Source: Oscillospiraceae bacterium (lineage in GTDB: Bacteria; Bacillota; Clostridia; Oscillospirales; Oscillospiraceae). Taken from it: a stretch of 55,003 nt of DNA. The translations under genes and the position numbers were made by a program. Of the stretch, positions 1 to 55,003 are shown in pieces. The stretch covers positions 1-55,003 of the forward strand of contig SVLE01000009.1 in assembly GCA_015068065.1 (NCBI GenBank). Reading direction: 5' to 3'. The notes below the pieces were generated by a model, which saw only the letters and a list, made by a program, of their open reading frames with translations, had not been told where the DNA came from and searched no databases. Within the stretch, counting starts at the first letter, position 1. Every line of letters starts with the position of its first letter.

Positions 1-93
1 CGTTCTAACGATACCTTTTTCCTTATCGGGAGATTGCTGTTAGCGGCTCGCTTCGCTCGATGCTTGAAGCTAAAGCTTTTTTGCGGGGCACCT

Positions 94-112
94 CCACCGG
101 CAGAGCCGGTGG
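94..112. repeat. GC-rich hairpin, possible repetitive extragenic element
   Basis: An 8-bp perfect stem, CCACCGGC/GCCGGTGG, with a 3-base loop. It is preceded by short inverted motifs (a CTCGCTTCGCTCG-like stretch near 47-59 and AAGCTAAAGCTT at 67-78). The first 130 bases hold no convincing gene. The layout resembles REP-like or IS200/IS605-end hairpins scattered in Clostridia genomes, but only one copy is in this window, so repetitiveness is inferred. Confidence 0.3.
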
Positions 113-132
113 TTTCCGTAACCAACAAAAAA

Positions 133-160
133 ACAGAGGTGGCTTGTAAGCCACCTCTGT
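133..160. terminator. Intrinsic terminator after the DUF1858 gene
   Basis: A 12-bp stem (ACAGAGGTGGCT pairing with AGCCACCTCTGT) sits 9 bases past the minus-strand stop codon. It is flanked by an A-run on the left and a T-run on the right, so it could stop transcription from either side. Confidence 0.85.
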
Positions 161-168
161 TTTTCAGA

Positions 169-372
169 TTAGTTGGCGGCGGCGATGGCTTCGTTGACCT
201 TAGCCAGCAGCATCTCCACATCCACGCCGTGAACCGCGCATGCCTGCTCCACAGTTTCACCACGGGAAGCGGGGCAACCCAGGCAGTGCATACCAATGGA
301 CAGGAAAATAGGAGCGGTCTGGGGAGCGATGGTCAGAATATCGCCGATGATGGTATCCTTGGTAATGGTCAT
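169..372 (-). CDS. DUF1858 domain protein
   Basis: A 67-residue cytosolic protein of the DUF1858 family (hydrid-cluster-protein-associated type). These are small helical proteins, often found near redox and metal enzymes; the biochemical role is unknown. The family hallmark is a CxxC-like motif, here C30-L-G-C33 in the stretch SIGMHCLGCP, with a further cysteine at 45, so metal or redox binding is plausible. The length equals the usual stand-alone domain. The ATG is preceded by GGAGGAATT. It appears monocistronic, with a terminator directly downstream. Confidence 0.85.
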   Translation of the reverse strand: MTITKDTIIGDILTIAPQTAPIFLSIGMHCLGCPASRGETVEQACAVHGVDVEMLLAKVNEAIAAAN

Positions 373-461
373 TTGTAATTCCTCCAGATTTGAGATTGTG
401 AAGTTATTATACCCTATTCTTTTTCTTTTTTCAACACAGAATCAAGAGATATGCGAAAGAA

Positions 462-487
462 AAAGGACATCCGAACGGATGTCCTTT
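462..487. terminator. Intrinsic terminator after the zinc-ribbon gene
   Basis: A 12-bp stem, AAAGGACATCCG/CGGATGTCCTTT, with a 2-base apparent loop (in practice a 4-base loop) lies 14 bases beyond the minus-strand stop at 501. A T-rich tract follows on the minus strand. Confidence 0.85.
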
Positions 488-500
488 AACTCTGGCTGAA

Positions 501-779
501 TTAGCCCTGCTCGCGCATCTTGGCGAAGCAGTCGCTGCAGTACACGGGGCGATCGGACTTGGGCTCGAAGGGAACCTTAGCCTCACCGCCGCAAGCGGCG
601 CAGGTAGCAGTGAAATACTCGCGGGGGCCACGGGCGGCGTTCTTGCGAGCGTCGCGGCAGGCCTTGCAGCGCTGGGGCTCGTTCTGGAAGCCGCGCTCAG
701 CGTAGAACTCCTGCTCACCGGCGGTGAACACGAACTCGCTACCGCATTCCTTGCATACCAAAGTCTTGTCTTCGTACAT
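501..779 (-). CDS. Zinc-ribbon protein, probable zinc-binding domain family
   Basis: A 92-residue protein with four CxxC pairs at C9/C12, C38/C41, C60/C63 and C81/C84, enough for two zinc ribbons. The start MYEDKTLVCKECGSEFVFTA is typical of the small probable-zinc-binding-domain family (zf_Tbcl type), common in Clostridia and without an assigned function. The middle is rich in Arg and Lys (about residues 37-53), which would suit nucleic-acid contact, but that is inference. A purine-rich AGAGAGGG lies before the ATG. It has its own terminator and is upstream of nothing obviously related. Confidence 0.85.
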   Translation of the reverse strand: MYEDKTLVCKECGSEFVFTAGEQEFYAERGFQNEPQRCKACRDARKNAARGPREYFTATCAACGGEAKVPFEPKSDRPVYCSDCFAKMREQG

Positions 780-854
780 GTGTTTTCCCTCTCTTTGACT
801 TGTTGCCCAGGTCCGGAATTTACCGAATATGCTGGGACAGTTTAATATTTGCGA

Positions 855-1475
855 TCAGCTTTCGCTGATGTCGCCGGAAGTAAGTTGGCGCGCAACTTTA
901 CGCCGAATGCGCTGGACAGCGTTGTCCACCGACTTTGCCGATCTGCCTACCTGCAGGGCGATCTCCCCGTAGGAAAGGCCACTGAGATACAGATGAAGGA
1001 TCTTTCCTTCGAACCCGGACAGTTGGCCTTTCAGAGCGCATATACGCTCCTTCCGATCCTCCTGGTCAATGATCACATCCTCCGGATTGTCTCCTTGTGT
1101 GGAAGGATATCCTGCAGCCGTGTCAAACAGAGGGGTTTCGAATGAAATATAGTTGTTTAAAGGAGCATGCTTATCCCGACCTGCGGCACGAACAGCGGAA
1201 ATCAACCGACTGCGGATGCACACTTCAGCATAGGTGCGAAACTGCGCCTGTCTGTCGTGGTCATAGGTCCGGACGGCGTGAAGCAAACCGACCATTCCCT
1301 CCTGAATCAGATCCTCGCTGTCACCGCCGGCCAAAAACAGCGGACGGGCACAGGCGCGGACCAACCGGGAATATCGGGCAACCAACTCATCCTCCGCTTG
1401 AGCATTTCCCTGTGCCACAAGGATACAGAGCTGTTCATCGGGAAGCTGGCAAAAATCCCTTTGGTCAATTCTCAT
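855..1475 (-). CDS. sigH: RNA polymerase sigma factor, SigH (sigma-30) type
   Basis: A 206-residue sigma-70 family factor. In Bacillota SigH directs transition-state and early sporulation transcription. Region 2 lies at about residues 28-98, with the core-binding/-10-binding stretch DLIQEGMVGLLHAVRTYD at 55-72. Region 4 (helix-turn-helix, LSGLSYGEIALQVGRSAKSV) lies at about 164-183. The pattern RDKHAPLNNYISFETPL matches the SigH subfamily rather than ECF factors. Length is close to the B. subtilis protein (218). AGGAG precedes the ATG, and a clear -35/-10 pair lies just upstream, so it is probably transcribed alone. It could be a SigH paralogue rather than the orthologue; only one is visible here. 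Confidence 0.85.
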   Translation of the reverse strand: MRIDQRDFCQLPDEQLCILVAQGNAQAEDELVARYSRLVRACARPLFLAGGDSEDLIQEGMVGLLHAVRTYDHDRQAQFRTYAEVCIRSRLISAVRAAGRDKHAPLNNYISFETPLFDTAAGYPSTQGDNPEDVIIDQEDRKERICALKGQLSGFEGKILHLYLSGLSYGEIALQVGRSAKSVDNAVQRIRRKVARQLTSGDISES

Positions 1476-1492
1476 GCTTACACTCCTAAGGT

Positions 1493-1521
1493 AGTTTAAT
1501 TAATATTGTATGTTTTGTCAA
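1493..1521 (-). promoter_or_regulatory. Promoter of the SigH-like gene
   Basis: On the minus strand TTGACA (1521-1516) is followed after exactly 17 bases by TAAACT (1498-1493). The start codon is at 1475, giving a very short leader with AGGAG. The -35 is perfect and the -10 matches 4 of 6. Confidence 0.7.
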
Positions 1522-1587
1522 GAGATTTCTGAAAAAAGTTTGGTAACTTCTTCAAAATACGCCCGTTTTTGGCTTTTTGCCGTTATT

Positions 1588-2946
1588 TTAGAGCGCTTTC
1601 ACCAGGTCCGCCAAACGCCGGGCACAGCTGTGTGCAGCCTGTTCACTTTCCGCCTCAACCATAACGCGCATCAGGGCCTCCGTGCCGGAGGCTCGAACCA
1701 GAACACGGCCCTTTCCGGCCAGCGCTTCCTCTTCCTGTTTGACCGCGTCCCACAGCTTGTTGCTGGCCATGATGGCCTTCTTGGCGTCATTGTCCGCCAC
1801 GGGCACATTGATCAAAGTCTGGGGATAGCGGGGGCAGGCGCCAAACAGCTCACTGGCCTTCTTACCGCTTTCCTTGAGCAGGGCCAGCATCTGCAGAGCG
1901 GTCAGTTGACCGTCTCCGGTGGTGGCAAACTCACGGAAAATCATGTGGCCGGACTGCTCACCGCCGATATCAAAGCCATGCTCCAGCATATGCTCCAGCA
2001 CGTGCCGGTCACCCACATCGGTGCAAACAATGTTCAGACCGTTTTCCTTGGACCACACATGCAAACCAAGATTGGACATAACAGTAGCCACGATGGTATC
2101 ACCGGGCAGCTTACCCTTCTTCTTCATATCCAGACCGCAGGCGGCCATGATCTGATCACCGTCGATCAGATTGCCCTGCTCATCCACAGCAAGACAGCGG
2201 TCCGCATCGCCGTCAAAGGCGATACCCATGTCATAACCGCCCGCCTTGACCATAGCGGCCAAAGCGTCGATGTGAGTGGAGCCGCACTTTGTGTTGATGT
2301 TCACGCCGTCTGGGTCGGCATTGATCACGTCGGTACGCAGCTTGGAAAAGCGGCCAAAGAGCCGTGTAGCCGTTGCGGAGGCAGCACCGTTGGCACAGTC
2401 CACCAGAATACGCAGACCGCCCAGAGTGGAGTCCACACTGGATTCCAGATGGTCGATATAATCCTCAGAGGCCTTGGGGGCCACATAGCTGACTTTGCCG
2501 ATCTCACCATGGGTCTTCATGGGGACATTGTTATGGCCAAACAGAACGATATCCTCAATTTTCTCCTCCAGCTCGTCGGACAGCTTATAGCCCTTGCCAT
2601 TGAAAATCTTGATACCGTTGTGCTCGAAGGGGTTGTGGCTGGCGGAGATGACGATGCCCGCATCCGCCTTGGCATCCACAGTGACCCAGGCCACGCCGGG
2701 GGTGGGCAGTGTGCCCAAATCCATGACATCCGCACCCGCGGTACACAGACCGGCGATGAGAGAGCCCTTGAGCAGATCACCGGAAATACGGGTGTCCTTG
2801 CCAATGGTAACGAGGGGCTTCTCCCCTTCTTTTTTATTCTTGGACAGCACCTGAGCGGCGGCAAGGCCTACCTTATAGGCCAGATCCGCGTCCAGACCGG
2901 CGTTGACCACGCCGCGGATACCGTCCGTTCCAAACAGTTTTCCCAT
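1588..2946 (-). CDS. glmM: Phosphoglucosamine mutase
   Basis: Converts glucosamine-6-phosphate to glucosamine-1-phosphate on the route to UDP-GlcNAc, hence peptidoglycan and the wecA/wecB products encoded further on. The 452 residues show the four-domain alpha-D-phosphohexomutase layout: phosphoserine loop GIVISASHNP (about 97-106, S103 being the phosphorylated serine), metal loop DGDADR at 245-250, and phosphate-binding loop RASGTEALMRVM near the C-terminus. The full-length start MGKLFGTDGIRGV is characteristic. GAGAGGTG precedes the ATG. It lies at the end of the ruv cluster on the same strand, separated from a small membrane gene by 40 bases. Confidence 0.97.
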   Translation of the reverse strand: MGKLFGTDGIRGVVNAGLDADLAYKVGLAAAQVLSKNKKEGEKPLVTIGKDTRISGDLLKGSLIAGLCTAGADVMDLGTLPTPGVAWVTVDAKADAGIVISASHNPFEHNGIKIFNGKGYKLSDELEEKIEDIVLFGHNNVPMKTHGEIGKVSYVAPKASEDYIDHLESSVDSTLGGLRILVDCANGAASATATRLFGRFSKLRTDVINADPDGVNINTKCGSTHIDALAAMVKAGGYDMGIAFDGDADRCLAVDEQGNLIDGDQIMAACGLDMKKKGKLPGDTIVATVMSNLGLHVWSKENGLNIVCTDVGDRHVLEHMLEHGFDIGGEQSGHMIFREFATTGDGQLTALQMLALLKESGKKASELFGACPRYPQTLINVPVADNDAKKAIMASNKLWDAVKQEEEALAGKGRVLVRASGTEALMRVMVEAESEQAAHSCARRLADLVKAL

Positions 2947-2986
2947 GATAAAACACCTCTCGATAACTTTAAGTTAAAATGAGACT

Positions 2987-3331
2987 TTACCTGCACGTCG
3001 CGATATTTACAAGTCCCCACACAAACAGGAGCGCATGTATGCCAAATCCAAGCAAACCCGGCATCCCGGCAAACCGGTCGGTCATAAAAATCATCCACCA
3101 CCATACGGGCGGAAGCTGAATTACACTCATAATCACACAGATAGCTTTTGTTGCCAGGCGATTGTTGATCCACAGAACAACGATTCCCGCACAGGCTAAA
3201 ACCAATGCCACGATCCCCCAAAGCTCCACAACGCTTTTTCCGAAGTTCGGCCCATTGGGGATATAAAACACACCCATCAAGGCAGCCAGCAGAAAATAAC
3301 ACGAAAACAAAGCTTTTCTTTTTTTGTCCAT
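2987..3331 (-). CDS. Small unknown four-helix membrane protein
   Basis: Not recognised. A 114-residue hydrophobic protein with about four predicted membrane spans (roughly residues 8-24, 34-53, 62-82, 92-110) and a basic N-terminus (MDKKRK) suggesting the N-terminus is inside. GGGAGTG stands before the ATG. It starts 16 bases after ruvB ends and is probably cotranscribed with it. The composition resembles the other small membrane genes between ruvA and ruvB, suggesting a local cassette of related or co-acquired genes. No motif allows a functional call. Confidence 0.7.
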   Translation of the reverse strand: MDKKRKALFSCYFLLAALMGVFYIPNGPNFGKSVVELWGIVALVLACAGIVVLWINNRLATKAICVIMSVIQLPPVWWWMIFMTDRFAGMPGLLGFGIHALLFVWGLVNIATCR

Positions 3332-3347
3332 TATGACACTCCCATTC

Positions 3348-4415
3348 TTAAAAGCTCAGCTGCTCCGGGCAATCGCACTTGCCTCCGGGCACAGAAAGAC
3401 CCAGATGCTGATAGGCTTTGGCGGTCACACAGCGACCGCGGGGTGTGCGGGTCAGGAAGCCCAGTTGCATGAGATACGGCTCGTACACGTCCTCCAGTGT
3501 AACCGCTTCCTCGTTGATGGTGGCGGAGAGGGTCTCAAGGCCCACAGGGCCGCCCTTATAATTCTCAATGATGCTGTGGAGCATACGATGGTCAATGGAA
3601 TCAAGGCCCAAGTCGTCGATCTCCAGCGCGGTAAGGGCCTGATCGGCCACTTCCTTTGTAATAACGCCGCCCGCCTTCACCTGCGCGAAATCGCGCACTC
3701 TTCGCAGCATACGGTTGGCAATACGGGGCGTACCGCGGGAGCGGCGGGCGATCTCCATAGCACCATCGTATTCAATGGGCACCTCCAGAATACCGGCGGA
3801 GCGGATCACGATCTGTGCCAGTTCCTCCGGCGTGTACAGTTCCAAGCGCAGGGTCACGCCAAAGCGGTCACGCAGGGGCGCGGACAGCTGACCGGCTCTG
3901 GTGGTAGCTCCAATCAGGGTAAACCGGGGCAGATCCAGCCGCACGGAGTTGGCGGAGGGGCCTTTGCCGATGATGATGTCAATGGCGTAGTCCTCCATGG
4001 CCGGGTAGAGGATCTCCTCCACCGAGCGGTTGAGCCGGTGAATTTCGTCCACGAAGAGAATGTCGTTCTCCTGCAAATTGGTCAGAAGCGCCGCCAGATC
4101 CCCTGCCTTTTCGATGGCGGGGCCGGAGGTAATGCGAATGTTGACCCCCATCTCGTTGGCGATGATGCCGCTGAGCGTGGTTTTGCCAAGGCCCGGAGGG
4201 CCGTGGAGCAGCACGTGGTCCAGCGGCTCCTTGCGCATCTTGGCCGCCTGAATAAACACGTCAAGATTGCCCTTGGCCTTCTCCTGACCGATGTACTCGC
4301 GCAGAGTCTTGGGGCGCAGGGAATACTCCCCCTCATCCTCCCGGGTCAGGGAGGTGGTCACAAGGGGCTGGAAATCCTCGGTATCAAATTCGGGGTTGGA
4401 AAAATCAATGGCCAT
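3348..4415 (-). CDS. ruvB: Holliday junction branch-migration ATPase RuvB
   Basis: The AAA+ motor that drives branch migration of Holliday junctions with RuvA before RuvC resolution. The 355 residues contain Walker [10 protein letters not shown] (72-80), Walker B DEIHRL (123-128), sensor-1 GATTRAG (169-175) with the adjacent LRDRFG arginine region, and the C-terminal winged-helix with [18 protein letters not shown] precedes the ATG. Unlike the compact ruvCAB of many bacteria, ruvB is separated from ruvA by nearly 1 kb holding four small genes, all on the same strand. Confidence 0.97.
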
Positions 4416-4434
4416 GAAATCACTTCCGTTTCGA

Positions 4435-4548
4435 TTACATATAGCTGCTAAAAGTTATCGACAGACCCCAAAAGGCACAAACCAAAAACAAAGCAACCAT
4501 ACTCCACATTCCCAGTTTTGCGCGACCTTTTTTCTTGGCCTCGCTCAT
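4435..4548 (-). CDS. 37-residue membrane peptide, translationally coupled
   Basis: Not recognised. The 37-residue product begins [13 protein letters not shown] and continues as one hydrophobic helix (about residues 14-33). Its ATG overlaps the TGA of the preceding small membrane gene in the arrangement ATGA (4548-4545), a standard sign of translational coupling, which is the main evidence that it is real. The same frame is open upstream without a good start, so a frameshifted single gene was considered; the ATGA overlap and the basic start make two coupled genes more likely. It ends 19 bases before ruvB. Confidence 0.5.
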
Positions 4549-4781
4549 AGGAAGCGAATAATATTCCCAGTAAAACACAAAGAAAGGAATAAAAACAGAT
4601 AACTTAAGGCGAAAAGAACGCCACCAATTCCACCCAACGCCCCAAGCATCATTGCACATCCGACAGAGAAAAAGAATATTCCTGCTATGATGGCATCGTG
4701 ATTCCCGTTTGAACACAAAAAAGCGCACAACCCACCAACCACCATAAAAAATTCTACAGTCACCATAAAGAGTACGCCCAA
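4545..4781 (-). CDS. Small unknown membrane protein
   Basis: Not recognised. A 78-residue, almost wholly hydrophobic protein with about two to three membrane spans, glycine-rich in the middle (MMLGALGGIGGVLFALSY). The likely start is a TTG at 4781 with GGGTGAG six bases before it; an ATG five codons on is the alternative. It lies between ruvA and ruvB on the same strand, and its stop overlaps the start of the following 37-residue gene. Confidence 0.55.
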   Translation of the reverse strand: MGVLFMVTVEFFMVVGGLCAFLCSNGNHDAIIAGIFFFSVGCAMMLGALGGIGGVLFALSYLFLFLSLCFTGNIIRFL

Positions 4782-4808
4782 AACCAGCTCACCCTTTCGT
4801 CATCATCT

Positions 4809-5003
4809 TCAGATTAAAAGAATCGTAAGTAACGGGAGCAAAAGAAAGATGCCCAGCAGAAGCATGAAGAAATCCACAAGGACACTCTCACACGCACCCA
4901 GGTCTTCATTTACATTTCTGCCGTGTTTCAAAAGGCGGCAGACGCTTCGAATCATCATGTAGCCCCCCAACAGGGTCGCAAGTAAAACACTAAACAAACG
5001 CAT
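4809..5003 (-). CDS. Small unknown two-helix membrane protein
   Basis: Not recognised. A 64-residue protein with an N-terminal membrane helix (about 4-20), a polar basic loop (RLLKHGRNVNEDLGACES) and a second leucine-rich helix (about 43-63). A strong GGAGGTC ribosome binding site before the ATG supports it as a gene. It is part of the small-gene insertion between ruvA and ruvB. Confidence 0.65.
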   Translation of the reverse strand: MRLFSVLLATLLGGYMMIRSVCRLLKHGRNVNEDLGACESVLVDFFMLLLGIFLLLPLLTILLI

Positions 5004-5024
5004 ATTTTGACCTCCTGACTGTTT

Positions 5025-5363
5025 TCAGCCCGGATATTGCTCCACCAGCTCCCGGAACTTATCCAGAAAGCTGTGCTCGCCCAGTGTGTTGAACTTGAAG
5101 AACAGCCCCTGACTTCCGCCGGAGGTGATGGCGGAGACAAACAGGTCCTCCCCATCCCCCACCAGTGTCATGGTCAGGGACAGACGGTTGCCGCCGGAAT
5201 AGCTGTACCGCTCGTACACCCGCACGCAGCAGCGCACGCCGGCAAACATGTTATAGCTTTCATCCTCGTAGTTGGCGGACATACTGCCGTTGAGGATGCC
5301 GTCATGGAAATAGCGCAATGTTTCGTCAAAATCACCGCGCAGCTTACATTCAAACTTTGCCAT
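5025..5363 (-). CDS. DUF6054-like protein of unknown function
   Basis: A 112-residue soluble protein, start MAKFECKLRGDFDETLRYFH. The N-terminal pattern and the central VRVYERYSYSGGNRLSLTMTLVGDG resemble, from memory, a Clostridia family catalogued as DUF6054; this is a family-level resemblance and the function is unknown. Alternating hydrophobic residues suggest a mainly beta fold capped by a C-terminal helix (FLDKFRELVEQY). It follows ruvA by six bases and is probably in the same transcript. Confidence 0.65.
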   Translation of the reverse strand: MAKFECKLRGDFDETLRYFHDGILNGSMSANYEDESYNMFAGVRCCVRVYERYSYSGGNRLSLTMTLVGDGEDLFVSAITSGGSQGLFFKFNTLGEHSFLDKFRELVEQYPG

Positions 5364-5369
5364 GGCTAA

Positions 5370-5975
5370 TCATCCCTTCATCATCTTCTTCAGAGCTTCC
5401 TTGATGATCTGCTCCAGCGTCAGGCTATCCATGTCGATGCCCTTGAGGGCCGCGCCGATCTCGCCCTGAGAGTAACCCAGAACGGCCAGCGCGGCGGTGG
5501 CTTCGGACAGCTTGTTTTCCGGGATCACCGTAACGCCGGTGCCGCCGTAGCTCTCCCCTGCCGCGATGTTCTGACCCTTGGCCAGTTTGTCCTTCAGCTC
5601 CAGAATGACACGCTGAGCGATCTTCTTGCCGATGCCGGGGGCGCAGGTCAGCGCCTTTTCGTCCCCGGTGATGATGGACAATGCCAGATTGGCCGGAGTG
5701 CTGGCCGACAGAATGGACAGAGCTGCCTTGGGGCCTACGCCAGAGACGGACAGCAGCAGCTGAAACAGGTTCAGCTCCTCCTGTGTGGCAAAGCCGTACA
5801 GCTCCATGGCGTCCTCACGCACGTTGAGATAGGTATACAGCTTGCCCTTCTCCCCCACCCGCAGCTGAGCCTGTGTGGTGTTGGTGGTACGGCAGGCGTA
5901 GCCTACACCGCCGCAGTCAATGACGGCCAGATAGGGCCCCATATGGGCTACTGTTCCGCTCAAATAATAAAACAT
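5370..5975 (-). CDS. ruvA: Holliday junction DNA-binding protein RuvA
   Basis: The tetrameric junction-binding partner of RuvB. The 201 residues show the OB-fold domain (MFYYLSGTVAHMGPYLAVID onward, about 1-62), the helix-hairpin-helix domain with GVGPKAALSIL and APGIGKKIAQRVILELKDKL (about 63-130), and the C-terminal RuvB-contacting helices (EATAALAVLGYSQGEI, about 154-199). The family begins with MFxYLxG, so the ATG at 5975 is chosen over an in-frame ATG 17 codons upstream that would overlap ruvC; a G-rich GGGGGGA precedes it. Confidence 0.96.
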   Translation of the reverse strand: MFYYLSGTVAHMGPYLAVIDCGGVGYACRTTNTTQAQLRVGEKGKLYTYLNVREDAMELYGFATQEELNLFQLLLSVSGVGPKAALSILSASTPANLALSIITGDEKALTCAPGIGKKIAQRVILELKDKLAKGQNIAAGESYGGTGVTVIPENKLSEATAALAVLGYSQGEIGAALKGIDMDSLTLEQIIKEALKKMMKG

Positions 5976-5991
5976 GGGTATCCCCCCAAAA

Positions 5992-6513
5992 TCATCTTGT
6001 ATCGTATTTATTCGCGTCAAACACACGCTCTGTGTTCAAAAGAGACGTAGCTGACCGGCTGTGACAGATGGCGATGGCCAGCGCGTCCGCCGCGTCATCG
6101 GGCCCAGGCACTTCTTTCATGCCCAGCAGTCGCTGGGTCATGAGCATGACCTGCCGCTTCTGAGCTGCGCCGTAGCCAACCACCGCCTGCTTGACCTGCA
6201 TGGGGGTATACTCAAACACGGGTACGCCCATCTTTTCCGCAGCCAGCAGGATAACGCCCCGGCCGTGGGCCACCGCGATGCCGGTGGTGATATTCTTGGA
6301 GAAGAACAACTCTTCCACCGCCATCTCGTCCGGCCTGAACTGACGGATCAGCTGCTCCATATCCTCAGAAATCTGCACTAACCGTTGGGACAAAGGAATT
6401 CCGGCCGGGGTAGTTATGACGCCATACTGCAGCAGCGTATTTTTTCCCCGCTCGGCACGCACCACGCCAAAACCGACGGTCGCGACACCCGGGTCAATTC
6501 CTAAAATAACCAT
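5992..6513 (-). CDS. ruvC: Crossover junction endodeoxyribonuclease RuvC
   Basis: The dimeric resolvase that nicks Holliday junctions. The 173 residues carry the four catalytic carboxylates of the RNase H-like fold: D7 (GIDPG), E68 (AVEELFFSKN), D140 and D143 (PDDAADALAIA). GGAGGG precedes the ATG. It is the first gene of the ruv cluster and lies opposite the acetyltransferase gene, so its promoter should lie in 6514-6600. Confidence 0.97.
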   Translation of the reverse strand: MVILGIDPGVATVGFGVVRAERGKNTLLQYGVITTPAGIPLSQRLVQISEDMEQLIRQFRPDEMAVEELFFSKNITTGIAVAHGRGVILLAAEKMGVPVFEYTPMQVKQAVVGYGAAQKRQVMLMTQRLLGMKEVPGPDDAADALAIAICHSRSATSLLNTERVFDANKYDTR

Positions 6514-6581
6514 ATGGGCCCTCCGTTTTTTATCCTGTAAATTTTATCACGATTTCCACCCACACGCAAGGAAAATCCGCT

Positions 6582-6609
6582 TTGCTTCTTTCTTATTGTG
6601 TGATAAAAT
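6582..6609 (+). promoter_or_regulatory. Possible promoter of the acetyltransferase gene
   Basis: TAAAAT (6604-6609), preceded by a TG dinucleotide (extended -10 style), has TTGCTT 16 bases upstream (6582-6587). The start codon follows only 20 bases later. The -35 is weak. Confidence 0.4.
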
Positions 6610-6628
6610 CATTTTTGAGGTGATATGC

Positions 6629-7147
6629 TTGATCCGTAATGCAACGCTGACCGATCTGGATGCGGTCGTTTCCATTTATGATGCCATCCATTACCGTGAG
6701 GAAGCCGGACTTTCTACAACAGGTTGGGTGCGTTCTGTCTACCCTACCCGTTCCACCGCAAAAGCAGCGATAGAGGCCGGAGATCTGTTTGTGATGGAAG
6801 AAAACGGTCAGGTCATTGCCGCCGCCAGGATCAATCAGATCCAGGGTGCGGAATATGCCCGTGCTAACTGGTCACAGGATGTCGCGAGCTGTAAAGTGAT
6901 GGTGCTTCACACTCTTGTGGTGTCACCTGACATGGCCGGAACAGGCTGTGGCACTTGCTTTGTGCGGTTTTACGAGGAGTATGCTGCGCGGCGTGGTTGC
7001 CCGTTCCTGCGCATGGATACCAACGAGCGCAATATGGCCGCCCGGGCGTTGTATCGAAACCTGGGCTATCGAGAGGTCGGCATCGTTCCCTGTATTTTTA
7101 ACGGCATCGACGGTGTTCGCCTTGTCTGCCTTGAAAAAATACTTTGA
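6629..7147 (+). CDS. GNAT family N-acetyltransferase
   Basis: A 172-residue acetyl-CoA-dependent acyltransferase of the GNAT fold; substrate unknown. The N-terminus LIRNATLTDLDAVVSIYDAI is the usual beta1-alpha1 region. The acetyl-CoA loop region is VVSPDMAGTGCGTCFVRFY (about 98-116), replacing the classical Q/RxxGxG/A by a looser version, and the C-terminal NMAARALYRNLGYREVG is the standard motif B. The only sensible start is TTG at 6629, six bases after GAGGTG; the nearby ATG is out of frame. It is transcribed away from ruvC and toward ridA. Confidence 0.85.
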   Translation: MIRNATLTDLDAVVSIYDAIHYREEAGLSTTGWVRSVYPTRSTAKAAIEAGDLFVMEENGQVIAAARINQIQGAEYARANWSQDVASCKVMVLHTLVVSPDMAGTGCGTCFVRFYEEYAARRGCPFLRMDTNERNMAARALYRNLGYREVGIVPCIFNGIDGVRLVCLEKIL

Positions 7148-7213
7148 GACTTGCGTTACCGCACAGTTCACATTATAATCAACTCAACACAATTCAAAGG
7201 AAGGTGCATTTAC

Positions 7214-7591
7214 ATGAAAAAAATCATTACTGCTGCCAATGCTCCCGCCGCGCTGGGCCCTTATTCCCATGCAGTAGCCGCAGGTGACCTGCTGTTTACC
7301 TCCGGTCAGCTGGGCATGGATCCCGCCACCGGAAAGCTGGCCGGTGAAACCATTGAGGCGCAGACCGAACAGGCCCTGAAAAATCTGGAAGCAGTTCTGG
7401 CAGCTAATGAAATGACTTTTGATAATGTGGTAAAAACAACCATTTTTCTTGCCGATCTGGGTGACTTTACCACCGTCAACGGTATTTACGCCACCCGCTT
7501 CCCTTCCGATCCACCCGCGCGTTCCTGCTTCCAGGTAGCCGCACTTCCCGCCGGAGCAAAAATCGAAATTGAAGCCATTGCAACCAGGTAA
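7214..7591 (+). CDS. ridA: RidA family enamine/imine deaminase
   Basis: Hydrolyses reactive 2-aminoacrylate-type enamines released by PLP enzymes. The 125-residue trimer-forming YjgF/RidA fold includes the start AANAPAALGPYSHAV, the TSGQLGMDP segment, and the C-terminal PPARSCFQVAALPAGAKIEIE containing the conserved arginine that binds the carboxylate. AGGAAGGTG precedes the ATG. It may be cotranscribed with the acetyltransferase 66 bases upstream and ends at a strong terminator. Confidence 0.95.
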   Translation: MKKIITAANAPAALGPYSHAVAAGDLLFTSGQLGMDPATGKLAGETIEAQTEQALKNLEAVLAANEMTFDNVVKTTIFLADLGDFTTVNGIYATRFPSDPPARSCFQVAALPAGAKIEIEAIATR

Positions 7592-7602
7592 GAACATAAA
7601 TA

Positions 7603-7630
7603 AAATCCCGAACCGTATGGTTCGGGATTT
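7603..7630. terminator. Bidirectional terminator between ridA and xerD
   Basis: A 12-bp stem, AAATCCCGAACC/GGTTCGGGATTT, with loop GTAT and T-runs on both strands, separates two convergent genes. It abuts the xerD stop codon at 7632. Confidence 0.9.
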
Positions 7631-7631
7631 T

Positions 7632-8510
7632 TTATGCTCTGGGGTGAGCCTTGTTGTAAACGCTTTTGATTTTTTGGTTGACCAGCTGAGAATAGATCTG
7701 CGTGGAAGAAATATCCGCATGTCCAAGCATTTCCTGAATAGAATGAAGGTCTGCACCGTTTTCCAGCAAATGGGCAGCAAAAGAATGGCGCAGGGTGTGG
7801 GGCGTGATTTCCTTGTGAATACCTGCTTTTTCCTGATAGTACTTTACCAGTTTCCAGAATCCCTGACGGGACATGGGTTCTCCGTTCATATTTACAAAGA
7901 GTACTGTTTGCTCCGAGTCCTCCACCAGCTGGGGACGTACTTTCTTCACATAGTCGCTCAGCGCCCGCACCGCTGCAGGATACAGAGGGATGATCCGCTC
8001 TTTTCCCTTACCGGAACAGCGCAGAAAACCGCCGCCCAGATTTATGTCACCGACCTGCAGTCCAATCAGCTCGCTGACCCGGATGCCGGTGGCGTACAAC
8101 AGTTCCAGCATGGCGCGGTCGCGATAGCCCTTCAGATCCGTGCAGGAGGGCTGCTCCAGAAACAACTCCACTTCCTTGCCGGTGAGCACCTGAGGCAGCT
8201 TGCGCTCTACCTTGGCCGTAGTGATTCCTCTGGCGGGATTGTTTCCTGCGTAGCCTGTTTTCTGCAAACAGGTGTAGAAGGACTTGACGGAGGCCATAGC
8301 CCGCGTGACTGTGGCAGCAGACTTCCCTTTGTTGATCAAAGACTGTGTATAGCGCTCCACATCTCCCGGCAGCACCTCGGTTAAAGGTATCTCCAGAATT
8401 TCCATAGCACCGGCAAACTGCTGCACATCGCGCATGTAGGAGCTGACCGTGTTGGCAGATGCCTTTTTTTCAGTTGTCAGGTACTCCTCGTACACCCGCA
8501 GCAAATTCAT
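7632..8510 (-). CDS. xerD: Site-specific tyrosine recombinase XerD
   Basis: A 292-residue tyrosine recombinase of the length and layout of XerD, which with XerC resolves chromosome dimers at dif. The N-terminal SAM-like core-binding domain is at about 1-90 and the catalytic domain follows, with R144 (ATGIRVSEL), K168 (SGKGKER), H238 and R241 (HTLRHSFA), H264 (LGHADISSTQIY) and nucleophile Y273. The start at 8510 follows GGAGAG; longer in-frame extension has no family support. It lies 11 bases after a SpoIIM-family gene, an association known from Bacillus. An integrase of a mobile element is unlikely because no other mobile gene is nearby. Confidence 0.93.
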   Translation of the reverse strand: MNLLRVYEEYLTTEKKASANTVSSYMRDVQQFAGAMEILEIPLTEVLPGDVERYTQSLINKGKSAATVTRAMASVKSFYTCLQKTGYAGNNPARGITTAKVERKLPQVLTGKEVELFLEQPSCTDLKGYRDRAMLELLYATGIRVSELIGLQVGDINLGGGFLRCSGKGKERIIPLYPAAVRALSDYVKKVRPQLVEDSEQTVLFVNMNGEPMSRQGFWKLVKYYQEKAGIHKEITPHTLRHSFAAHLLENGADLHSIQEMLGHADISSTQIYSQLVNQKIKSVYNKAHPRA

Positions 8511-8521
8511 AAAACTCTCCT

Positions 8522-9145
8522 TCAACCAGAAAAGAATATCCCGGACACTCGTTGTAAAAGAGCGGGCACCACAAAAAACTCCGTCATGGCACACACGCAC
8601 AGGGCCGCAGCACAAATTCCGCAGCAGATCAAAAAACCACCGTCGCAGCGCAGAGGATAGCGACCATCCCCCATGGTGCGGCGCAGAAACCCATAGGCAC
8701 TCAGCATCCCTCGAACCCCAAGCTGAAACAGCACCGGCATCCAGATCAAAGCCGAAAAGCCGAACAGAAAAAAGCCCGGAACAAGCCCGATCAGGCCCAA
8801 AAGACGGTAAAACACTGTTACGGCATAGCAAAGCAGAAAACCACGTACGGCAAAGAGCAACGGAAGTCCGACGATGCCAAGTGCGGTAAAGGCAAGCAGT
8901 ACGGCCATCAGCGGAAACTTTGCACTCTCCCAAAAGACGCTAAAAAATCCTCCTGTAATTCCATCCTGCGCCAACAATTCAAGATAGCCCCGTATGTAAT
9001 CAAGCAGGAGCCCCGAAGGGTCCCTGATCAGTCCTGCCGCGATACAGCCAGCCACACTTCCCACGAAATAAAACGCGCCAAGCAGGATCAGCGCGGCAGC
9101 CTGTCCGGACAGCAGGTCCATCTTCCATTTTTTCCGTCTGCCCAT
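8522..9145 (-). CDS. spoIIM: Stage II sporulation protein M family membrane protein
   Basis: A 207-residue polytopic membrane protein of the SpoIIM/DUF95 type; in spore formers SpoIIM works with SpoIID and SpoIIP in septal peptidoglycan thinning and engulfment. About five membrane spans are visible (roughly 13-37, 75-95, 98-120, 122-150 and 175-203), with the family-like segment WESAKFPLMAVLLAFTALGIVGLPLL. The ATG at 9145 is preferred over a GTG three codons earlier because GAGGTG is six bases upstream. The pairing with xerD supports the call; SpoIIM-like paralogues exist, so it is not certain. Confidence 0.75.
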   Translation of the reverse strand: MGRRKKWKMDLLSGQAAALILLGAFYFVGSVAGCIAAGLIRDPSGLLLDYIRGYLELLAQDGITGGFFSVFWESAKFPLMAVLLAFTALGIVGLPLLFAVRGFLLCYAVTVFYRLLGLIGLVPGFFLFGFSALIWMPVLFQLGVRGMLSAYGFLRRTMGDGRYPLRCDGGFLICCGICAAALCVCAMTEFFVVPALLQRVSGIFFSG

Positions 9146-9301
9146 GAAGTTCACCTCAGAGCATCCTATGAAAGGGCGGAAAAAAATAGACCATCCGACG
9201 CGCGCGGCGCACGGCGGCAGATCGACTTTGCAATTTAAATATAAAGAATCAGGCCGCGAAAAGCAAGGCTTTTCTTCGGATTTTGGAAATTTTGTCCGTT
9301 A

Positions 9302-9320
9302 TGTCAATACCTTATGTCAA
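9302..9320 (-). promoter_or_regulatory. Tandem TTGACA elements upstream of spoIIM
   Basis: Two minus-strand copies of TTGACATAA start 13 bases apart. For the second, CAAAAT stands 16 bases downstream as a poor -10 (4 of 6). This might be a housekeeping promoter or a binding site; spoIIM is sporulation-sigma dependent in Bacillus and no such consensus was found. Confidence 0.35.
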
Positions 9321-9383
9321 CATATTTATGTAAACTCGCGTCAGGTGCGCCAGTTCATGAGTGCCGCACTCGTCAAGATATAG

Positions 9384-9429
9384 ATATCCCCCGATCTCCC
9401 GCACCAAAATATAGGAAACCGGGGGATAT
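9384..9429. repeat. 10-bp inverted repeat with a 26-base loop
   Basis: ATATCCCCCG (9384-9393) and CGGGGGATAT (9420-9429) are perfectly complementary. It lies about 60 bases beyond the stop of the TIGR04086 gene, and could act as that transcript's terminator, though no T-run follows immediately. Confidence 0.5.
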
Positions 9430-9491
9430 TCCGATAACATTTTGTATATATACTCTCTGTATACTTTTGTTTTTAATCCTATTTATCTGCT

Positions 9492-9929
9492 CTATCTGCG
9501 CCGCGGTTTTACCTTTTTGTTTCCAACAAAACCTGACAAGCCGCCTCCGCAAAGACAGGCACCGCCAACAAGCCACAAAGAAGCCATATCGGGCTGAGGG
9601 TCGTATAAAATCGCCCCAGCCGCAAACAGGATCAAAAACAGTATCCCTCCTGCCCCGAGTCCCAAAAGCACATTGGGGCGCTTTCTTGTCTTACCCGCAA
9701 ATACCCCGCTTACAAACCCGCCCAAAAGGCACGATGCAACGATCATACTGTCCGCTTTTGTATAGCTAACGATCCCGGTATAAACCGACACTGCAGAAAG
9801 TCCCAGGACAAAAAACACAGCCAGAATCCCTAGTGCCTGAGCACGCACCAACTCCACCATCTTTTCCGTCCATCCGCTCTGTTTTACCCCTCTATCCCGT
9901 TTTTGTTCTCTTCCCCTGCTTTCGGACAT
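9492..9929 (-). CDS. TIGR04086 family (YrzE-like) membrane protein
   Basis: A 145-residue membrane protein with a basic, charged N-terminus (residues 1-27) and about four spans (roughly 31-54, 58-78, 86-107, 112-133), ending in the positively charged KKVKPRRR. Small four-helix proteins of this family (YrzE in Bacillus) sit next to yajC-tgt-queA in many Bacillota, which supports the assignment. Function unknown; a link to spore formation has been suggested from its distribution. GGAGGGTG precedes the ATG at 9929; in-frame upstream codons run into the yajC intergenic gap. Confidence 0.8.
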   Translation of the reverse strand: MSESRGREQKRDRGVKQSGWTEKMVELVRAQALGILAVFFVLGLSAVSVYTGIVSYTKADSMIVASCLLGGFVSGVFAGKTRKRPNVLLGLGAGGILFLILFAAGAILYDPQPDMASLWLVGGACLCGGGLSGFVGNKKVKPRRR

Positions 9930-9995
9930 AAAAAAACACCCTCCCCGCTTCCGGTTAAGGAATTCTATGCGGGGAGAGTGCAAAACATGTCTTTC

Positions 9996-10262
9996 TTACT
10001 GAGCAGCGGTCTCGGCGCCCTTGGAAGACACAGCCCACTTGGTAAACTCGATGCGAACGCGGTCGGCACCGGTCTCAATAACAATGGTGTTCTCCTTCAC
10101 AGCGCAGATGGTGCCGACGACACCGCCGATTGTGGTGATTACATCGCCCACAGCCAGAGAGCTGCGCATAGCCTCGGCCGCCTTGCGCTTTTTGTTCTCG
10201 GGACGGATCATAAAGAAATACATCGCCGCGAACATGAGTACGATCATTAACATACCTTCCAT
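9996..10262 (-). CDS. yajC: Preprotein translocase subunit YajC
   Basis: An 88-residue bitopic protein accessory to SecDF-YidC. One membrane helix at the N-terminus (MLMIVLMFAAMYFFMIRP, about 4-21) is followed by the basic NKKRKAAEAMRSSL and the small beta domain VGDVITTIGGVVGTICAV. GGAGG precedes the ATG. It follows tgt by 99 bases on the same strand, the usual Bacillota order queA-tgt-yajC. Confidence 0.95.
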   Translation of the reverse strand: MEGMLMIVLMFAAMYFFMIRPENKKRKAAEAMRSSLAVGDVITTIGGVVGTICAVKENTIVIETGADRVRIEFTKWAVSSKGAETAAQ

Positions 10263-10361
10263 AATTACATTTCCTCCAGATAAATTAGATTTGACAAGTC
10301 AAAGACGCGTTAGCAAGTATTATATCCGCCTTTCCGGCATTTGGCAAGTCCTTTTCCAAAA

Positions 10362-11495
10362 TCAGGTGGCAGGTTTGCCGAGCTTGTCCGAATATCCCGC
10401 CCGGAATGCGTCAAAACGATCCTCGTCGATGGCCTGACGTATCTTCACCATAAGGTCATTGTAAAAACACAGATTGTGCAGCACCAACAGACGCATTGCA
10501 AGCATCTCTCCCGCATTCAGCAGGTGACGGATATATGCCCGAGAGAAGGAACGGCAAGCAGGGCAGCCGCAGCTTTCACTGATGGGCCGCTCATCCAGCT
10601 TGTATTTCTCATTTTTGATGTTGATGGTGCCTTCCCATGTAAACAGCTTGCCGTGGCGGGCATTCCTTGCCGGCATAACACAGTCGAAGAAGTCCACGCC
10701 TCGGGCAACACCTTCAATAATATTGGACGGCGTGCCCACCCCCATGAGATAACGCGGCTTATCCTTGGGCATATGAGGCTCCACCGCATCAATAATCTGG
10801 TACATCACTTCAGCCGGCTCACCCACCGCCAGGCCACCTATGGCATAGCCATCACAGTCAATTTTAGCAGTTTCGATCATATTCCAAACGCGCAAATCAG
10901 GGTATGTTCCGCCCTGATTGATGCCGAACAGCATCTGCTTCGGGTTGACTGTATCTGACAAGGAGTTTAGCCTATCATGCTCCTGCTTACAACGCTCTAA
11001 CCAACGAACAGTGCGTTCACAGGACGCTTTGACATATTCATAGGGAGAAGGGTTTTCCACACACTCGTCAAAAGCCATAGCGATGTCACTGCCCAGATTG
11101 GACTGAATTTGCATAGACTCCTCCGGCCCCATAAAGATTCGGTGACCGTCAATATGCGAGGCAAAGGTGACGCCTTCTTCGGTGATCTTTCGCAGGCCGG
11201 ACAGCGAAAACACCTGAAATCCGCCGCTGTCCGTCAAAATCGGCCCATCCCAATCCATAAACTTATGCAGTCCGCCCAGTTGGCGCACTACGCTGTCTGT
11301 GGGGCGCAAATGCAGGTGGTAGGTATTGGACAGCTCAATCTGACAGCCGATTTCTTTCAGATCATGGGCAGATACTGCGCCCTTGATGGCACCCTGCGTG
11401 CCTACGTTCATAAATACCGGAGTCTGTACCTCACCGTGAGCGCATATAAAACGTCCACGCCGGGCTTTCCCTTGAGTTTTTAGCACTTCAAACAC
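10362..11495 (-). CDS. tgt: Queuine tRNA-ribosyltransferase
   Basis: Exchanges guanine-34 for preQ1 in tRNAs with GUN anticodons. The 377 residues contain the general-acid segment ILTDSGGFQVFSL (D89), the nucleophile region VDFFDCVMPARNARHG (aspartate near 271) and the zinc site CGCPAC at 309-314 with a histidine around 341. The start is GTG with AGAGGAG eight bases upstream. It lies 14 bases after queA, its partner in queuosine formation, implying one transcript. Confidence 0.97.
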   Translation of the reverse strand: MFEVLKTQGKARRGRFICAHGEVQTPVFMNVGTQGAIKGAVSAHDLKEIGCQIELSNTYHLHLRPTDSVVRQLGGLHKFMDWDGPILTDSGGFQVFSLSGLRKITEEGVTFASHIDGHRIFMGPEESMQIQSNLGSDIAMAFDECVENPSPYEYVKASCERTVRWLERCKQEHDRLNSLSDTVNPKQMLFGINQGGTYPDLRVWNMIETAKIDCDGYAIGGLAVGEPAEVMYQIIDAVEPHMPKDKPRYLMGVGTPSNIIEGVARGVDFFDCVMPARNARHGKLFTWEGTINIKNEKYKLDERPISESCGCPACRSFSRAYIRHLLNAGEMLAMRLLVLHNLCFYNDLMVKIRQAIDEDRFDAFRAGYSDKLGKPAT

Positions 11496-11509
11496 AGCAT
11501 TTACTCCTC

Positions 11510-12532
11510 TCAGGAAATAAACATGGCATCACCAAAAGAAAAGAATCTATACTTTTCCGCCACCGCCTCTTTGTACGCCGCAAGCACATTCTCGCGTCCC
11601 GCCAATGCAGAAACCAGCATGATCAGCGTGGATTCCGGCAGATGGAAATTGGTGATCAGGGCATCCAGAACCTTGAACCGATACCCCGGATAGATAAAGA
11701 TATTGGTCCAACCGGCACTGGCTTTCATAATGCCATCCTCCCCCGCCCAACTTTCGATGGTACGGCAGGATGTTGTGCCCACGCAGACGACCCTGCCACC
11801 ATTTTTCTTGGTTTCATTGATGGCATCCGCGGTTTCCTGCGGGATCACGCAATACTCAGAATGCATCTCGTGCTGGGTAATTTCTTCCGCCTTTACGGGA
11901 CGGAACGTTCCAAGCCCTACATGAAGTGTAACGTAGCAAAGCTTTACACCTTTTCGAACCAGTTTTTCCATCAGCTCCGTTGTAAAATGCAGTCCCGCCG
12001 TAGGTGCTGCAGCCGAACCAGAAACCTTGGAGTAAACGGTCTGATAGCGCTCCGACTCCTGCAGCTCCGCCTTGATGTAAGGAGGCAGCGGCATACGGCC
12101 GAGCCGCTCCAGCACCTCAAGGAAAATCCCTTCATAACTGAATCGAACAAGGCGATTTCCGCCCTCCACCTCAGCCACGACCTCGCCGGTCAGCTCACCC
12201 TCACCAAACAGAACTTTGGCGCCCGGTTTCAGTTTGCGACCGGGACGCACAAGGCACTCCCAAATGTTTTCGCCCCGGTCGATGAGCAGCAGTACCTCGC
12301 AGGCACCGCCCGACTCCCGCCGACCGATCAGTCGAGCCGGCAGCACGCGGGAATTGTTCATGACCAGGCAATCGCCGGGATTGAGCATATCCGCAATATC
12401 GTAAAAATGGTGGTGACCCGTCTGCCCTGTCTGCTTGTCCAGCGTCAGCAGTCTGGATGCATCCCTTCGTTCCAGAGGCGTCTGAGCGATCAGTTCCTCC
12501 GGCAGGTCAAAATTAAAATCAGATGTTTTCAA
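11510..12532 (-). CDS. queA: S-adenosylmethionine:tRNA ribosyltransferase-isomerase
   Basis: Transfers and isomerises the ribosyl group of SAM onto preQ1 in tRNA to give epoxyqueuosine. The full-length 340-residue protein begins [20 protein letters not shown], the family start, and shows [22 protein letters not shown] and the C-terminal [10 protein letters not shown]. The family start indicates TTG at 12532, although a GTG three codons upstream (12541) is possible. The gene begins inside the end of spoIID (14-base overlap), suggesting translational coupling. Confidence 0.96.
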
Positions 12533-14480
12533 TATTATCACTCTGCTTCACACCGACTTCCACGCCGGTAAAATAGAATTTCAGAATTTCCTCGCAGGTA
12601 TAGCCCAGTTTGGCCATGGCATAGCCGCCCCACTGGCTGTAGCCAACATTGTGCCCCCAGCCGGTGCCACTGACAACAAACGTCCCCTCAGGAATGGTGG
12701 AGGACTGTCCGGCAGAGGTTACATCGCCCGTTCCGGTGATAATATATGGAACGCTCTGGGTCAGCTGAACCAATTCTCCCTCGCCGCTCAGGGCGTATAA
12801 ACCGGAAAAATTCTCAATGCTTTCGCCAAGCCCGTCATTGACAGTGCACGCTCCGGTTAGCACCTCTCCCGCTCCGTTCACAGTAAAATGCATGGACCGG
12901 CAGCCCAGCTTGTTGCGCAGCCAGCTGCTGTTAGAGCTTGCAAAAGTATTGCTCTTTCCGTTGGCATAGGTAAACTTCATGGTCAGGACATTTCCGGACT
13001 TGGAGTATTCTGTGACCTGAAAATCCACCACCTGCGTATTGGTTGCATAACCCTTGCTTTGCAGAATCGTGGTCAGCTGCGCACAGTTGAAGGTGTTGGA
13101 GAATTCATAGTTTGGAATGGTATCGGCCACTGTCTCCTCGTAGGGGTCAACGACACCGATCAAATAGGGATAAGAGGCCTGATTACTTCCCCAAACCTTG
13201 GAGGAGTCCTCGCTGCCTCCCCCATTACTGGAATAAAAATAAGTATGTGCCAACTTATCCTCGTACCAGACGTACATACCCCGTATCTCATCCACCGCCT
13301 GATCACTGAGACTGCTGGGCTGAAAAGAGTCCTTATTGCTGCCAAGACCGTAATATACCTGACAATCCGTGGTGTTGCACAGATCAAAATGATAGCCGTT
13401 GTGCTTATTCAAATTGATCAAGCCATAATTTTTTGCGCACAATGCCTGCGCTTTCAGGGTTTCCAAGGGCCAGAGCTTGTTGGACTCATAAGGGACAACA
13501 CCCTTCACATATGTATCAACGTCCACAAGATTTACCACCACAAGGTTTCCGCCATCTACGCGCTCGTAGCGGAATCCGCCCCGATATTTAAAGCCTTTGA
13601 ACCATGTGACAGCCCCTTCTTCCGTTTCCGTTCCCGGCATTACGCCCAGAGGGCGTTTCTCACCGCCGTCAAACTGAAACAGAATCTCGCAGGTACCTGT
13701 CTTTACCACATTGATTCCGTAAACACTGGTATAGGAAACGCTCCAGTTGGCTGCAGGCTCGGCATCCGCCGCAGCCTTTGCCTCGTCATAGTTGGTATAG
13801 GAGCCCTTGCGCACATAATACACGCCGTCTACCCAGGAAACAAAGCTGTCCAGCGTATCGTTGACCATGGCGATTGCTTCTTCATAGGTTGCAAAGGCAA
13901 AGGGCCTTTGCAGATGATAGCAGCCCAGCACCTCGTGATCACCGGAAGGCTTTTTATCCGAATATTCCTCACCCATCCGGTAGATGTTGGTTGTCTTGAG
14001 CATGGTGATCGCTGTCTCCGCTGTGGAAGCCAACCCAATAAAGGTAAGCGCGTCATCATAGTAACCAAACCGGTAACCGGCGACCGTACTGATGTCTGCG
14101 TTGAGCAGATTGGCGTTGACCAGTGAACCGGTGCTGTTGCCCGGATAAGCAAGGCCAACGCGCAGCACAGTGTTGGCGTAAGGATCATATATTTCAGGTT
14201 CCGGTTCAGGCTCCACTTCCCCCTCCCCTTCTTGAGGCGGCTGTTCCATAACGGGTTCTTCCACCTCCTGGGACGTATCACCTGTTTCAGCTGTCTCTTC
14301 CGGCTCTTCCATGTCCGGAATGACTGTTTCTGCAGTCGGCTCTTGAACCACTCCGTCTTCTGTAACACCAACAGAAACATCCACGTCGGGAACAACCGTC
14401 ATCTCGGTTGCACCTGCGGTTTCAAGACATATGGCGGCGGCCAGAAGCAGCGCTGCAATTTGTCTCAATTTTAAGGTCAT
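12519..14480 (-). CDS. SpoIID/LytB domain protein, secreted
   Basis: A 653-residue exported protein. A signal peptide occupies about residues 1-25 ([22 protein letters not shown]). An acidic, proline-rich spacer follows (about 40-90), then a region containing repeated aromatic patterns, and the SpoIID domain ([29 protein letters not shown] split over about 320-350, and the C-terminal [19 protein letters not shown]). SpoIID proteins are lytic transglycosylases that act on spore-septum peptidoglycan. This one is about twice the size of classical SpoIID (about 340), so it may be a SpoIID-like cortex or germination enzyme instead. GGAGTG precedes the ATG at 14480. The conserved catalytic glutamate is probably that in VPYES. 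Confidence 0.85.
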
Positions 14481-14525
14481 AAAGCACTCCATTTCTCCAA
14501 ATGCGTCAATGTCCAATTCATTGAC

Positions 14526-14544
14526 AGCACGTTTCCCACGTGCT
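14526..14544. promoter_or_regulatory. 7-bp palindrome upstream of the SpoIID-domain gene
   Basis: AGCACGT (14526-14532) and ACGTGCT (14538-14544) with a 5-base spacer lie 46 bases before the start codon. It lacks a T-run, so it is more likely an operator or leader hairpin than a terminator. Confidence 0.35.
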
Positions 14545-14684
14545 ATCATAGATTATTATTAAATATGTGTACTCTCGTGGGGAATACGCTCTTATCTTTT
14601 TCATTATAACGGCTTTGTCACCACTTGGCAACCGGAAGTTTTTCTCCGTATTTTCCCACTGAACACACCGAAAGGACGATACAT

Positions 14685-15779
14685 ATGGAAAAGTACAAAG
14701 TTGGTATTATCGGCGGCACCGGCATGGTGGGCCAGCGCTTCATCACCCTGATGGAAAACCACCCCTGGTTCCAGCTCACCGCCATTGCCGCCAGCGCCCG
14801 CTCCGCCGGCCAGACCTACGAGCAGGCCGTTGCCGGCCGCTGGGCCATGACCTCCCCCATCCCCGAGGAAGCCAAGAATCTGATCGTTCTCAACGCCACC
14901 GATGATGTGGAGAAGATCGCCTCCACGGTCGACTTCGTGTTCTGCGCCGTGGACATGAAAAAGGACGAGATCCGCGTTCTGGAGGAGCAGTATGCCAAGG
15001 CCGAGTGCCCCGTGGTGTCCAACAACTCTGCCCACCGCTGGACCGATGACGTGCCCATGGTGGTCCCCGAGATCAACGCCGATCACATCCGCATTATCGA
15101 GGCTCAGCGCAAGCGTCTGGGCACCAAGCGCGGTTTCATTGCCGTCAAGTCCAACTGCTCTCTGCAGTCCTACATCCCCGCTCTGCATCCTCTGAAGGAA
15201 AAGTTTGGCATCGAGAAGGCTCTGGTCTGCACTTATCAGGCCATTTCCGGCGCAGGCAAGACCTTTGAGCGCTGGCCCGAGATGGTCGATAACTGCATCC
15301 CCTACATCGGCGGCGAAGAGGAAAAGAGCGAGCGCGAGCCCATGAAGCTGTGGGGCACTGTGGGCGAGGACAAGATCATCGCCGCAACCGCCCCCTCCAT
15401 CACCGCCCAGTGCTTCCGCGTGGCCTGCCAGGACGGTCACATGGCCGCCGTGTTTATGTCCTTCCCCGAGGGCAAGAAGCCTTCCATTGACGAGATCAAG
15501 GCTGTCTGGACCGGCTTCAGCGGTCGTGCTCAGGAGCTGGAGCTCCCCTCCGCCCCCAAGCAGTTCCTCCACTACTACGAGGAGGAGAACCGACCCCAGA
15601 CCCGTCTGGACCGTATGACCGAGAATGGCATGGCCGTGAATATCGGCCGCCTGCGTGAGGACAGCCAGTATGACTACAAGTTCGTCTGCCTGTCTCATAA
15701 CACTCTGCGCGGTGCTGCCGGCGGCGCTGTCCTGCTGGCCGAGCTGCTGTGTGCCGAGGGTTACATCGACCGCAAGTAA
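14685..15779 (+). CDS. asd: Aspartate-semialdehyde dehydrogenase
   Basis: Reduces aspartyl phosphate to aspartate semialdehyde with NADPH, the branch point to lysine/diaminopimelate, methionine and threonine. The 364 residues are of the longer archaeal/fungal-like class: nucleotide loop IIGGTGMVGQRF (8-19), catalytic cysteine C158 in VKSNCSLQ, and a downstream CQDGHM histidine at about 252. AAAGGACG precedes the ATG at 14685. It heads the asd-dapA-dapB operon and is oriented away from spoIID. No lysine riboswitch was found in the leader. Confidence 0.96.
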   Translation: MEKYKVGIIGGTGMVGQRFITLMENHPWFQLTAIAASARSAGQTYEQAVAGRWAMTSPIPEEAKNLIVLNATDDVEKIASTVDFVFCAVDMKKDEIRVLEEQYAKAECPVVSNNSAHRWTDDVPMVVPEINADHIRIIEAQRKRLGTKRGFIAVKSNCSLQSYIPALHPLKEKFGIEKALVCTYQAISGAGKTFERWPEMVDNCIPYIGGEEEKSEREPMKLWGTVGEDKIIAATAPSITAQCFRVACQDGHMAAVFMSFPEGKKPSIDEIKAVWTGFSGRAQELELPSAPKQFLHYYEEENRPQTRLDRMTENGMAVNIGRLREDSQYDYKFVCLSHNTLRGAAGGAVLLAELLCAEGYIDRK

Positions 15780-15815
15780 TTCCATATTTCAATTGCTCAG
15801 AAAGGGTGTATCAAC

Positions 15816-16706
15816 ATGAGAACTCCTGTCTTTACCGGCTCCTGTCCCGCCCTCGTCACTCCTTTTGACGAGAACGGCAACATCAACTACGATGCGTTTG
15901 GAAAACTCATTGACGATCAGATCGCTGCCGGCGTGGACGCCGTGTGTGTCTGCGGCACCACCGGTGAGTCTGCCACCATGTCCATTCGCGAGCATAATGC
16001 TGCTGTGGAATACTGCGTCAAGCGCGTGAATAAGCGTGTCAAGGTCATTGCCGGCGCCGGCAGCAACGACACCTCCGCCGCCGTGTATCTCTCTCAGCAC
16101 GCTCAGGACTACGGTGCGGACGCGCTGCTCCATGTGACCCCTTATTACAACAAGGCCAGCCAGACCGGCCTGATCAAGCACTACGAATATATCGCGGCCC
16201 GTACCGATCTGCCCATTATCCTGTACAACGTACCCAGCCGCACCGGCGTGTCTTTTACTGCCGATACCTATAAGGTGCTGTCTGACGTCCCCAACATCAA
16301 CGGCGTCAAAGAGGCCAGCGGCAACTTCTCCCTGCTGGCCCACACCCGCTGTCTGTGCCCCGACGATTTCTATATCTGGTCCGGTAACGACGATCAGGTT
16401 GTCCCCATGATGTCGCTGGGCGCCAAGGGCGTTATCTCCGTAGCCTCCAACATCATTCCCGAGGTCATGGTCAAGATGAGCCATCTGTGTCTGGAAAACG
16501 ACTTTGAGGCCGCTTCCAAGCTGCAGATTGAGTACATGGATCTGATCGACGCCCTGTTTATCGAGGTCAATCCCATTCCCATCAAGGCTGCCATGAACCT
16601 GATGGGCATGGAGGCCGGAACCCTGCGTCTGCCCCTGTGCGACATTTCCGAGAAGAATCTGGAAGTTTTGCGCCAGTCCATGCTTCGCATGGGTCTGCTG
16701 AAGTAA
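15816..16706 (+). CDS. dapA: 4-hydroxy-tetrahydrodipicolinate synthase
   Basis: Condenses pyruvate with aspartate semialdehyde; the first committed step to diaminopimelate, needed for cell wall and for spore dipicolinate. The 296-residue TIM barrel shows GTTGES (47-52), the tyrosine Y137 in LYNVPSRTG, and the Schiff-base lysine K165 in GVKEASGN. AAAGGGTG precedes the ATG. It is 36 bases after asd and 13 before dapB, consistent with one transcript. Confidence 0.98.
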   Translation: MRTPVFTGSCPALVTPFDENGNINYDAFGKLIDDQIAAGVDAVCVCGTTGESATMSIREHNAAVEYCVKRVNKRVKVIAGAGSNDTSAAVYLSQHAQDYGADALLHVTPYYNKASQTGLIKHYEYIAARTDLPIILYNVPSRTGVSFTADTYKVLSDVPNINGVKEASGNFSLLAHTRCLCPDDFYIWSGNDDQVVPMMSLGAKGVISVASNIIPEVMVKMSHLCLENDFEAASKLQIEYMDLIDALFIEVNPIPIKAAMNLMGMEAGTLRLPLCDISEKNLEVLRQSMLRMGLLK

Positions 16707-16719
16707 GAGGTTTCCTGTC

Positions 16720-17475
16720 ATGCATAAGATAATCATTTCCGGCTGCAATGGACATATGGGCCGCGTGGTAGAAGCTCTGTGCAACGCCGATCCTCAGGTT
16801 GAAGTGGTTGCCGGTTTCGATATTATGGGAAATACCGACCATCCGTTCCCTGTCTATACCTCCCCTGCCCTCTTTGAAGGTCAGGCCGATGCCATAATCG
16901 ACTTCTCCAGCCCCGCCGCTCTGAACGGTCTGCTGGACTTTGCCAAAGTCCGCAAAATCCCTCTGGTTCTGGCTACTACCGGCTACACGCCGGAGCAGGT
17001 AGCGCAGATCGGTGCAGCCGCGCTTGAAGTGCCTCTGTTCCGCTCCGCCAATATGTCTCTGGGTATCAACGTGCTGTTGGAACTGGTGAAGAAAGCCGCC
17101 AGCGTGCTGGGCGACAGCTATGACATCGAAATCGTAGAGCGTCATCATCGCCGCAAGGTGGATGCCCCCAGCGGCACCGCCCTGATGATCGCAGACGCAG
17201 CTGCAGCAAACTGCGGGCACGAGACGGAATATGTCTATGACAGACAGCGCGTCCGTCACCCCCGCGAGAAAAAGGAAATCGGCATCAGTGCCGTGCGTGG
17301 CGGCACGATCGTGGGTGAACACGAAATCATCTTCGCAGGTCACGATGAGGTCATGGAGATCAAGCACACCGCCCTCTCCCGTGACATCTTCGCTTCCGGT
17401 GCCATCGAAGCGGCAAAGTTTATCTCTTCCGTGTCAACTCCCGGTCTTTATGACATGTCTTTTCTGATCAAATAA
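16720..17475 (+). CDS. dapB: 4-hydroxy-tetrahydrodipicolinate reductase
   Basis: NAD(P)H-dependent reduction of the DapA product. The 251-residue protein contains the nucleotide loop SGCNGHMGR (7-15), the LATTGYT segment (84-90), and the catalytic/substrate motif ERHHRRKVDAPSGTA (140-154) with the conserved histidine and lysine. It ends the asd-dapA-dapB operon at a strong hairpin. Confidence 0.98.
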   Translation: MHKIIISGCNGHMGRVVEALCNADPQVEVVAGFDIMGNTDHPFPVYTSPALFEGQADAIIDFSSPAALNGLLDFAKVRKIPLVLATTGYTPEQVAQIGAAALEVPLFRSANMSLGINVLLELVKKAASVLGDSYDIEIVERHHRRKVDAPSGTALMIADAAAANCGHETEYVYDRQRVRHPREKKEIGISAVRGGTIVGEHEIIFAGHDEVMEIKHTALSRDIFASGAIEAAKFISSVSTPGLYDMSFLIK

Positions 17476-17479
17476 GTCA

Positions 17480-17513
17480 AAAACCCACGACTTCAGCTGA
17501 AGCCGTGGGTTTT
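17480..17513. terminator. Bidirectional terminator between dapB and rqcH
   Basis: AAAACCCACG/CGTGGGTTTT plus CTTCAGCTGAAG in the centre form a nearly continuous 14-16-bp stem with one mismatched pair. It serves both convergent genes. Confidence 0.9.
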
Positions 17514-17516
17514 CAC

Positions 17517-19277
17517 TTATTTTACCTTCAACCGCTTGACCAGTTCCTCATCAGGAGTCACCCAGGCGGTCTCATAAGTGGTGTAGACCACCATGCCCGG
17601 CCTTGCTCCGGCGGGCTTTTTCACAAACTTCACCGGTGTATAGTCCACAGGGACTTTGGCACTCTCACGTCCCTGAGAGAACCATGCAGCCAAACAGGCC
17701 GCCTCGTTCAGGCTTTGCAGGTCTGGCTGACCGCCTTCCGTCCACAGGATCACGTGCGAGCCGTGGATCTTCTGGGTGTGGAACCAGATATCGCTCTTGA
17801 ATGCCATTTTTGTGGTCAACAGATCGTTCTGCGCGTTATTTTTGCCCACAGAAATGCGAAGCCCGGCGGTGGAGCGGAACTCCATGGGTTTGGATGTGAC
17901 TTTCTTTTCACGTCCCTTCGCCTTGGACGCTCTACGCACATAACCGGTCTCAACCAGTTCCTGCCGAATCTCCTGCAGGTCGCGTTCTCCTTCTGCCAGA
18001 GCGATACTTTCAAGCACGCTGTTCAGATACTCCAGCTCCTGGCGGCCCTTTTCCAACTGTTGAGTCAGCATCTGTTCTGCAGTCTTTGCCTTATTGTATT
18101 CCTTGTAGTACTTTGCAGCGTTTTGCTGAGGGGTAAGCAAAGGATCAAGGGCAATCTCGATTTCCCCACCCTCCGGGTCATAGAAGTTATATGCCTTCAG
18201 CCGCGCCATGCCCTTGGTCATGGCATGCAGATTGGAGGTGATGATATCCCCTTTCTGCCGCAGCAACTCACGGTCTCGGGTAGCTTCCAGTTCCTGCTCC
18301 TGCAGTCCAATTTTACGGGCAGTGCGGTCTCTGGCGTTGGTAACCGTTCGGATCATATCCTGTCCCTGCTGCCGCACACGCTCCATGGTCTCCCGTGTGG
18401 CATAGAAGCCGTCCAGCAGTTGGGCGAAGGAATCCGCATCGCACACCTGTGCTGCCCCACCATACTGCCCCACAGGCATAAATGTGAAGTCAGCAGGTTT
18501 GTTCTCTCTTTTTATAACAGTTGGTGTGAAGTTGTTATTCCTTACGCGTTCCATCAGCCGTTCCAGTTCGTCAAGCAAACGGGCACGACCCTGTTCTCCC
18601 ATCTGATGCAGACGGATATCCGTGCTCCCCCCGGCCCGGAACGCCAGTTCCCGACACACAAGAGGCGAAAGACCACCAAAGCTGTCCAGCAGCCATTTAT
18701 CTGCTTGACTTTCCTCCGGAGCACGCTGCAGTTCCTGTTCCAACTCTTCCCGGCTCATCTGTGCCGGGTCCAGTTTATCCTGCACGGGAGGCAGGCGGTA
18801 GAACAGTCCGGGCAGCACCTGACGCTTGACGGACATATCACTGTCCACTCGGCGCAGACAGTCAACGATCCGCCCCTCCCCATCCAGCAGAATCAGGTTG
18901 GAGTGGCGGCCCATGGCCTCCAGCACCAACTGACGCTCCACGCGGTCACCCAGTTCATCCATAGCTTCCATCACGATTCTGAGCACACGTTCCATGGGCG
19001 GCTGTTCGATGCCAAGGATCCGCGCTCCGGTCAGGTGCTTGCGCAGCAGCATACAGAACATGGGTGGCTTGTCCGGATTTTCCCGAGAGAGTTCGGTCAG
19101 CTGTGCTCTTGGGTGACTGGGATTCGCGGACAAAAACAGCTTGCAGTTTTCTGCCCCGCGGACGGCCAGAACCACCTCATCCCGTCCGGGCTGATGAATT
19201 TTATCGATTCTGCCGCCCACAACAGCCAGACGGATCTCGTTGGCCACTGCGGTTAGGCAGATTGCATCCAGAGGCAT
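17517..19277 (-). CDS. rqcH: NFACT family ribosome quality-control protein RqcH
   Basis: RqcH binds obstructed 50S-peptidyl-tRNA complexes and adds C-terminal alanine tails for degradation. The 586 residues show the NFACT-N domain (MPLDAICLTAVANEIRLAVV, about 1-170), helix-hairpin and long coiled-coil middle (about 230-420), and the NFACT-R domain with DIWFHTQKIHGSHVIL (about 490-505). The same family was once called fibronectin-binding protein. Full length; the ATG is one base after the mrnC stop (TAAG ATG), so translation is probably coupled. Confidence 0.93.
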   Translation of the reverse strand: MPLDAICLTAVANEIRLAVVGGRIDKIHQPGRDEVVLAVRGAENCKLFLSANPSHPRAQLTELSRENPDKPPMFCMLLRKHLTGARILGIEQPPMERVLRIVMEAMDELGDRVERQLVLEAMGRHSNLILLDGEGRIVDCLRRVDSDMSVKRQVLPGLFYRLPPVQDKLDPAQMSREELEQELQRAPEESQADKWLLDSFGGLSPLVCRELAFRAGGSTDIRLHQMGEQGRARLLDELERLMERVRNNNFTPTVIKRENKPADFTFMPVGQYGGAAQVCDADSFAQLLDGFYATRETMERVRQQGQDMIRTVTNARDRTARKIGLQEQELEATRDRELLRQKGDIITSNLHAMTKGMARLKAYNFYDPEGGEIEIALDPLLTPQQNAAKYYKEYNKAKTAEQMLTQQLEKGRQELEYLNSVLESIALAEGERDLQEIRQELVETGYVRRASKAKGREKKVTSKPMEFRSTAGLRISVGKNNAQNDLLTTKMAFKSDIWFHTQKIHGSHVILWTEGGQPDLQSLNEAACLAAWFSQGRESAKVPVDYTPVKFVKKPAGARPGMVVYTTYETAWVTPDEELVKRLKVK

Positions 19278-19278
19278 C

Positions 19279-19686
19279 TTATTCCTCTCCCTCCATCATG
19301 GTTGCGAACAACTCATTGATGCGCCCGGTGCGACCCTGAAGCCACAGCCAGCCGAAAAGCGCCTCCACCGCCGTGGCCGTCTGATATTGCCCCCGGCTGG
19401 CCGCCTTTGGAATGCTGTGTGGAGCGGCATTGCGCCCACGGCGAAACACATCCGCTTCCTCCAGTGTCAGCACAGGCAGAATTTTTTCCGCCATCTGCGC
19501 CTGTGCCGGTGCGGCCACAAAACGTACGGTCTGCCTGTGCAAATCCTTGATTTTTGCCGTTCCGTGGGTACAGACCCAGGAGCGCACAAGCACCTCAAAC
19601 ACAGAATCGCCTAAATGAGCAAGTCCCAGAGAGCTGACATTCATCAGATCGTCCCGAGGCATATTTATCTGAAAATAATCGGGCAT
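19279..19686 (-). CDS. mrnC: Mini-ribonuclease III
   Basis: A 135-residue RNase III catalytic domain without the dsRNA-binding domain; in Bacillus it matures 23S rRNA ends. The N-terminal catalytic helix motif is LGLAHLGDSVFEVLVR (about 20-35), with the second acidic site EALFGWLW near 113-120. The start at 19686 follows GGAGGGCG; the longer in-frame upstream region overlaps a terminator and is not homologous. Coupled to rqcH. Confidence 0.93.
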   Translation of the reverse strand: MPDYFQINMPRDDLMNVSSLGLAHLGDSVFEVLVRSWVCTHGTAKIKDLHRQTVRFVAAPAQAQMAEKILPVLTLEEADVFRRGRNAAPHSIPKAASRGQYQTATAVEALFGWLWLQGRTGRINELFATMMEGEE

Positions 19687-19753
19687 AGAAGCGCCCTCCG
19701 TTCTGTTTTCTTCGCTCCATATCTTACCACAATTCTGCTCGCAGCACAACCAA

Positions 19754-19784
19754 AAAGCGCAGCCGGAACATCCGGCTGCGCTTT
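19754..19784 (-). terminator. Terminator after the coat-protein genes
   Basis: A 14-bp perfect stem AAAGCGCAGCCGGA/TCCGGCTGCGCTTT with a 3-base loop, immediately downstream of the minus-strand stop at 19787 and followed on that strand by TTTTTGG. Confidence 0.9.
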
Positions 19785-19786
19785 GC

Positions 19787-20041
19787 TCACTTGGGCTGCT
19801 GGTTGGTGTACTTCTGATACGCCTGACTGATCTTGCTTTCGGGCGCCTGCTCGGGGTTATACCAGCCTCTGGCATGCGCGGTCTGAAACAGCTGGGTCTG
19901 TGCATCATGCCCCTGAGCCAGCAGTTTAATAAACTGGTCCCGCAGGGTTATATTGACACATTCCGAGGCAAAATTGTCGTAATTGGACGCCATTTTTTTC
20001 TCGCTGCTGAGAAAATCAGCTAATTTCTCCTGATCGGTCAT
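19787..20041 (-). CDS. CotF-like spore coat protein
   Basis: An 84-residue helical protein of the coat-F family (PF07875-like). It is Gln/Asn/Ala-rich, with a helical bundle pattern SSEKKMASNYDNFASEC, followed by LRDQFIKLLAQGHDAQTQLF and ending GWYNPEQAPESKISQAYQKY. The GWY(N/P)P pattern is typical of CotF-like proteins, thought to be assembled in the coat or deposited in the spore. Together with the adjacent 61-residue gene it forms the usual pair. Confidence 0.8.
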   Translation of the reverse strand: MTDQEKLADFLSSEKKMASNYDNFASECVNITLRDQFIKLLAQGHDAQTQLFQTAHARGWYNPEQAPESKISQAYQKYTNQQPK

Positions 20042-20059
20042 ATGATTTCCCCCTTTTCC

Positions 20060-20245
20060 TTAGTCCAGATAGCCCAACAGGGTACCGTAGTTCTGCTTGT
20101 GCTGATTTGCCAGATTGGTGTAGCAGGTCTTCAGCTGCTCGTCCTCGGTCTCCTGTGCGGCGGCCAGATACTTGCAGTGCAAAACCTTTTCCATGTCCAT
20201 CTGATCGGAAATACCCATAAGCTCCTTGGTGGTGAGTACTGCCAT
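20060..20245 (-). CDS. Small CotF-associated spore coat protein
   Basis: A 61-residue helical protein, LTTKELMGISDQMDMEKVLHC, resembling the short partners of CotF-like proteins (ferritin-like helical half). The start at 20245 has a near-perfect AAAGGAGG site; seven upstream in-frame codons lack one. It precedes the 84-residue coat gene by 18 bases and is surely cotranscribed with it. Spore-specific expression is expected from the family but no sporulation promoter was recognised. Confidence 0.7.
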   Translation of the reverse strand: MAVLTTKELMGISDQMDMEKVLHCKYLAAAQETEDEQLKTCYTNLANQHKQNYGTLLGYLD

Positions 20246-20262
20246 TGTGGTTCCTCCTTTGT

Positions 20263-20826
20263 TCAAGATGTACCACTATTTTCCCCGCCATTACGACCAT
20301 TATGCGGCAGAATCGGATTTCCCTTCCGATCAAAACGAAATACTGCACAGCGCCTGCCCTCTACTGTACAAATCTCAGCCAGACAGAACAGGGGTATTAA
20401 CGGAAAAGGCCATCTAGGATCAAACCCAGCCGCCAGAGAAAAGCCATCCTCCTGCCGATTCAGGAGCATTTTCCTGCTCTCCAGAGCCTCCCTCAACACC
20501 ACATCCCCAACCATCCGCTCCGGATGCATTTCCTGCTTCCAAAGGGACTCCCGCTCAAATGAAAAGGAAAGAACTCGCTCTGCTCCCGTAAGCGGCCAAC
20601 AGCCACAGCGCTCCAGTTGGCTTTTTGATATCCTGCGCACCAATTCCGGTCCGCTCTGCCCAGGACACAGAGTACCCAACAGCATTTTTCCACGTGAACC
20701 GCATACATATATTTTGTTCAATCCACGGCCATCGTCTGCATGAAGCACCTCAAAATGCACCAGCTGTCCATCCTCAAGAAACCTCAGTCTTCCGCCACCA
20801 TTTAATCGTAATTGCGACCACTCCAC
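20263..20826 (-). CDS. Unknown protein, 187 residues
   Basis: Not recognised. A soluble, mainly beta-rich protein with regularly spaced turns (RLNGGGRLRFLEDGQLVHFE) and two cysteine-containing stretches (LERCGCWPL; CLAEICTVEG). The likely start is GTG at 20826 after AGAGGTGG; a TTG six codons upstream is possible. It ends 18 bases before the coat-gene ribosome site and runs in the same direction, so it may belong to the same transcript. Comparable domains sometimes read out as small 'DUF' proteins of Oscillospiraceae; no function can be given. Confidence 0.65.
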   Translation of the reverse strand: MEWSQLRLNGGGRLRFLEDGQLVHFEVLHADDGRGLNKIYVCGSRGKMLLGTLCPGQSGPELVRRISKSQLERCGCWPLTGAERVLSFSFERESLWKQEMHPERMVGDVVLREALESRKMLLNRQEDGFSLAAGFDPRWPFPLIPLFCLAEICTVEGRRCAVFRFDRKGNPILPHNGRNGGENSGTS

Positions 20827-20877
20827 AGCCCTCCCACCTCTCAAAATAGCTTATGCGCAATTTCTTGATTTTAGTTG

Positions 20878-20906
20878 TTGACAAAGATACTTTAATGCGT
20901 TAAAAT
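20878..20906 (+). promoter_or_regulatory. Promoter of the T-box/leuA transcript
   Basis: Consensus TTGACA (20878-20883), 17-base spacer, TAAAAT (20901-20906). Start of transcription is expected near 20912, just before the T-box leader. Confidence 0.85.
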
Positions 20907-20911
20907 ACGTT

Positions 20912-21187
20912 CAATATCAAAGGCGTTGATGGGAATAAAGACAGGTGCTCCCCTCTGCAGAGAGCCGGCGGTTGGTGCAAGCCGGTGTGCGGCCACCTGT
21001 GCATAACTGGTCCCTGAGCCGTCCGCCCGAACCATGTGCAGTAGAGCGGAACGTTTGGCCCCGTTATCGGCCGCAGCCTTGTTAGAGGCTTATGAGGACT
21101 GTTTCGGAAACGGACAGTCGAAGCAGGGTGGTACCGCGTGTATATCACGCCCCTGACCTTATATTCTAAGGTCAAGGGCTTTTTTTA
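20912..21187 (+). promoter_or_regulatory. T-box riboswitch, probable leucine tRNA sensor
   Basis: The T-box proper, AGGGTGGTACCGCG, lies at 21125-21138. A terminator (21149-21187, stem about GCCC-TGACCTTA with TTTTTTT) follows. Upstream are the Stem I features GAGAGCCGG...GGTTGGTGCAAGCCGG (20961-20985) and the GAACG...CCCCGTTATC Stem III (about 21039-21067). Pairing GGGA (20931) with TCCC (21011) and ACAGGTG (20941) with CACCTGT (20994) leaves a specifier loop whose 3' strand reads GCATAACTGG; CTG at 21007-21009 fits the specifier position, i.e. leucine. The UGGU bulge matches an A discriminator, as in tRNA-Leu. Uncharged tRNA would permit readthrough into leuA. Confidence 0.92.
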
Positions 21188-21218
21188 TTGCTCTTGATCG
21201 ATCCTGAGGAGGAACATT

Positions 21219-22916
21219 ATGAAGCCCGGATTTGAAAAGTATATCCCCTTTACACCACAAAAGATCATTGGCCGTACATGGCCGGACAAAGTTATCGGGA
21301 AAGCCCCCGTGTGGTGCTCTGTTGACCTGCGCGACGGCAACCAGGCGCTGGTTGATCCTATGAATCTGCAGGAGAAGCTGGAGTATTTCCACACTCTGGT
21401 GGAGATCGGCATTAAGGAGATCGAGATCGGTTTTCCCTCCGCCAGTGAGACGGAGTATGAAATTTGCCGTGAGCTGATCGAGGGCGGCCATATTCCTGAT
21501 GATGTAACCATTCAAGTTCTGGTGCAGGCCCGTGAGCACCTGATCAAAAAGACTTTTGAGGCCATCAAGGGTGCCAAGAACGTGATTCTCCACTTCTATA
21601 ACTCCACCTCTACCCTGCAGCGCAAGGTGGTCTTTCACATGGAGACGGAGGGTATCACCAAAATCGCCACCGATGCCGCCGACCTCATTTATGAGATGTC
21701 CCGTCCTCTGATTGCAGAGGGTATGAATCTGCGTTTTGAGTACTCCCCTGAGTCCTTTATGGGCACAGAGATGGACTACGCCGTGGAGATTTGTCAGGCG
21801 GTCATTGAGCACCTGCACGCCACCCCGGAAAACAAGGTCATTCTGAACCTGCCCACCACGGTGGAAAACTGCATGCCCAACCAGTTTGCAGATATGCTGG
21901 AATACTTTTGCAAAAAGCTGCCCGACCGCAAGAGTGCCATCATCTCCCTGCACCCCCACAACGACCGTGGCTGCGGCGTGGCCACCGCGGAGCTTGGCCT
22001 GCTGGCAGGTGCCGAACGCGTGGAAGCCACCCTGTTCGGTAATGGCGAGCGTACCGGCAACGTGGACATCGTCACTCTGGCCATGAACATGTTTACCCAG
22101 GGCGTAGACCCGGAGCTGAACTTCTCCAACATCAACAAAATCAAGGAGATGTTTGAGCGGTGCACCAAAATGCCCGTGGGCGACCGCCAGCCTTATGCGG
22201 GCAAGCTGGTCTTTACCGCCTTCTCCGGCAGCCATCAGGACGCCATCAACAAGGGTACTCAGTACATGAAGGAATCCGGTACCGAGTATTGGGAGATCCC
22301 CTACCTGCCCATTGATCCGGCGGACGTGGGCCGCGAGTACGAGCCTGTGATTCGCATCAATTCCCAGTCCGGCAAGGGCGGCGCGGCCTATATCATGGAG
22401 CACAATTTCGGCTTCGACCTGCCCAAGACCATGCATCCGGAGTTTGGTTCCATTGTCCAGAAAGAGACCGATCTGGTGGGCAAGGAAATTGCCCCCGAGC
22501 GTATCCGCGAGCTGTTCGACAAGGAGTACATCGACGCCAAAGAACCCTACAAGCTGCTTAAGCACGCTTTCCAGGAGTCCATCGACGAGCAGGGCCACTC
22601 CCACGTCACCTTCTGGGGTACGCTTCAGCATACGGACACCATCTTCAAGGTCTCCGGCGAAGGCAATGGCCCCATCGACGCGTTCTTCAACGCCATCAAG
22701 GATGAAAAAATGTCTCACTTTACCTTCCTGGACTACGCCTCTCACGCCATCACCGACGGCTCCGACTCTCAGGGTGTTGCCTACATTCTGCTGGAGGATC
22801 AGCGCACCGGCAAGAAGTACTGGGGCGTGGGCCTGTCCCACAACATCAACCTGGCTCCCCTGCGCGGCATTCTGTCCGCCATTAACCGGGCATGGATCGA
22901 CCGCCATCAGCAGTAA
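21219..22916 (+). CDS. leuA: 2-isopropylmalate synthase
   Basis: Condenses 2-ketoisovalerate with acetyl-CoA; first step of leucine synthesis. The 565 residues start with the long N-terminal segment KIIGRTWPDKVIGKAPVWCSVDLRDGNQAL (motif SVDLRDGNQ with the metal aspartate), include LHPHNDRGCGVA (metal histidines) and GNGERTGNVDIV, and end in a C-terminal regulatory domain (about 430-560) that binds leucine in this family. It belongs to the LeuA type 2 subgroup. Ribosome site AGGAGG lies at the end of the T-box leader. No other leu genes are in the window. Confidence 0.96.
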   Translation: MKPGFEKYIPFTPQKIIGRTWPDKVIGKAPVWCSVDLRDGNQALVDPMNLQEKLEYFHTLVEIGIKEIEIGFPSASETEYEICRELIEGGHIPDDVTIQVLVQAREHLIKKTFEAIKGAKNVILHFYNSTSTLQRKVVFHMETEGITKIATDAADLIYEMSRPLIAEGMNLRFEYSPESFMGTEMDYAVEICQAVIEHLHATPENKVILNLPTTVENCMPNQFADMLEYFCKKLPDRKSAIISLHPHNDRGCGVATAELGLLAGAERVEATLFGNGERTGNVDIVTLAMNMFTQGVDPELNFSNINKIKEMFERCTKMPVGDRQPYAGKLVFTAFSGSHQDAINKGTQYMKESGTEYWEIPYLPIDPADVGREYEPVIRINSQSGKGGAAYIMEHNFGFDLPKTMHPEFGSIVQKETDLVGKEIAPERIRELFDKEYIDAKEPYKLLKHAFQESIDEQGHSHVTFWGTLQHTDTIFKVSGEGNGPIDAFFNAIKDEKMSHFTFLDYASHAITDGSDSQGVAYILLEDQRTGKKYWGVGLSHNINLAPLRGILSAINRAWIDRHQQ

Positions 22917-22922
22917 AACGAC

Positions 22923-22958
22923 AAAAAACACGCGTTCCAAGCGGAACGCGTGTTTTTT
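22923..22958. terminator. Bidirectional terminator between leuA and the GDH-like gene
   Basis: A 16-bp perfect stem (AAAAAACACGCGTTCC/GGAACGCGTGTTTTTT) with a 4-base loop and T-runs on both strands. Confidence 0.95.
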
Positions 22959-22967
22959 GTTCTTATA

Positions 22968-24314
22968 TTAGAGGCCCTGTGCCATCATAGCCTGAGCGAT
23001 ACGCTTGAAGGAAGCGATATCATTGCCGGCGATCAGGTCATAGCCAAGACCGTACTGCTCCGCAGCAGCGGCGGAGGCATCGTAGATGGAACTCATAATG
23101 GCCTGCAGGCGTTGATCCACCTCTTTGCGGGTCCAGCTGTAGCGGATGGAGTTCTGGGCCATCTCCAAAGCGGAAACCACCACGCCGCCGGAACCGGCAG
23201 CCTTTGCGCCCGCGGTGAGGATCTTGGGGCTCATGCGCAGCAGCTTGAGGGCTTCCGCAGTAGCAGGCATATTGGCCGCCTCCACATAATAGCCAGCTCC
23301 GTTGGCGATGATACACACGGCATCCTCCACGTCGATCTCATTCTGGGTGGCGCAGGGCATGACCACATCCGCAGCTACCTCCCAAGGCTTTTTACCGGGG
23401 TGGAATTCCACACCGAACTTCTCAGCGTAGGGCTGCACCTTGTCTGCGCCGCCCTGACGCATTTCCACCATGAAGTCAAACTTCTCCTGAGTGGTGATGC
23501 CATCAGGATCGTAGATATAGCCGTCGGGACCGGACAGGGTGACCACCTTGCCGCCCAGCTCCGCAACCTTGCGGCACACGCCCCAGGACATGTTACCAAA
23601 GCCGGAGACAGCAATGCGCTTGCCCTGCATGCTCTCGCCCTGATGCTCCAGCATGCGGTTCAGGAAGTACACAGCACCAAAGCCGGCGGCCTCCTGACGG
23701 ATCTTACTGCCACCGTAGGTCAGGCCCTTACCGGTCAGAGCACTGCTCTCCGCACGGCCGGTCAGCTTCTTGTACGCACCGTACAGATAGCCGATCTCAC
23801 GGGAGCTGACGCCGATATCACCGGCGGGCACGTCGGTGTCTGCACCGATGTAGCGGTACATGGAGTTCATAAAGCTCTGGCAGAAACGCATGATCTCCCG
23901 GTCGCTCTTCCCTCTGGGATCAAAGTCCGCGCCGCCGCCCGCGCCGCCGATGGGCAGGCCGGTCAAAGCGTTCTTGTAGGTCTGCTCAAAGCCAAGGAAC
24001 TTAACCACGGAGGCGTTGACAGTGGGATGGAAGCGCAGACCGCCCTTATAGGGGCCGATGGCGCTGTTGAACTGGACACGGTAACCGTGGTTGGTGTGTG
24101 CCACACCATTGTCATCCACCCAGGGTACCAGGAAAGAGAACATACGCTCCGGCTCCACCATGCGGGTGAGCAGGTCCATCTTCTCGTAGCGGGGGTCGTC
24201 CACAGCAGGCTCGATCATCTCAAGCCATGCCTGAACGGACTGGAGATACTCCGTCTCATTCGGGTACTGATTTTTCAGATTATCCAGTACCCGCTCAACA
24301 TACTTGTTGTTCAT
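22968..24314 (-). CDS. Glutamate dehydrogenase paralogue lacking catalytic lysine
   Basis: A 448-residue protein colinear with hexameric glutamate dehydrogenase: substrate domain (about 1-200), Rossmann domain (SGFGN at 237-241), C-terminal return. Canonical glutamate dehydrogenase has K89, K113, K125, D165, N373 and S380 (Clostridium symbiosum numbering). Here K90, K114, D166 and S381 are kept, but the catalytic lysine (in GGGKGGSDF) is G126 within GGAGGGADF, and the substrate-site asparagine is G374 (KAAGSGG instead of KAANAGG). The dinucleotide region also differs (GFGNM, and EAANMP for EGANMP). It probably cannot catalyse the normal deamination; a structural, regulatory or altered-substrate role is inferred. 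It lies 13 bases downstream of a canonical gdhA and is probably cotranscribed. Confidence 0.9.
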   Translation of the reverse strand: MNNKYVERVLDNLKNQYPNETEYLQSVQAWLEMIEPAVDDPRYEKMDLLTRMVEPERMFSFLVPWVDDNGVAHTNHGYRVQFNSAIGPYKGGLRFHPTVNASVVKFLGFEQTYKNALTGLPIGGAGGGADFDPRGKSDREIMRFCQSFMNSMYRYIGADTDVPAGDIGVSSREIGYLYGAYKKLTGRAESSALTGKGLTYGGSKIRQEAAGFGAVYFLNRMLEHQGESMQGKRIAVSGFGNMSWGVCRKVAELGGKVVTLSGPDGYIYDPDGITTQEKFDFMVEMRQGGADKVQPYAEKFGVEFHPGKKPWEVAADVVMPCATQNEIDVEDAVCIIANGAGYYVEAANMPATAEALKLLRMSPKILTAGAKAAGSGGVVVSALEMAQNSIRYSWTRKEVDQRLQAIMSSIYDASAAAAEQYGLGYDLIAGNDIASFKRIAQAMMAQGL

Positions 24315-24327
24315 GGGAACCCCTCCC

Positions 24328-26038
<1,711 letters not shown>

Positions 26039-26068
26039 GAAATCCCCCGCCGGAAGGCGGGGGATTTC
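26039..26068 (-). terminator. Terminator after gltX
   Basis: A 13-bp stem (GAAATCCCCCGCC/GGCGGGGGATTTC) with loop GGAA, directly past the minus-strand stop at 26076. The downstream minus strand is T-rich only in part, but the very GC-rich stem is typical. Confidence 0.85.
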
Positions 26069-26075
26069 GAAATGC

Positions 26076-27563
26076 TTATTTCAGTTTGTCCATACCGATC
26101 TTCATGCGGCGGATGACCTCGTCCTTACCGAGGATGTGGCACAGCTCCACCGCACCACCGGGGGTAACAGCCTTGCCAGCGATGGCAATGCGCAGAGGCC
26201 ACATAAGAGTGGCGTTCTTGACCTCCATCTGTTCGGCCAGAGCGATCAGTGCGTCGTGGATGGGCTCTTGCTCCCACTTGTCAAGGCTCTCCAGAACGGG
26301 CAGGGTCTTTTCCAGCATAGCAAGAGAGACCTCGTCATTGGTCTTGGACTTCTTGTTGGTGAACAGTTCCTTGTCATACTCCGGCAGTTCGTCGAAGAAG
26401 TCCACCTTCTCGGGAATCTCCGTGAGCTTCTCGCACCGAGCCTGAAGCAGGGCGGCGATCTGAGCAGTATCGAACCGCTCCCCTTTCACCGCCTGACGGA
26501 TATAAGGCTCAGCTACCTTGGCAAAGTCGGCAGACTCCATGGAACGCAGGTAGGTAGCATTGAAGTGGGTCAGCTTTTCGATGTCGAAGATAGCAGGAGA
26601 CTTGGAGATGCCGGCAATATCAAAGGCCTTGGCAAGCTCCTCCATAGTAAAGATCTCCTGCTCAGCCAGTTCCCCTCTGGGCGACCAACCCAGCAGAGCA
26701 ACGTAGTTGAGGATGGCGGGGGTGATATAGCCCAGCGCCTTCAGATCCTCGTAAGAGGGGTCGCCGTGGCGCTTGGACATTTTGTTCTGGGCGTCACGCA
26801 TCACAGGAGAGCAGTGGACGTAAGTGGGGATGTCCCAACCAAACCCCTCGTACAGCAGGTTGTACTTGGGGGCAGATGACAGATACTCACTGCCACGCAC
26901 CACGTGAGTGATGCCCATAAGGTGGTCATCAATGACGTTGGCAAAATTGTAGGTAGGCAGACCATCCCGCTTGATGAGCACCTGATCGTCCAGTTCCTTG
27001 TTCTCCACAGTGATGTCACCGAAGGAGATGTCATGGAAGGTGGTAGAACCCTCGTGAGGAATGCGCTGACGGATGACGTAGGGCTTGCCAGCGGCCAGAT
27101 TGGCGGCCACCTCCTCCGCACTCATATCGCGGCAGGGGTCATCTCCCCGGTTAAAGTCGCCGGAGTCCTCTTCACTCTCCGTCTTTTCACAGAAGCAGTA
27201 ATAAGCTCCGCCCTTTTCCACCAGCAGCTCGGCGTACTTCTTGTAAAGAGGACGGCGCTCGGTCTGGATATAGGGACCCACAGGGCCGCCCACATCAGGG
27301 CCTTCATCGTGATTCAGGCCGCACTCGGACATGGTGCGGTAAATGACCTCGGTGGCACCCTCTACCAGACGCCCCTGGTCGGTATCCTCAATACGCAGGA
27401 TAAACGTACCCCCGGCGTTGCGGGCGATGAGCCAGGTGTACAGAGCGGTGCGCAGATTGCCCACGTGCATATAGCCCGTGGGGCTGGGGGCAAAACGGGT
27501 ACGCACCTTCCCCTTGGGAATGCGGGCCTCCATCTCTTCAAAGAACTTCATATCAAGTGCCAT
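26076..27563 (-). CDS. gltX: Glutamate-tRNA ligase
   Basis: Charges tRNA-Glu (and in Bacillota often tRNA-Gln for later amidation). The 495-residue class I synthetase has the HIGH-like motif APSPTGYMHVGN (25-36), the KMSK loop KMSKRHG (near 260), and a C-terminal anticodon-binding domain. The start begins MALDMKFFEE after GGAGGTC. Minor oddities: the N-terminus is longer than average by about 15 residues. The upstream promoter is close to consensus and the gene is monocistronic. Confidence 0.97.
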   Translation of the reverse strand: MALDMKFFEEMEARIPKGKVRTRFAPSPTGYMHVGNLRTALYTWLIARNAGGTFILRIEDTDQGRLVEGATEVIYRTMSECGLNHDEGPDVGGPVGPYIQTERRPLYKKYAELLVEKGGAYYCFCEKTESEEDSGDFNRGDDPCRDMSAEEVAANLAAGKPYVIRQRIPHEGSTTFHDISFGDITVENKELDDQVLIKRDGLPTYNFANVIDDHLMGITHVVRGSEYLSSAPKYNLLYEGFGWDIPTYVHCSPVMRDAQNKMSKRHGDPSYEDLKALGYITPAILNYVALLGWSPRGELAEQEIFTMEELAKAFDIAGISKSPAIFDIEKLTHFNATYLRSMESADFAKVAEPYIRQAVKGERFDTAQIAALLQARCEKLTEIPEKVDFFDELPEYDKELFTNKKSKTNDEVSLAMLEKTLPVLESLDKWEQEPIHDALIALAEQMEVKNATLMWPLRIAIAGKAVTPGGAVELCHILGKDEVIRRMKIGMDKLK

Positions 27564-27610
27564 AAAATGACCTCCACGGCGGCGGATGCCGCTATTATTT
27601 ACTGAATGGT

Positions 27611-27639
27611 ATTATACCGATTTTTTTCGCCGTTGACAA
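27611..27639 (-). promoter_or_regulatory. Promoter of gltX
   Basis: Minus strand TTGTCA (27639-27634), 17-base spacer, TATAAT (27616-27611). The gltX start is at 27563, giving a leader of about 40 bases. Confidence 0.85.
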
Positions 27640-27666
27640 GTCTATTCCAACTTCTTCCTTCTGTTG

Positions 27667-27695
27667 TTGATTTGTTCACATTTATTGGTTATCAT
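27667..27695 (+). promoter_or_regulatory. Promoter of the large membrane protein gene
   Basis: TTGATT (27667-27672), 17-base spacer, TATCAT (27690-27695). It lies divergent to and about 30 bases from the gltX promoter, so the two could share control. Confidence 0.65.
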
Positions 27696-27731
27696 AGTAT
27701 CATCTAAATAAGCGCAAAAGGAGGTATTCTT

Positions 27732-29504
27732 ATGAAAAAATTCCGACTTCCCAAGGGGCGTCTGGGCCGCACCCTGCTCAGTTTGGCTGTCACAGCCCTG
27801 GTGGGTTTTGTCAGCTTTTACTTTACCCTGCCCGCCCTGAACTTCCATGATAAGCAGTTTTACAGCTATCTGGGCCTGTTGTGTGTGACCTACGTAGTAT
27901 GCGTTTTCCTGCTGTCCGGCGGCATGCACTCTCAGGTGCAGATGACCGGCAAGGAAAAACTGCTGGACTGGCTGCACTTTATCAAGAGCCGCTGCCTTCC
28001 CGTTGGCATCGCCTTTGTTCTGGTGATCCTGGTGGCCCTGGTGGGCGAGGTACTGTCCATGCCCATCTTCCGCGCCGCCGCCTACCGGGACCTGCTCACG
28101 GTGGAAAACGGTGATTTTACCGCTGAAGTGGCACAGATTTCCTTTGACAAGATCCCCACCTTGGACCGCCTGTCTGCCGAGTACCTGGGCGACCGACAGA
28201 TGGGCACTCTCAGCGACATGGTCAGTCAGTTCGAGTATTCCAACGACTCCACCCAGATTAACTATCAGGGCCGCCCGGTACGTGTGGCCCCCATCGATTA
28301 CGCCGATCTGGTCAAATGGCTTACCAACCGTGGCAACGGCCTGCCCGCCTATGTGGTGGTGGACATGGTCACTCAGGAGGCCACGGTGGTCCGTCTTTCC
28401 GAGGGTATGAAATATTCCTTCTCTGAGCCCCTGAACCGGAACATCCTGCGCCACCTGCGGTTCCAGTATCCCACCATGATGTTCTCCGAGCCGGAGTTTG
28501 AGATCGATGAGAACGGCCATCCCTGGTGGATCGCCCCCCGGGTAGTCAAGACCATCGGTTTGTTCGGCGGCACGGATATCAAAGGCGCTGTGCTGGTGGA
28601 CGCGGTGACAGGTGAGAGCGAGTATATGGAAGAAGTTCCCACCTGGGTGGACACGCTCTATGTCCCCACTCTTATTATGGAACAGTACGATTACCACGGA
28701 ACCTATGTCCACGGTTTCATCAACTCCATTCTGGGCCAGCGTGACGTGACCCTGACCACCGAGGGCTACAACTACATTGCCATGAACGATGACGTGTACG
28801 CCTATACAGGAGTCACCTCCGCCAACGCTGATCAGTCCAATCTGGGCTTTTTGCTGTGCAATATGCGCACCAAAGAAACCCGTTACTACGTTGCTCCCGG
28901 TGCCACAGAGTACGCCGCTGAGCGTTCTGCCGAGGGCGTGGTGCAGGATCTGGGCTATGTGGCCACTTTCCCTCTCCTGCTCAACGTGGCTGGTGAACCC
29001 ACCTACTTCATCCCTCTGAAGGACCAGACCCAGCTTGTGAAAATGTACGCCATGGTCAATGTGGCACAGTACCAGATCGTGGCTACCGGAACCTCCGTAC
29101 CCGCCTGCGAGCGCAGCTATATCCAGATGCTGTCCGACAAGGGTGTGACACAACCCGAACAGCAGCCCCAGACCCAGGTCACCGGAACAGTGGCGGAGAT
29201 CCGAACCGCCGTGTTGGAGGGCAACTCCTACTACTTCCTGCGTCTGGAGGGTGCGGATGTGTTCTTCTCCATCTCCGCTGTCCAGAACCGCGAGGTCGTC
29301 ACTGTCAATGTGGGCGATACCGTCACCATCGACCACGAAGTACCCGCCGAGGATATGACCGGCTCCATTCTGGACGGTTATTCCCTCACTGTTCAACCCA
29401 AACGAATCGAAGCGCTCCCCCCCTCTCCCCTGCAGGAGTCCTACGATGCCCTGCCCAGACAGCCGGTAATGTCCGGCACAGGGCTGCCCATGACTCTCTC
29501 CTAA
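27732..29504 (+). CDS. Large unknown membrane-anchored protein
   Basis: Not recognised. 590 residues: basic N-terminus (MKKFRLPKGRLGR), three likely membrane helices (about 13-32, 44-63 and 91-112), then a roughly 470-residue region with many aromatic and beta-strand patterns that is predicted to be outside the cell or to face another compartment. A near-C-terminal OB-like segment (VTGTVAEIRTAVLEGNSYYFLRLEGADVFFSIS, about 477-509) recalls stomatin/NfeD-like or OB-fold domains, but this is weak. The site AAAGGAGG before the ATG is near perfect. The gene has its own promoter and terminator and stands alone. Housekeeping context gives no hint. Confidence 0.85.
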   Translation: MKKFRLPKGRLGRTLLSLAVTALVGFVSFYFTLPALNFHDKQFYSYLGLLCVTYVVCVFLLSGGMHSQVQMTGKEKLLDWLHFIKSRCLPVGIAFVLVILVALVGEVLSMPIFRAAAYRDLLTVENGDFTAEVAQISFDKIPTLDRLSAEYLGDRQMGTLSDMVSQFEYSNDSTQINYQGRPVRVAPIDYADLVKWLTNRGNGLPAYVVVDMVTQEATVVRLSEGMKYSFSEPLNRNILRHLRFQYPTMMFSEPEFEIDENGHPWWIAPRVVKTIGLFGGTDIKGAVLVDAVTGESEYMEEVPTWVDTLYVPTLIMEQYDYHGTYVHGFINSILGQRDVTLTTEGYNYIAMNDDVYAYTGVTSANADQSNLGFLLCNMRTKETRYYVAPGATEYAAERSAEGVVQDLGYVATFPLLLNVAGEPTYFIPLKDQTQLVKMYAMVNVAQYQIVATGTSVPACERSYIQMLSDKGVTQPEQQPQTQVTGTVAEIRTAVLEGNSYYFLRLEGADVFFSISAVQNREVVTVNVGDTVTIDHEVPAEDMTGSILDGYSLTVQPKRIEALPPSPLQESYDALPRQPVMSGTGLPMTLS

Positions 29505-29518
29505 CCGCATAATAAAGC

Positions 29519-29554
29519 AACAACCGGAGCATCCCTTTGGATGCTCCGGTTGTT
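29519..29554. terminator. Bidirectional terminator
   Basis: A 16-bp stem AACAACCGGAGCATCC/GGATGCTCCGGTTGTT with loop CTTT lies between convergent genes; the stop codon of the GIY-YIG gene (29553-29555) falls at its edge. Confidence 0.92.
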
Positions 29555-29795
29555 ACTTCTCTGTCAAGTTCAGTTTCTCTTTTCTGGACAGCTTCTTAAT
29601 GGCGATCTCCCGGCGCAGGGCAGCAGACTTGTCCGGCTGTTCTTCCACATAGGCAAGCTCCAGCGGCCCTCTGCCCCGGGTGTATTTTGCTCCTTTCCCA
29701 GCCTGATGGGCCACAAGGCGTTTTTCCACGTCATCCGTAATGCCTGTATAGAGCGTATCATCGCCGCAGCGCAACATATATACATACCAGCTCAT
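29553..29795 (-). CDS. GIY-YIG domain protein, UPF0213 family
   Basis: An 80-residue stand-alone GIY-YIG nuclease domain: VYMLRCGDDTLYTGITDDVEKR (the GIY-YIG pair as VYM...YTG), followed by the conserved HQAGKGAKYTRGRGP arginines and E51/K-rich C-terminus. Related proteins (YhbQ in E. coli, YazA in Bacillus) have an uncertain role in DNA repair or nicking. The start at 29795 follows AGAGGTGTGG. Divergently transcribed from the trpS leader. It is not a homing nuclease, since it has no DNA-recognition domain. Confidence 0.9.
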   Translation of the reverse strand: MSWYVYMLRCGDDTLYTGITDDVEKRLVAHQAGKGAKYTRGRGPLELAYVEEQPDKSAALRREIAIKKLSRKEKLNLTEK

Positions 29796-29820
29796 ATCCA
29801 CACCTCTTTTATTTATAGGT

Positions 29821-29829
29821 ATTATATCA
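29821..29829 (-). promoter_or_regulatory. Extended -10 promoter of the GIY-YIG gene
   Basis: Minus-strand TGATATAAT (29829-29821), an extended -10 with a perfect TATAAT. No good -35 is seen. The start codon at 29795 follows 25 bases on. Confidence 0.6.
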
Positions 29830-29837
29830 TAAATCTG

Positions 29838-29866
29838 TTGCCTTTGCAGCTGTTGCGTGGTAAAAT
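29838..29866 (+). promoter_or_regulatory. Promoter reading into the trpS leader
   Basis: TTGCCT (29838-29843), 17-base spacer, TAAAAT (29861-29866). Transcription would start near 29873, 20 bases before the left inverted repeat, so the whole element would be in the trpS 5' UTR. Confidence 0.65.
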
Positions 29867-29894
29867 AACTTGATATCTTGTGTGCCTTGTGCAC

Positions 29895-30170
29895 ATAGCC
29901 TGAGCAACATAGTCCGAACCCGCTCTGCGGGGCGGATTTTCGCGCCAGACTTTATTTTATTCTTTGCCGGGCTATCGCCCGGCGGCATCATTCAATTTTG
30001 CCTGACACAAAAATACGCGCCCGCAGAGTCGAAGATTTCTGAGTACGTATAGGAAGGTAGTGCAAGGCACCGGCTTGCAGACGGGCTTTGTGCCCATCAA
30101 AAGGCGGCAACGAAGCAATACCGATGTGTACGTATTCAGAAATGGGTTCGGACTATGTTGCTCAGGCTAT
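29895..30170 (+). ncRNA. Structured leader or MITE-like element with 27-bp inverted repeats
   Basis: No gene is supported here. The outer arms (29895-29921 and 30144-30170) are a perfect 27-base inverted repeat starting ATAGCCTGAGCAACATAGTC. Inside are two further arms: A, CTCTGCGGG (29923-29931) with CCCGCAGAG (30020-30028), extended by ATTTT/AAAAT and capped by GCCGGGC-TATC-GCCCGGC (29966-29983); and B, 30035-30049 with 30129-30143 (15 pairs, one G-U) containing TGCAAG/CTTGCA and GGGC/GCCC hairpins. Together they make a three-way junction. An alternative pairing GTGCCTTG (29882-29889) with CAAGGCAC (30063-30070) would break arm B's inner hairpin. It ends 18 bases before trpS with its ribosome site AAGGAG outside. 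Alternatively it is a TA-flanked MITE (the arms end in TA, as in IS630/mariner insertions). It is not a T-box. Confidence 0.6.
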
Positions 30171-30188
30171 AAAAAAGGAGCCATCACA

Positions 30189-31187
30189 ATGGACGAAAAG
30201 AAAGTTATGCTCTCCGGCATTCAGCCCAGCGGCGACCTGCATCTCGGCAACTATCTGGGCGCCATCAAGAACTGGGTGGACCGCACGGAGGAATTTGATA
30301 ATTACTACTTCATGGCCGATATGCACACCATCACCGTGCGTCAAAATCCGGCCGACCTGCGCCGCCGCACGCTGGAACAGCTGGCTCAGTATATCGCCTG
30401 CGGCCTTGACCCGGAAAAGAACACCCTGTTCATTCAGTCCCATGTGCATCAGCATGCGGAGCTGGGCTGGGTGCTGCAGTGCTACACCATGTTTGGCGAG
30501 CTGTCCCGCATGACCCAGTTCAAGGACAAATCCGCCAAGCACAAGGAAAACATTAACGGCGGTCTGTTTACCTACCCCTCCCTCATGGCAGCGGACATCC
30601 TGCTCTATCAGCCCGACTTTGTTCCCGTGGGCGAAGATCAGAAGCAGCACTGCGAACTGACCCGCGATGTTGCCCAGCGCTTCAACAGCATTTACGGCGA
30701 TGTGTTCAAGATCCCCGAGCCTTATATCCCCAAAGCGGGCGCCCGTGTCATGGGTCTGACCGCCCCGGACAGCAAGATGTCCAAGTCCATGCCCGAGGGC
30801 TGCGTATTCCTGATGGAAAAGCCCGAGGACATCCAGCGCAAGTTCAAACGCGCCATTACCGACAGCGATACGGAAAACTGCGTGCACTATGACCCCGCCA
30901 ATAAGCCCGGTGTTGCCAACCTGATGAGCATCTACTCCGCCGTGACCGGCAGAAGCTACGAGGCCATTGAGCAGGAGTTTGCCGGATGCGGCTACGGCAA
31001 GTTCAAGCCCGCCGTGGGCGATGCTGTTGTAGAGTGTCTGCGCCCCATCCGCGAGGAGGCCACCCGCATTCTCGCCGATAAGGCCTATCTGGAAAACGTG
31101 TACAAGGCCGGCGCAGAAAAGGCGTCCTATGTAGCTAACAAAACTCTGCGCAAGGTATATAAGAAGATTGGCTTCGTGGCCCGCTGA
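30189..31187 (+). CDS. trpS: Tryptophan-tRNA ligase
   Basis: Charges tRNA-Trp. The 332-residue class Ic synthetase shows the HIGH motif IQPSGDLHLGN (11-21), the NINGGLFTYPSLMAADILLY substrate pocket segment and KMSKS at 196-200. The ATG at 30189 follows AAGGAG; longer in-frame extension runs through the inverted-repeat element and is rejected. Most Clostridia regulate trpS with a T-box; here the leader holds the unusual structured element instead. Confidence 0.97.
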   Translation: MDEKKVMLSGIQPSGDLHLGNYLGAIKNWVDRTEEFDNYYFMADMHTITVRQNPADLRRRTLEQLAQYIACGLDPEKNTLFIQSHVHQHAELGWVLQCYTMFGELSRMTQFKDKSAKHKENINGGLFTYPSLMAADILLYQPDFVPVGEDQKQHCELTRDVAQRFNSIYGDVFKIPEPYIPKAGARVMGLTAPDSKMSKSMPEGCVFLMEKPEDIQRKFKRAITDSDTENCVHYDPANKPGVANLMSIYSAVTGRSYEAIEQEFAGCGYGKFKPAVGDAVVECLRPIREEATRILADKAYLENVYKAGAEKASYVANKTLRKVYKKIGFVAR

Positions 31188-31213
31188 CGGCCCCGCTTAC
31201 AAAGGAGAACACC

Positions 31214-32320
31214 ATGCAAGTTGAATTGGACGTGATCCGGCTGGTGGCCGCCGCCCTTGCGGTTGCCGCACTGATCGCCTATATTTCCACCCCGGTGGTC
31301 AAAAACCTCGCCTTTAAAGTCGGTGCGGTGGACGTTCCCAAGGACAACCGTCGCATGCACAAGCATCCCATCCCCCGCATGGGAGGTTTGGCTATTTTTC
31401 TGGGGTTTCTGCTTAGCGTGCTGATCTTTCTGCCCCTGCAGGAGCAACTGCGCGGCATGCTGCTTGGCTCGGTTATCATCGTCGTTCTGGGCATTTTTGA
31501 TGATATTTATGCTCTGCCCGCGGCGCCCAAGTTTCTGATCCAGATTTTTGCCGCCCTTGTCGCGGTATCCATGGGCAACAAAATCACCATTATGTCCAAC
31601 CCGAACATTTTCAGCGACAACCCCATCTGGGTGCTCGGACCACTGTCCGTCCCCATTTCCGTGATTTGGATCGTTGCCATCACCAATGCCGTCAACCTCA
31701 TCGACGGACTGGACGGTCTGGCCTGCGGCGTGTCCACCATCAGCTCTCTGACCATGCTGGTCATCGCGCTGTGCGTGGCCGATCCTGACGTAGCTATCCT
31801 CATGGCCGCCCTGTCCGGCGCGTGCATTGGTTTTCTGCCCTACAACCTGAACCCAGCCAAAATCTTCATGGGCGATACGGGCGCAACATTCCTTGGATTT
31901 GTTATGGCCACAGCATCCATTGATGGTCTGTTTAAATTCTATAACGTGATTTCTTTTGCTGTCCCCTTCCTTATGCTGGGTCTGCCCATCTTCGACACCT
32001 GCTCGGCTATTGTCCGCCGGGTCTCCCGCGGGCAGTCGCCCATGACTGCTGACCGCAGCCACATTCATCACAAGCTTATCGATATGGGCTTTTCCCAGAA
32101 GCAGGCCGTGGCTGTGCTGTATATCATCAGCGCTATTCTTGGTTTGTCTGCTGTGGTGTTGACCGCCAGCGGCGAGGTGCGCGCCATGATGTTCCTCATG
32201 GCCCTGTGTGCTGCCGGTGCCGTGGCCTGGCATCTCTATCTGCACCGTAAAAACAACCACGATCATCCCGCTAACGGAAATGACCCGTTTTTCGGAGAGG
32301 AGGACCGTTCCAACAAATGA
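31214..32320 (+). CDS. tagO: Undecaprenyl-phosphate GlcNAc-1-phosphate transferase (WecA/TagO type)
   Basis: Transfers GlcNAc-1-phosphate from UDP-GlcNAc to undecaprenyl phosphate to start wall polymer or exopolysaccharide synthesis. The 368-residue protein has about ten to eleven membrane helices, with the conserved cytoplasmic motifs PRMGGLAIF, DDIYALP (about 96), NAVNLIDGLDGL, FMGDTGA and HIHHKL. AAAGGAG precedes the ATG. The stop overlaps the next start (ATGA, 32317-32320), coupling it to the epimerase, which supplies ManNAc. Symbol could equally be wecA. Confidence 0.93.
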   Translation: MQVELDVIRLVAAALAVAALIAYISTPVVKNLAFKVGAVDVPKDNRRMHKHPIPRMGGLAIFLGFLLSVLIFLPLQEQLRGMLLGSVIIVVLGIFDDIYALPAAPKFLIQIFAALVAVSMGNKITIMSNPNIFSDNPIWVLGPLSVPISVIWIVAITNAVNLIDGLDGLACGVSTISSLTMLVIALCVADPDVAILMAALSGACIGFLPYNLNPAKIFMGDTGATFLGFVMATASIDGLFKFYNVISFAVPFLMLGLPIFDTCSAIVRRVSRGQSPMTADRSHIHHKLIDMGFSQKQAVAVLYIISAILGLSAVVLTASGEVRAMMFLMALCAAGAVAWHLYLHRKNNHDHPANGNDPFFGEEDRSNK

Positions 32321-33465
32321 AACCGATTACAGTAATGACCATCTTCGGCACCCGGCCCGAGGCCATCAAAATGTGCCCTCTGGTTCAGGAACTGGACCGC
32401 CGCCCCGGCATCAACAGCCTGTGCTGTGTCACGGCTCAGCACCGTGAAATGCTGGACTCTGTTCTGGATATTTTTGGCCGCAAGCCCGATTTTGATCTGG
32501 ACATTATGCAGCCCCGCCAGACCCTGTCCACCATCACCTCCAAGACTATTCTGGGCATGGACGATGTGCTGGCCCAGGTGAAGCCTGACCTGATCCTGGT
32601 CCATGGCGACACCTCCACCACCTTCGCCGGTGCTCTTGCTGCATTCTATCACCAGATTCCTGTGGGTCACGTGGAAGCCGGCCTGCGCACCTACGACAAG
32701 TGGTCCCCCTTCCCGGAAGAGATGAACCGCAAGATGGTTGGCTGCATCGCCGATCTTCACTTCTGTCCCACCGTGGCCAACCGTGACAATCTGGCCCGTG
32801 AAAATATCACCGAAGGTGTATTCCTCACTGGAAACACCGTAATTGATGCTTTGCAGACAACTGTTCGCAAGGATTTCCGCTTTACGACAGACATTCTGAA
32901 TAATCTAGATTATGCCAACCGCAAGGTTATTCTGGTCACCTGCCACCGCCGCGAAAATTACGGCCAGCCCATGACCAATATTATGACTGCTCTGCGCCGT
33001 ATCGCCGATGCTTTCCCCGAGGTAGAGCTTGTCTATCCTGTCCATCTCTCTCCCGTGGTGCAGGAAGCTGCCCACACCCATCTTGACGGCCACGAGCGCA
33101 TTCACCTGATTGCTCCCCTGTCCGTGGACGAGATGCACAACCTGATGGCCCGCTGCCATCTGGTTATGACCGACTCCGGTGGTCTGCAGGAAGAAGCGCC
33201 CGCACTTGGTAAGCCCGTTCTGGTGCTGCGTCGGGAAACCGAGCGCCCCGAAGCTGTGGCCGCCGGTACCGTTCTGCTGGCCGGTGTGGAAGAAGAGGAC
33301 ATCTTCTCCATGGCCTCCACCCTGCTGTCTGATGCCGCCGCTTATGATAAGATGGCCCATGCAGTCAACCCCTATGGTGACGGGCAGGCCTGCCGCCGCA
33401 TCGCCGATGCCATCCAACATCACTTTGATCCGTCTTTCCCTGCACCCGAGACCTTTGCCCCCTGA
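32317..33465 (+). CDS. wecB: UDP-N-acetylglucosamine 2-epimerase (non-hydrolysing)
   Basis: Interconverts UDP-GlcNAc and UDP-ManNAc for wall-linked polymers. The 382 residues include FGTRPEAIKMCPL (10-22), GDTSTTFAGALAAF, GHVEAGLRTY, NRKMVG and DSGGLQEEAPALGKPVLVLR (near 285), where the activating and catalytic residues lie. It overlaps the TagO-type gene by 4 bases, so it is translationally coupled. Confidence 0.96.
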   Translation: MKPITVMTIFGTRPEAIKMCPLVQELDRRPGINSLCCVTAQHREMLDSVLDIFGRKPDFDLDIMQPRQTLSTITSKTILGMDDVLAQVKPDLILVHGDTSTTFAGALAAFYHQIPVGHVEAGLRTYDKWSPFPEEMNRKMVGCIADLHFCPTVANRDNLARENITEGVFLTGNTVIDALQTTVRKDFRFTTDILNNLDYANRKVILVTCHRRENYGQPMTNIMTALRRIADAFPEVELVYPVHLSPVVQEAAHTHLDGHERIHLIAPLSVDEMHNLMARCHLVMTDSGGLQEEAPALGKPVLVLRRETERPEAVAAGTVLLAGVEEEDIFSMASTLLSDAAAYDKMAHAVNPYGDGQACRRIADAIQHHFDPSFPAPETFAP

Positions 33466-33502
33466 CCGCACTTCATTACCTTTTGGAAGGGTGGTGTTCC
33501 CT

Positions 33503-34258
33503 TTGACGCATAACAATCGCACCTGGTTCGCCGTTCTGATTGCCATCCTCCTGGTGGCCGCGGTTTTCGGCAGCTTCGGTTTCAGCCTTCTCTCCGCACA
33601 GACCCCAAAAATCACGTTGCCCAATCTTCAACCGGACAGCAGCGCAGGCGATATCTCCATCGCTCCGGACAACCAGGCCGTACGCGTGGAGGTCACGACT
33701 CAAACCGTTCAGGCAGTCATCGCATCCCTTGATCGGGCTGCCAGCTATTATCGCCAAATGTCTGTCCAAACCAACTGGCAGGGCGGCTCCGGAACCACCA
33801 CCATTTACACTTGGGTGGATGATGAGTACACCTTTGTGCGCAGCATCCTCCCCACCGGAACAATACGTTTTTTTCTCAGTGACCGTGACACCGTATATTA
33901 CTGGTATGGTGGCAGCTCCTCTTGGCGCACCGCCCCGTCAAACAGCCTGTCCGCCGATCTGACGCAGCGCGTCCCCACCTACGAAGACGTGCTTATGCTT
34001 GCTCCTGAGGACATTTCCGGTGCCGGCTACAGTACCTATGGCGAGCTTCCCTGTATCTATGTGGAAACCAAATCCAATGAGTTGGGTTATCTGGAACGCT
34101 ATTGGATCGGTGTCGACAGCGGACTTCTCATCGCCGCCCAAACTATGAAGGGTGACGAGGTGATTTATTCCCTCAATGCCACCTCTCCCATTCAGACTCC
34201 CTGCCCTACCGACTCGGTTTTCACTCTGCCAAATGGCACGGTTCTTCACTCGTTCTGA
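33503..34258 (+). CDS. Signal-anchored extracytoplasmic protein
   Basis: Not recognised. A 251-residue protein with one N-terminal hydrophobic segment (WFAVLIAILLVAAVFGSFGF, about 8-27), then an extracytoplasmic region with SASYYRQMSVQTNWQG and SSLWR-type patterns. The repeated beta-strand character and the TVYYWYGGSSSWRTAPS motif recall LolA/outer-surface lipid-chaperone-like folds (DUF4412 and similar), but no confident family is assigned. The likely start is TTG at 33503 with GGAAGGGTGG upstream; two GTG codons at 33491 and 33494 are alternatives. It may be cotranscribed with tagO-wecB, so a role in wall polymer assembly is possible. Confidence 0.6.
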   Translation: MTHNNRTWFAVLIAILLVAAVFGSFGFSLLSAQTPKITLPNLQPDSSAGDISIAPDNQAVRVEVTTQTVQAVIASLDRAASYYRQMSVQTNWQGGSGTTTIYTWVDDEYTFVRSILPTGTIRFFLSDRDTVYYWYGGSSSWRTAPSNSLSADLTQRVPTYEDVLMLAPEDISGAGYSTYGELPCIYVETKSNELGYLERYWIGVDSGLLIAAQTMKGDEVIYSLNATSPIQTPCPTDSVFTLPNGTVLHSF

Positions 34259-34617
34259 TCCTTCTTCCCGTCATCGCCCAGTCCCAGTAAAAGCATCAGC
34301 CCCAGTGTGATGACCAGTTCAATATTATCTCCTTCCAAGAACACAAGCAGGATGATGAGCAGCAGCAAAATATCCCCGCTGTCCAATCCCTCCAGATGAA
34401 ATGACTTCAGAATGCCGGCTATGCCGGCATTCTTGTCCTCTCCACCGAAGTAAACCGACATCGGCACATTATTGACGTTGCGCTTTCCGGTACGCACAGC
34501 TGCTTCAGAGCGGGCATGATCAGCATGACTGCCAGCTTTCTGTCCCTGAGTTGAGTTTCCATCATCCACCGTCACCCGGGTATACCCTCCGCTTCCGGGC
34601 ACATACCGGTTATACAA
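34246..34617 (-). CDS. Unknown protein with acidic-flanked hydrophobic C-terminus
   Basis: Not recognised. The 123 residues begin YNRYVPGSGGYTRVTVDD (TTG at 34617, GAGAGGGGG upstream), pass a hydrophilic middle and end in a leucine-rich segment with two hydrophobic helices (about 74-115: ILLLLIILLVFLEGDNIELVITLGLMLLLGLG cut into two spans). The start overlaps the end of the preceding gene by 8 bases. Its 3' end overlaps the last 13 bases of the convergent 33503-34258 gene. Third gene of an unknown cassette. It resembles short, spore-associated membrane proteins in Clostridia, but this is inference. Confidence 0.55.
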   Translation of the reverse strand: MYNRYVPGSGGYTRVTVDDGNSTQGQKAGSHADHARSEAAVRTGKRNVNNVPMSVYFGGEDKNAGIAGILKSFHLEGLDSGDILLLLIILLVFLEGDNIELVITLGLMLLLGLGDDGKKDQNE

Positions 34618-35023
34618 ACCCGCCGCCCCCTCTCTCCCGCATGGTATCAAAGAGCACTCTCACCACTCTGGACAGACGCGCAATTTGAATGGCTCGATCC
34701 ACTTTGGCGAAGCGTTCCTCCTTTACAAAGGGACGCAGCGCATGTAGCAAAGCGGCATTTTTGTCATCTCCCCGGTTGTACTCCTGCAGCAGCCGCATTC
34801 CCATCTGTACCATCCGTGGATCCAGTTCTCCCAATAGGTTGCTCGGATCAGGTGTATCCTGTACATCAATCTGTTCTCCCCGTCCCGCTTCCGGCATGTA
34901 CTCATCCTTTGCGGCCTGTACGGTCGGTTCCTGCTTCCCCAAAGACTGCGCAAGGGCCATGATCTGCCCCATGGCATCCTGATCGTTCAGGATCGCATTG
35001 AGTTTATCCTCAAAACCACCCAT
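34610..35023 (-). CDS. Unknown helical cytosolic protein, 137 residues
   Basis: Not recognised. A helical, charged protein: GFEDKLNAILNDQDAMGQIMALAQSL at the N-terminus; a spacer rich in Asp/Pro/Gln; and a second helical half, VDRAIQIARLSRVVRVLFDTMRERG, that looks like a four-helix partner. ATG at 35023 after GGGAGGTG is preferred to a GTG three codons earlier. The N-terminal half resembles the downstream 88-residue protein (both carry M...Q/L...-rich short helices), hinting that the two proteins may associate. Confidence 0.65.
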   Translation of the reverse strand: MGGFEDKLNAILNDQDAMGQIMALAQSLGKQEPTVQAAKDEYMPEAGRGEQIDVQDTPDPSNLLGELDPRMVQMGMRLLQEYNRGDDKNAALLHALRPFVKEERFAKVDRAIQIARLSRVVRVLFDTMRERGGGGFV

Positions 35024-35038
35024 GGGGCTCACCTCCCG

Positions 35039-35305
35039 TTATAGTCCCGATTTGCGCGCCTGTTTTGTAATGCGCTCCACCAATTGTGCCCCCTCTTTTG
35101 TACTCATAAGCTGCTGCATCATCCCCATCAGTTCCCCCGGATTTCCGGTTGCTGCAGCCTTTGCCGCATCCTGCACCCCGCCCTGAGCGCCCAACAGTTC
35201 CATCATTCGTTTAGTATCTTCAGATTGCAGCAGCTGCTGAATAGCGCCTTTATCCTTCATCTGCTGCGCTTTTTTCCCCAGCTGTTCCACATTCTCGCTG
35301 TTCAT
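35039..35305 (-). CDS. Unknown helical protein, 88 residues
   Basis: Not recognised. An all-helical, Met/Gln/Lys-rich protein (ENVEQLGKKAQQMKDKGAIQ; DTKRMMELLGAQGG; GELMGMMQQLMSTKEGAQLV) with the C-terminus ITKQARKSGL. GGGGGG lies before the ATG. First gene of the minus-strand cassette with 34610-35023 and 34246-34617. The repeated LL/MM-x-xL motifs suggest self-association. Confidence 0.65.
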   Translation of the reverse strand: MNSENVEQLGKKAQQMKDKGAIQQLLQSEDTKRMMELLGAQGGVQDAAKAAATGNPGELMGMMQQLMSTKEGAQLVERITKQARKSGL

Positions 35306-35369
35306 ACAAGTTCCCCCCTGTGTTTCTCATTCAATCCAGTATATGCCGTGTCTCCACGGAGGTGACCTG

Positions 35370-35831
35370 ATGAAGCTGCTTGTTTTTTCCGACTCCCATC
35401 GTTCTCTGCGCTCCATGCGTGATGCTGTAGAGCTGGAGGACCCCAACTATGTGATCCATCTCGGCGATTTGGAAGACGATGCCCGTCTGCTGAGCTGTGA
35501 ATACCCTCAACTTGCCATGACCGGTGTTCCGGGCAACTGTGACGGTTTCGTCTTCTCCCCGCTGCAAAAAGTGGTCACCTATGAGGGTATCCGCATTCTC
35601 ATGTCTCACGGCCACATCTGGGGCGTCAAGGGCGGATACGGTGCTGCCATAGCCGCCGCCCGAAAATGCGATGCCCACATTGTCCTGTTCGGCCATACCC
35701 ACGTTCCCTGTTGTGAGCAGGCAGAGGACGGTCTTTGGGTCATGAACCCCGGCAGCATCCGGGACAGCGGCAGCTACGGCATCATCACCATAAGTGACAA
35801 AAACGCAGTATGTGAACTGAAAAGAGTATAA
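35370..35831 (+). CDS. YfcE/MJ0936 family metallophosphoesterase
   Basis: A 153-residue phosphodiesterase of the calcineurin-like fold. Metal-binding motifs are DSH (FSDSHRS, 7-9), GDLEDD (about 33-38), GNCD (GVPGNCDG), SHGH (about 82-86) and FGHTH (GHTHVP). The substrate is unknown; homologues hydrolyse bis(p-nitrophenyl) phosphate or cyclic-nucleotide-like esters. It starts at 35370 with GGAGGTGA; nine in-frame codons upstream are not part of the fold. It lies before a strong terminator. Confidence 0.9.
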   Translation: MKLLVFSDSHRSLRSMRDAVELEDPNYVIHLGDLEDDARLLSCEYPQLAMTGVPGNCDGFVFSPLQKVVTYEGIRILMSHGHIWGVKGGYGAAIAAARKCDAHIVLFGHTHVPCCEQAEDGLWVMNPGSIRDSGSYGIITISDKNAVCELKRV

Positions 35832-35869
35832 AAATATCCGGTGTTCCCCGAGGAACACCGGATATTTTT
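35830..35869. terminator. Bidirectional terminator
   Basis: An 18-bp stem starting AAAAATATCCGGTGTTCC with loop CCGA between the phosphoesterase and the convergent ECF gene. The ECF gene's stop codon (35869-35871) lies at its right edge. Confidence 0.93.
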
Positions 35870-36372
35870 TACTGTCTGTTTAACATGCCGCCGCGATCCA
35901 GCAGCACTGCCGCCGTCACTCCGACTACCGCACCAACGCTTCCCTGTACTAAATTGAACGGGATAGAGGCAACTGCGGCCGCGCCCACGGCCAGAACCGC
36001 GCATTCATAAACGAAGTAGCCGCCCACCATGATCAGCTCTGCTGCCACGGCGCCCAAACTCATTCCAACATACTTGCGACCACGTTTCTTCAGCACCCGG
36101 AAAATCAGTGCCGCTGCAGCAGCCATGGCAAACTTAATAACAAAGGTAGCAGGAGCGTAGGCCGGCCAGCTCAGCAGGTCGGCAAGCGCACTTCCCACTC
36201 CCGCCGCCGCGCCACCCCACAGTGGACCAAGGGCCAGAGCGCTCAGCAGCACACCCACGTCACCAAGATTCACATGCCCGGTAGGGGCAGGGATCTGGAT
36301 GACCAAAGTCATAATGCACGTCAAGGCCGCAAACAAAGCCGCCCTCACCAGCGTTTTGATCTTCTCATTCAT
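35869..36372 (-). CDS. ECF transporter S-component
   Basis: The membrane-embedded substrate-binding subunit of an energy-coupling-factor importer. The 167 residues include about five to six membrane helices and the N-terminal basic MNEKIKTLVRAALFAALT, typical of S-components that pair with EcfT by an AxxxA-like motif (here AALFAAL). The substrate is unknown: vitamin (riboflavin, pantothenate, thiamine) or another; the GHVNLGDVGVLLSALALGPL stretch fits the ECF-S PF12822 type. ATG at 36372 follows GGAAGTGG. It has its own promoter. EcfA and EcfT are not in the window. Confidence 0.8.
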   Translation of the reverse strand: MNEKIKTLVRAALFAALTCIMTLVIQIPAPTGHVNLGDVGVLLSALALGPLWGGAAAGVGSALADLLSWPAYAPATFVIKFAMAAAAALIFRVLKKRGRKYVGMSLGAVAAELIMVGGYFVYECAVLAVGAAAVASIPFNLVQGSVGAVVGVTAAVLLDRGGMLNRQ

Positions 36373-36401
36373 TGAAACCACTTCCGATTTTGGATGGGAA
36401 A

Positions 36402-36430
36402 ATTATACTCCCGCCTCCTGCAAATTACAA
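36402..36430 (-). promoter_or_regulatory. Promoter of the ECF S-component gene
   Basis: Minus strand TTGTAA (36430-36425), 17-base spacer, perfect TATAAT (36407-36402). No riboswitch is visible between it and the gene. Confidence 0.75.
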
Positions 36431-36455
36431 CGTTTTTTTGATTCCTTTTTTCACA

Positions 36456-36495
36456 AAAAAAGGCGCTGATATCCGTCAGATCTCAGCGCCTTTTT
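36456..36495 (-). terminator. Terminator after rsfS (end of the smc-rsfS run)
   Basis: Stem AAAAAGGCGCTGA with TCAGCGCCTTTTT and a 13-base loop. On the minus strand it is followed by a T-rich tail after rsfS, and separates this run from the ECF gene promoter. Confidence 0.85.
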
Positions 36496-36501
36496 CAGAT
36501 A

Positions 36502-36864
36502 TTATTCCGGTTTAATGTGTTCGGAGATGTCCACCTGCTCGGCATCACCCCACAGCCGCTCCAGGTCATAGAATTTGCGGGCCTCGTCCGTAAATACGTG
36601 GACCACCACATTGGAAAAGTCCAGCAGTACCCAGGTCCCGCCCCGGTGACCCTCCACATGGTGGGCGGGCTCGCCCGCCTCGTCCATCACCTTTTCGCAG
36701 GCATCAGACAGAGCCTTGATCTGAGTGGATGAGGTAGCCGAGCAAATCACGAAGTAGTCGGCCAGCGTGGTGAGCTGCCCGGTATGCAGCACTTTGATAT
36801 CGATTCCCTTTTTGCTATCCAGCGCTTTGGCCAGCAGAATCGCGCTCTCGTAAGAAGTCATCAT
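36502..36864 (-). CDS. rsfS: Ribosomal silencing factor RsfS
   Basis: Binds uL14 of the 50S subunit and blocks subunit joining during slow growth. The 120-residue domain contains the family stretch GIDIKVLHTGQLTTLADYFVICSATSSTQI and HHVEGHRGGTWVLLDFSNVVVHVF (about 68-92). The last gene of the minus-strand smc-rsfS run and 20 bases after the LCP gene. Its neighbourhood with nadD and YqeK matches Bacillus. Confidence 0.95.
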   Translation of the reverse strand: MMTSYESAILLAKALDSKKGIDIKVLHTGQLTTLADYFVICSATSSTQIKALSDACEKVMDEAGEPAHHVEGHRGGTWVLLDFSNVVVHVFTDEARKFYDLERLWGDAEQVDISEHIKPE

Positions 36865-36884
36865 GTTGTATTTCTTCCTCTCAT

Positions 36885-38279
36885 TTATTGAACTGGTACA
36901 GGGGTTGCAGGCAGAACGACCACCGGCTCCTGTGTTGTCTGTGTTGTTTCCTCATCAGTCTTCTCTGGGCCGGGCTCAGTCTCCTCCGGTTGCGGTTCCG
37001 GCGTCGGCTCCACCGGCTGCTCCGGTTGGGTTTCCTGAGTCGGAGGCTCCTGGGTACCGCTCTGCTCGGGCTGCGCTTCCGGCGCCTCTACTGCCTCCTG
37101 CCCGGACGACTCCGGTACCACCGGCTGCTGGGGTTTGGGCTGCGCCTGCTTGCGGGGTTTTGCAAGCGCACTGTCTGCCAGTGTTCCGCTGGTCAGGGAC
37201 ATGGATCCATCCTTATTCAGCTGCAGAACTTCAAGATCATCTGCAGTAATTTCTTCTTTATATGGATTCAATCCGTTATTAAGAACTGCAAGCAACTCAT
37301 CCACAACAGGCAGCACATAGGCGGTATTCCGGGTATAGGGTGTATAAGGCATGGTGCAAAAACGAATATCTTCCTGCGCGTTCATGCCGATAGCCTGCTG
37401 TCCAAACCATGCCAGATTCCCCACTGTCAGGTCCGTATCCACATTTTCTGTAAAGATACGTGCAAACTCAGAGGCATTCATCAGATGCTTAAACTGCAGG
37501 CACTCTTTTGCAACCGCCACAAGGAAGTCCTGCTGGATCTTCATGCGGCCGGCATCGCCAATCTGGAAGTTTCCGTACTTTCCATTATTCTTGCGCCAGC
37601 GAATGACCTGCATAGCGTCCTCACCGGACAACTTGCGCTCGCCCTTGTCCTGATGGATGTGCAGATCCTGATAGGGATCGTCGTAGTGCATATCGTAGGG
37701 CACATCAAAATTGACTCCCCCGATAGCATCTACCAGTTCGCCCACCGCGTCCCACTCCACCATCACGTAGAAATCCGGAAGGATACCTGTCAGTTTTCCC
37801 ACATGGACTTTCAGGGCAGTCATGCCATTTTCTGTCTGTGTTGCCTTATCCTTTCCCTTGTAGTAGTTGTAGACAGTATTAAGTTTTTTGTTGTTCCAGC
37901 TGACATTTGCCATGGTATCCCGTGGCAGGCTCATGGCATTAATTGTCTTGCCGCTCGTGTCATAAGTCACCAGAATCATGGTGTCGGTATTTCCGCCACC
38001 GCCGGTATCCTTACCAACCACGAGGAACGTATAAACGCCGCTGCGTCTCGGCCCTGTGTTCAGCTGTGTTGCGCCTGCAGACACACCCACATCAGCCGGC
38101 AACTGAGGAATACTGGGCCGTCGCACAAACGCGCCATAAACCGCCAGTAACAGCACAATCACTGCACAAACCGCAGCCACGACCTGAACCAGTCGATAGC
38201 GTCTGCGCTGCCTCTGATCCAGTCCGTTCAGCCAACCGCGGTAGCGCTGCAGCCAACTTCTTTTCTTTTCGTCTGACAT
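36885..38279 (-). CDS. LytR-CpsA-Psr (LCP) family protein
   Basis: Ligates wall polymers (teichoic acid or polysaccharide) to peptidoglycan. The 464-residue protein has an N-terminal cytoplasmic tail, one membrane helix (about 30-51: LVQVVAAVCAVIVLLLAVYG), the LCP domain (about 84-330) with VVGKDTGGGGNTDTMIL, SLPRDTMANVSWNNKK and LNTVYNYY, and a long C-terminal tail rich in Pro, Glu, Gln and Thr (about 380-464). ATG at 38279 follows GAGGTGGGAG. Probably cotranscribed with nadD-yqeK and rsfS, and functionally linked to the TagO/WecB route in the same window. Confidence 0.9.
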   Translation of the reverse strand: MSDEKKRSWLQRYRGWLNGLDQRQRRRYRLVQVVAAVCAVIVLLLAVYGAFVRRPSIPQLPADVGVSAGATQLNTGPRRSGVYTFLVVGKDTGGGGNTDTMILVTYDTSGKTINAMSLPRDTMANVSWNNKKLNTVYNYYKGKDKATQTENGMTALKVHVGKLTGILPDFYVMVEWDAVGELVDAIGGVNFDVPYDMHYDDPYQDLHIHQDKGERKLSGEDAMQVIRWRKNNGKYGNFQIGDAGRMKIQQDFLVAVAKECLQFKHLMNASEFARIFTENVDTDLTVGNLAWFGQQAIGMNAQEDIRFCTMPYTPYTRNTAYVLPVVDELLAVLNNGLNPYKEEITADDLEVLQLNKDGSMSLTSGTLADSALAKPRKQAQPKPQQPVVPESSGQEAVEAPEAQPEQSGTQEPPTQETQPEQPVEPTPEPQPEETEPGPEKTDEETTQTTQEPVVVLPATPVPVQ

Positions 38280-38290
38280 TTGCTCCCACC

Positions 38291-39487
38291 TCAGTCTACA
38301 CGATCCTGCAGCCAATCACGGGCCGCCTGGGTGTTCCGGTGCACCGGGTTGCCCCGATGCTTCATTTCTTCAATGGTCATATCCATGCCCATGAGCAGAG
38401 CCTTGTCAATATCCTCATAGGCCAGTGCACGCAGGGGCCCCACTCCGTCAAAATCTCTGGTAGGCTCTATGTAGTCAGCCAGATAGATGACCTTTTCCAG
38501 CATGGACATATCCGCCTTGCCGGTGGTGTGCCAGAAAATCGCCCGGTATACCTGATCATCTTCTCCAAAAATGTGCTTTGCAATACAAGCTCCGGTCTTG
38601 GAGTGCAACAGTTTCACTGCCCGCTGCTCCAGTTCATCCAGTTCCACCCCGTATTTCCGGCACAGCTCCAACTGCTCGTCCAGATCCAGATACTTGGTAC
38701 AGTCATGGAGAATGGCCGCCCGTCGGGCCGTGGTCTCGTCCACACCCCACCGCCTGGCAAGGCGCACAGCTTCCTCTTCCGTACCCTTAATATGGGGAAT
38801 ACGCTTGGCTCGCACCATGGAATAAGAGCAGGCCCGCAGTTCCGGCAGATCCAAATGCTTCAGGTCTGCGTTTACCCCATACAGCCCGTTCATCATAATA
38901 TAACCGTACACCGCCGGGCACAGGTATTCCTCGCCATGTCCTGCAACTAGCGCCTCCCGCAACCGTGTGGACGAAATATCCACCAGTCCCGGCAGGGTAA
39001 TGGTAGTCAATCGGGCATTGTACTTGTCCTGCAGGAACTTGCGCTGAGGGGCGAACAGCTCCTCCCCGTCCTGCTCAGTGCGTCCGAACGCACAGATCCC
39101 GGCCAGTTCCATAATTTTCTCCGGCTGATACCAGTTGTGCACACTCAGGAACATGTCCGTTCCCATCAGCAGCCACAGCTCCGCCTCCGGGTAGAGGGCC
39201 GCCATAGCCATGAGGGTATCAACGGTGTAGCTCTTCCCCTGTCGGCGCAGCTCGATATCAGATACCTGCACCACATCTGGCATGTTCAGGTTATCCGCTA
39301 TCAGCCGTACCATCTCCAGCCGCTGCTCCGGGGTCGCAGACCCCTCCGGCAGCTGCTTATGCGGGGGCACGGCAGTTGGAATAAAGATAAGCTTATCCAG
39401 TCCAAGCACCTGTGCGGCAGTATTTGCCGCCGCCATATGGCCCAGATGGGGCGGATTAAATGTGCCGCCGTAAATTCCGATTTTCAA
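38291..39487 (-). CDS. nadD: NadD-YqeK fusion: nicotinate-nucleotide adenylyltransferase and HD phosphohydrolase
   Basis: A single 398-residue reading frame with two domains. Residues about 1-195 are NadD: MKIGIYGGTFNPPHLGHMAAAN (HxGH at 14-17), and the C-terminal ISSTRLRE (about 170). It makes nicotinate adenine dinucleotide in NAD synthesis. Residues about 205-398 are YqeK-like HD domain with LHDCTKYLD (histidine-aspartate) and YLADYIEPTRDFDG; B. subtilis YqeK is a symmetrical Ap4A hydrolase, and both genes are adjacent there but separate. The start may be TTG at 39487 (used here, GGAGAGGTG seven bases upstream) or GTG at 39496. No stop or ribosome site lies between the domains, so the fusion is real in this sequence. 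Confidence 0.93.
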   Translation of the reverse strand: MKIGIYGGTFNPPHLGHMAAANTAAQVLGLDKLIFIPTAVPPHKQLPEGSATPEQRLEMVRLIADNLNMPDVVQVSDIELRRQGKSYTVDTLMAMAALYPEAELWLLMGTDMFLSVHNWYQPEKIMELAGICAFGRTEQDGEELFAPQRKFLQDKYNARLTTITLPGLVDISSTRLREALVAGHGEEYLCPAVYGYIMMNGLYGVNADLKHLDLPELRACSYSMVRAKRIPHIKGTEEEAVRLARRWGVDETTARRAAILHDCTKYLDLDEQLELCRKYGVELDELEQRAVKLLHSKTGACIAKHIFGEDDQVYRAIFWHTTGKADMSMLEKVIYLADYIEPTRDFDGVGPLRALAYEDIDKALLMGMDMTIEEMKHRGNPVHRNTQAARDWLQDRVD

Positions 39488-39521
39488 TGGTATCACCTCT
39501 CCTGTACCGAGGTCGTGGACG

Positions 39522-39851
39522 TTACTTCACGTTCTTTTTCTTATCCTGTACCAAGACAATTTTGTCTTTCTTGTCCTTGCGGTGGCTGGGACGGTAAAGC
39601 ACGAACTTGGTACCAATGACCTGCACCACCTCGCTTCGGGTCAGGGGGGCCAGCTGATCGGCCACCTCACGTGCGGACATGAGGGCATTTTCCAACACTC
39701 GGCCCTTGATCAGTTCACGGGCTTCCAGTGCATCGTTGGCCTGCTTGAGCAGGTTATCTCCGATGCCGTCCTTGCCCACGATGAGGATGGTGTCGATACC
39801 GTTGGCCAGTCCCCGCAGCTGGGCACGCTGCTTACTTGTTAAATCAGACAT
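39522..39851 (-). CDS. yhbY: YhbY family CRM-domain RNA-binding protein
   Basis: A 109-residue CRM (chloroplast RNA splicing and ribosome maturation) domain that associates with pre-50S particles. The N-terminal LTSKQRAQLRGLANGIDTILIVGKDGI and GIGDNLLKQ pattern, and the basic C-terminal tail PSHRKDKKDKIVLVQDKKKNVK, are typical. Lies 34 bases before the nadD fusion in the same direction, as in other Bacillota. Confidence 0.95.
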   Translation of the reverse strand: MSDLTSKQRAQLRGLANGIDTILIVGKDGIGDNLLKQANDALEARELIKGRVLENALMSAREVADQLAPLTRSEVVQVIGTKFVLYRPSHRKDKKDKIVLVQDKKKNVK

Positions 39852-39864
39852 AATTCGCTCCTTG

Positions 39865-40458
39865 TTACTTTTTCAAATATTCTTCCAGCTTGACTTTAAA
39901 GGCTTCCAGCGCCCGTCCCCGGTGGGAGATGGCGTTCTTTTCCTCTGCTGACAGCTGGGCAAAGGTCTTTTTCAGATGAGGGATAAAAAACACGGGGTCA
40001 TAGCCAAAGCCTCCCTCCCCTATTGGAGCAAAGGCGATGGTGCCGGGACATTCTCCCCGGGCGGAGATCACGTCACCATTAGGAAAGCAGCAGGTAATGA
40101 CGCTGACGAACTTCGCCGTGCGGGGGCCGTTGGCACCGCGCATATTCTCCAACAGCAGTCGGGTGCGGCCCATGTCGTCCAGCCCCTCGCCTCCGTAGCG
40201 GGCAGAGTAGACGCCGGGGGCCCCTTGCAGGGCATCCACGCACAAACCGGAATCGTCCGCGATGGTGGGCAGGCCGCTTGCTTCCATTACCGCCTTGGCC
40301 TTGAGCATGGAGTTTTCCTCAAAGGTTATCCCCGTCTCCTCCACATCAATATCCACACCGGCCTCAGACTCGGAGCAAACCTCAATGCCAAGCTGATTGA
40401 GGATGGTGTTCAGTTCCACCAATTTCTTTTTGTTCTTGCTTGCCAGCACCAGTTTCAT
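39865..40458 (-). CDS. rdgB: Inosine/xanthosine triphosphate pyrophosphatase (HAM1 family)
   Basis: Hydrolyses dITP, dXTP and related non-canonical nucleotides. The 197 residues start MKLVLASKNKKKLVELNTIL (binding the phosphates via SKNKKK, 7-12) and include the catalytic D69 in TIADDSGLCVDALQGAPGVYSARYGG. It ends with the family-typical SHRGRALEAFKVKLEEYL. ATG at 40458 after AAAGGAG; the upstream in-frame extension has no homology. Follows rph by 16 bases; the two are joined in many Bacillota. Confidence 0.96.
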   Translation of the reverse strand: MKLVLASKNKKKLVELNTILNQLGIEVCSESEAGVDIDVEETGITFEENSMLKAKAVMEASGLPTIADDSGLCVDALQGAPGVYSARYGGEGLDDMGRTRLLLENMRGANGPRTAKFVSVITCCFPNGDVISARGECPGTIAFAPIGEGGFGYDPVFFIPHLKKTFAQLSAEEKNAISHRGRALEAFKVKLEEYLKK

Positions 40459-40474
40459 GTAAGCATTATCTCCT

Positions 40475-41197
40475 TTACAGATCAACGCCCAGAATCTCTT
40501 TCTGGATAGACTGCAGCTGCTTGATGCCCTTCTCGCACAGACGGACCAACTCCTGCTGCTCGGCCAGAGTGAAGGGACGTTCTTCACCGGTACCCTGAAT
40601 CTCGATGAGTCTGCCCTGATCGTCCATGACACAGTTCAAATCCACCATGGCGGCGGAGTCCTCTTCATAGCACAGATCCAGCATAGGCTCGTCATCCACG
40701 ATGCCCGCGGACACGGCGGCCACATAGCCGCTGACGGGGTACTCGGCCAGCTGACCGTTTTCCATCATCTTTTTGAACGCCAGCATCATGGCCACAAAAC
40801 CGCCGGTAATGGAGGCAGTACGGGTACCGCCGTCCCCCTGCAGCACGTCGCAGTCAATGGTAATATTCCACGCTCCCAGCTTCTTCATGTCAACCACGGA
40901 GCGCAGAGCGCGGCCGATGAGCCGCTGGATCTCCGCGCTGCGGCCGTTCAGCTTCAGCTTGGAAATGTCGCGGCGGGAGCGCTCCCGATTGGCCCGTGGC
41001 AACATGGAGTATTCGGCGGTGACCCAGCCCTCCCCCTCAGGAACGTGGCGAGGAGGCTTGTCCTCCACGCTGGCGGTACACAGCACATGTGTGTTGCCGC
41101 AGCGAATGAGGCAGGAGCCTTCAGCAAACTTATTGATGTGGGGCACGATTTCAATAGGACGCAGAGCGTCGTTGGTTCTTCCGTCAATTCGGGACAT
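40475..41197 (-). CDS. rph: Ribonuclease PH
   Basis: Phosphorolytic 3'-exoribonuclease trimming tRNA precursors. The full-length 240-residue protein has SRIDGRTNDALRPI, the phosphate-binding RSVVDMKKLGAWNITIDCDVLQGDGGTRTASITG segment and the C-terminal EIQGTGEERPFTL. GAGAGGAAG precedes the ATG. Sits between the broken zinc-ribbon gene and rdgB. Confidence 0.97.
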   Translation of the reverse strand: MSRIDGRTNDALRPIEIVPHINKFAEGSCLIRCGNTHVLCTASVEDKPPRHVPEGEGWVTAEYSMLPRANRERSRRDISKLKLNGRSAEIQRLIGRALRSVVDMKKLGAWNITIDCDVLQGDGGTRTASITGGFVAMMLAFKKMMENGQLAEYPVSGYVAAVSAGIVDDEPMLDLCYEEDSAAMVDLNCVMDDQGRLIEIQGTGEERPFTLAEQQELVRLCEKGIKQLQSIQKEILGVDL

Positions 41198-41213
41198 GGT
41201 TAAACTTCCTCTC

Positions 41214-41394
41214 TTATATCTGTTTGCAGGGATGATAAACCTCCCCGCAAGTAGGACATTTATATTCTACGTTCTGTCTTTTGTGCCCGTACCGAGACAC
41301 CAGAACATCCTTTTCACAATTGGGACAAACAACATTCTGCCCTTTCACAAGCAAAATTGCCTGTTCCTGTGTTAATTTTGTGTTGGTTGCCATA
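41214..41394 (-). pseudogene. Small zinc-ribbon gene, frame broken
   Basis: The minus strand from 41394 reads MATNTKLTQEQAILLVKG, then at a run of four G (41340-41343) the frame changes; a +1 shift gives a continuing protein QNVVCPNCEKDVLVSRYGHK..., ending HPCKQI at 41214. Two CxxC pairs (CPNC and CPTC) make a zinc ribbon of 59 residues once the extra base is ignored. In the uncorrected frame translation stops eight residues later. The gene lies between ftsY (ATG 6 bases after its stop) and rph. It could be a frameshift in the strain, a base error in the sequence, or a programmed +1 slip (G-GGG-C slippage). Confidence 0.65.
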
Positions 41395-41400
41395 AAACAC

Positions 41401-42270
41401 TCAGATCAACGCCTGCGCAAACTCCAAGGCATCAAAGGGCTGCAGATCATCGATCCCCTCGCCCACGCCGGCGTACTTCACGGGCACACCCAGTTCCTGA
41501 GCGATGGCGATGGCGATGCCGCCCTTGGCGGTGCCGTCCAGCTTGGTGAGCACGATGCCGGTGATACCGGCAGCTTCCTTGAACTGTTTGGCCTGAATGA
41601 GGCCGTTCTGGCCGGTGGTGGCGTCCAGCACCAGCAACGTCTCCCGGGCGCAGCCGGGCAGTTCACGGTCGATGACACGGCTGATCTTGTTTAGCTCGTT
41701 CATCAGGTTCTGCTTGTTGTGCAGACGGCCGGCGGTATCTATAAGCACCACGTCAGCCTTACGAGCCTTGGCGGCGGAAACCGCATCAAAGACCACGGCA
41801 GCGGGGTCTGCACCCTCATGCTGCTTGATGATCTCCAGATTGGAGCGCTCGGCCCAGATGGTCAGCTGGTCGGCAGCGGCGGCACGGAAGGTGTCTGCAG
41901 CGCACAGCAACACCTTTTTCCCCTTCCCTTTCAGCTGATGGCCGATTTTACCGATGGTGGTGGTCTTGCCAACGCCGTTCACACCGATGAACAAGACCAC
42001 GCTAGGTGCTGTGGACAGGTTCAGTGTCCCCTCTCCCACAGTGAGCATATCCGCAAGGATGCGGCACATACAGGCACGGGCCTCCTCCACCGTCTTGATG
42101 CGCTCCTCCTTCACCCGGCGGCGCAGTTCCTCCACCGCCTTAAGCGTGGTATCCATGCCCATATCGGACAGAATGAGTGACTCCTCCAGTTCATCGTAGA
42201 AGTCATCGTCCAGTTCCGAGCCAAAGTTGGCAAAAATGTTTATTTTTTTCAGCTTATCAAAAAAGCCCAT
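41401..42270 (-). CDS. ftsY: Signal recognition particle receptor FtsY
   Basis: The SRP receptor that docks ribosome-SRP complexes at the membrane. The 289-residue NG domain: N region (about 1-80), GVNGVGKTTT (96-105), DTFRAAAADQL (about 127-137), DTAGRLHNKQNLM (about 184), TKLDGTAKGG and VGEGIDDLQPFD near the end. The acidic A domain is absent, as in many Bacillota. Lies downstream of smc and its zinc-ribbon neighbour, the usual Bacillota smc-ftsY order. Confidence 0.97.
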   Translation of the reverse strand: MGFFDKLKKINIFANFGSELDDDFYDELEESLILSDMGMDTTLKAVEELRRRVKEERIKTVEEARACMCRILADMLTVGEGTLNLSTAPSVVLFIGVNGVGKTTTIGKIGHQLKGKGKKVLLCAADTFRAAAADQLTIWAERSNLEIIKQHEGADPAAVVFDAVSAAKARKADVVLIDTAGRLHNKQNLMNELNKISRVIDRELPGCARETLLVLDATTGQNGLIQAKQFKEAAGITGIVLTKLDGTAKGGIAIAIAQELGVPVKYAGVGEGIDDLQPFDALEFAQALI

Positions 42271-42285
42271 AAGACAGTTCCTTTC

Positions 42286-42594
42286 TTACCACTTGGGGTT
42301 CTGCGCTCCGCAACGAGGGCATTTGGGGTCGTCCAACTCATGTTGGATGCCACAGGTGGGGCAGGTGGTTTTGGCAATTCCGCCCCGTTCCTCTTCCTCC
42401 TGCCCCTCGTAATAGTCTCCCTGGAACAGTTCCAGTTTGCCGCATTCCGGGCAGGTGAAGATGGCCACATCCAGCGCCCCGGCCAACAGGTTTCCCCAGT
42501 CGCCTATGACCCAACCGGTCTTGCCCAGCTGCACGTTTTCCCGCTTAACAAATTTCATCGGCACATCACAGCGCAGACACTTGAGTTTATGCAC
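42286..42594 (-). CDS. Zinc-ribbon protein between smc and ftsY
   Basis: A 102-residue protein with four CxxC pairs (C6/C9, C48/C51, C78/C81, C92/C95) and a likely membrane-interacting hydrophobic middle (GNLLAGALDVAIF). The C-terminal CPTCGIQHELDDPKCPRCGAQNP is a double zinc ribbon. Function unknown; it lies between smc and ftsY, where several Clostridia carry such a protein, perhaps helping the SRP receptor or membrane protein folding (inference). Confidence 0.75.
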   Translation of the reverse strand: MHKLKCLRCDVPMKFVKRENVQLGKTGWVIGDWGNLLAGALDVAIFTCPECGKLELFQGDYYEGQEEEERGGIAKTTCPTCGIQHELDDPKCPRCGAQNPKW

Positions 42595-42607
42595 CCAAAG
42601 CCCCCCT

Positions 42608-45600
42608 TTATCTCAGCTTCAGTTCCTTCTCCACATCATTCAGGTTGATGGTCAGCATTCTGGAGACGCCTTGTTCCTGCATAGTCACGCCGTACAGCAC
42701 GTCGGCCTCCTCCATAGTGCCGCGGCGGTGGGTGATAACAATAAACTGAGTCTTCTCAGACATGGTGCGCATGTAATCGGCAAAGCGGACCACGTTGTTG
42801 TCATCCAGAGCCGCCTCGATCTCGTCCATAACAACGAAGGGCGTGGGACGGACCTTAAGGATGGCAAAGTACAGGGCAATGGCCACGAAGGCTTTCTCGC
42901 CGCCGGACAGCAGGGTGATGATCTTCAGCGCCTTGCCGGGAGGCTGTACCTTGATCTCGATGCCGCAGTTCAGGATATCCTCGGGATCTTCCAGTTCCAG
43001 CGTGGCCTTGCCACCCCGGAACAGCTCGTGGAAGGTCTGACCGAAGGCCTCGTTGATGACCTTGAACTCCCGGGCAAAGATGGTCTTCATCTCCCCGGTG
43101 ATGTTGCCGATGATGGTCTCAAGCTCACCCTTGGCACGCTCCACGTCATCACGCTGGCCGGTCAAGTATGTATAGCGCTCGTTGACACGCTGATACTCCT
43201 CGATGGCATCCAGATTGATGTTGCCCAATGCAGAAATGGAGCGTTTGAGCTCGGCGATGCGGCGGGTGGCCTTGGGCACGGACTCGATCTCCACGCGCTG
43301 AGCCTTGGCCGCCTCGTGGGACAGTTCATACTGATCCCACAGCTTGTCCAGAATCTGCTTTTCCTCCATGGCGGCAGAGGACCGCTTGTGATCCAGTACG
43401 GCAACTTCCTGCTGCATGTTCATCAGGTCGCTGGTCTTGTCACGGCTGGCCTTTTCCGTACGGTTGCGCTCGGCCTCCAAGGCCAGTTTTTCCTCATTCA
43501 GGCGGCGAATGACGGCATTTTCACCCTCATTCTCCGTGCGCAGGCTCTTGAGTGCCGCTTCTTTTTCGTTGATCTGCCGGACATACTCCTCGTTCCTGCG
43601 TTTATAGTCGGCCATAAGCGCCTGGCTCTGGTCACGGTCCCCAGCGATATCCCGACGCAGACTCTCCAGTTCTGTCAGACTGGCGGAATTAGCCTCCCGC
43701 TCGGCCTGCAGGGCTGCCTGTGCCGCAGACAGCTCAGCCAGCTGCGCAGCAATGGCGGCAGAACGTTCCTGTACCTCGTTCTGACCGGTCAGCTTGCCCT
43801 GGGTCTCACTTTCAAGTGCGGCAGCGGCACCTTCCAGTTCCTGAATGCGGGAACGGGCGGCAGCGGTATCCTTTTCAATTTGAGCGGAGCGGATTTTCAG
43901 CAGCTCCAGTTCGCCCTCCTGTGCCTCGTGCTGGCGCTCCACATCACGGACTACGCTGTCGCAGTGGTCGCACTGGGCCTGCGCCTTTAGCAGCTCATCC
44001 TCCCACTGGCGCAGCTGGCTCTGGGCCGTCTCCATCTCGTAGGCGGCGGCGGTTGCTTCCCGCTCCGCTTCCTCCAGCGCCTTAGCGGCAGCTGTAAGCT
44101 GCTCGGACAGCTGGGCACTCTGCTCGTTCAGCCGTTCCAGCTCGTTGGCACGGCTGAGGATTCCGGCGCTGCGGCTGGCAGAACCACCGGTCATAGAGCC
44201 ACCGGGGTTAAGCTGCTGACCATCCAACGTGACGATGCGCAGCTTGTAATTATACTTGCGGGCACAGGCGATGGCGCTGTCCAGATCCTCCATGACCACC
44301 ACACGGCCAAGCAGGTTGGAAAACACGTTGGCATAGGTCTTGTCAAAGGTGATGAGCTGGTCTCCGATACCCACGAAGCCCTTTTCCTTTTGCACCTGTG
44401 CGGCCTCACGCAAGTCACTGGGACGAATGGCGTTCAGGGGCAGGATGGTGGCACGGCCGGCATCTCTTCGCTTGAGGTAGTTAATAACCGCCTTACCGTC
44501 CTCCTCCCGGTCCACCACAAGATTCTGCATGGCAGAGCCGAGAGCGGTCTCAATGGCTACGGTATACTTGTCCGGCACCTTTACAAGGCCGGCCACCGGG
44601 CCGTGGATATTCTTCAGTGTGCCCCGCTCGGCCTCGGTCATAACCACCTTGACCGCCTTGGAAAAGCCCTCGTGCATCTTCTCCATCTCGGTGAGCATTT
44701 TGACACGGGAGGCAAGGGAGTTTTCCTCCATCTGCAGCTTCACATGCTTGTCCCGGGCCTGCTCCGCCTTCTGGCGGCGGGTATTCAGACGCAGGGAGTA
44801 TCCGTTAATAATGTTTTGGACTGCATCCCGTTCCTCCTCCGCTTTGGAGCGCTCGGTACGGGCCTTCTTGCGGTCAGCCCGTGCTTCTTCAATGCGCTCA
44901 TCCATAGCACGCATTTCCTGCCGCACGGTCTCGTCCCGGTCCAGCACCTCCTGCGCCGCGGCGGCAAGGGCAGACAGCAGAGCCTTGGCATCGGCGGCAC
45001 TGGCGCTCTCCATGGCCTGACGCTGACGCAGCTGCTCCAGCTCCTGTGCCAGAGTGCCCGCGGATTTTGCGGCTTCTTCGGCTGCACGGCGCTTTTCCGC
45101 CAGTTCGGTCTCCAGACCGGCAAGTTCCGTTTCGATCTCGTCCAGACGTGCCTTGCGCTGTTCGATCTGGGATACCAGACCACCCTCGCGGCCTTCCTGC
45201 TGGGCAAGCTCGTCCCGAATACGCTGGGCGTTATCCTGATTGTGGACGATGTTGTTGTTCAGAACGGCGATGGCACTCTCCAGTTCTGCCACACCGGTCT
45301 CACGCTCCCGGATCCGGGCGCGCAGAGACTCCATCTCCACATCCTTGTCATGCATGCGGGTGGAGAAATCTTCCAGGGCGGCATAAAGCTGCTCCTGTTC
45401 CTTTTCCAGCTGCTCCTTACGGCGCACCGCTTCCTCATAGTCGGCAGACAGCTTTATGCCGTTGGCGCGGATACGCTCCAGCTGATCAAGCCACACAGAG
45501 ATCTCCAGCCCTCGCAGTTCATCACGCAGGACCAGAAACTTTTTGGCCTTTTCACTCTGCTGGCGCAGGGGTTCCACCTGCAACTCCAGTTCGGATATCT

Positions 45601-46180
45601 TGTCGTTGATACGCACCAGATTCTCGTCCGTGTGGGCCAGCTTTCGCTCGGCCTCCTCCTTGCGGTGACGGTAACGGGAGATGCCTGCCGCCTCCTCAAA
45701 GATCTCACGACGGTCTGCGGACTTGACGGAGAGGATCTCGTCGATCTTGCCCTGACCGATGATGGAGTAGCCCTCCCGGCCCAGACCGGTGTCCATAAAC
45801 AGCTCATTCACGTCCTTCAGACGGACGGAACGGCGGTTGATATAGTACATACTCTCCCCGGAGCGGTAGTAGCGACGGGTGACCATGATCTCGCTCTCTT
45901 CCATATCAAAGATATGGCTGGAGTTGTCCAGAATCAGGGACACTTCGGCATAGTTGGTCTGCTTGCGCTTGGCCGTACCGCCAAAAATAACGTCTTCCAT
46001 CTTGCCGCCGCGCAGGGCGCGGGTGGACTGCTCGCCCATGACCCAACGGATGGCATCGGAAATGTTCGACTTACCCGAGCCGTTGGGGCCCACGATGGCA
46101 GTAATATCCTCACCAAAGGTGAGGACTGTTTTGTCCGGGAAGGACTTAAATCCTTCAATTTCCAGCGCTTTTAAGTACAA
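42608..46180 (-). CDS. smc: Chromosome segregation ATPase SMC
   Basis: The condensin core. The 1190-residue protein starts YLKALEIEGFKSFPDKTVL (TTG at 46180 after GGAGAGGTG; a GTG three codons earlier is possible). Walker A GPNGSGKSN lies at 31-39; the coiled-coil arms flank the hinge, with GSMTGGSASRSAGIL near 650; the C-terminal head contains LLSGGEKAFVAIALYFAI and FVVMDEIEAALDD. Full length. No rnc gene precedes it, unlike many Bacillota (rnc-smc-ftsY). It begins the minus-strand run ending at rsfS. Confidence 0.97.
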   Translation of the reverse strand: MYLKALEIEGFKSFPDKTVLTFGEDITAIVGPNGSGKSNISDAIRWVMGEQSTRALRGGKMEDVIFGGTAKRKQTNYAEVSLILDNSSHIFDMEESEIMVTRRYYRSGESMYYINRRSVRLKDVNELFMDTGLGREGYSIIGQGKIDEILSVKSADRREIFEEAAGISRYRHRKEEAERKLAHTDENLVRINDKISELELQVEPLRQQSEKAKKFLVLRDELRGLEISVWLDQLERIRANGIKLSADYEEAVRRKEQLEKEQEQLYAALEDFSTRMHDKDVEMESLRARIRERETGVAELESAIAVLNNNIVHNQDNAQRIRDELAQQEGREGGLVSQIEQRKARLDEIETELAGLETELAEKRRAAEEAAKSAGTLAQELEQLRQRQAMESASAADAKALLSALAAAAQEVLDRDETVRQEMRAMDERIEEARADRKKARTERSKAEEERDAVQNIINGYSLRLNTRRQKAEQARDKHVKLQMEENSLASRVKMLTEMEKMHEGFSKAVKVVMTEAERGTLKNIHGPVAGLVKVPDKYTVAIETALGSAMQNLVVDREEDGKAVINYLKRRDAGRATILPLNAIRPSDLREAAQVQKEKGFVGIGDQLITFDKTYANVFSNLLGRVVVMEDLDSAIACARKYNYKLRIVTLDGQQLNPGGSMTGGSASRSAGILSRANELERLNEQSAQLSEQLTAAAKALEEAEREATAAAYEMETAQSQLRQWEDELLKAQAQCDHCDSVVRDVERQHEAQEGELELLKIRSAQIEKDTAAARSRIQELEGAAAALESETQGKLTGQNEVQERSAAIAAQLAELSAAQAALQAEREANSASLTELESLRRDIAGDRDQSQALMADYKRRNEEYVRQINEKEAALKSLRTENEGENAVIRRLNEEKLALEAERNRTEKASRDKTSDLMNMQQEVAVLDHKRSSAAMEEKQILDKLWDQYELSHEAAKAQRVEIESVPKATRRIAELKRSISALGNINLDAIEEYQRVNERYTYLTGQRDDVERAKGELETIIGNITGEMKTIFAREFKVINEAFGQTFHELFRGGKATLELEDPEDILNCGIEIKVQPPGKALKIITLLSGGEKAFVAIALYFAILKVRPTPFVVMDEIEAALDDNNVVRFADYMRTMSEKTQFIVITHRRGTMEEADVLYGVTMQEQGVSRMLTINLNDVEKELKLR

Positions 46181-46265
46181 AAAAGACACCTCTCCTCACT
46201 TGGGGAATGTGTGTTGCTCCATATGACAAAAAGGCATATAACACGCCCACAATATCAGATAGTAC

Positions 46266-46294
46266 ATTATAACAAAAGAAGTGCTCTTTTGCAA
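46266..46294 (-). promoter_or_regulatory. Promoter of smc and the following genes
   Basis: Minus strand TTGCAA (46294-46289), 17-base spacer, perfect TATAAT (46271-46266). The smc start is 86 bases on; transcript could extend to the terminator at 36456-36495. Confidence 0.85.
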
Positions 46295-46323
46295 TCGTTT
46301 TCACCCCTGCAAACAAAGAAAAA

Positions 46324-46350
46324 ACCGTCCTGCAAACGAGGCAGGACGGT
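46324..46350 (-). terminator. Terminator after the EamA gene
   Basis: A 10-bp stem ACCGTCCTGC/GCAGGACGGT with a 7-base loop and a T-run on the minus strand, 5 bases beyond the EamA stop (46356). Confidence 0.88.
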
Positions 46351-46355
46351 CTTGC

Positions 46356-47240
46356 TTATATTCTCTTTCGCAGGAAAGAAAACTTGGTCTCAGAACAGAC
46401 CACGGCGACGAAAATACACACAAAGCCCAGCGCCATGAGACCGGTCACCCTGTCCCCGTAACAAATCACGGAGAACAGCACTCCGAACACCGATTCCAGA
46501 GACAGAATCACAGAGGCAGAGGCGGGATCGGACCAGATTTGGCCCACATTCTGAAACAGCAGTGCCGCCGTCGTGGCCATGACGCACAGGTATGCAAGGG
46601 GCAGAAACACCGCCGGGTCAGCTATCTCCCGCAGGGGCATTGTCTCAAGGGCAATGCTTCCGATCCACGCGTATACTGCGGCAAAGGCAAACTGGAAGAC
46701 GGTGAGCAGGTAAATATCCTTCCCCTGAGAGGTCTTTTCCACCGCGATAATGTGGGCGGCGTAGAAGCAGGCGGCGATCAGGGTGAGTATGTCACCCATA
46801 TTCACAGACAGGTCGCCGTTCAGCGAAACAAGTCCCACACCGGTCACGCACAGCAGGGCCGCGCCGATGTTGTACCGGTCCGGCCTCTTGCCCATGACTG
46901 CCCAGTAAAAGAAGGGAACCATGACGCAATAGACCGCCGTGAGAAATGCATTTTTAGACGGTGTCGTCCGCTCCAGCCCAAAGGTTTGAATCAGATAGGC
47001 CAGAAACAGAAATGCACCGATGATCGCCCCCCGCCAGAGGTAGTCCGGGGTAAAATCCTTCCATCGGTTCCAGCATATCAGTCCAAGCAAAAGCGCACCG
47101 GCGGTAAAACGGACAGCCAGCAGAGAAAAGACCGGCATAACGTCCAGCGCGTTCTTCATAATGAAGAACGACGTACCCCAAATGATAGCCGCCCCAAACA
47201 GCATGGGCTTGGCCAGTTTTCGCATAATATCAGGTCGCAT
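46356..47240 (-). CDS. EamA family (DMT superfamily) transporter
   Basis: A 294-residue polytopic protein of the drug/metabolite transporter family with ten predicted helices in two EamA repeats (about 8-140 and 151-285). Segments FGAAIIWGTSFFIMKNALD (first repeat) and IAACFYAAHIIAVEK (second) fit. Substrate unknown: metabolites or amino acids are exported by such proteins. ATG at 47240 follows GGAGTG. Opposite strand to the mpg gene. Confidence 0.9.
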   Translation of the reverse strand: MRPDIMRKLAKPMLFGAAIIWGTSFFIMKNALDVMPVFSLLAVRFTAGALLLGLICWNRWKDFTPDYLWRGAIIGAFLFLAYLIQTFGLERTTPSKNAFLTAVYCVMVPFFYWAVMGKRPDRYNIGAALLCVTGVGLVSLNGDLSVNMGDILTLIAACFYAAHIIAVEKTSQGKDIYLLTVFQFAFAAVYAWIGSIALETMPLREIADPAVFLPLAYLCVMATTAALLFQNVGQIWSDPASASVILSLESVFGVLFSVICYGDRVTGLMALGFVCIFVAVVCSETKFSFLRKRI

Positions 47241-47291
47241 TGCGTTACACTCCAAGGTTTACAAAGATGCTTTGCTCATGATAAGATAGCC

Positions 47292-47603
47292 TTACTGCAC
47301 GTCCTCTCCAGACTGTGCGTTTTCGGGCAGTACCATCAGTACCGCCGCCAAAACAGCCAGTCCGCCAAGGCACCACCAGGTCAGCCACACGCCATCCATC
47401 AGGGCATCCACGCCCCACAGCACACCTGCACAAGCGGCAGCCATGAGCACCAACCGTGCCCCCTTGGCCGCGGCATCCTTGAGCACCTTGCTCACCAGTC
47501 TGCCGATGATCCGGTCCAGAACGGTGGCGGCGATGCAAAGGATAACAAGGTACAGGAACGCCCACCAGATAGACGTAAAGTGCATGCCAAGTAAATGATC
47601 CAT
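47292..47603 (-). CDS. Small unknown membrane protein
   Basis: Not recognised. A 103-residue protein with three probable membrane spans (about 11-30, 43-60, 65-86) and a polar C-terminus (ENAQSGEDVQ). The best start is 47603, nine bases after GGAGG; ATG three codons earlier (47612) is directly on the Shine-Dalgarno site. It has the same direction as the EamA gene 51 bases downstream and may be cotranscribed. Opposite mpg. Confidence 0.6.
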   Translation of the reverse strand: MDHLLGMHFTSIWWAFLYLVILCIAATVLDRIIGRLVSKVLKDAAAKGARLVLMAAACAGVLWGVDALMDGVWLTWWCLGGLAVLAAVLMVLPENAQSGEDVQ

Positions 47604-47650
47604 TGTTTTCATCCTCCGAATGATATTTTTCTGAAATAAGGTGTGCTCAC

Positions 47651-48247
47651 ATGGAAAAACTGCGCCGGGAATTTTATAACCGTGACACCGTTCAGGTGGC
47701 CCGCGATCTGTTGGGTCGGGATATCGTGCGCGTTTTGTCCGATGGCACACAGCTCGTTTGCCGCATCACGGAAACAGAGGCTTACGTGGGTGCCATAGAC
47801 AAGGCGTGCCATGCCTATAACTACCGCCGCACTCCCCGCACCGAAACACTGTTTGCCCAGCCGGGAACGGCGTATATTTACCTCATATACGGCATGTATC
47901 ACTGCCTCAATTTCGTCACTGAGCCCGAGGGCGAGCCCTGCGCCGTGCTCATCCGTGGTGCAGTCCCTGTCAAAAACGGTGATATTATAGCAGAAAACCG
48001 CTTTGGCCGCAAGTGCGAAGATATGACTGCCTATCAGCGCAGACATTTCCTGAACGGTCCGGGCAAGTTGTGTCTCGGTCTTGGCCTGACCCGAGCACAA
48101 AACGGGCTTGACCTGCTTGGGGACGAGCTGTTCCTCTCCCACGGAAATCCGCCTCTTTCGGAACAGATCCGGGTGGGAACACGTATCGGCATTGACTACG
48201 CTCAGGAGGCCGTGGACTTTCCGTGGCGCTTCTGGCTGGAGGAATAA
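47651..48247 (+). CDS. mpg: DNA-3-methyladenine glycosylase
   Basis: Excises alkylated purines from DNA (AAG/MPG family). The 198-residue protein matches the bacterial length, with VARDLLGRDIVR, ETEAYVGAIDKACHAYNYRRTPRTETLF and AYIYLIYGMYHCLNFVTEPEGEPCAVLIR around the catalytic glutamate. It ends 2 bases before the HAD gene. AAGGTG precedes the ATG. Confidence 0.95.
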   Translation: MEKLRREFYNRDTVQVARDLLGRDIVRVLSDGTQLVCRITETEAYVGAIDKACHAYNYRRTPRTETLFAQPGTAYIYLIYGMYHCLNFVTEPEGEPCAVLIRGAVPVKNGDIIAENRFGRKCEDMTAYQRRHFLNGPGKLCLGLGLTRAQNGLDLLGDELFLSHGNPPLSEQIRVGTRIGIDYAQEAVDFPWRFWLEE

Positions 48248-48249
48248 GT

Positions 48250-48894
48250 ATGTACTTTTTTGATCTGGACGGCACCCTGCTGGACTCCAATGGAGTCTGG
48301 CTGGATATCGATATAGAGTTTCTTGGCCGGCAGGGTATCCGTCCGGTACCGGAAGACTACACGGAGTTTGTCACCCACAACAGCTTCGGCGCCTCGGCAG
48401 TGTACACCAAAGAGCGCTTTGGCCTGTCCTTGTCCACACAGGAGATCGTGACATCCTGGCAGGATCTGGCCCGTGACCACTATGCCAATCATCTCCCCCT
48501 GAAGCCGGGTGCAAAGGAATTACTGGATGCCCTGCACCAGAAAGGAGAAAAAATCTCCATTGTTACCTCCTGCATGCCCCATCTGTGCGCCGCGGCACTG
48601 AAGCGTCATGATGTCCAGGATTTGTTTCATGCCATCCACTATTCCCACCTGATCGACATCGAAAAATCTGACCCGGAACTGTTTCGGACCGTAGCGCGGC
48701 TGGAAGGACTCGACCCGGCTCAGTGCATTCTGTTTGACGATTCCCCCGACTATCTTGCCGCCGCAAAGCAGGCCGGTTGGCAGATCTGTGGCGTCCGTGA
48801 CAGCCTGTTTGACTACCGTGCTCAGGAGATAAAATCCATCTGCGGCTCAGATCGATACCTTCCAAACCTGTCAAGCTATATCACTTTCCTATAG
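48250..48894 (+). CDS. HAD-superfamily phosphatase (subfamily IA)
   Basis: A 214-residue hydrolase with motif I DLDGTLLDS (5-13), motif II SIVTSC (SIVTS, about 101-105), motif III lysine in EKSDPELF and motif IV FDDSPDYLAAA (residues about 159-169). Phosphoglycolate-phosphatase-like; substrate unknown. ATG at 48250 follows GGAGGAATAAGT, which overlaps the end of mpg (48247), coupling them. Confidence 0.88.
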   Translation: MYFFDLDGTLLDSNGVWLDIDIEFLGRQGIRPVPEDYTEFVTHNSFGASAVYTKERFGLSLSTQEIVTSWQDLARDHYANHLPLKPGAKELLDALHQKGEKISIVTSCMPHLCAAALKRHDVQDLFHAIHYSHLIDIEKSDPELFRTVARLEGLDPAQCILFDDSPDYLAAAKQAGWQICGVRDSLFDYRAQEIKSICGSDRYLPNLSSYITFL

Positions 48895-48941
48895 CTGATA
48901 AAAAATGCGTCTGACATTCAGTCAGACGCATTTTTTATCAG
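48895..48941. terminator. Bidirectional terminator, 21-bp stem
   Basis: CTGATAAAAAATGCGTCTGAC (48895-48915) pairs perfectly with 48921-48941 around loop ATTCA. It lies between the HAD gene and the AGCS gene, whose last codons and stop (48922-48924) are inside the stem. Confidence 0.93.
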
Positions 48942-50292
48942 ACAGATATTCCCAGCCACACGCCAATATCTGGGGTGACAGCACCAACAGTGCCCCCAGA
49001 TTCGGCAGAGCCATCAGGGCGGTAAACAGATCAACAGTTTGCCACACAAAGCCCACTTCTCCAACACTGCCTATCACTGCCATCAGCAAAAATGCCGCCT
49101 GCCAAACAAACCGTATCTTCTTCCCTTTCACCAACCATTCCAAAGCCGTCTGCCCATAGTAACTCCACCCCAGCAGGGAGGAAAACGCAAACAGTACAAG
49201 GCAAACAGCAACCACACACTCCCCTGCCTTTCCCATCACCACAGCAAAGGATGCCGCCGCCAATGGTACCCCCGGTTCGATCCATCCTGTCGGGTCATTC
49301 AGCGCCCGGGCAGGGTCGTAAATTCCGGCGCTGAGAATGACCAGTGCCGTCACAGTACAGATGAGAACAGTGGCAACAAAGACCTCAACAATCCCCCACA
49401 AACCCTGTTCTCCGGGGTGCTTTACATCCGCCTTTGCATGGACAAGAGCGGATGAACCAACCCCGGCCTCATTGGTAAATACACCCCGAGCAACCCCGTA
49501 GCGCAGGGCCGTTGCAAGGGTATAGCCACCCATGCCCCCCACTGCCGCCCGGGGCATCAGGGCGCTTGTGATGATGAGCTTCAGCGCGCCGGGCAGATAC
49601 ATCCGGCGCACCCACAGCACCAGTGCGCCGCTTCCCAGAAACAACAGGGCCATCACCGGCACCAGAAGCTCACTGAATCGGGCAATCCGTCCGATGCCTC
49701 CCGACAGCACAACTCCTGCCAACGCGGCAGTCGCGATGCCCACCGCCAACTTATTCCATCCAAACATCATATTCAGTGCCTGTGCGATGGAATTGGACTG
49801 AACCAGATCTCCTCCAGCCAGCGCTCCACCAACACAGGCCACTGCGAACCACCCTGCCAGAAAATGGCTGTACAATCCATCCCGCAAATAATACATCGGA
49901 CCGCCGGTAAATGTTCCGTCCGGATTCCTTTTTCGGTATTTTATGGTCAGAATTTTCTCTGCCCAACCTACCATCATCCCCAGAAAAGCGGATATCCACA
50001 TCCAGAACACCGCCCCCGGGCCACCGAACCAGATAGCAGTGGCCACCCCGGAGATGCTCCCAGTTCCAATGGTGGATGCAAGGGCTGTAGCCAATGCCTG
50101 AAAGCGGGTGATCCCCGTACTATTCCCCTGCCCCGGTTTCAGCAGTTGTCCCAGTGTGTTCCCCAGCCACGTCCGTACTCCGAACAGCTGAAAAAATCCG
50201 GTGCGTACGGAATAGTAAAGACCAGTAATCAAAAACAATCCCAACAGCCACGGATTCCAGATAAAATCACTCACACTTTCTACAAACGCCAC
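48922..50292 (-). CDS. Alanine/glycine:cation symporter (AGCS)
   Basis: A sodium- or proton-coupled importer of alanine or glycine with 11 or so helices. The 456-residue protein contains GNTLGQLLKPGQGNSTGITRFQALATALASTIGTGSISGVATAI (split here as the signature G-NSTG..FQA..TALA...GTG.I.G), FTGGPMYYLRDG and NEAGVGSSALVHAKAD. The start may be GTG at 50292 (seven bases after AAGGGGG) or 50298. The terminator stem overlaps its C-terminal codons. No partner gene. Confidence 0.92.
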   Translation of the reverse strand: MAFVESVSDFIWNPWLLGLFLITGLYYSVRTGFFQLFGVRTWLGNTLGQLLKPGQGNSTGITRFQALATALASTIGTGSISGVATAIWFGGPGAVFWMWISAFLGMMVGWAEKILTIKYRKRNPDGTFTGGPMYYLRDGLYSHFLAGWFAVACVGGALAGGDLVQSNSIAQALNMMFGWNKLAVGIATAALAGVVLSGGIGRIARFSELLVPVMALLFLGSGALVLWVRRMYLPGALKLIITSALMPRAAVGGMGGYTLATALRYGVARGVFTNEAGVGSSALVHAKADVKHPGEQGLWGIVEVFVATVLICTVTALVILSAGIYDPARALNDPTGWIEPGVPLAAASFAVVMGKAGECVVAVCLVLFAFSSLLGWSYYGQTALEWLVKGKKIRFVWQAAFLLMAVIGSVGEVGFVWQTVDLFTALMALPNLGALLVLSPQILACGWEYLSDKKCV

Positions 50293-50338
50293 ATCCACGC
50301 CCCCTTATTCAAGGGATATGTGGACGGGCCGAAAAAAA

Positions 50339-50992
50339 TCACCCTATGGCAAAGACAGGAATCCCCTCCGCACCGGGCGCCAATGCATACAAGGGAAAGA
50401 ACAACTGTATCCCATCTGCTGTCAGGTAAAAATTTTCCCGGTCAAATTCCCGTTTTAACCGCTTTACACAGTCTTCGTCCAGAAGTGATTCCCCACTGTT
50501 AAGACGCTCCCCCATCTGCTTCTCCACCTGTTGTATCAGCCGTTTTTTCCAGTGCCGCTCTTTGACAAAAAAGGATGCCAGCGTCCGGGGTGCTCCGTCG
50601 GACAATGACCATGTGTCGCCTCTGCGCAGAATCTGTGTCTGGTCGTAACCCCGACACTCCCGCCCCTCCTGCCACAGACTGAGCAGTCCGTTCTCCTGCA
50701 GGGTGATCTGCGTTTCCAGTTCCGCCTTCCACACCCGAAAGGGTCGTCCCTGTGCCCTGCGGTCCGCCAGATCCAGACAGGCCATGCAAAACAGTTCCCG
50801 CTCCCACCGTCTGCGCCAAATCTCTGCGGCATGGATGTAGTATCGATTGATTGCCCCGATCCCCTTCCATGTGCCTGTAAGCTCCGGCCATGTTAGTACG
50901 CAGTGCAGCACACACTCCCCCTCCAGCGCCATCTCCCACTCCTGCCGTTTTAATTCCACCGTCAGTTCCGGCTCCTTGCGTGCTTTTTTCAT
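50339..50992 (-). CDS. DUF3298-like (RsiV-type) domain protein
   Basis: A 217-residue protein, soluble, with many Trp/Arg residues. The C-terminal FYLTADGIQLFFPLYALAPGAEGIPVFAI (about 186-215) matches the end of DUF3298/RsiV-type domains, otherwise found in secreted or membrane-anchored proteins. No membrane helix or signal peptide is visible, so a full RsiV anti-sigma architecture is absent; it may be cytosolic. GGGGGGCGG precedes the ATG. Divergent from yerC. Function unknown. Confidence 0.65.
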   Translation of the reverse strand: MKKARKEPELTVELKRQEWEMALEGECVLHCVLTWPELTGTWKGIGAINRYYIHAAEIWRRRWERELFCMACLDLADRRAQGRPFRVWKAELETQITLQENGLLSLWQEGRECRGYDQTQILRRGDTWSLSDGAPRTLASFFVKERHWKKRLIQQVEKQMGERLNSGESLLDEDCVKRLKREFDRENFYLTADGIQLFFPLYALAPGAEGIPVFAIG

Positions 50993-51052
50993 AGACCGCC
51001 CCCCTTTTCTTCAGCCTATGCCGTCAAAATTGGGTGGTGCTGAAATCGCCCC

Positions 51053-51081
51053 TTTACTTTCACAAGCTACTGTGATAAAAT
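51053..51081 (+). promoter_or_regulatory. Promoter of the yerC operon
   Basis: TTTACT (51053-51058), 17-base spacer, TAAAAT (51076-51081), preceded by TGTGA that supports an extended -10. The start codon is 43 bases on. Confidence 0.7.
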
Positions 51082-51123
51082 ACTACTGCTTGCAAATTCC
51101 TGTAAAGAAAGGAAGTTGTCCTT

Positions 51124-51417
51124 ATGAAACAGCCCACCCGTGAACAGGACGATACCTTGTATCAGGCCATCCTCGCCCTGAAGGATCTGGACGAATGCCG
51201 ACGGTTTTTTCAGGATCTGTGCACTGTGTCCGAGCTGCGTGCCATGGAGCAGCGCATGGAGGTCGCCCTGCTGCTGGACGAGGGTCTGATTTATAACGAT
51301 ATTTTGGAGCGCACCGGAGCCTCCAGCGCCACCATCAGCCGGGTCAACCGTGCTCTGATGTATGGCGCAGATGGCTATCAGACAGTCATTCCCCGTCTGA
51401 AGGAGCAGGAGAAATGA
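51124..51417 (+). CDS. yerC: TrpR-like YerC/YecD family DNA-binding protein
   Basis: A 97-residue helical TrpR-like protein with helix-turn-helix (IYNDILERTGASSATISRVNRAL, about 59-81). YerC-type proteins are uncharacterised regulators of Bacillota. AAAGAAAGGAAG precedes the ATG. Coupled by ATGA to the methyltransferase (51414-51417). Confidence 0.9.
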   Translation: MKQPTREQDDTLYQAILALKDLDECRRFFQDLCTVSELRAMEQRMEVALLLDEGLIYNDILERTGASSATISRVNRALMYGADGYQTVIPRLKEQEK

Positions 51418-52166
51418 GCAGCTACGACTTTCTGGCCAGCTGCTACGATGAGCTGACCTACGATGTGGACTACTCCGCTTGGGCAGACTACATCGAAGCT
51501 CATTTTCAAAAGCGCGGACTGCCGGGTAAGACTGTGCTGGATCTGGCCTGCGGCACAGGTTCTCTGACAAAGGAACTGGCTCTGCGCGGTTACGAGATGA
51601 TCGGCGTTGATTTGTCCGGCGATATGCTGGCCGAGGCTGCGGAAAAAAACCGTAATTTGGACGCCATTCCCCCTATCTTTCTGTGCCAGAGCATGGACAA
51701 GCTGGATCTGTACGGCACCATCGACGCCTGTGTGTGCTGTCTGGACAGCGTAAACTATGTGACCAACCCCAAAAAGCTGCAAAAAGCCTTTGAGAGGGTG
51801 CATCTCTTCCTTATGCCCGGCGGTGTGTTCCTCTTTGACATCAACACCCCGGAAAAACTCACCGGACTTGACGGACAGATCTTTCTGGACGAGACGGAGG
51901 ATACCTACTGCGTGTGGCGGGCAGAATATTCCAAGCGCAGACGGGTATGCTCCTACTTTATGGACATCTTCCGTCTGGACGAAGAAGCCGGCTTGTGGGA
52001 CCGGGGCGAGGAACTGCACGAGGAATACGCCTACACCCCTCAGGAGCTGGAAGAATACCTGCGCCGGGCCGGATTCAAGGATATTCGGCAATACGGCAAT
52101 CTGAAAATGCGCAAGCCCATTCCCGGCGAGGACCGCATTTTCTTTGTGGCAAGAAAGGATAAATAA
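51414..52166 (+). CDS. Class I SAM-dependent methyltransferase
   Basis: A 250-residue protein with N-terminal YDFLASCYDELT, motif I VLDLACGTGSLT (about 41-52), the acidic residue after LDLYGT and motif IV DSVNYV. The acceptor is unknown; similar YodH/UbiE-like proteins modify small molecules. Coupled to yerC by 4-base overlap and followed after 2 bases by hslO. Confidence 0.87.
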   Translation: MSSYDFLASCYDELTYDVDYSAWADYIEAHFQKRGLPGKTVLDLACGTGSLTKELALRGYEMIGVDLSGDMLAEAAEKNRNLDAIPPIFLCQSMDKLDLYGTIDACVCCLDSVNYVTNPKKLQKAFERVHLFLMPGGVFLFDINTPEKLTGLDGQIFLDETEDTYCVWRAEYSKRRRVCSYFMDIFRLDEEAGLWDRGEELHEEYAYTPQELEEYLRRAGFKDIRQYGNLKMRKPIPGEDRIFFVARKDK

Positions 52167-52168
52167 CC

Positions 52169-53047
52169 ATGCGTGACGAGATCGTAAGAGCAATTACCGG
52201 TGACGGCCTCATTCAGGCCGCCGCCGTCACCGGACGCGGCATTGTGGAGCGCGCCCGCAACATCCATACCACTACTCCTGTGGCTACTGCCGCGCTGGGC
52301 CGTACCCTTATGGGTGCTTCCCTCATGGGTGACGCTCTGAAGGCTGAGGAAGGCTCCCTCACCCTGCAGATCAAGGGCGGCGGCCCCATTGGAACGGTGC
52401 TCGCTGTCTCCGACAACCACGGAAATGTACGCGGATACGTCACCGAGCCCCATCTGGAGCTGATGGAAATTGAGCCCGGCAAGCTGGACGTGGGCAAGGC
52501 CGTGGGCGAAACAGGTACCCTGACCGTCATCAAAGACTTGAATATGAAAGAGCCCTATGTGGGCAGCATAGGCATGTTCACCGGCGAGATTGCCGACGAT
52601 CTGGCTATGTATTTTGTGGAGAGCGAGCAGATCCCCACCGCCTGCGCTCTGGGCGTGTTGGTAGATACCGACCAGTCGGTGGCCGCCGCAGGCGGCTACC
52701 TCATTCAGCTGCTCCCCGGTGCCGACCTTGACATGATCGAAAAAATCGAAGCCGGTGTGCGCAGAGTCGGCTCTGTGTCCAAGGCTCTGATGGGCGGTCT
52801 GGATGCGGCAGGCCTGCTGCGGGAGGTGCTGTCCGATTTCAAACTTGAGATTCTGGACACCCACCCGGTGGAATACCGCTGCTACTGCTCCCGGGATCGC
52901 GTGGAGCGCGCCCTGATCAGCATGGGCCGTGAAGAGATGGAAGAGATGATCGAGGAGCAGGGTCAGGCAGATTTGACATGCCAGTTCTGCGACAATGTAT
53001 ATCACTTTACAAAAGATGAATTACAAGATATTCTGATAAATATGTGA
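52169..53047 (+). CDS. hslO: Redox-regulated chaperone Hsp33
   Basis: Heat-shock chaperone activated by disulfide formation. The 292-residue protein has the N-terminal domain RDEIVRAITGDGLIQAAAVTGRGIVERA and the C-terminal zinc-binding redox switch: CYC (about 237-239 in YRCYCSRDRVERAL) and CQFC (about 270-273). AAAGGA before the ATG; no gap to the methyltransferase. A strong terminator follows. Confidence 0.96.
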   Translation: MRDEIVRAITGDGLIQAAAVTGRGIVERARNIHTTTPVATAALGRTLMGASLMGDALKAEEGSLTLQIKGGGPIGTVLAVSDNHGNVRGYVTEPHLELMEIEPGKLDVGKAVGETGTLTVIKDLNMKEPYVGSIGMFTGEIADDLAMYFVESEQIPTACALGVLVDTDQSVAAAGGYLIQLLPGADLDMIEKIEAGVRRVGSVSKALMGGLDAAGLLREVLSDFKLEILDTHPVEYRCYCSRDRVERALISMGREEMEEMIEEQGQADLTCQFCDNVYHFTKDELQDILINM

Positions 53048-53050
53048 CGA

Positions 53051-53083
53051 AAAGGGAGCAGTTCAAATTGAACTGCTCCCTTT
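53051..53083. terminator. Bidirectional terminator between hslO and ansA
   Basis: AAAGGGAGCAGTTC/GAACTGCTCCCTTT, 14 bp with a 5-base loop. The ansA stop at 53095 lies just beyond it. Confidence 0.9.
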
Positions 53084-53094
53084 GCTGTTATCCC

Positions 53095-54096
53095 TTATTG
53101 AAACGCCAGAATATCATTTGCCACCGGGGCATAAAACATTTTTGCCACCTGTTTGGGATCCCCGGTCTGCCCCAGGATCCACATTAGTTTGGCGGTCACT
53201 GCCTCAGTGGTCATATCATAGGCCTCCAGCACGGGCAGGTCACGCTTGACAGCCGCACCCACATGGTAGACGGACAGGTCACTGCCCTCGTTCTCCACCT
53301 GCGTAGTCATGACTACCGTCTTGCCCGCATCCAAACCGGCCTTTACCGTTTCGTAATAGTCACCAACCTCATAGGCGGGCAGACCGCCCACGCCGAAACT
53401 CTCGATAATCAATGCGTCGTTGTTCTCCAACAGCCACGCCGCTGCTCCGCAGTCAAGTCCGGGGATCAGCTTGAGCAGGGCTACATGGTGGTTCAGCCGG
53501 TCATAAAACACCGGTTCTTCCTCATGCTCCGGTGCAATATAGCGGATCAGCCGCCCGTCCTGCACCATGGCAAGCAAAGGATAATTGATGCTGGAAAAGG
53601 CCTCGAAGCTTTTGCTGCGTGTCTTTCTGGCTCGGGTACCTAAAATCACCTTGCCGTTGAAGACCAGCATCACTCCCGCCATATCCGAGGCAGCTACGGT
53701 AAATGCATCACGCAAATTCTGCTTGCTGTCCGTGGTCTCAAATCCAATAGGCTTCTGCGCCCCGGTAAAAACAATTGGCTTAGGGCTGCCCTGTACCAGA
53801 TAACTCAGAGCGGCTGCCGTATAGGCCATGGTGTCCGTACCGTGGCAGATAACAAAGCCGTCGTAGTCCCTGTAGCGCTCCCGGACGGCCCGGGCAATCT
53901 GTACCCAGTGCCCCGGCATGATGTTCGTACTGTCCAGACTGAACAACTGTATGCAGTCCACCCGGCAAATGTCAGAGATGTCCGGGATATAGCGCAGCAG
54001 CTGGTCGCTGGTCAGTTCGGGAACAAGGCCGTTCTCCCCCAGTTCCGACGCAATCGTGCCCCCTGTTCCGATCATCAGGATCTTCCGCTTGTTCAT
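53095..54096 (-). CDS. ansA: Type I L-asparaginase
   Basis: Hydrolyses asparagine to aspartate and ammonia, in the cytosol for this type. The 333 residues start KRKILMIGTGGTIASELG (catalytic T14), with the second catalytic motif ICHGTDTMAYTA (threonine and aspartate about 87-88) and the lysine in RKTRSKSFEAF region. ATG at 54096 follows AAGGAG; a GTG two codons earlier is poorer. Lies 9 bases downstream of tsaD, so cotranscription is likely. Confidence 0.95.
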   Translation of the reverse strand: MNKRKILMIGTGGTIASELGENGLVPELTSDQLLRYIPDISDICRVDCIQLFSLDSTNIMPGHWVQIARAVRERYRDYDGFVICHGTDTMAYTAAALSYLVQGSPKPIVFTGAQKPIGFETTDSKQNLRDAFTVAASDMAGVMLVFNGKVILGTRARKTRSKSFEAFSSINYPLLAMVQDGRLIRYIAPEHEEEPVFYDRLNHHVALLKLIPGLDCGAAAWLLENNDALIIESFGVGGLPAYEVGDYYETVKAGLDAGKTVVMTTQVENEGSDLSVYHVGAAVKRDLPVLEAYDMTTEAVTAKLMWILGQTGDPKQVAKMFYAPVANDILAFQ

Positions 54097-54105
54097 AGAC
54101 ACTCC

Positions 54106-55003
54106 TTACCCCAGCGAGATGTCACGGGTGGCGTAGGCATTCAGATCCTGTCCCGCGGTGTGGCCCGCCAGATACTCGTAATAGCCCTGACAGCCGATCA
54201 TGGCGGCGTTATCGCCGCAATACTTCAGCTCCGGCATATAAAGGCGTACATTCTCGTCGGTGCAGGCCCGTTCAAGATCTGCCCGGATGCGGCTGTTGGC
54301 GGCCACGCCGCCGGCGATGGCCAGCTTACCGTAACCCGTCATCCGCACTGCGGCCATGGCACGGGGGACAAGGCTGTCGCTGATTGCCTGTCCAAAACTG
54401 GCGGCAAAATCGGGCAGATCCAACTCCTCACCCTTCTGCTGAGCGTTGTGCAGCAAATTTAATGCCGCCGTTTTCAGGCCGGAAAAGGACATATCAAGCT
54501 CCGAGCCCTGCACATGAGCACGAGGTAGCTCGTACCGGGTGGGGTCACCGTTTTTTCCCAAACGGTCCATGGGGGCGCCACCGGGGTAACCGATGTTGAG
54601 TACGCGTCCCACCTTGTCAAAGCACTCCCCCGCCGCATCGTCCCGGGTGCCACCCAGCACGGACATCTCCGTATAGCTTTTTACATCCACGATGATCGTA
54701 TTTCCGCCCGACACGCACAGGCAGACAAAGGGCGGCTCCAAATCGGCGTGGGTGATGTAGTTGGCCGCGATGTGTCCCCGGGTGTGGTGTACAGGGATCA
54801 GGGGCACTCCCATTCCGTAGGCGGCCGCTTTGGCGAAGTTCACCCCAACCAGCACCGCACCGATGAGACCGGGTGCGTAGGTCACCGCCACCGCGTCAAT
54901 GTCTTTTTTTGTCAGCCCAACCTGCTCCAGCGCCTGTTGGGTCAGACCGGTGATGGCCTCCACATGCTTACGGGAGGCGATCTCCGGTACTACGCCGCCG
55001 TAA
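54106..55003 (-). CDS. tsaD: tRNA threonylcarbamoyladenosine synthase TsaD, 5' end beyond window
   Basis: The ATPase-fold catalytic subunit that builds t6A37 in tRNAs reading ANN codons. The visible C-terminal 298 residues begin YGGVVPEIASRKH at the window edge. The metal-binding histidines lie in HHTRGH (about residue 76), and the ATP-binding segments are VSGGNT and GGVAANSRIR (near 240). About 35 residues at the N-terminus, by comparison with the family (about 335-340 residues), are outside the window. ansA follows. Confidence 0.96.
   Translation of the reverse strand, partial: YGGVVPEIASRKHVEAITGLTQQALEQVGLTKKDIDAVAVTYAPGLIGAVLVGVNFAKAAAYGMGVPLIPVHHTRGHIAANYITHADLEPPFVCLCVSGGNTIIVDVKSYTEMSVLGGTRDDAAGECFDKVGRVLNIGYPGGAPMDRLGKNGDPTRYELPRAHVQGSELDMSFSGLKTAALNLLHNAQQKGEELDLPDFAASFGQAISDSLVPRAMAAVRMTGYGKLAIAGGVAANSRIRADLERACTDENVRLYMPELKYCGDNAAMIGCQGYYEYLAGHTAGQDLNAYATRDISLG

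Follow-up and report, generated by a model that had tools for sequence, protein, structure and literature searches.

The question raised by this locus was whether the non-coding stretch between the promoter and the ribosome-binding site of trpS is a structured regulatory RNA or a mobile DNA element, two readings that the initial annotation had left as equal alternatives. In the window (the whole 55,003-nt stretch of DNA analyzed), this stretch was bounded by the perfect inverted repeat that had been described, with 27-nt arms (29895-29921 and 30144-30170) that were 100% complementary. Its extent, originally given as 276 nt, was refined to a body of 270 nt (29898-30167) once the TA duplications on its left (29896-29897) and right (30168-30169) were set aside. 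The body consisted, in order, of a left terminal inverted repeat (29898-29921, plus strand; within the 27-bp perfect repeat and conserved among copies), arm A (29923-30028, minus strand; a 106-nt hairpin), a spacer, arm B (30035-30143, plus strand; a 109-nt hairpin and inverted relative of arm A), and a right terminal inverted repeat (30144-30167, minus strand), recognized by its complementarity to the left one. The preferred strand differed between the two hairpins, arm A reaching -59.6 kcal/mol on the minus strand against -45.1 on the plus, and arm B -48.5 kcal/mol on the plus strand against -41.6 on the minus, so that both strands need to be considered. No gene was evident by eye in the body, and mechanical open reading frames crossed it, one being a GTG frame that begins at 30060 and continues across arm B as far as trpS.

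The surroundings of the element agreed with what had been reported. The promoter-like TTGCCT-17-TAAAAT (29838-29866, plus strand) lay upstream and outside of the element, and by eye was also present in element-free leaders of relatives; promoter-like sites numbered 2, vs. 0.8 in shuffles. A Shine-Dalgarno-like AAGGAG began a few bases 3' of the element, and the gene downstream (30189-31187, plus strand) matched Pfam PF00579 (class I synthetases, W and Y; E = 1.2e-75), which fits its naming as trpS, tryptophanyl-tRNA synthetase. The gene upstream, on the opposite strand, encoded a GIY-YIG protein. A tRNA-like 3' end, prompted by GGGTTCGGACT near the right repeat, was considered and dropped, as ARAGORN found no tRNA in the window.

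The predicted minimum-energy fold was the proposed three-way junction, a Y shape in which arm B adjoined the outer stem. The folding energy of the 316-nt stretch was -156.6 kcal/mol on the plus strand and -163.7 kcal/mol on the minus strand (z = -12.1 and -13.3, respectively). A chance inverted repeat or an assembly artefact is a negligible possibility, even with the genome being a draft in 71 contigs and 87.6% complete, given that none of 100 shuffles was as stable on either strand and that homologous copies with differing flanks occurred in three genomes.

The genome that holds the window (G000, 1.68 Mb) carried full copies on contigs C39 (which holds the window), C49 and C7, with a further 77-nt piece on C41; its other copies were 84-91% identical to the window copy. 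Within the genus, real copies were found in 3 of 64 genomes, the other two being sister species: G066 carried a 58-nt copy beside three full ones, and both copies in G067 were shortened, to 228 and 74 nt, the latter being weaker evidence for retained ends because its right end was only 7 bases long. A search with the terminal-repeat pattern (≤3 mismatches) returned the same three of 64 genomes and none with the reversed control. An earlier draw of 60 relatives, to which G066 and G067 did not belong, had given no copy outside of the own genome. Matches in G032, G019 and G004 spanned only 24-29 bases and were discarded after reading. An exact search with the terminal repeats gave no match in the genome-contig and viral-contig collections, nor did a distant BLAST of plasmids and phages with the window element and L164 as queries. 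The element was thus short and non-coding, with terminal repeats, and dispersed in multiple copies over its own genome and two sister species, as is a miniature inverted-repeat transposable element (MITE).

By eye, several copies (those at trpS, purE and a radical SAM gene, and C7, C53 and C174) had a Shine-Dalgarno-like sequence no more than about 10 bases away. On C41 of the own genome, the first TAG of the truncated copy was the stop codon of a RelA/SpoT-type gene (L035, 2939-2941). Two copies in another genome, G785 (L192 and L194), were each near a different glutamate-dehydrogenase-type gene. The window itself contained two adjacent genes on the minus strand (22968-24314 and 24328-25689), the first with GGAGGG where the second had GGGKGG, which we take to be glutamate-dehydrogenase-like, the first lacking the lysine of the GGGKGG motif.

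Sites without the element were compared at three loci. At trpS, the element was absent from the 190 bases before the start codon in all 23 relatives' leaders examined (drawn from 60 genus genomes with a trpS match, own genome counted), and the G066 leader was also element-free although its TrpS was 97% identical. The leader of G032 read GTGCACA-TA-AATAAAGGAGCC, vs. GTGCACA-TA-(element)-TA-TAAAAAAGGAGCC in the window; the leader of G066 had no TA at the insertion site. At purE (contig C49), 6 of the 8 relatives searched had contiguous flanks, with 5-14 nt between them, and of three empty sites compared there was a single TA in G028 and no TA in G066 and G064. At the C64 site of G066, short element-free leaders were present in G000 and five other relatives (2 of 8 were unreadable), with TTTG-AGAGGAAG in G000 vs. 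TTTA-(element)-TAAGAGGAAG in the filled site. A single TA was thus present at two of the three empty sites, with TG in its place at C64 in G000. Among the nine two-ended copies, six had TA on both sides (the trpS copy, C49, C34, C64, C13 and C325) and three did not (CA/TG in C7, AA/TA in C53, and C174, which was diverged). The simplest reading of these alignments is a 2-bp TA duplication, with the sites of relatives having drifted later.

A one-armed relative of the element was present in G380, a genome from another family of the order, in 13 full copies of 161 nt, 11 of which were identical in sequence (a 14th, truncated copy was left out of the count). All 13 were flanked by exact TNA triplets (TTA in 7, TAA in 3, TGA in 2 and TCA in 1). 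These copies are direct evidence of recent DNA transposition of the one-armed relative. The TA target duplication of IS630/Tc1-mariner elements was found in the window subfamily only, and the wider family does not share it since the G380 relative has a 3-bp TNA. In the same genome, terminator-like hairpins at L111, L112 and L113 (AGAACCTGTTTTCA...TGAAAACAGGTTCT, followed by T-rich DNA) nearly matched the terminal repeat of the 161-nt element; one may be derived from the other.

The window element is therefore very probably a non-autonomous terminal-inverted-repeat DNA transposon, or MITE, whose 270-bp body with two inverted hairpins of about 107 nt was inserted at a TA between the promoter and the ribosome-binding site of trpS. 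There is good support for its having moved as a non-autonomous DNA transposon, and the insertion most simply took place after the species split from its nearest sampled relative. A transposase encoded elsewhere would recognize the terminal repeats and move the element in trans.

A search for such a partner gave none with the ends of the window subfamily in the 64 genus genomes, which were incomplete drafts, and none in G380, also an incomplete draft, at ≤1 mismatch. At four places in G380 with an unpaired end, no transposase was seen by eye among the listed open reading frames. In G785, where 16 of about 26 unpaired ends were examined, none of the 16 had a transposase with matching ends; most of them were elements of about 164 nt with a decayed second end, or short remnants. 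Among 20 of 34 open reading frames near G785 ends scanned against Pfam there was one phage-type integrase and no DDE transposase. A transposase-bearing insertion sequence in G380 (L117, about 50-1350, contig C2), presumably of the ISAs1 type as judged from its protein, adjoined a truncated copy of the 161-nt element; it was rejected as partner because by eye its own ends differed.

The position of the element between the promoter and the ribosome-binding site would suit a cis-regulatory RNA of trpS, such as a riboswitch or attenuator, and a switch-like second pairing between 29882-29889 and 30063-30070 had been pointed out. The complementarity exists, but it was read as chance, because its 5' half lies outside of the element, in the old trpS leader, and the flanks of other copies differ. 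With all 23 relatives' leaders lacking the element, the same element preceding purE, a radical SAM gene and others, and no terminator-like site found, regulation of trpS by this RNA is very improbable. The structured-RNA reading was thus unsupported as far as a trpS regulator is concerned, since the element also precedes unrelated genes elsewhere, and held in part in another sense, in that the arms were conserved, covarying and strand-specific in small elements of many lineages; of the alternatives posed at the outset, it was the MITE that was supported, by the scattering of copies, the TA at either side and the sites lacking the element. Of the 13 one-armed copies in G380, 3 were oriented with co-directional flanking genes, 5 against and 5 unclassifiable (gene calls were crude), and as there was no orientation bias, a cis role in mRNA is not favored. 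Relative to replication, no orientation bias of G785 copies was seen by eye, with the origin assumed at position 1; this was not used as evidence.

The absence of a T-box at trpS, already remarked upon, was corroborated: the only match in the window at the Rfam gathering score was a full-length T-box leader elsewhere (20917-21157, plus strand, 112.8 bits), and the four weak Rfam matches at 29800-30250 (E ≤ 10) did not include a T-box (RF00230). By eye, relatives' trpS leaders look too short for a T-box. A small hairpin between the promoter and the ribosome-binding site recurred, by eye, in many element-free trpS leaders of the genus, and is a possible simple form of trpS leader regulation. With the element inserted, the trpS leader would become a long Y-shaped RNA adjoining the ribosome-binding site, and is probably a processing or insulating feature and not a tryptophan sensor. 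By analogy with Correia transcripts, whose terminal repeats are sites of RNase III cleavage according to the portion available of a review (PMC10969869), the structured leader would be expected to be cut or ignored.

What distinguished the element from an ordinary MITE was its interior. Elements of the wider family measured about 164 nt with one arm and about 278 nt with two. In a set of 14 two-armed elements (7 from the window genus and 7 from six other genomes; arms folded separately), the 3' arm folded more stably on the reading strand in every case, and the 5' arm did so on the opposite strand in all but C7 (13 of 14). L071, L079, L083 and L089, split as a single arm or part, were excluded from this count, and all four favored the reading strand. 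Across the 28 arms, G-U pairs and single A.C mismatches numbered 105 and 12 on the preferred strand vs. 43 and 49 on the other strand. The preference is informative because, as stated in the text available of PMC2267715, folding confined to one strand is limited to sequences that depend on G-U pairs. With RNA energies it held for 27 of 28 arms and with DNA energies for all 28, and therefore it cannot separate RNA from single-stranded DNA. Hairpin length was 106-110 nt in all 26 hairpins cut from two-armed elements (two of them hand-trimmed from 114; the shortened C174 arm and the unparsed L071 were left out). By eye, arms had in common a basal bulge and two internal loops, AAGGC/AACGNAG and, below the apical hairpin, GCA/AA, with not all three present in every arm. 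Owing to the inverted arrangement of the two hairpins, a transcript would have one of them in the correct orientation at its end whichever way the element is read, and in either transcript the 3' hairpin was the better-folding one.

A covariance search of relatives had been proposed as a check of both readings. A model built from arm A alone (R1) matched 15 of 394 genomes of the order (E ≤ 0.01) and, with arm B not being part of it, matched the opposite-strand arm B of two copies, C53 (40.0 bits) and C49 (27.3 bits). A second model (R2) was set aside, as no more than 18 pairs were present in its automatically derived structure. A model of 20 arms (R3), which had arms A and B in its training set, scored arm A at 88.5 bits on the minus strand and 28.3 bits on the plus strand, and arm B at 66.5 bits (30037-30141, plus strand). 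In the order, R3 matched 144 of 394 sampled genomes (E ≤ 1e-4; eight of them supplied training arms), corresponding to 112 of 314 good-quality genomes and 65 of 168 genera; copy numbers were lower bounds, with at most 9 candidates scored per genome. In an even draw over the phylum, R3 matched 14 of 398 genomes, four inside the order and ten outside; it is not a generic hairpin detector, as 384 genomes had no match. Those matches outside of the order that were read showed by eye the same loop motifs.

In the 20-arm alignment, 78% of cells paired, vs. 54% when shuffled and 39-47% when slid, and the covariation score was 0.62, vs. 0.22 when shuffled and 0.14-0.21 when slid. Pairs changing on both sides were 40 of 43, vs. 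32.8 in shuffles. These figures are inflated because the structure was derived from the same sequences; the count of pair types was weaker (99 vs. 90.9 shuffled, reached in 23 of 500). Compensatory changes were thus above controls, as in a structured RNA; DNA palindromes also covary. Among 47 sources scanned with R3 there were 25 adjacent arm pairs, in 23 genomes, of which seven had contributed training arms; the arms diverged in all 25, with the left one on minus and the right one on plus. L145 had two same-strand arms 158 nt apart, which are not an adjacent pair. Some arms also matched R3 on the wrong strand, always at a lower score. The single-arm strand test is biased, and the 5'-arm result less so, because the models were built on the preferred strand, partly from the genomes searched.

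While the hairpin was retained, the ends changed. Terminal repeats varied by lineage, and hairpin length, internal loops and covarying helices were kept. Many ends, not all, began with TA, and a few boundaries were uncertain, as flanking inverted repeats extended the match. The arm pattern was also found in seven metagenome contigs of named origin (Syntrophomonas and Syntrophomonadaceae, Clostridiaceae, Bacillota and Firmicutes), of which five had enough flank for comparison. Pairs of contigs with like ends had cores 87-97% identical and 45-nt flanks 62-93% identical; in pairs with unlike ends, cores were 75-83% identical and 45-nt flanks 42-60%. At single loci, a one-armed element of about 133 nt lay, by eye, inside the apparent coding frame of a transcription-regulator-like gene (L083; G214, C6), and two full two-armed copies lay in the same orientation about 470 bases apart (L133, 126-403 and 870-1151; G122, C4).

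Two accounts of the arms are to be weighed. In the first, the arms encode a structured RNA, active in trans or in cis, which is carried along by MITEs and has a conserved protein of the host or of the transposon as its binding partner. The recurrent internal loops, the covariation above shuffled and slid controls, the excess of G-U pairs over A.C mismatches on the preferred strand and the constant arm length argue for this account, and the conservation of the arms while ends were exchanged favors a separate role for them; it has against it that no Rfam family matched and that the G380 copies showed no gene-orientation bias, which leaves it possible but short of probable. In the second, the arms are simply long subterminal ends that stem from an autonomous transposon since lost, with a structure that serves transposase binding or strand processing and has no separate role. 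Their location just inside the terminal repeats and their mutually inverted arrangement (25 of 25 pairs) fit a role as transposon ends, one-armed elements resemble further deletions, and the strand preference was found with DNA energies too. This account is likewise possible but short of probable, as the terminal repeats change among lineages while the arms stay, no autonomous parent was seen in the genomes searched, and one-armed G380 elements move well with a single arm.

A broader proposal is that one old hairpin module of about 107 nt, marked by two recurrent internal loops and functional as RNA or single-stranded DNA, was combined with several unrelated transposon ends across the phylum, either singly or as an inverted pair; this is unlikely on present evidence. 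If true, a transcript from either direction would present one correct, outward-reading copy beside a terminal repeat, and the module could be a handle for a protein or for an RNA-guided step in transposition.

Several known repeats resemble the window element in part. Correia elements (CREE/nemis) have TA targets and, to our knowledge, are confined to Neisseria. They are likewise small non-autonomous elements with terminal repeats, often just upstream of genes, and an inverted pair of strand-specific hairpins, present in the window element, is not described for them in the available part of PMC10969869, a comparison made by description. RUP and BOX of Streptococcus pneumoniae are likewise tightly folded repeats with pairing terminal repeats, and transposition of RUP by IS630-Spn1 has been hypothesized; according to the portion of PMC3049150 available, they are almost absent from other streptococci except S. 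mitis, whereas the window hairpin occurs across the phylum with differing ends. Efa-1 and Bcr1 likewise lie between genes and are predicted to form a double hairpin (Efa-1) or a stem-loop; going by description, they differ in that the families are listed per species and that Efa-1 structures are predicted on both strands in the accessible text of PMC2267715. IStrons, which combine an IS element with a group I intron, are likewise a structured RNA travelling inside a DNA transposon, as outlined in the accessible text of PMC4227781. Unlike in these, no intron or ribozyme family of Rfam matched the window element.

At the Rfam gathering score, there was no match for the window element, and eight related loci gave only two tRNAs. 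HMP2_1032, a 106-nt palindromic candidate and one of 3161 reported in PMC8040213, drew attention by its length and was rejected as the same element because the text, in the portion available, places it entirely in Bacteroidetes; the two were set apart by description alone. A previous description of the element was not found in the partially accessible literature searched, from whose scope subscription papers and supplements were excluded.

The element is a MITE, and as such of a known kind; what is new is the conserved inverted pair of hairpins. Bacterial MITE families are usually restricted to about a genus, and their interiors decay freely. Here the hairpin would be retained because the structure itself has a function, most simply that of a protein-binding RNA or of single-stranded DNA during transposition. 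With an interior that is widely kept and strand-specific, and ends that are exchanged, it becomes directly testable whether the selected part of a bacterial MITE includes a structured nucleic acid beside the terminal repeats. The repeat is common in the order, in 144 of the 394 genomes sampled, and can pass for a regulatory RNA of a leader, as at this locus.
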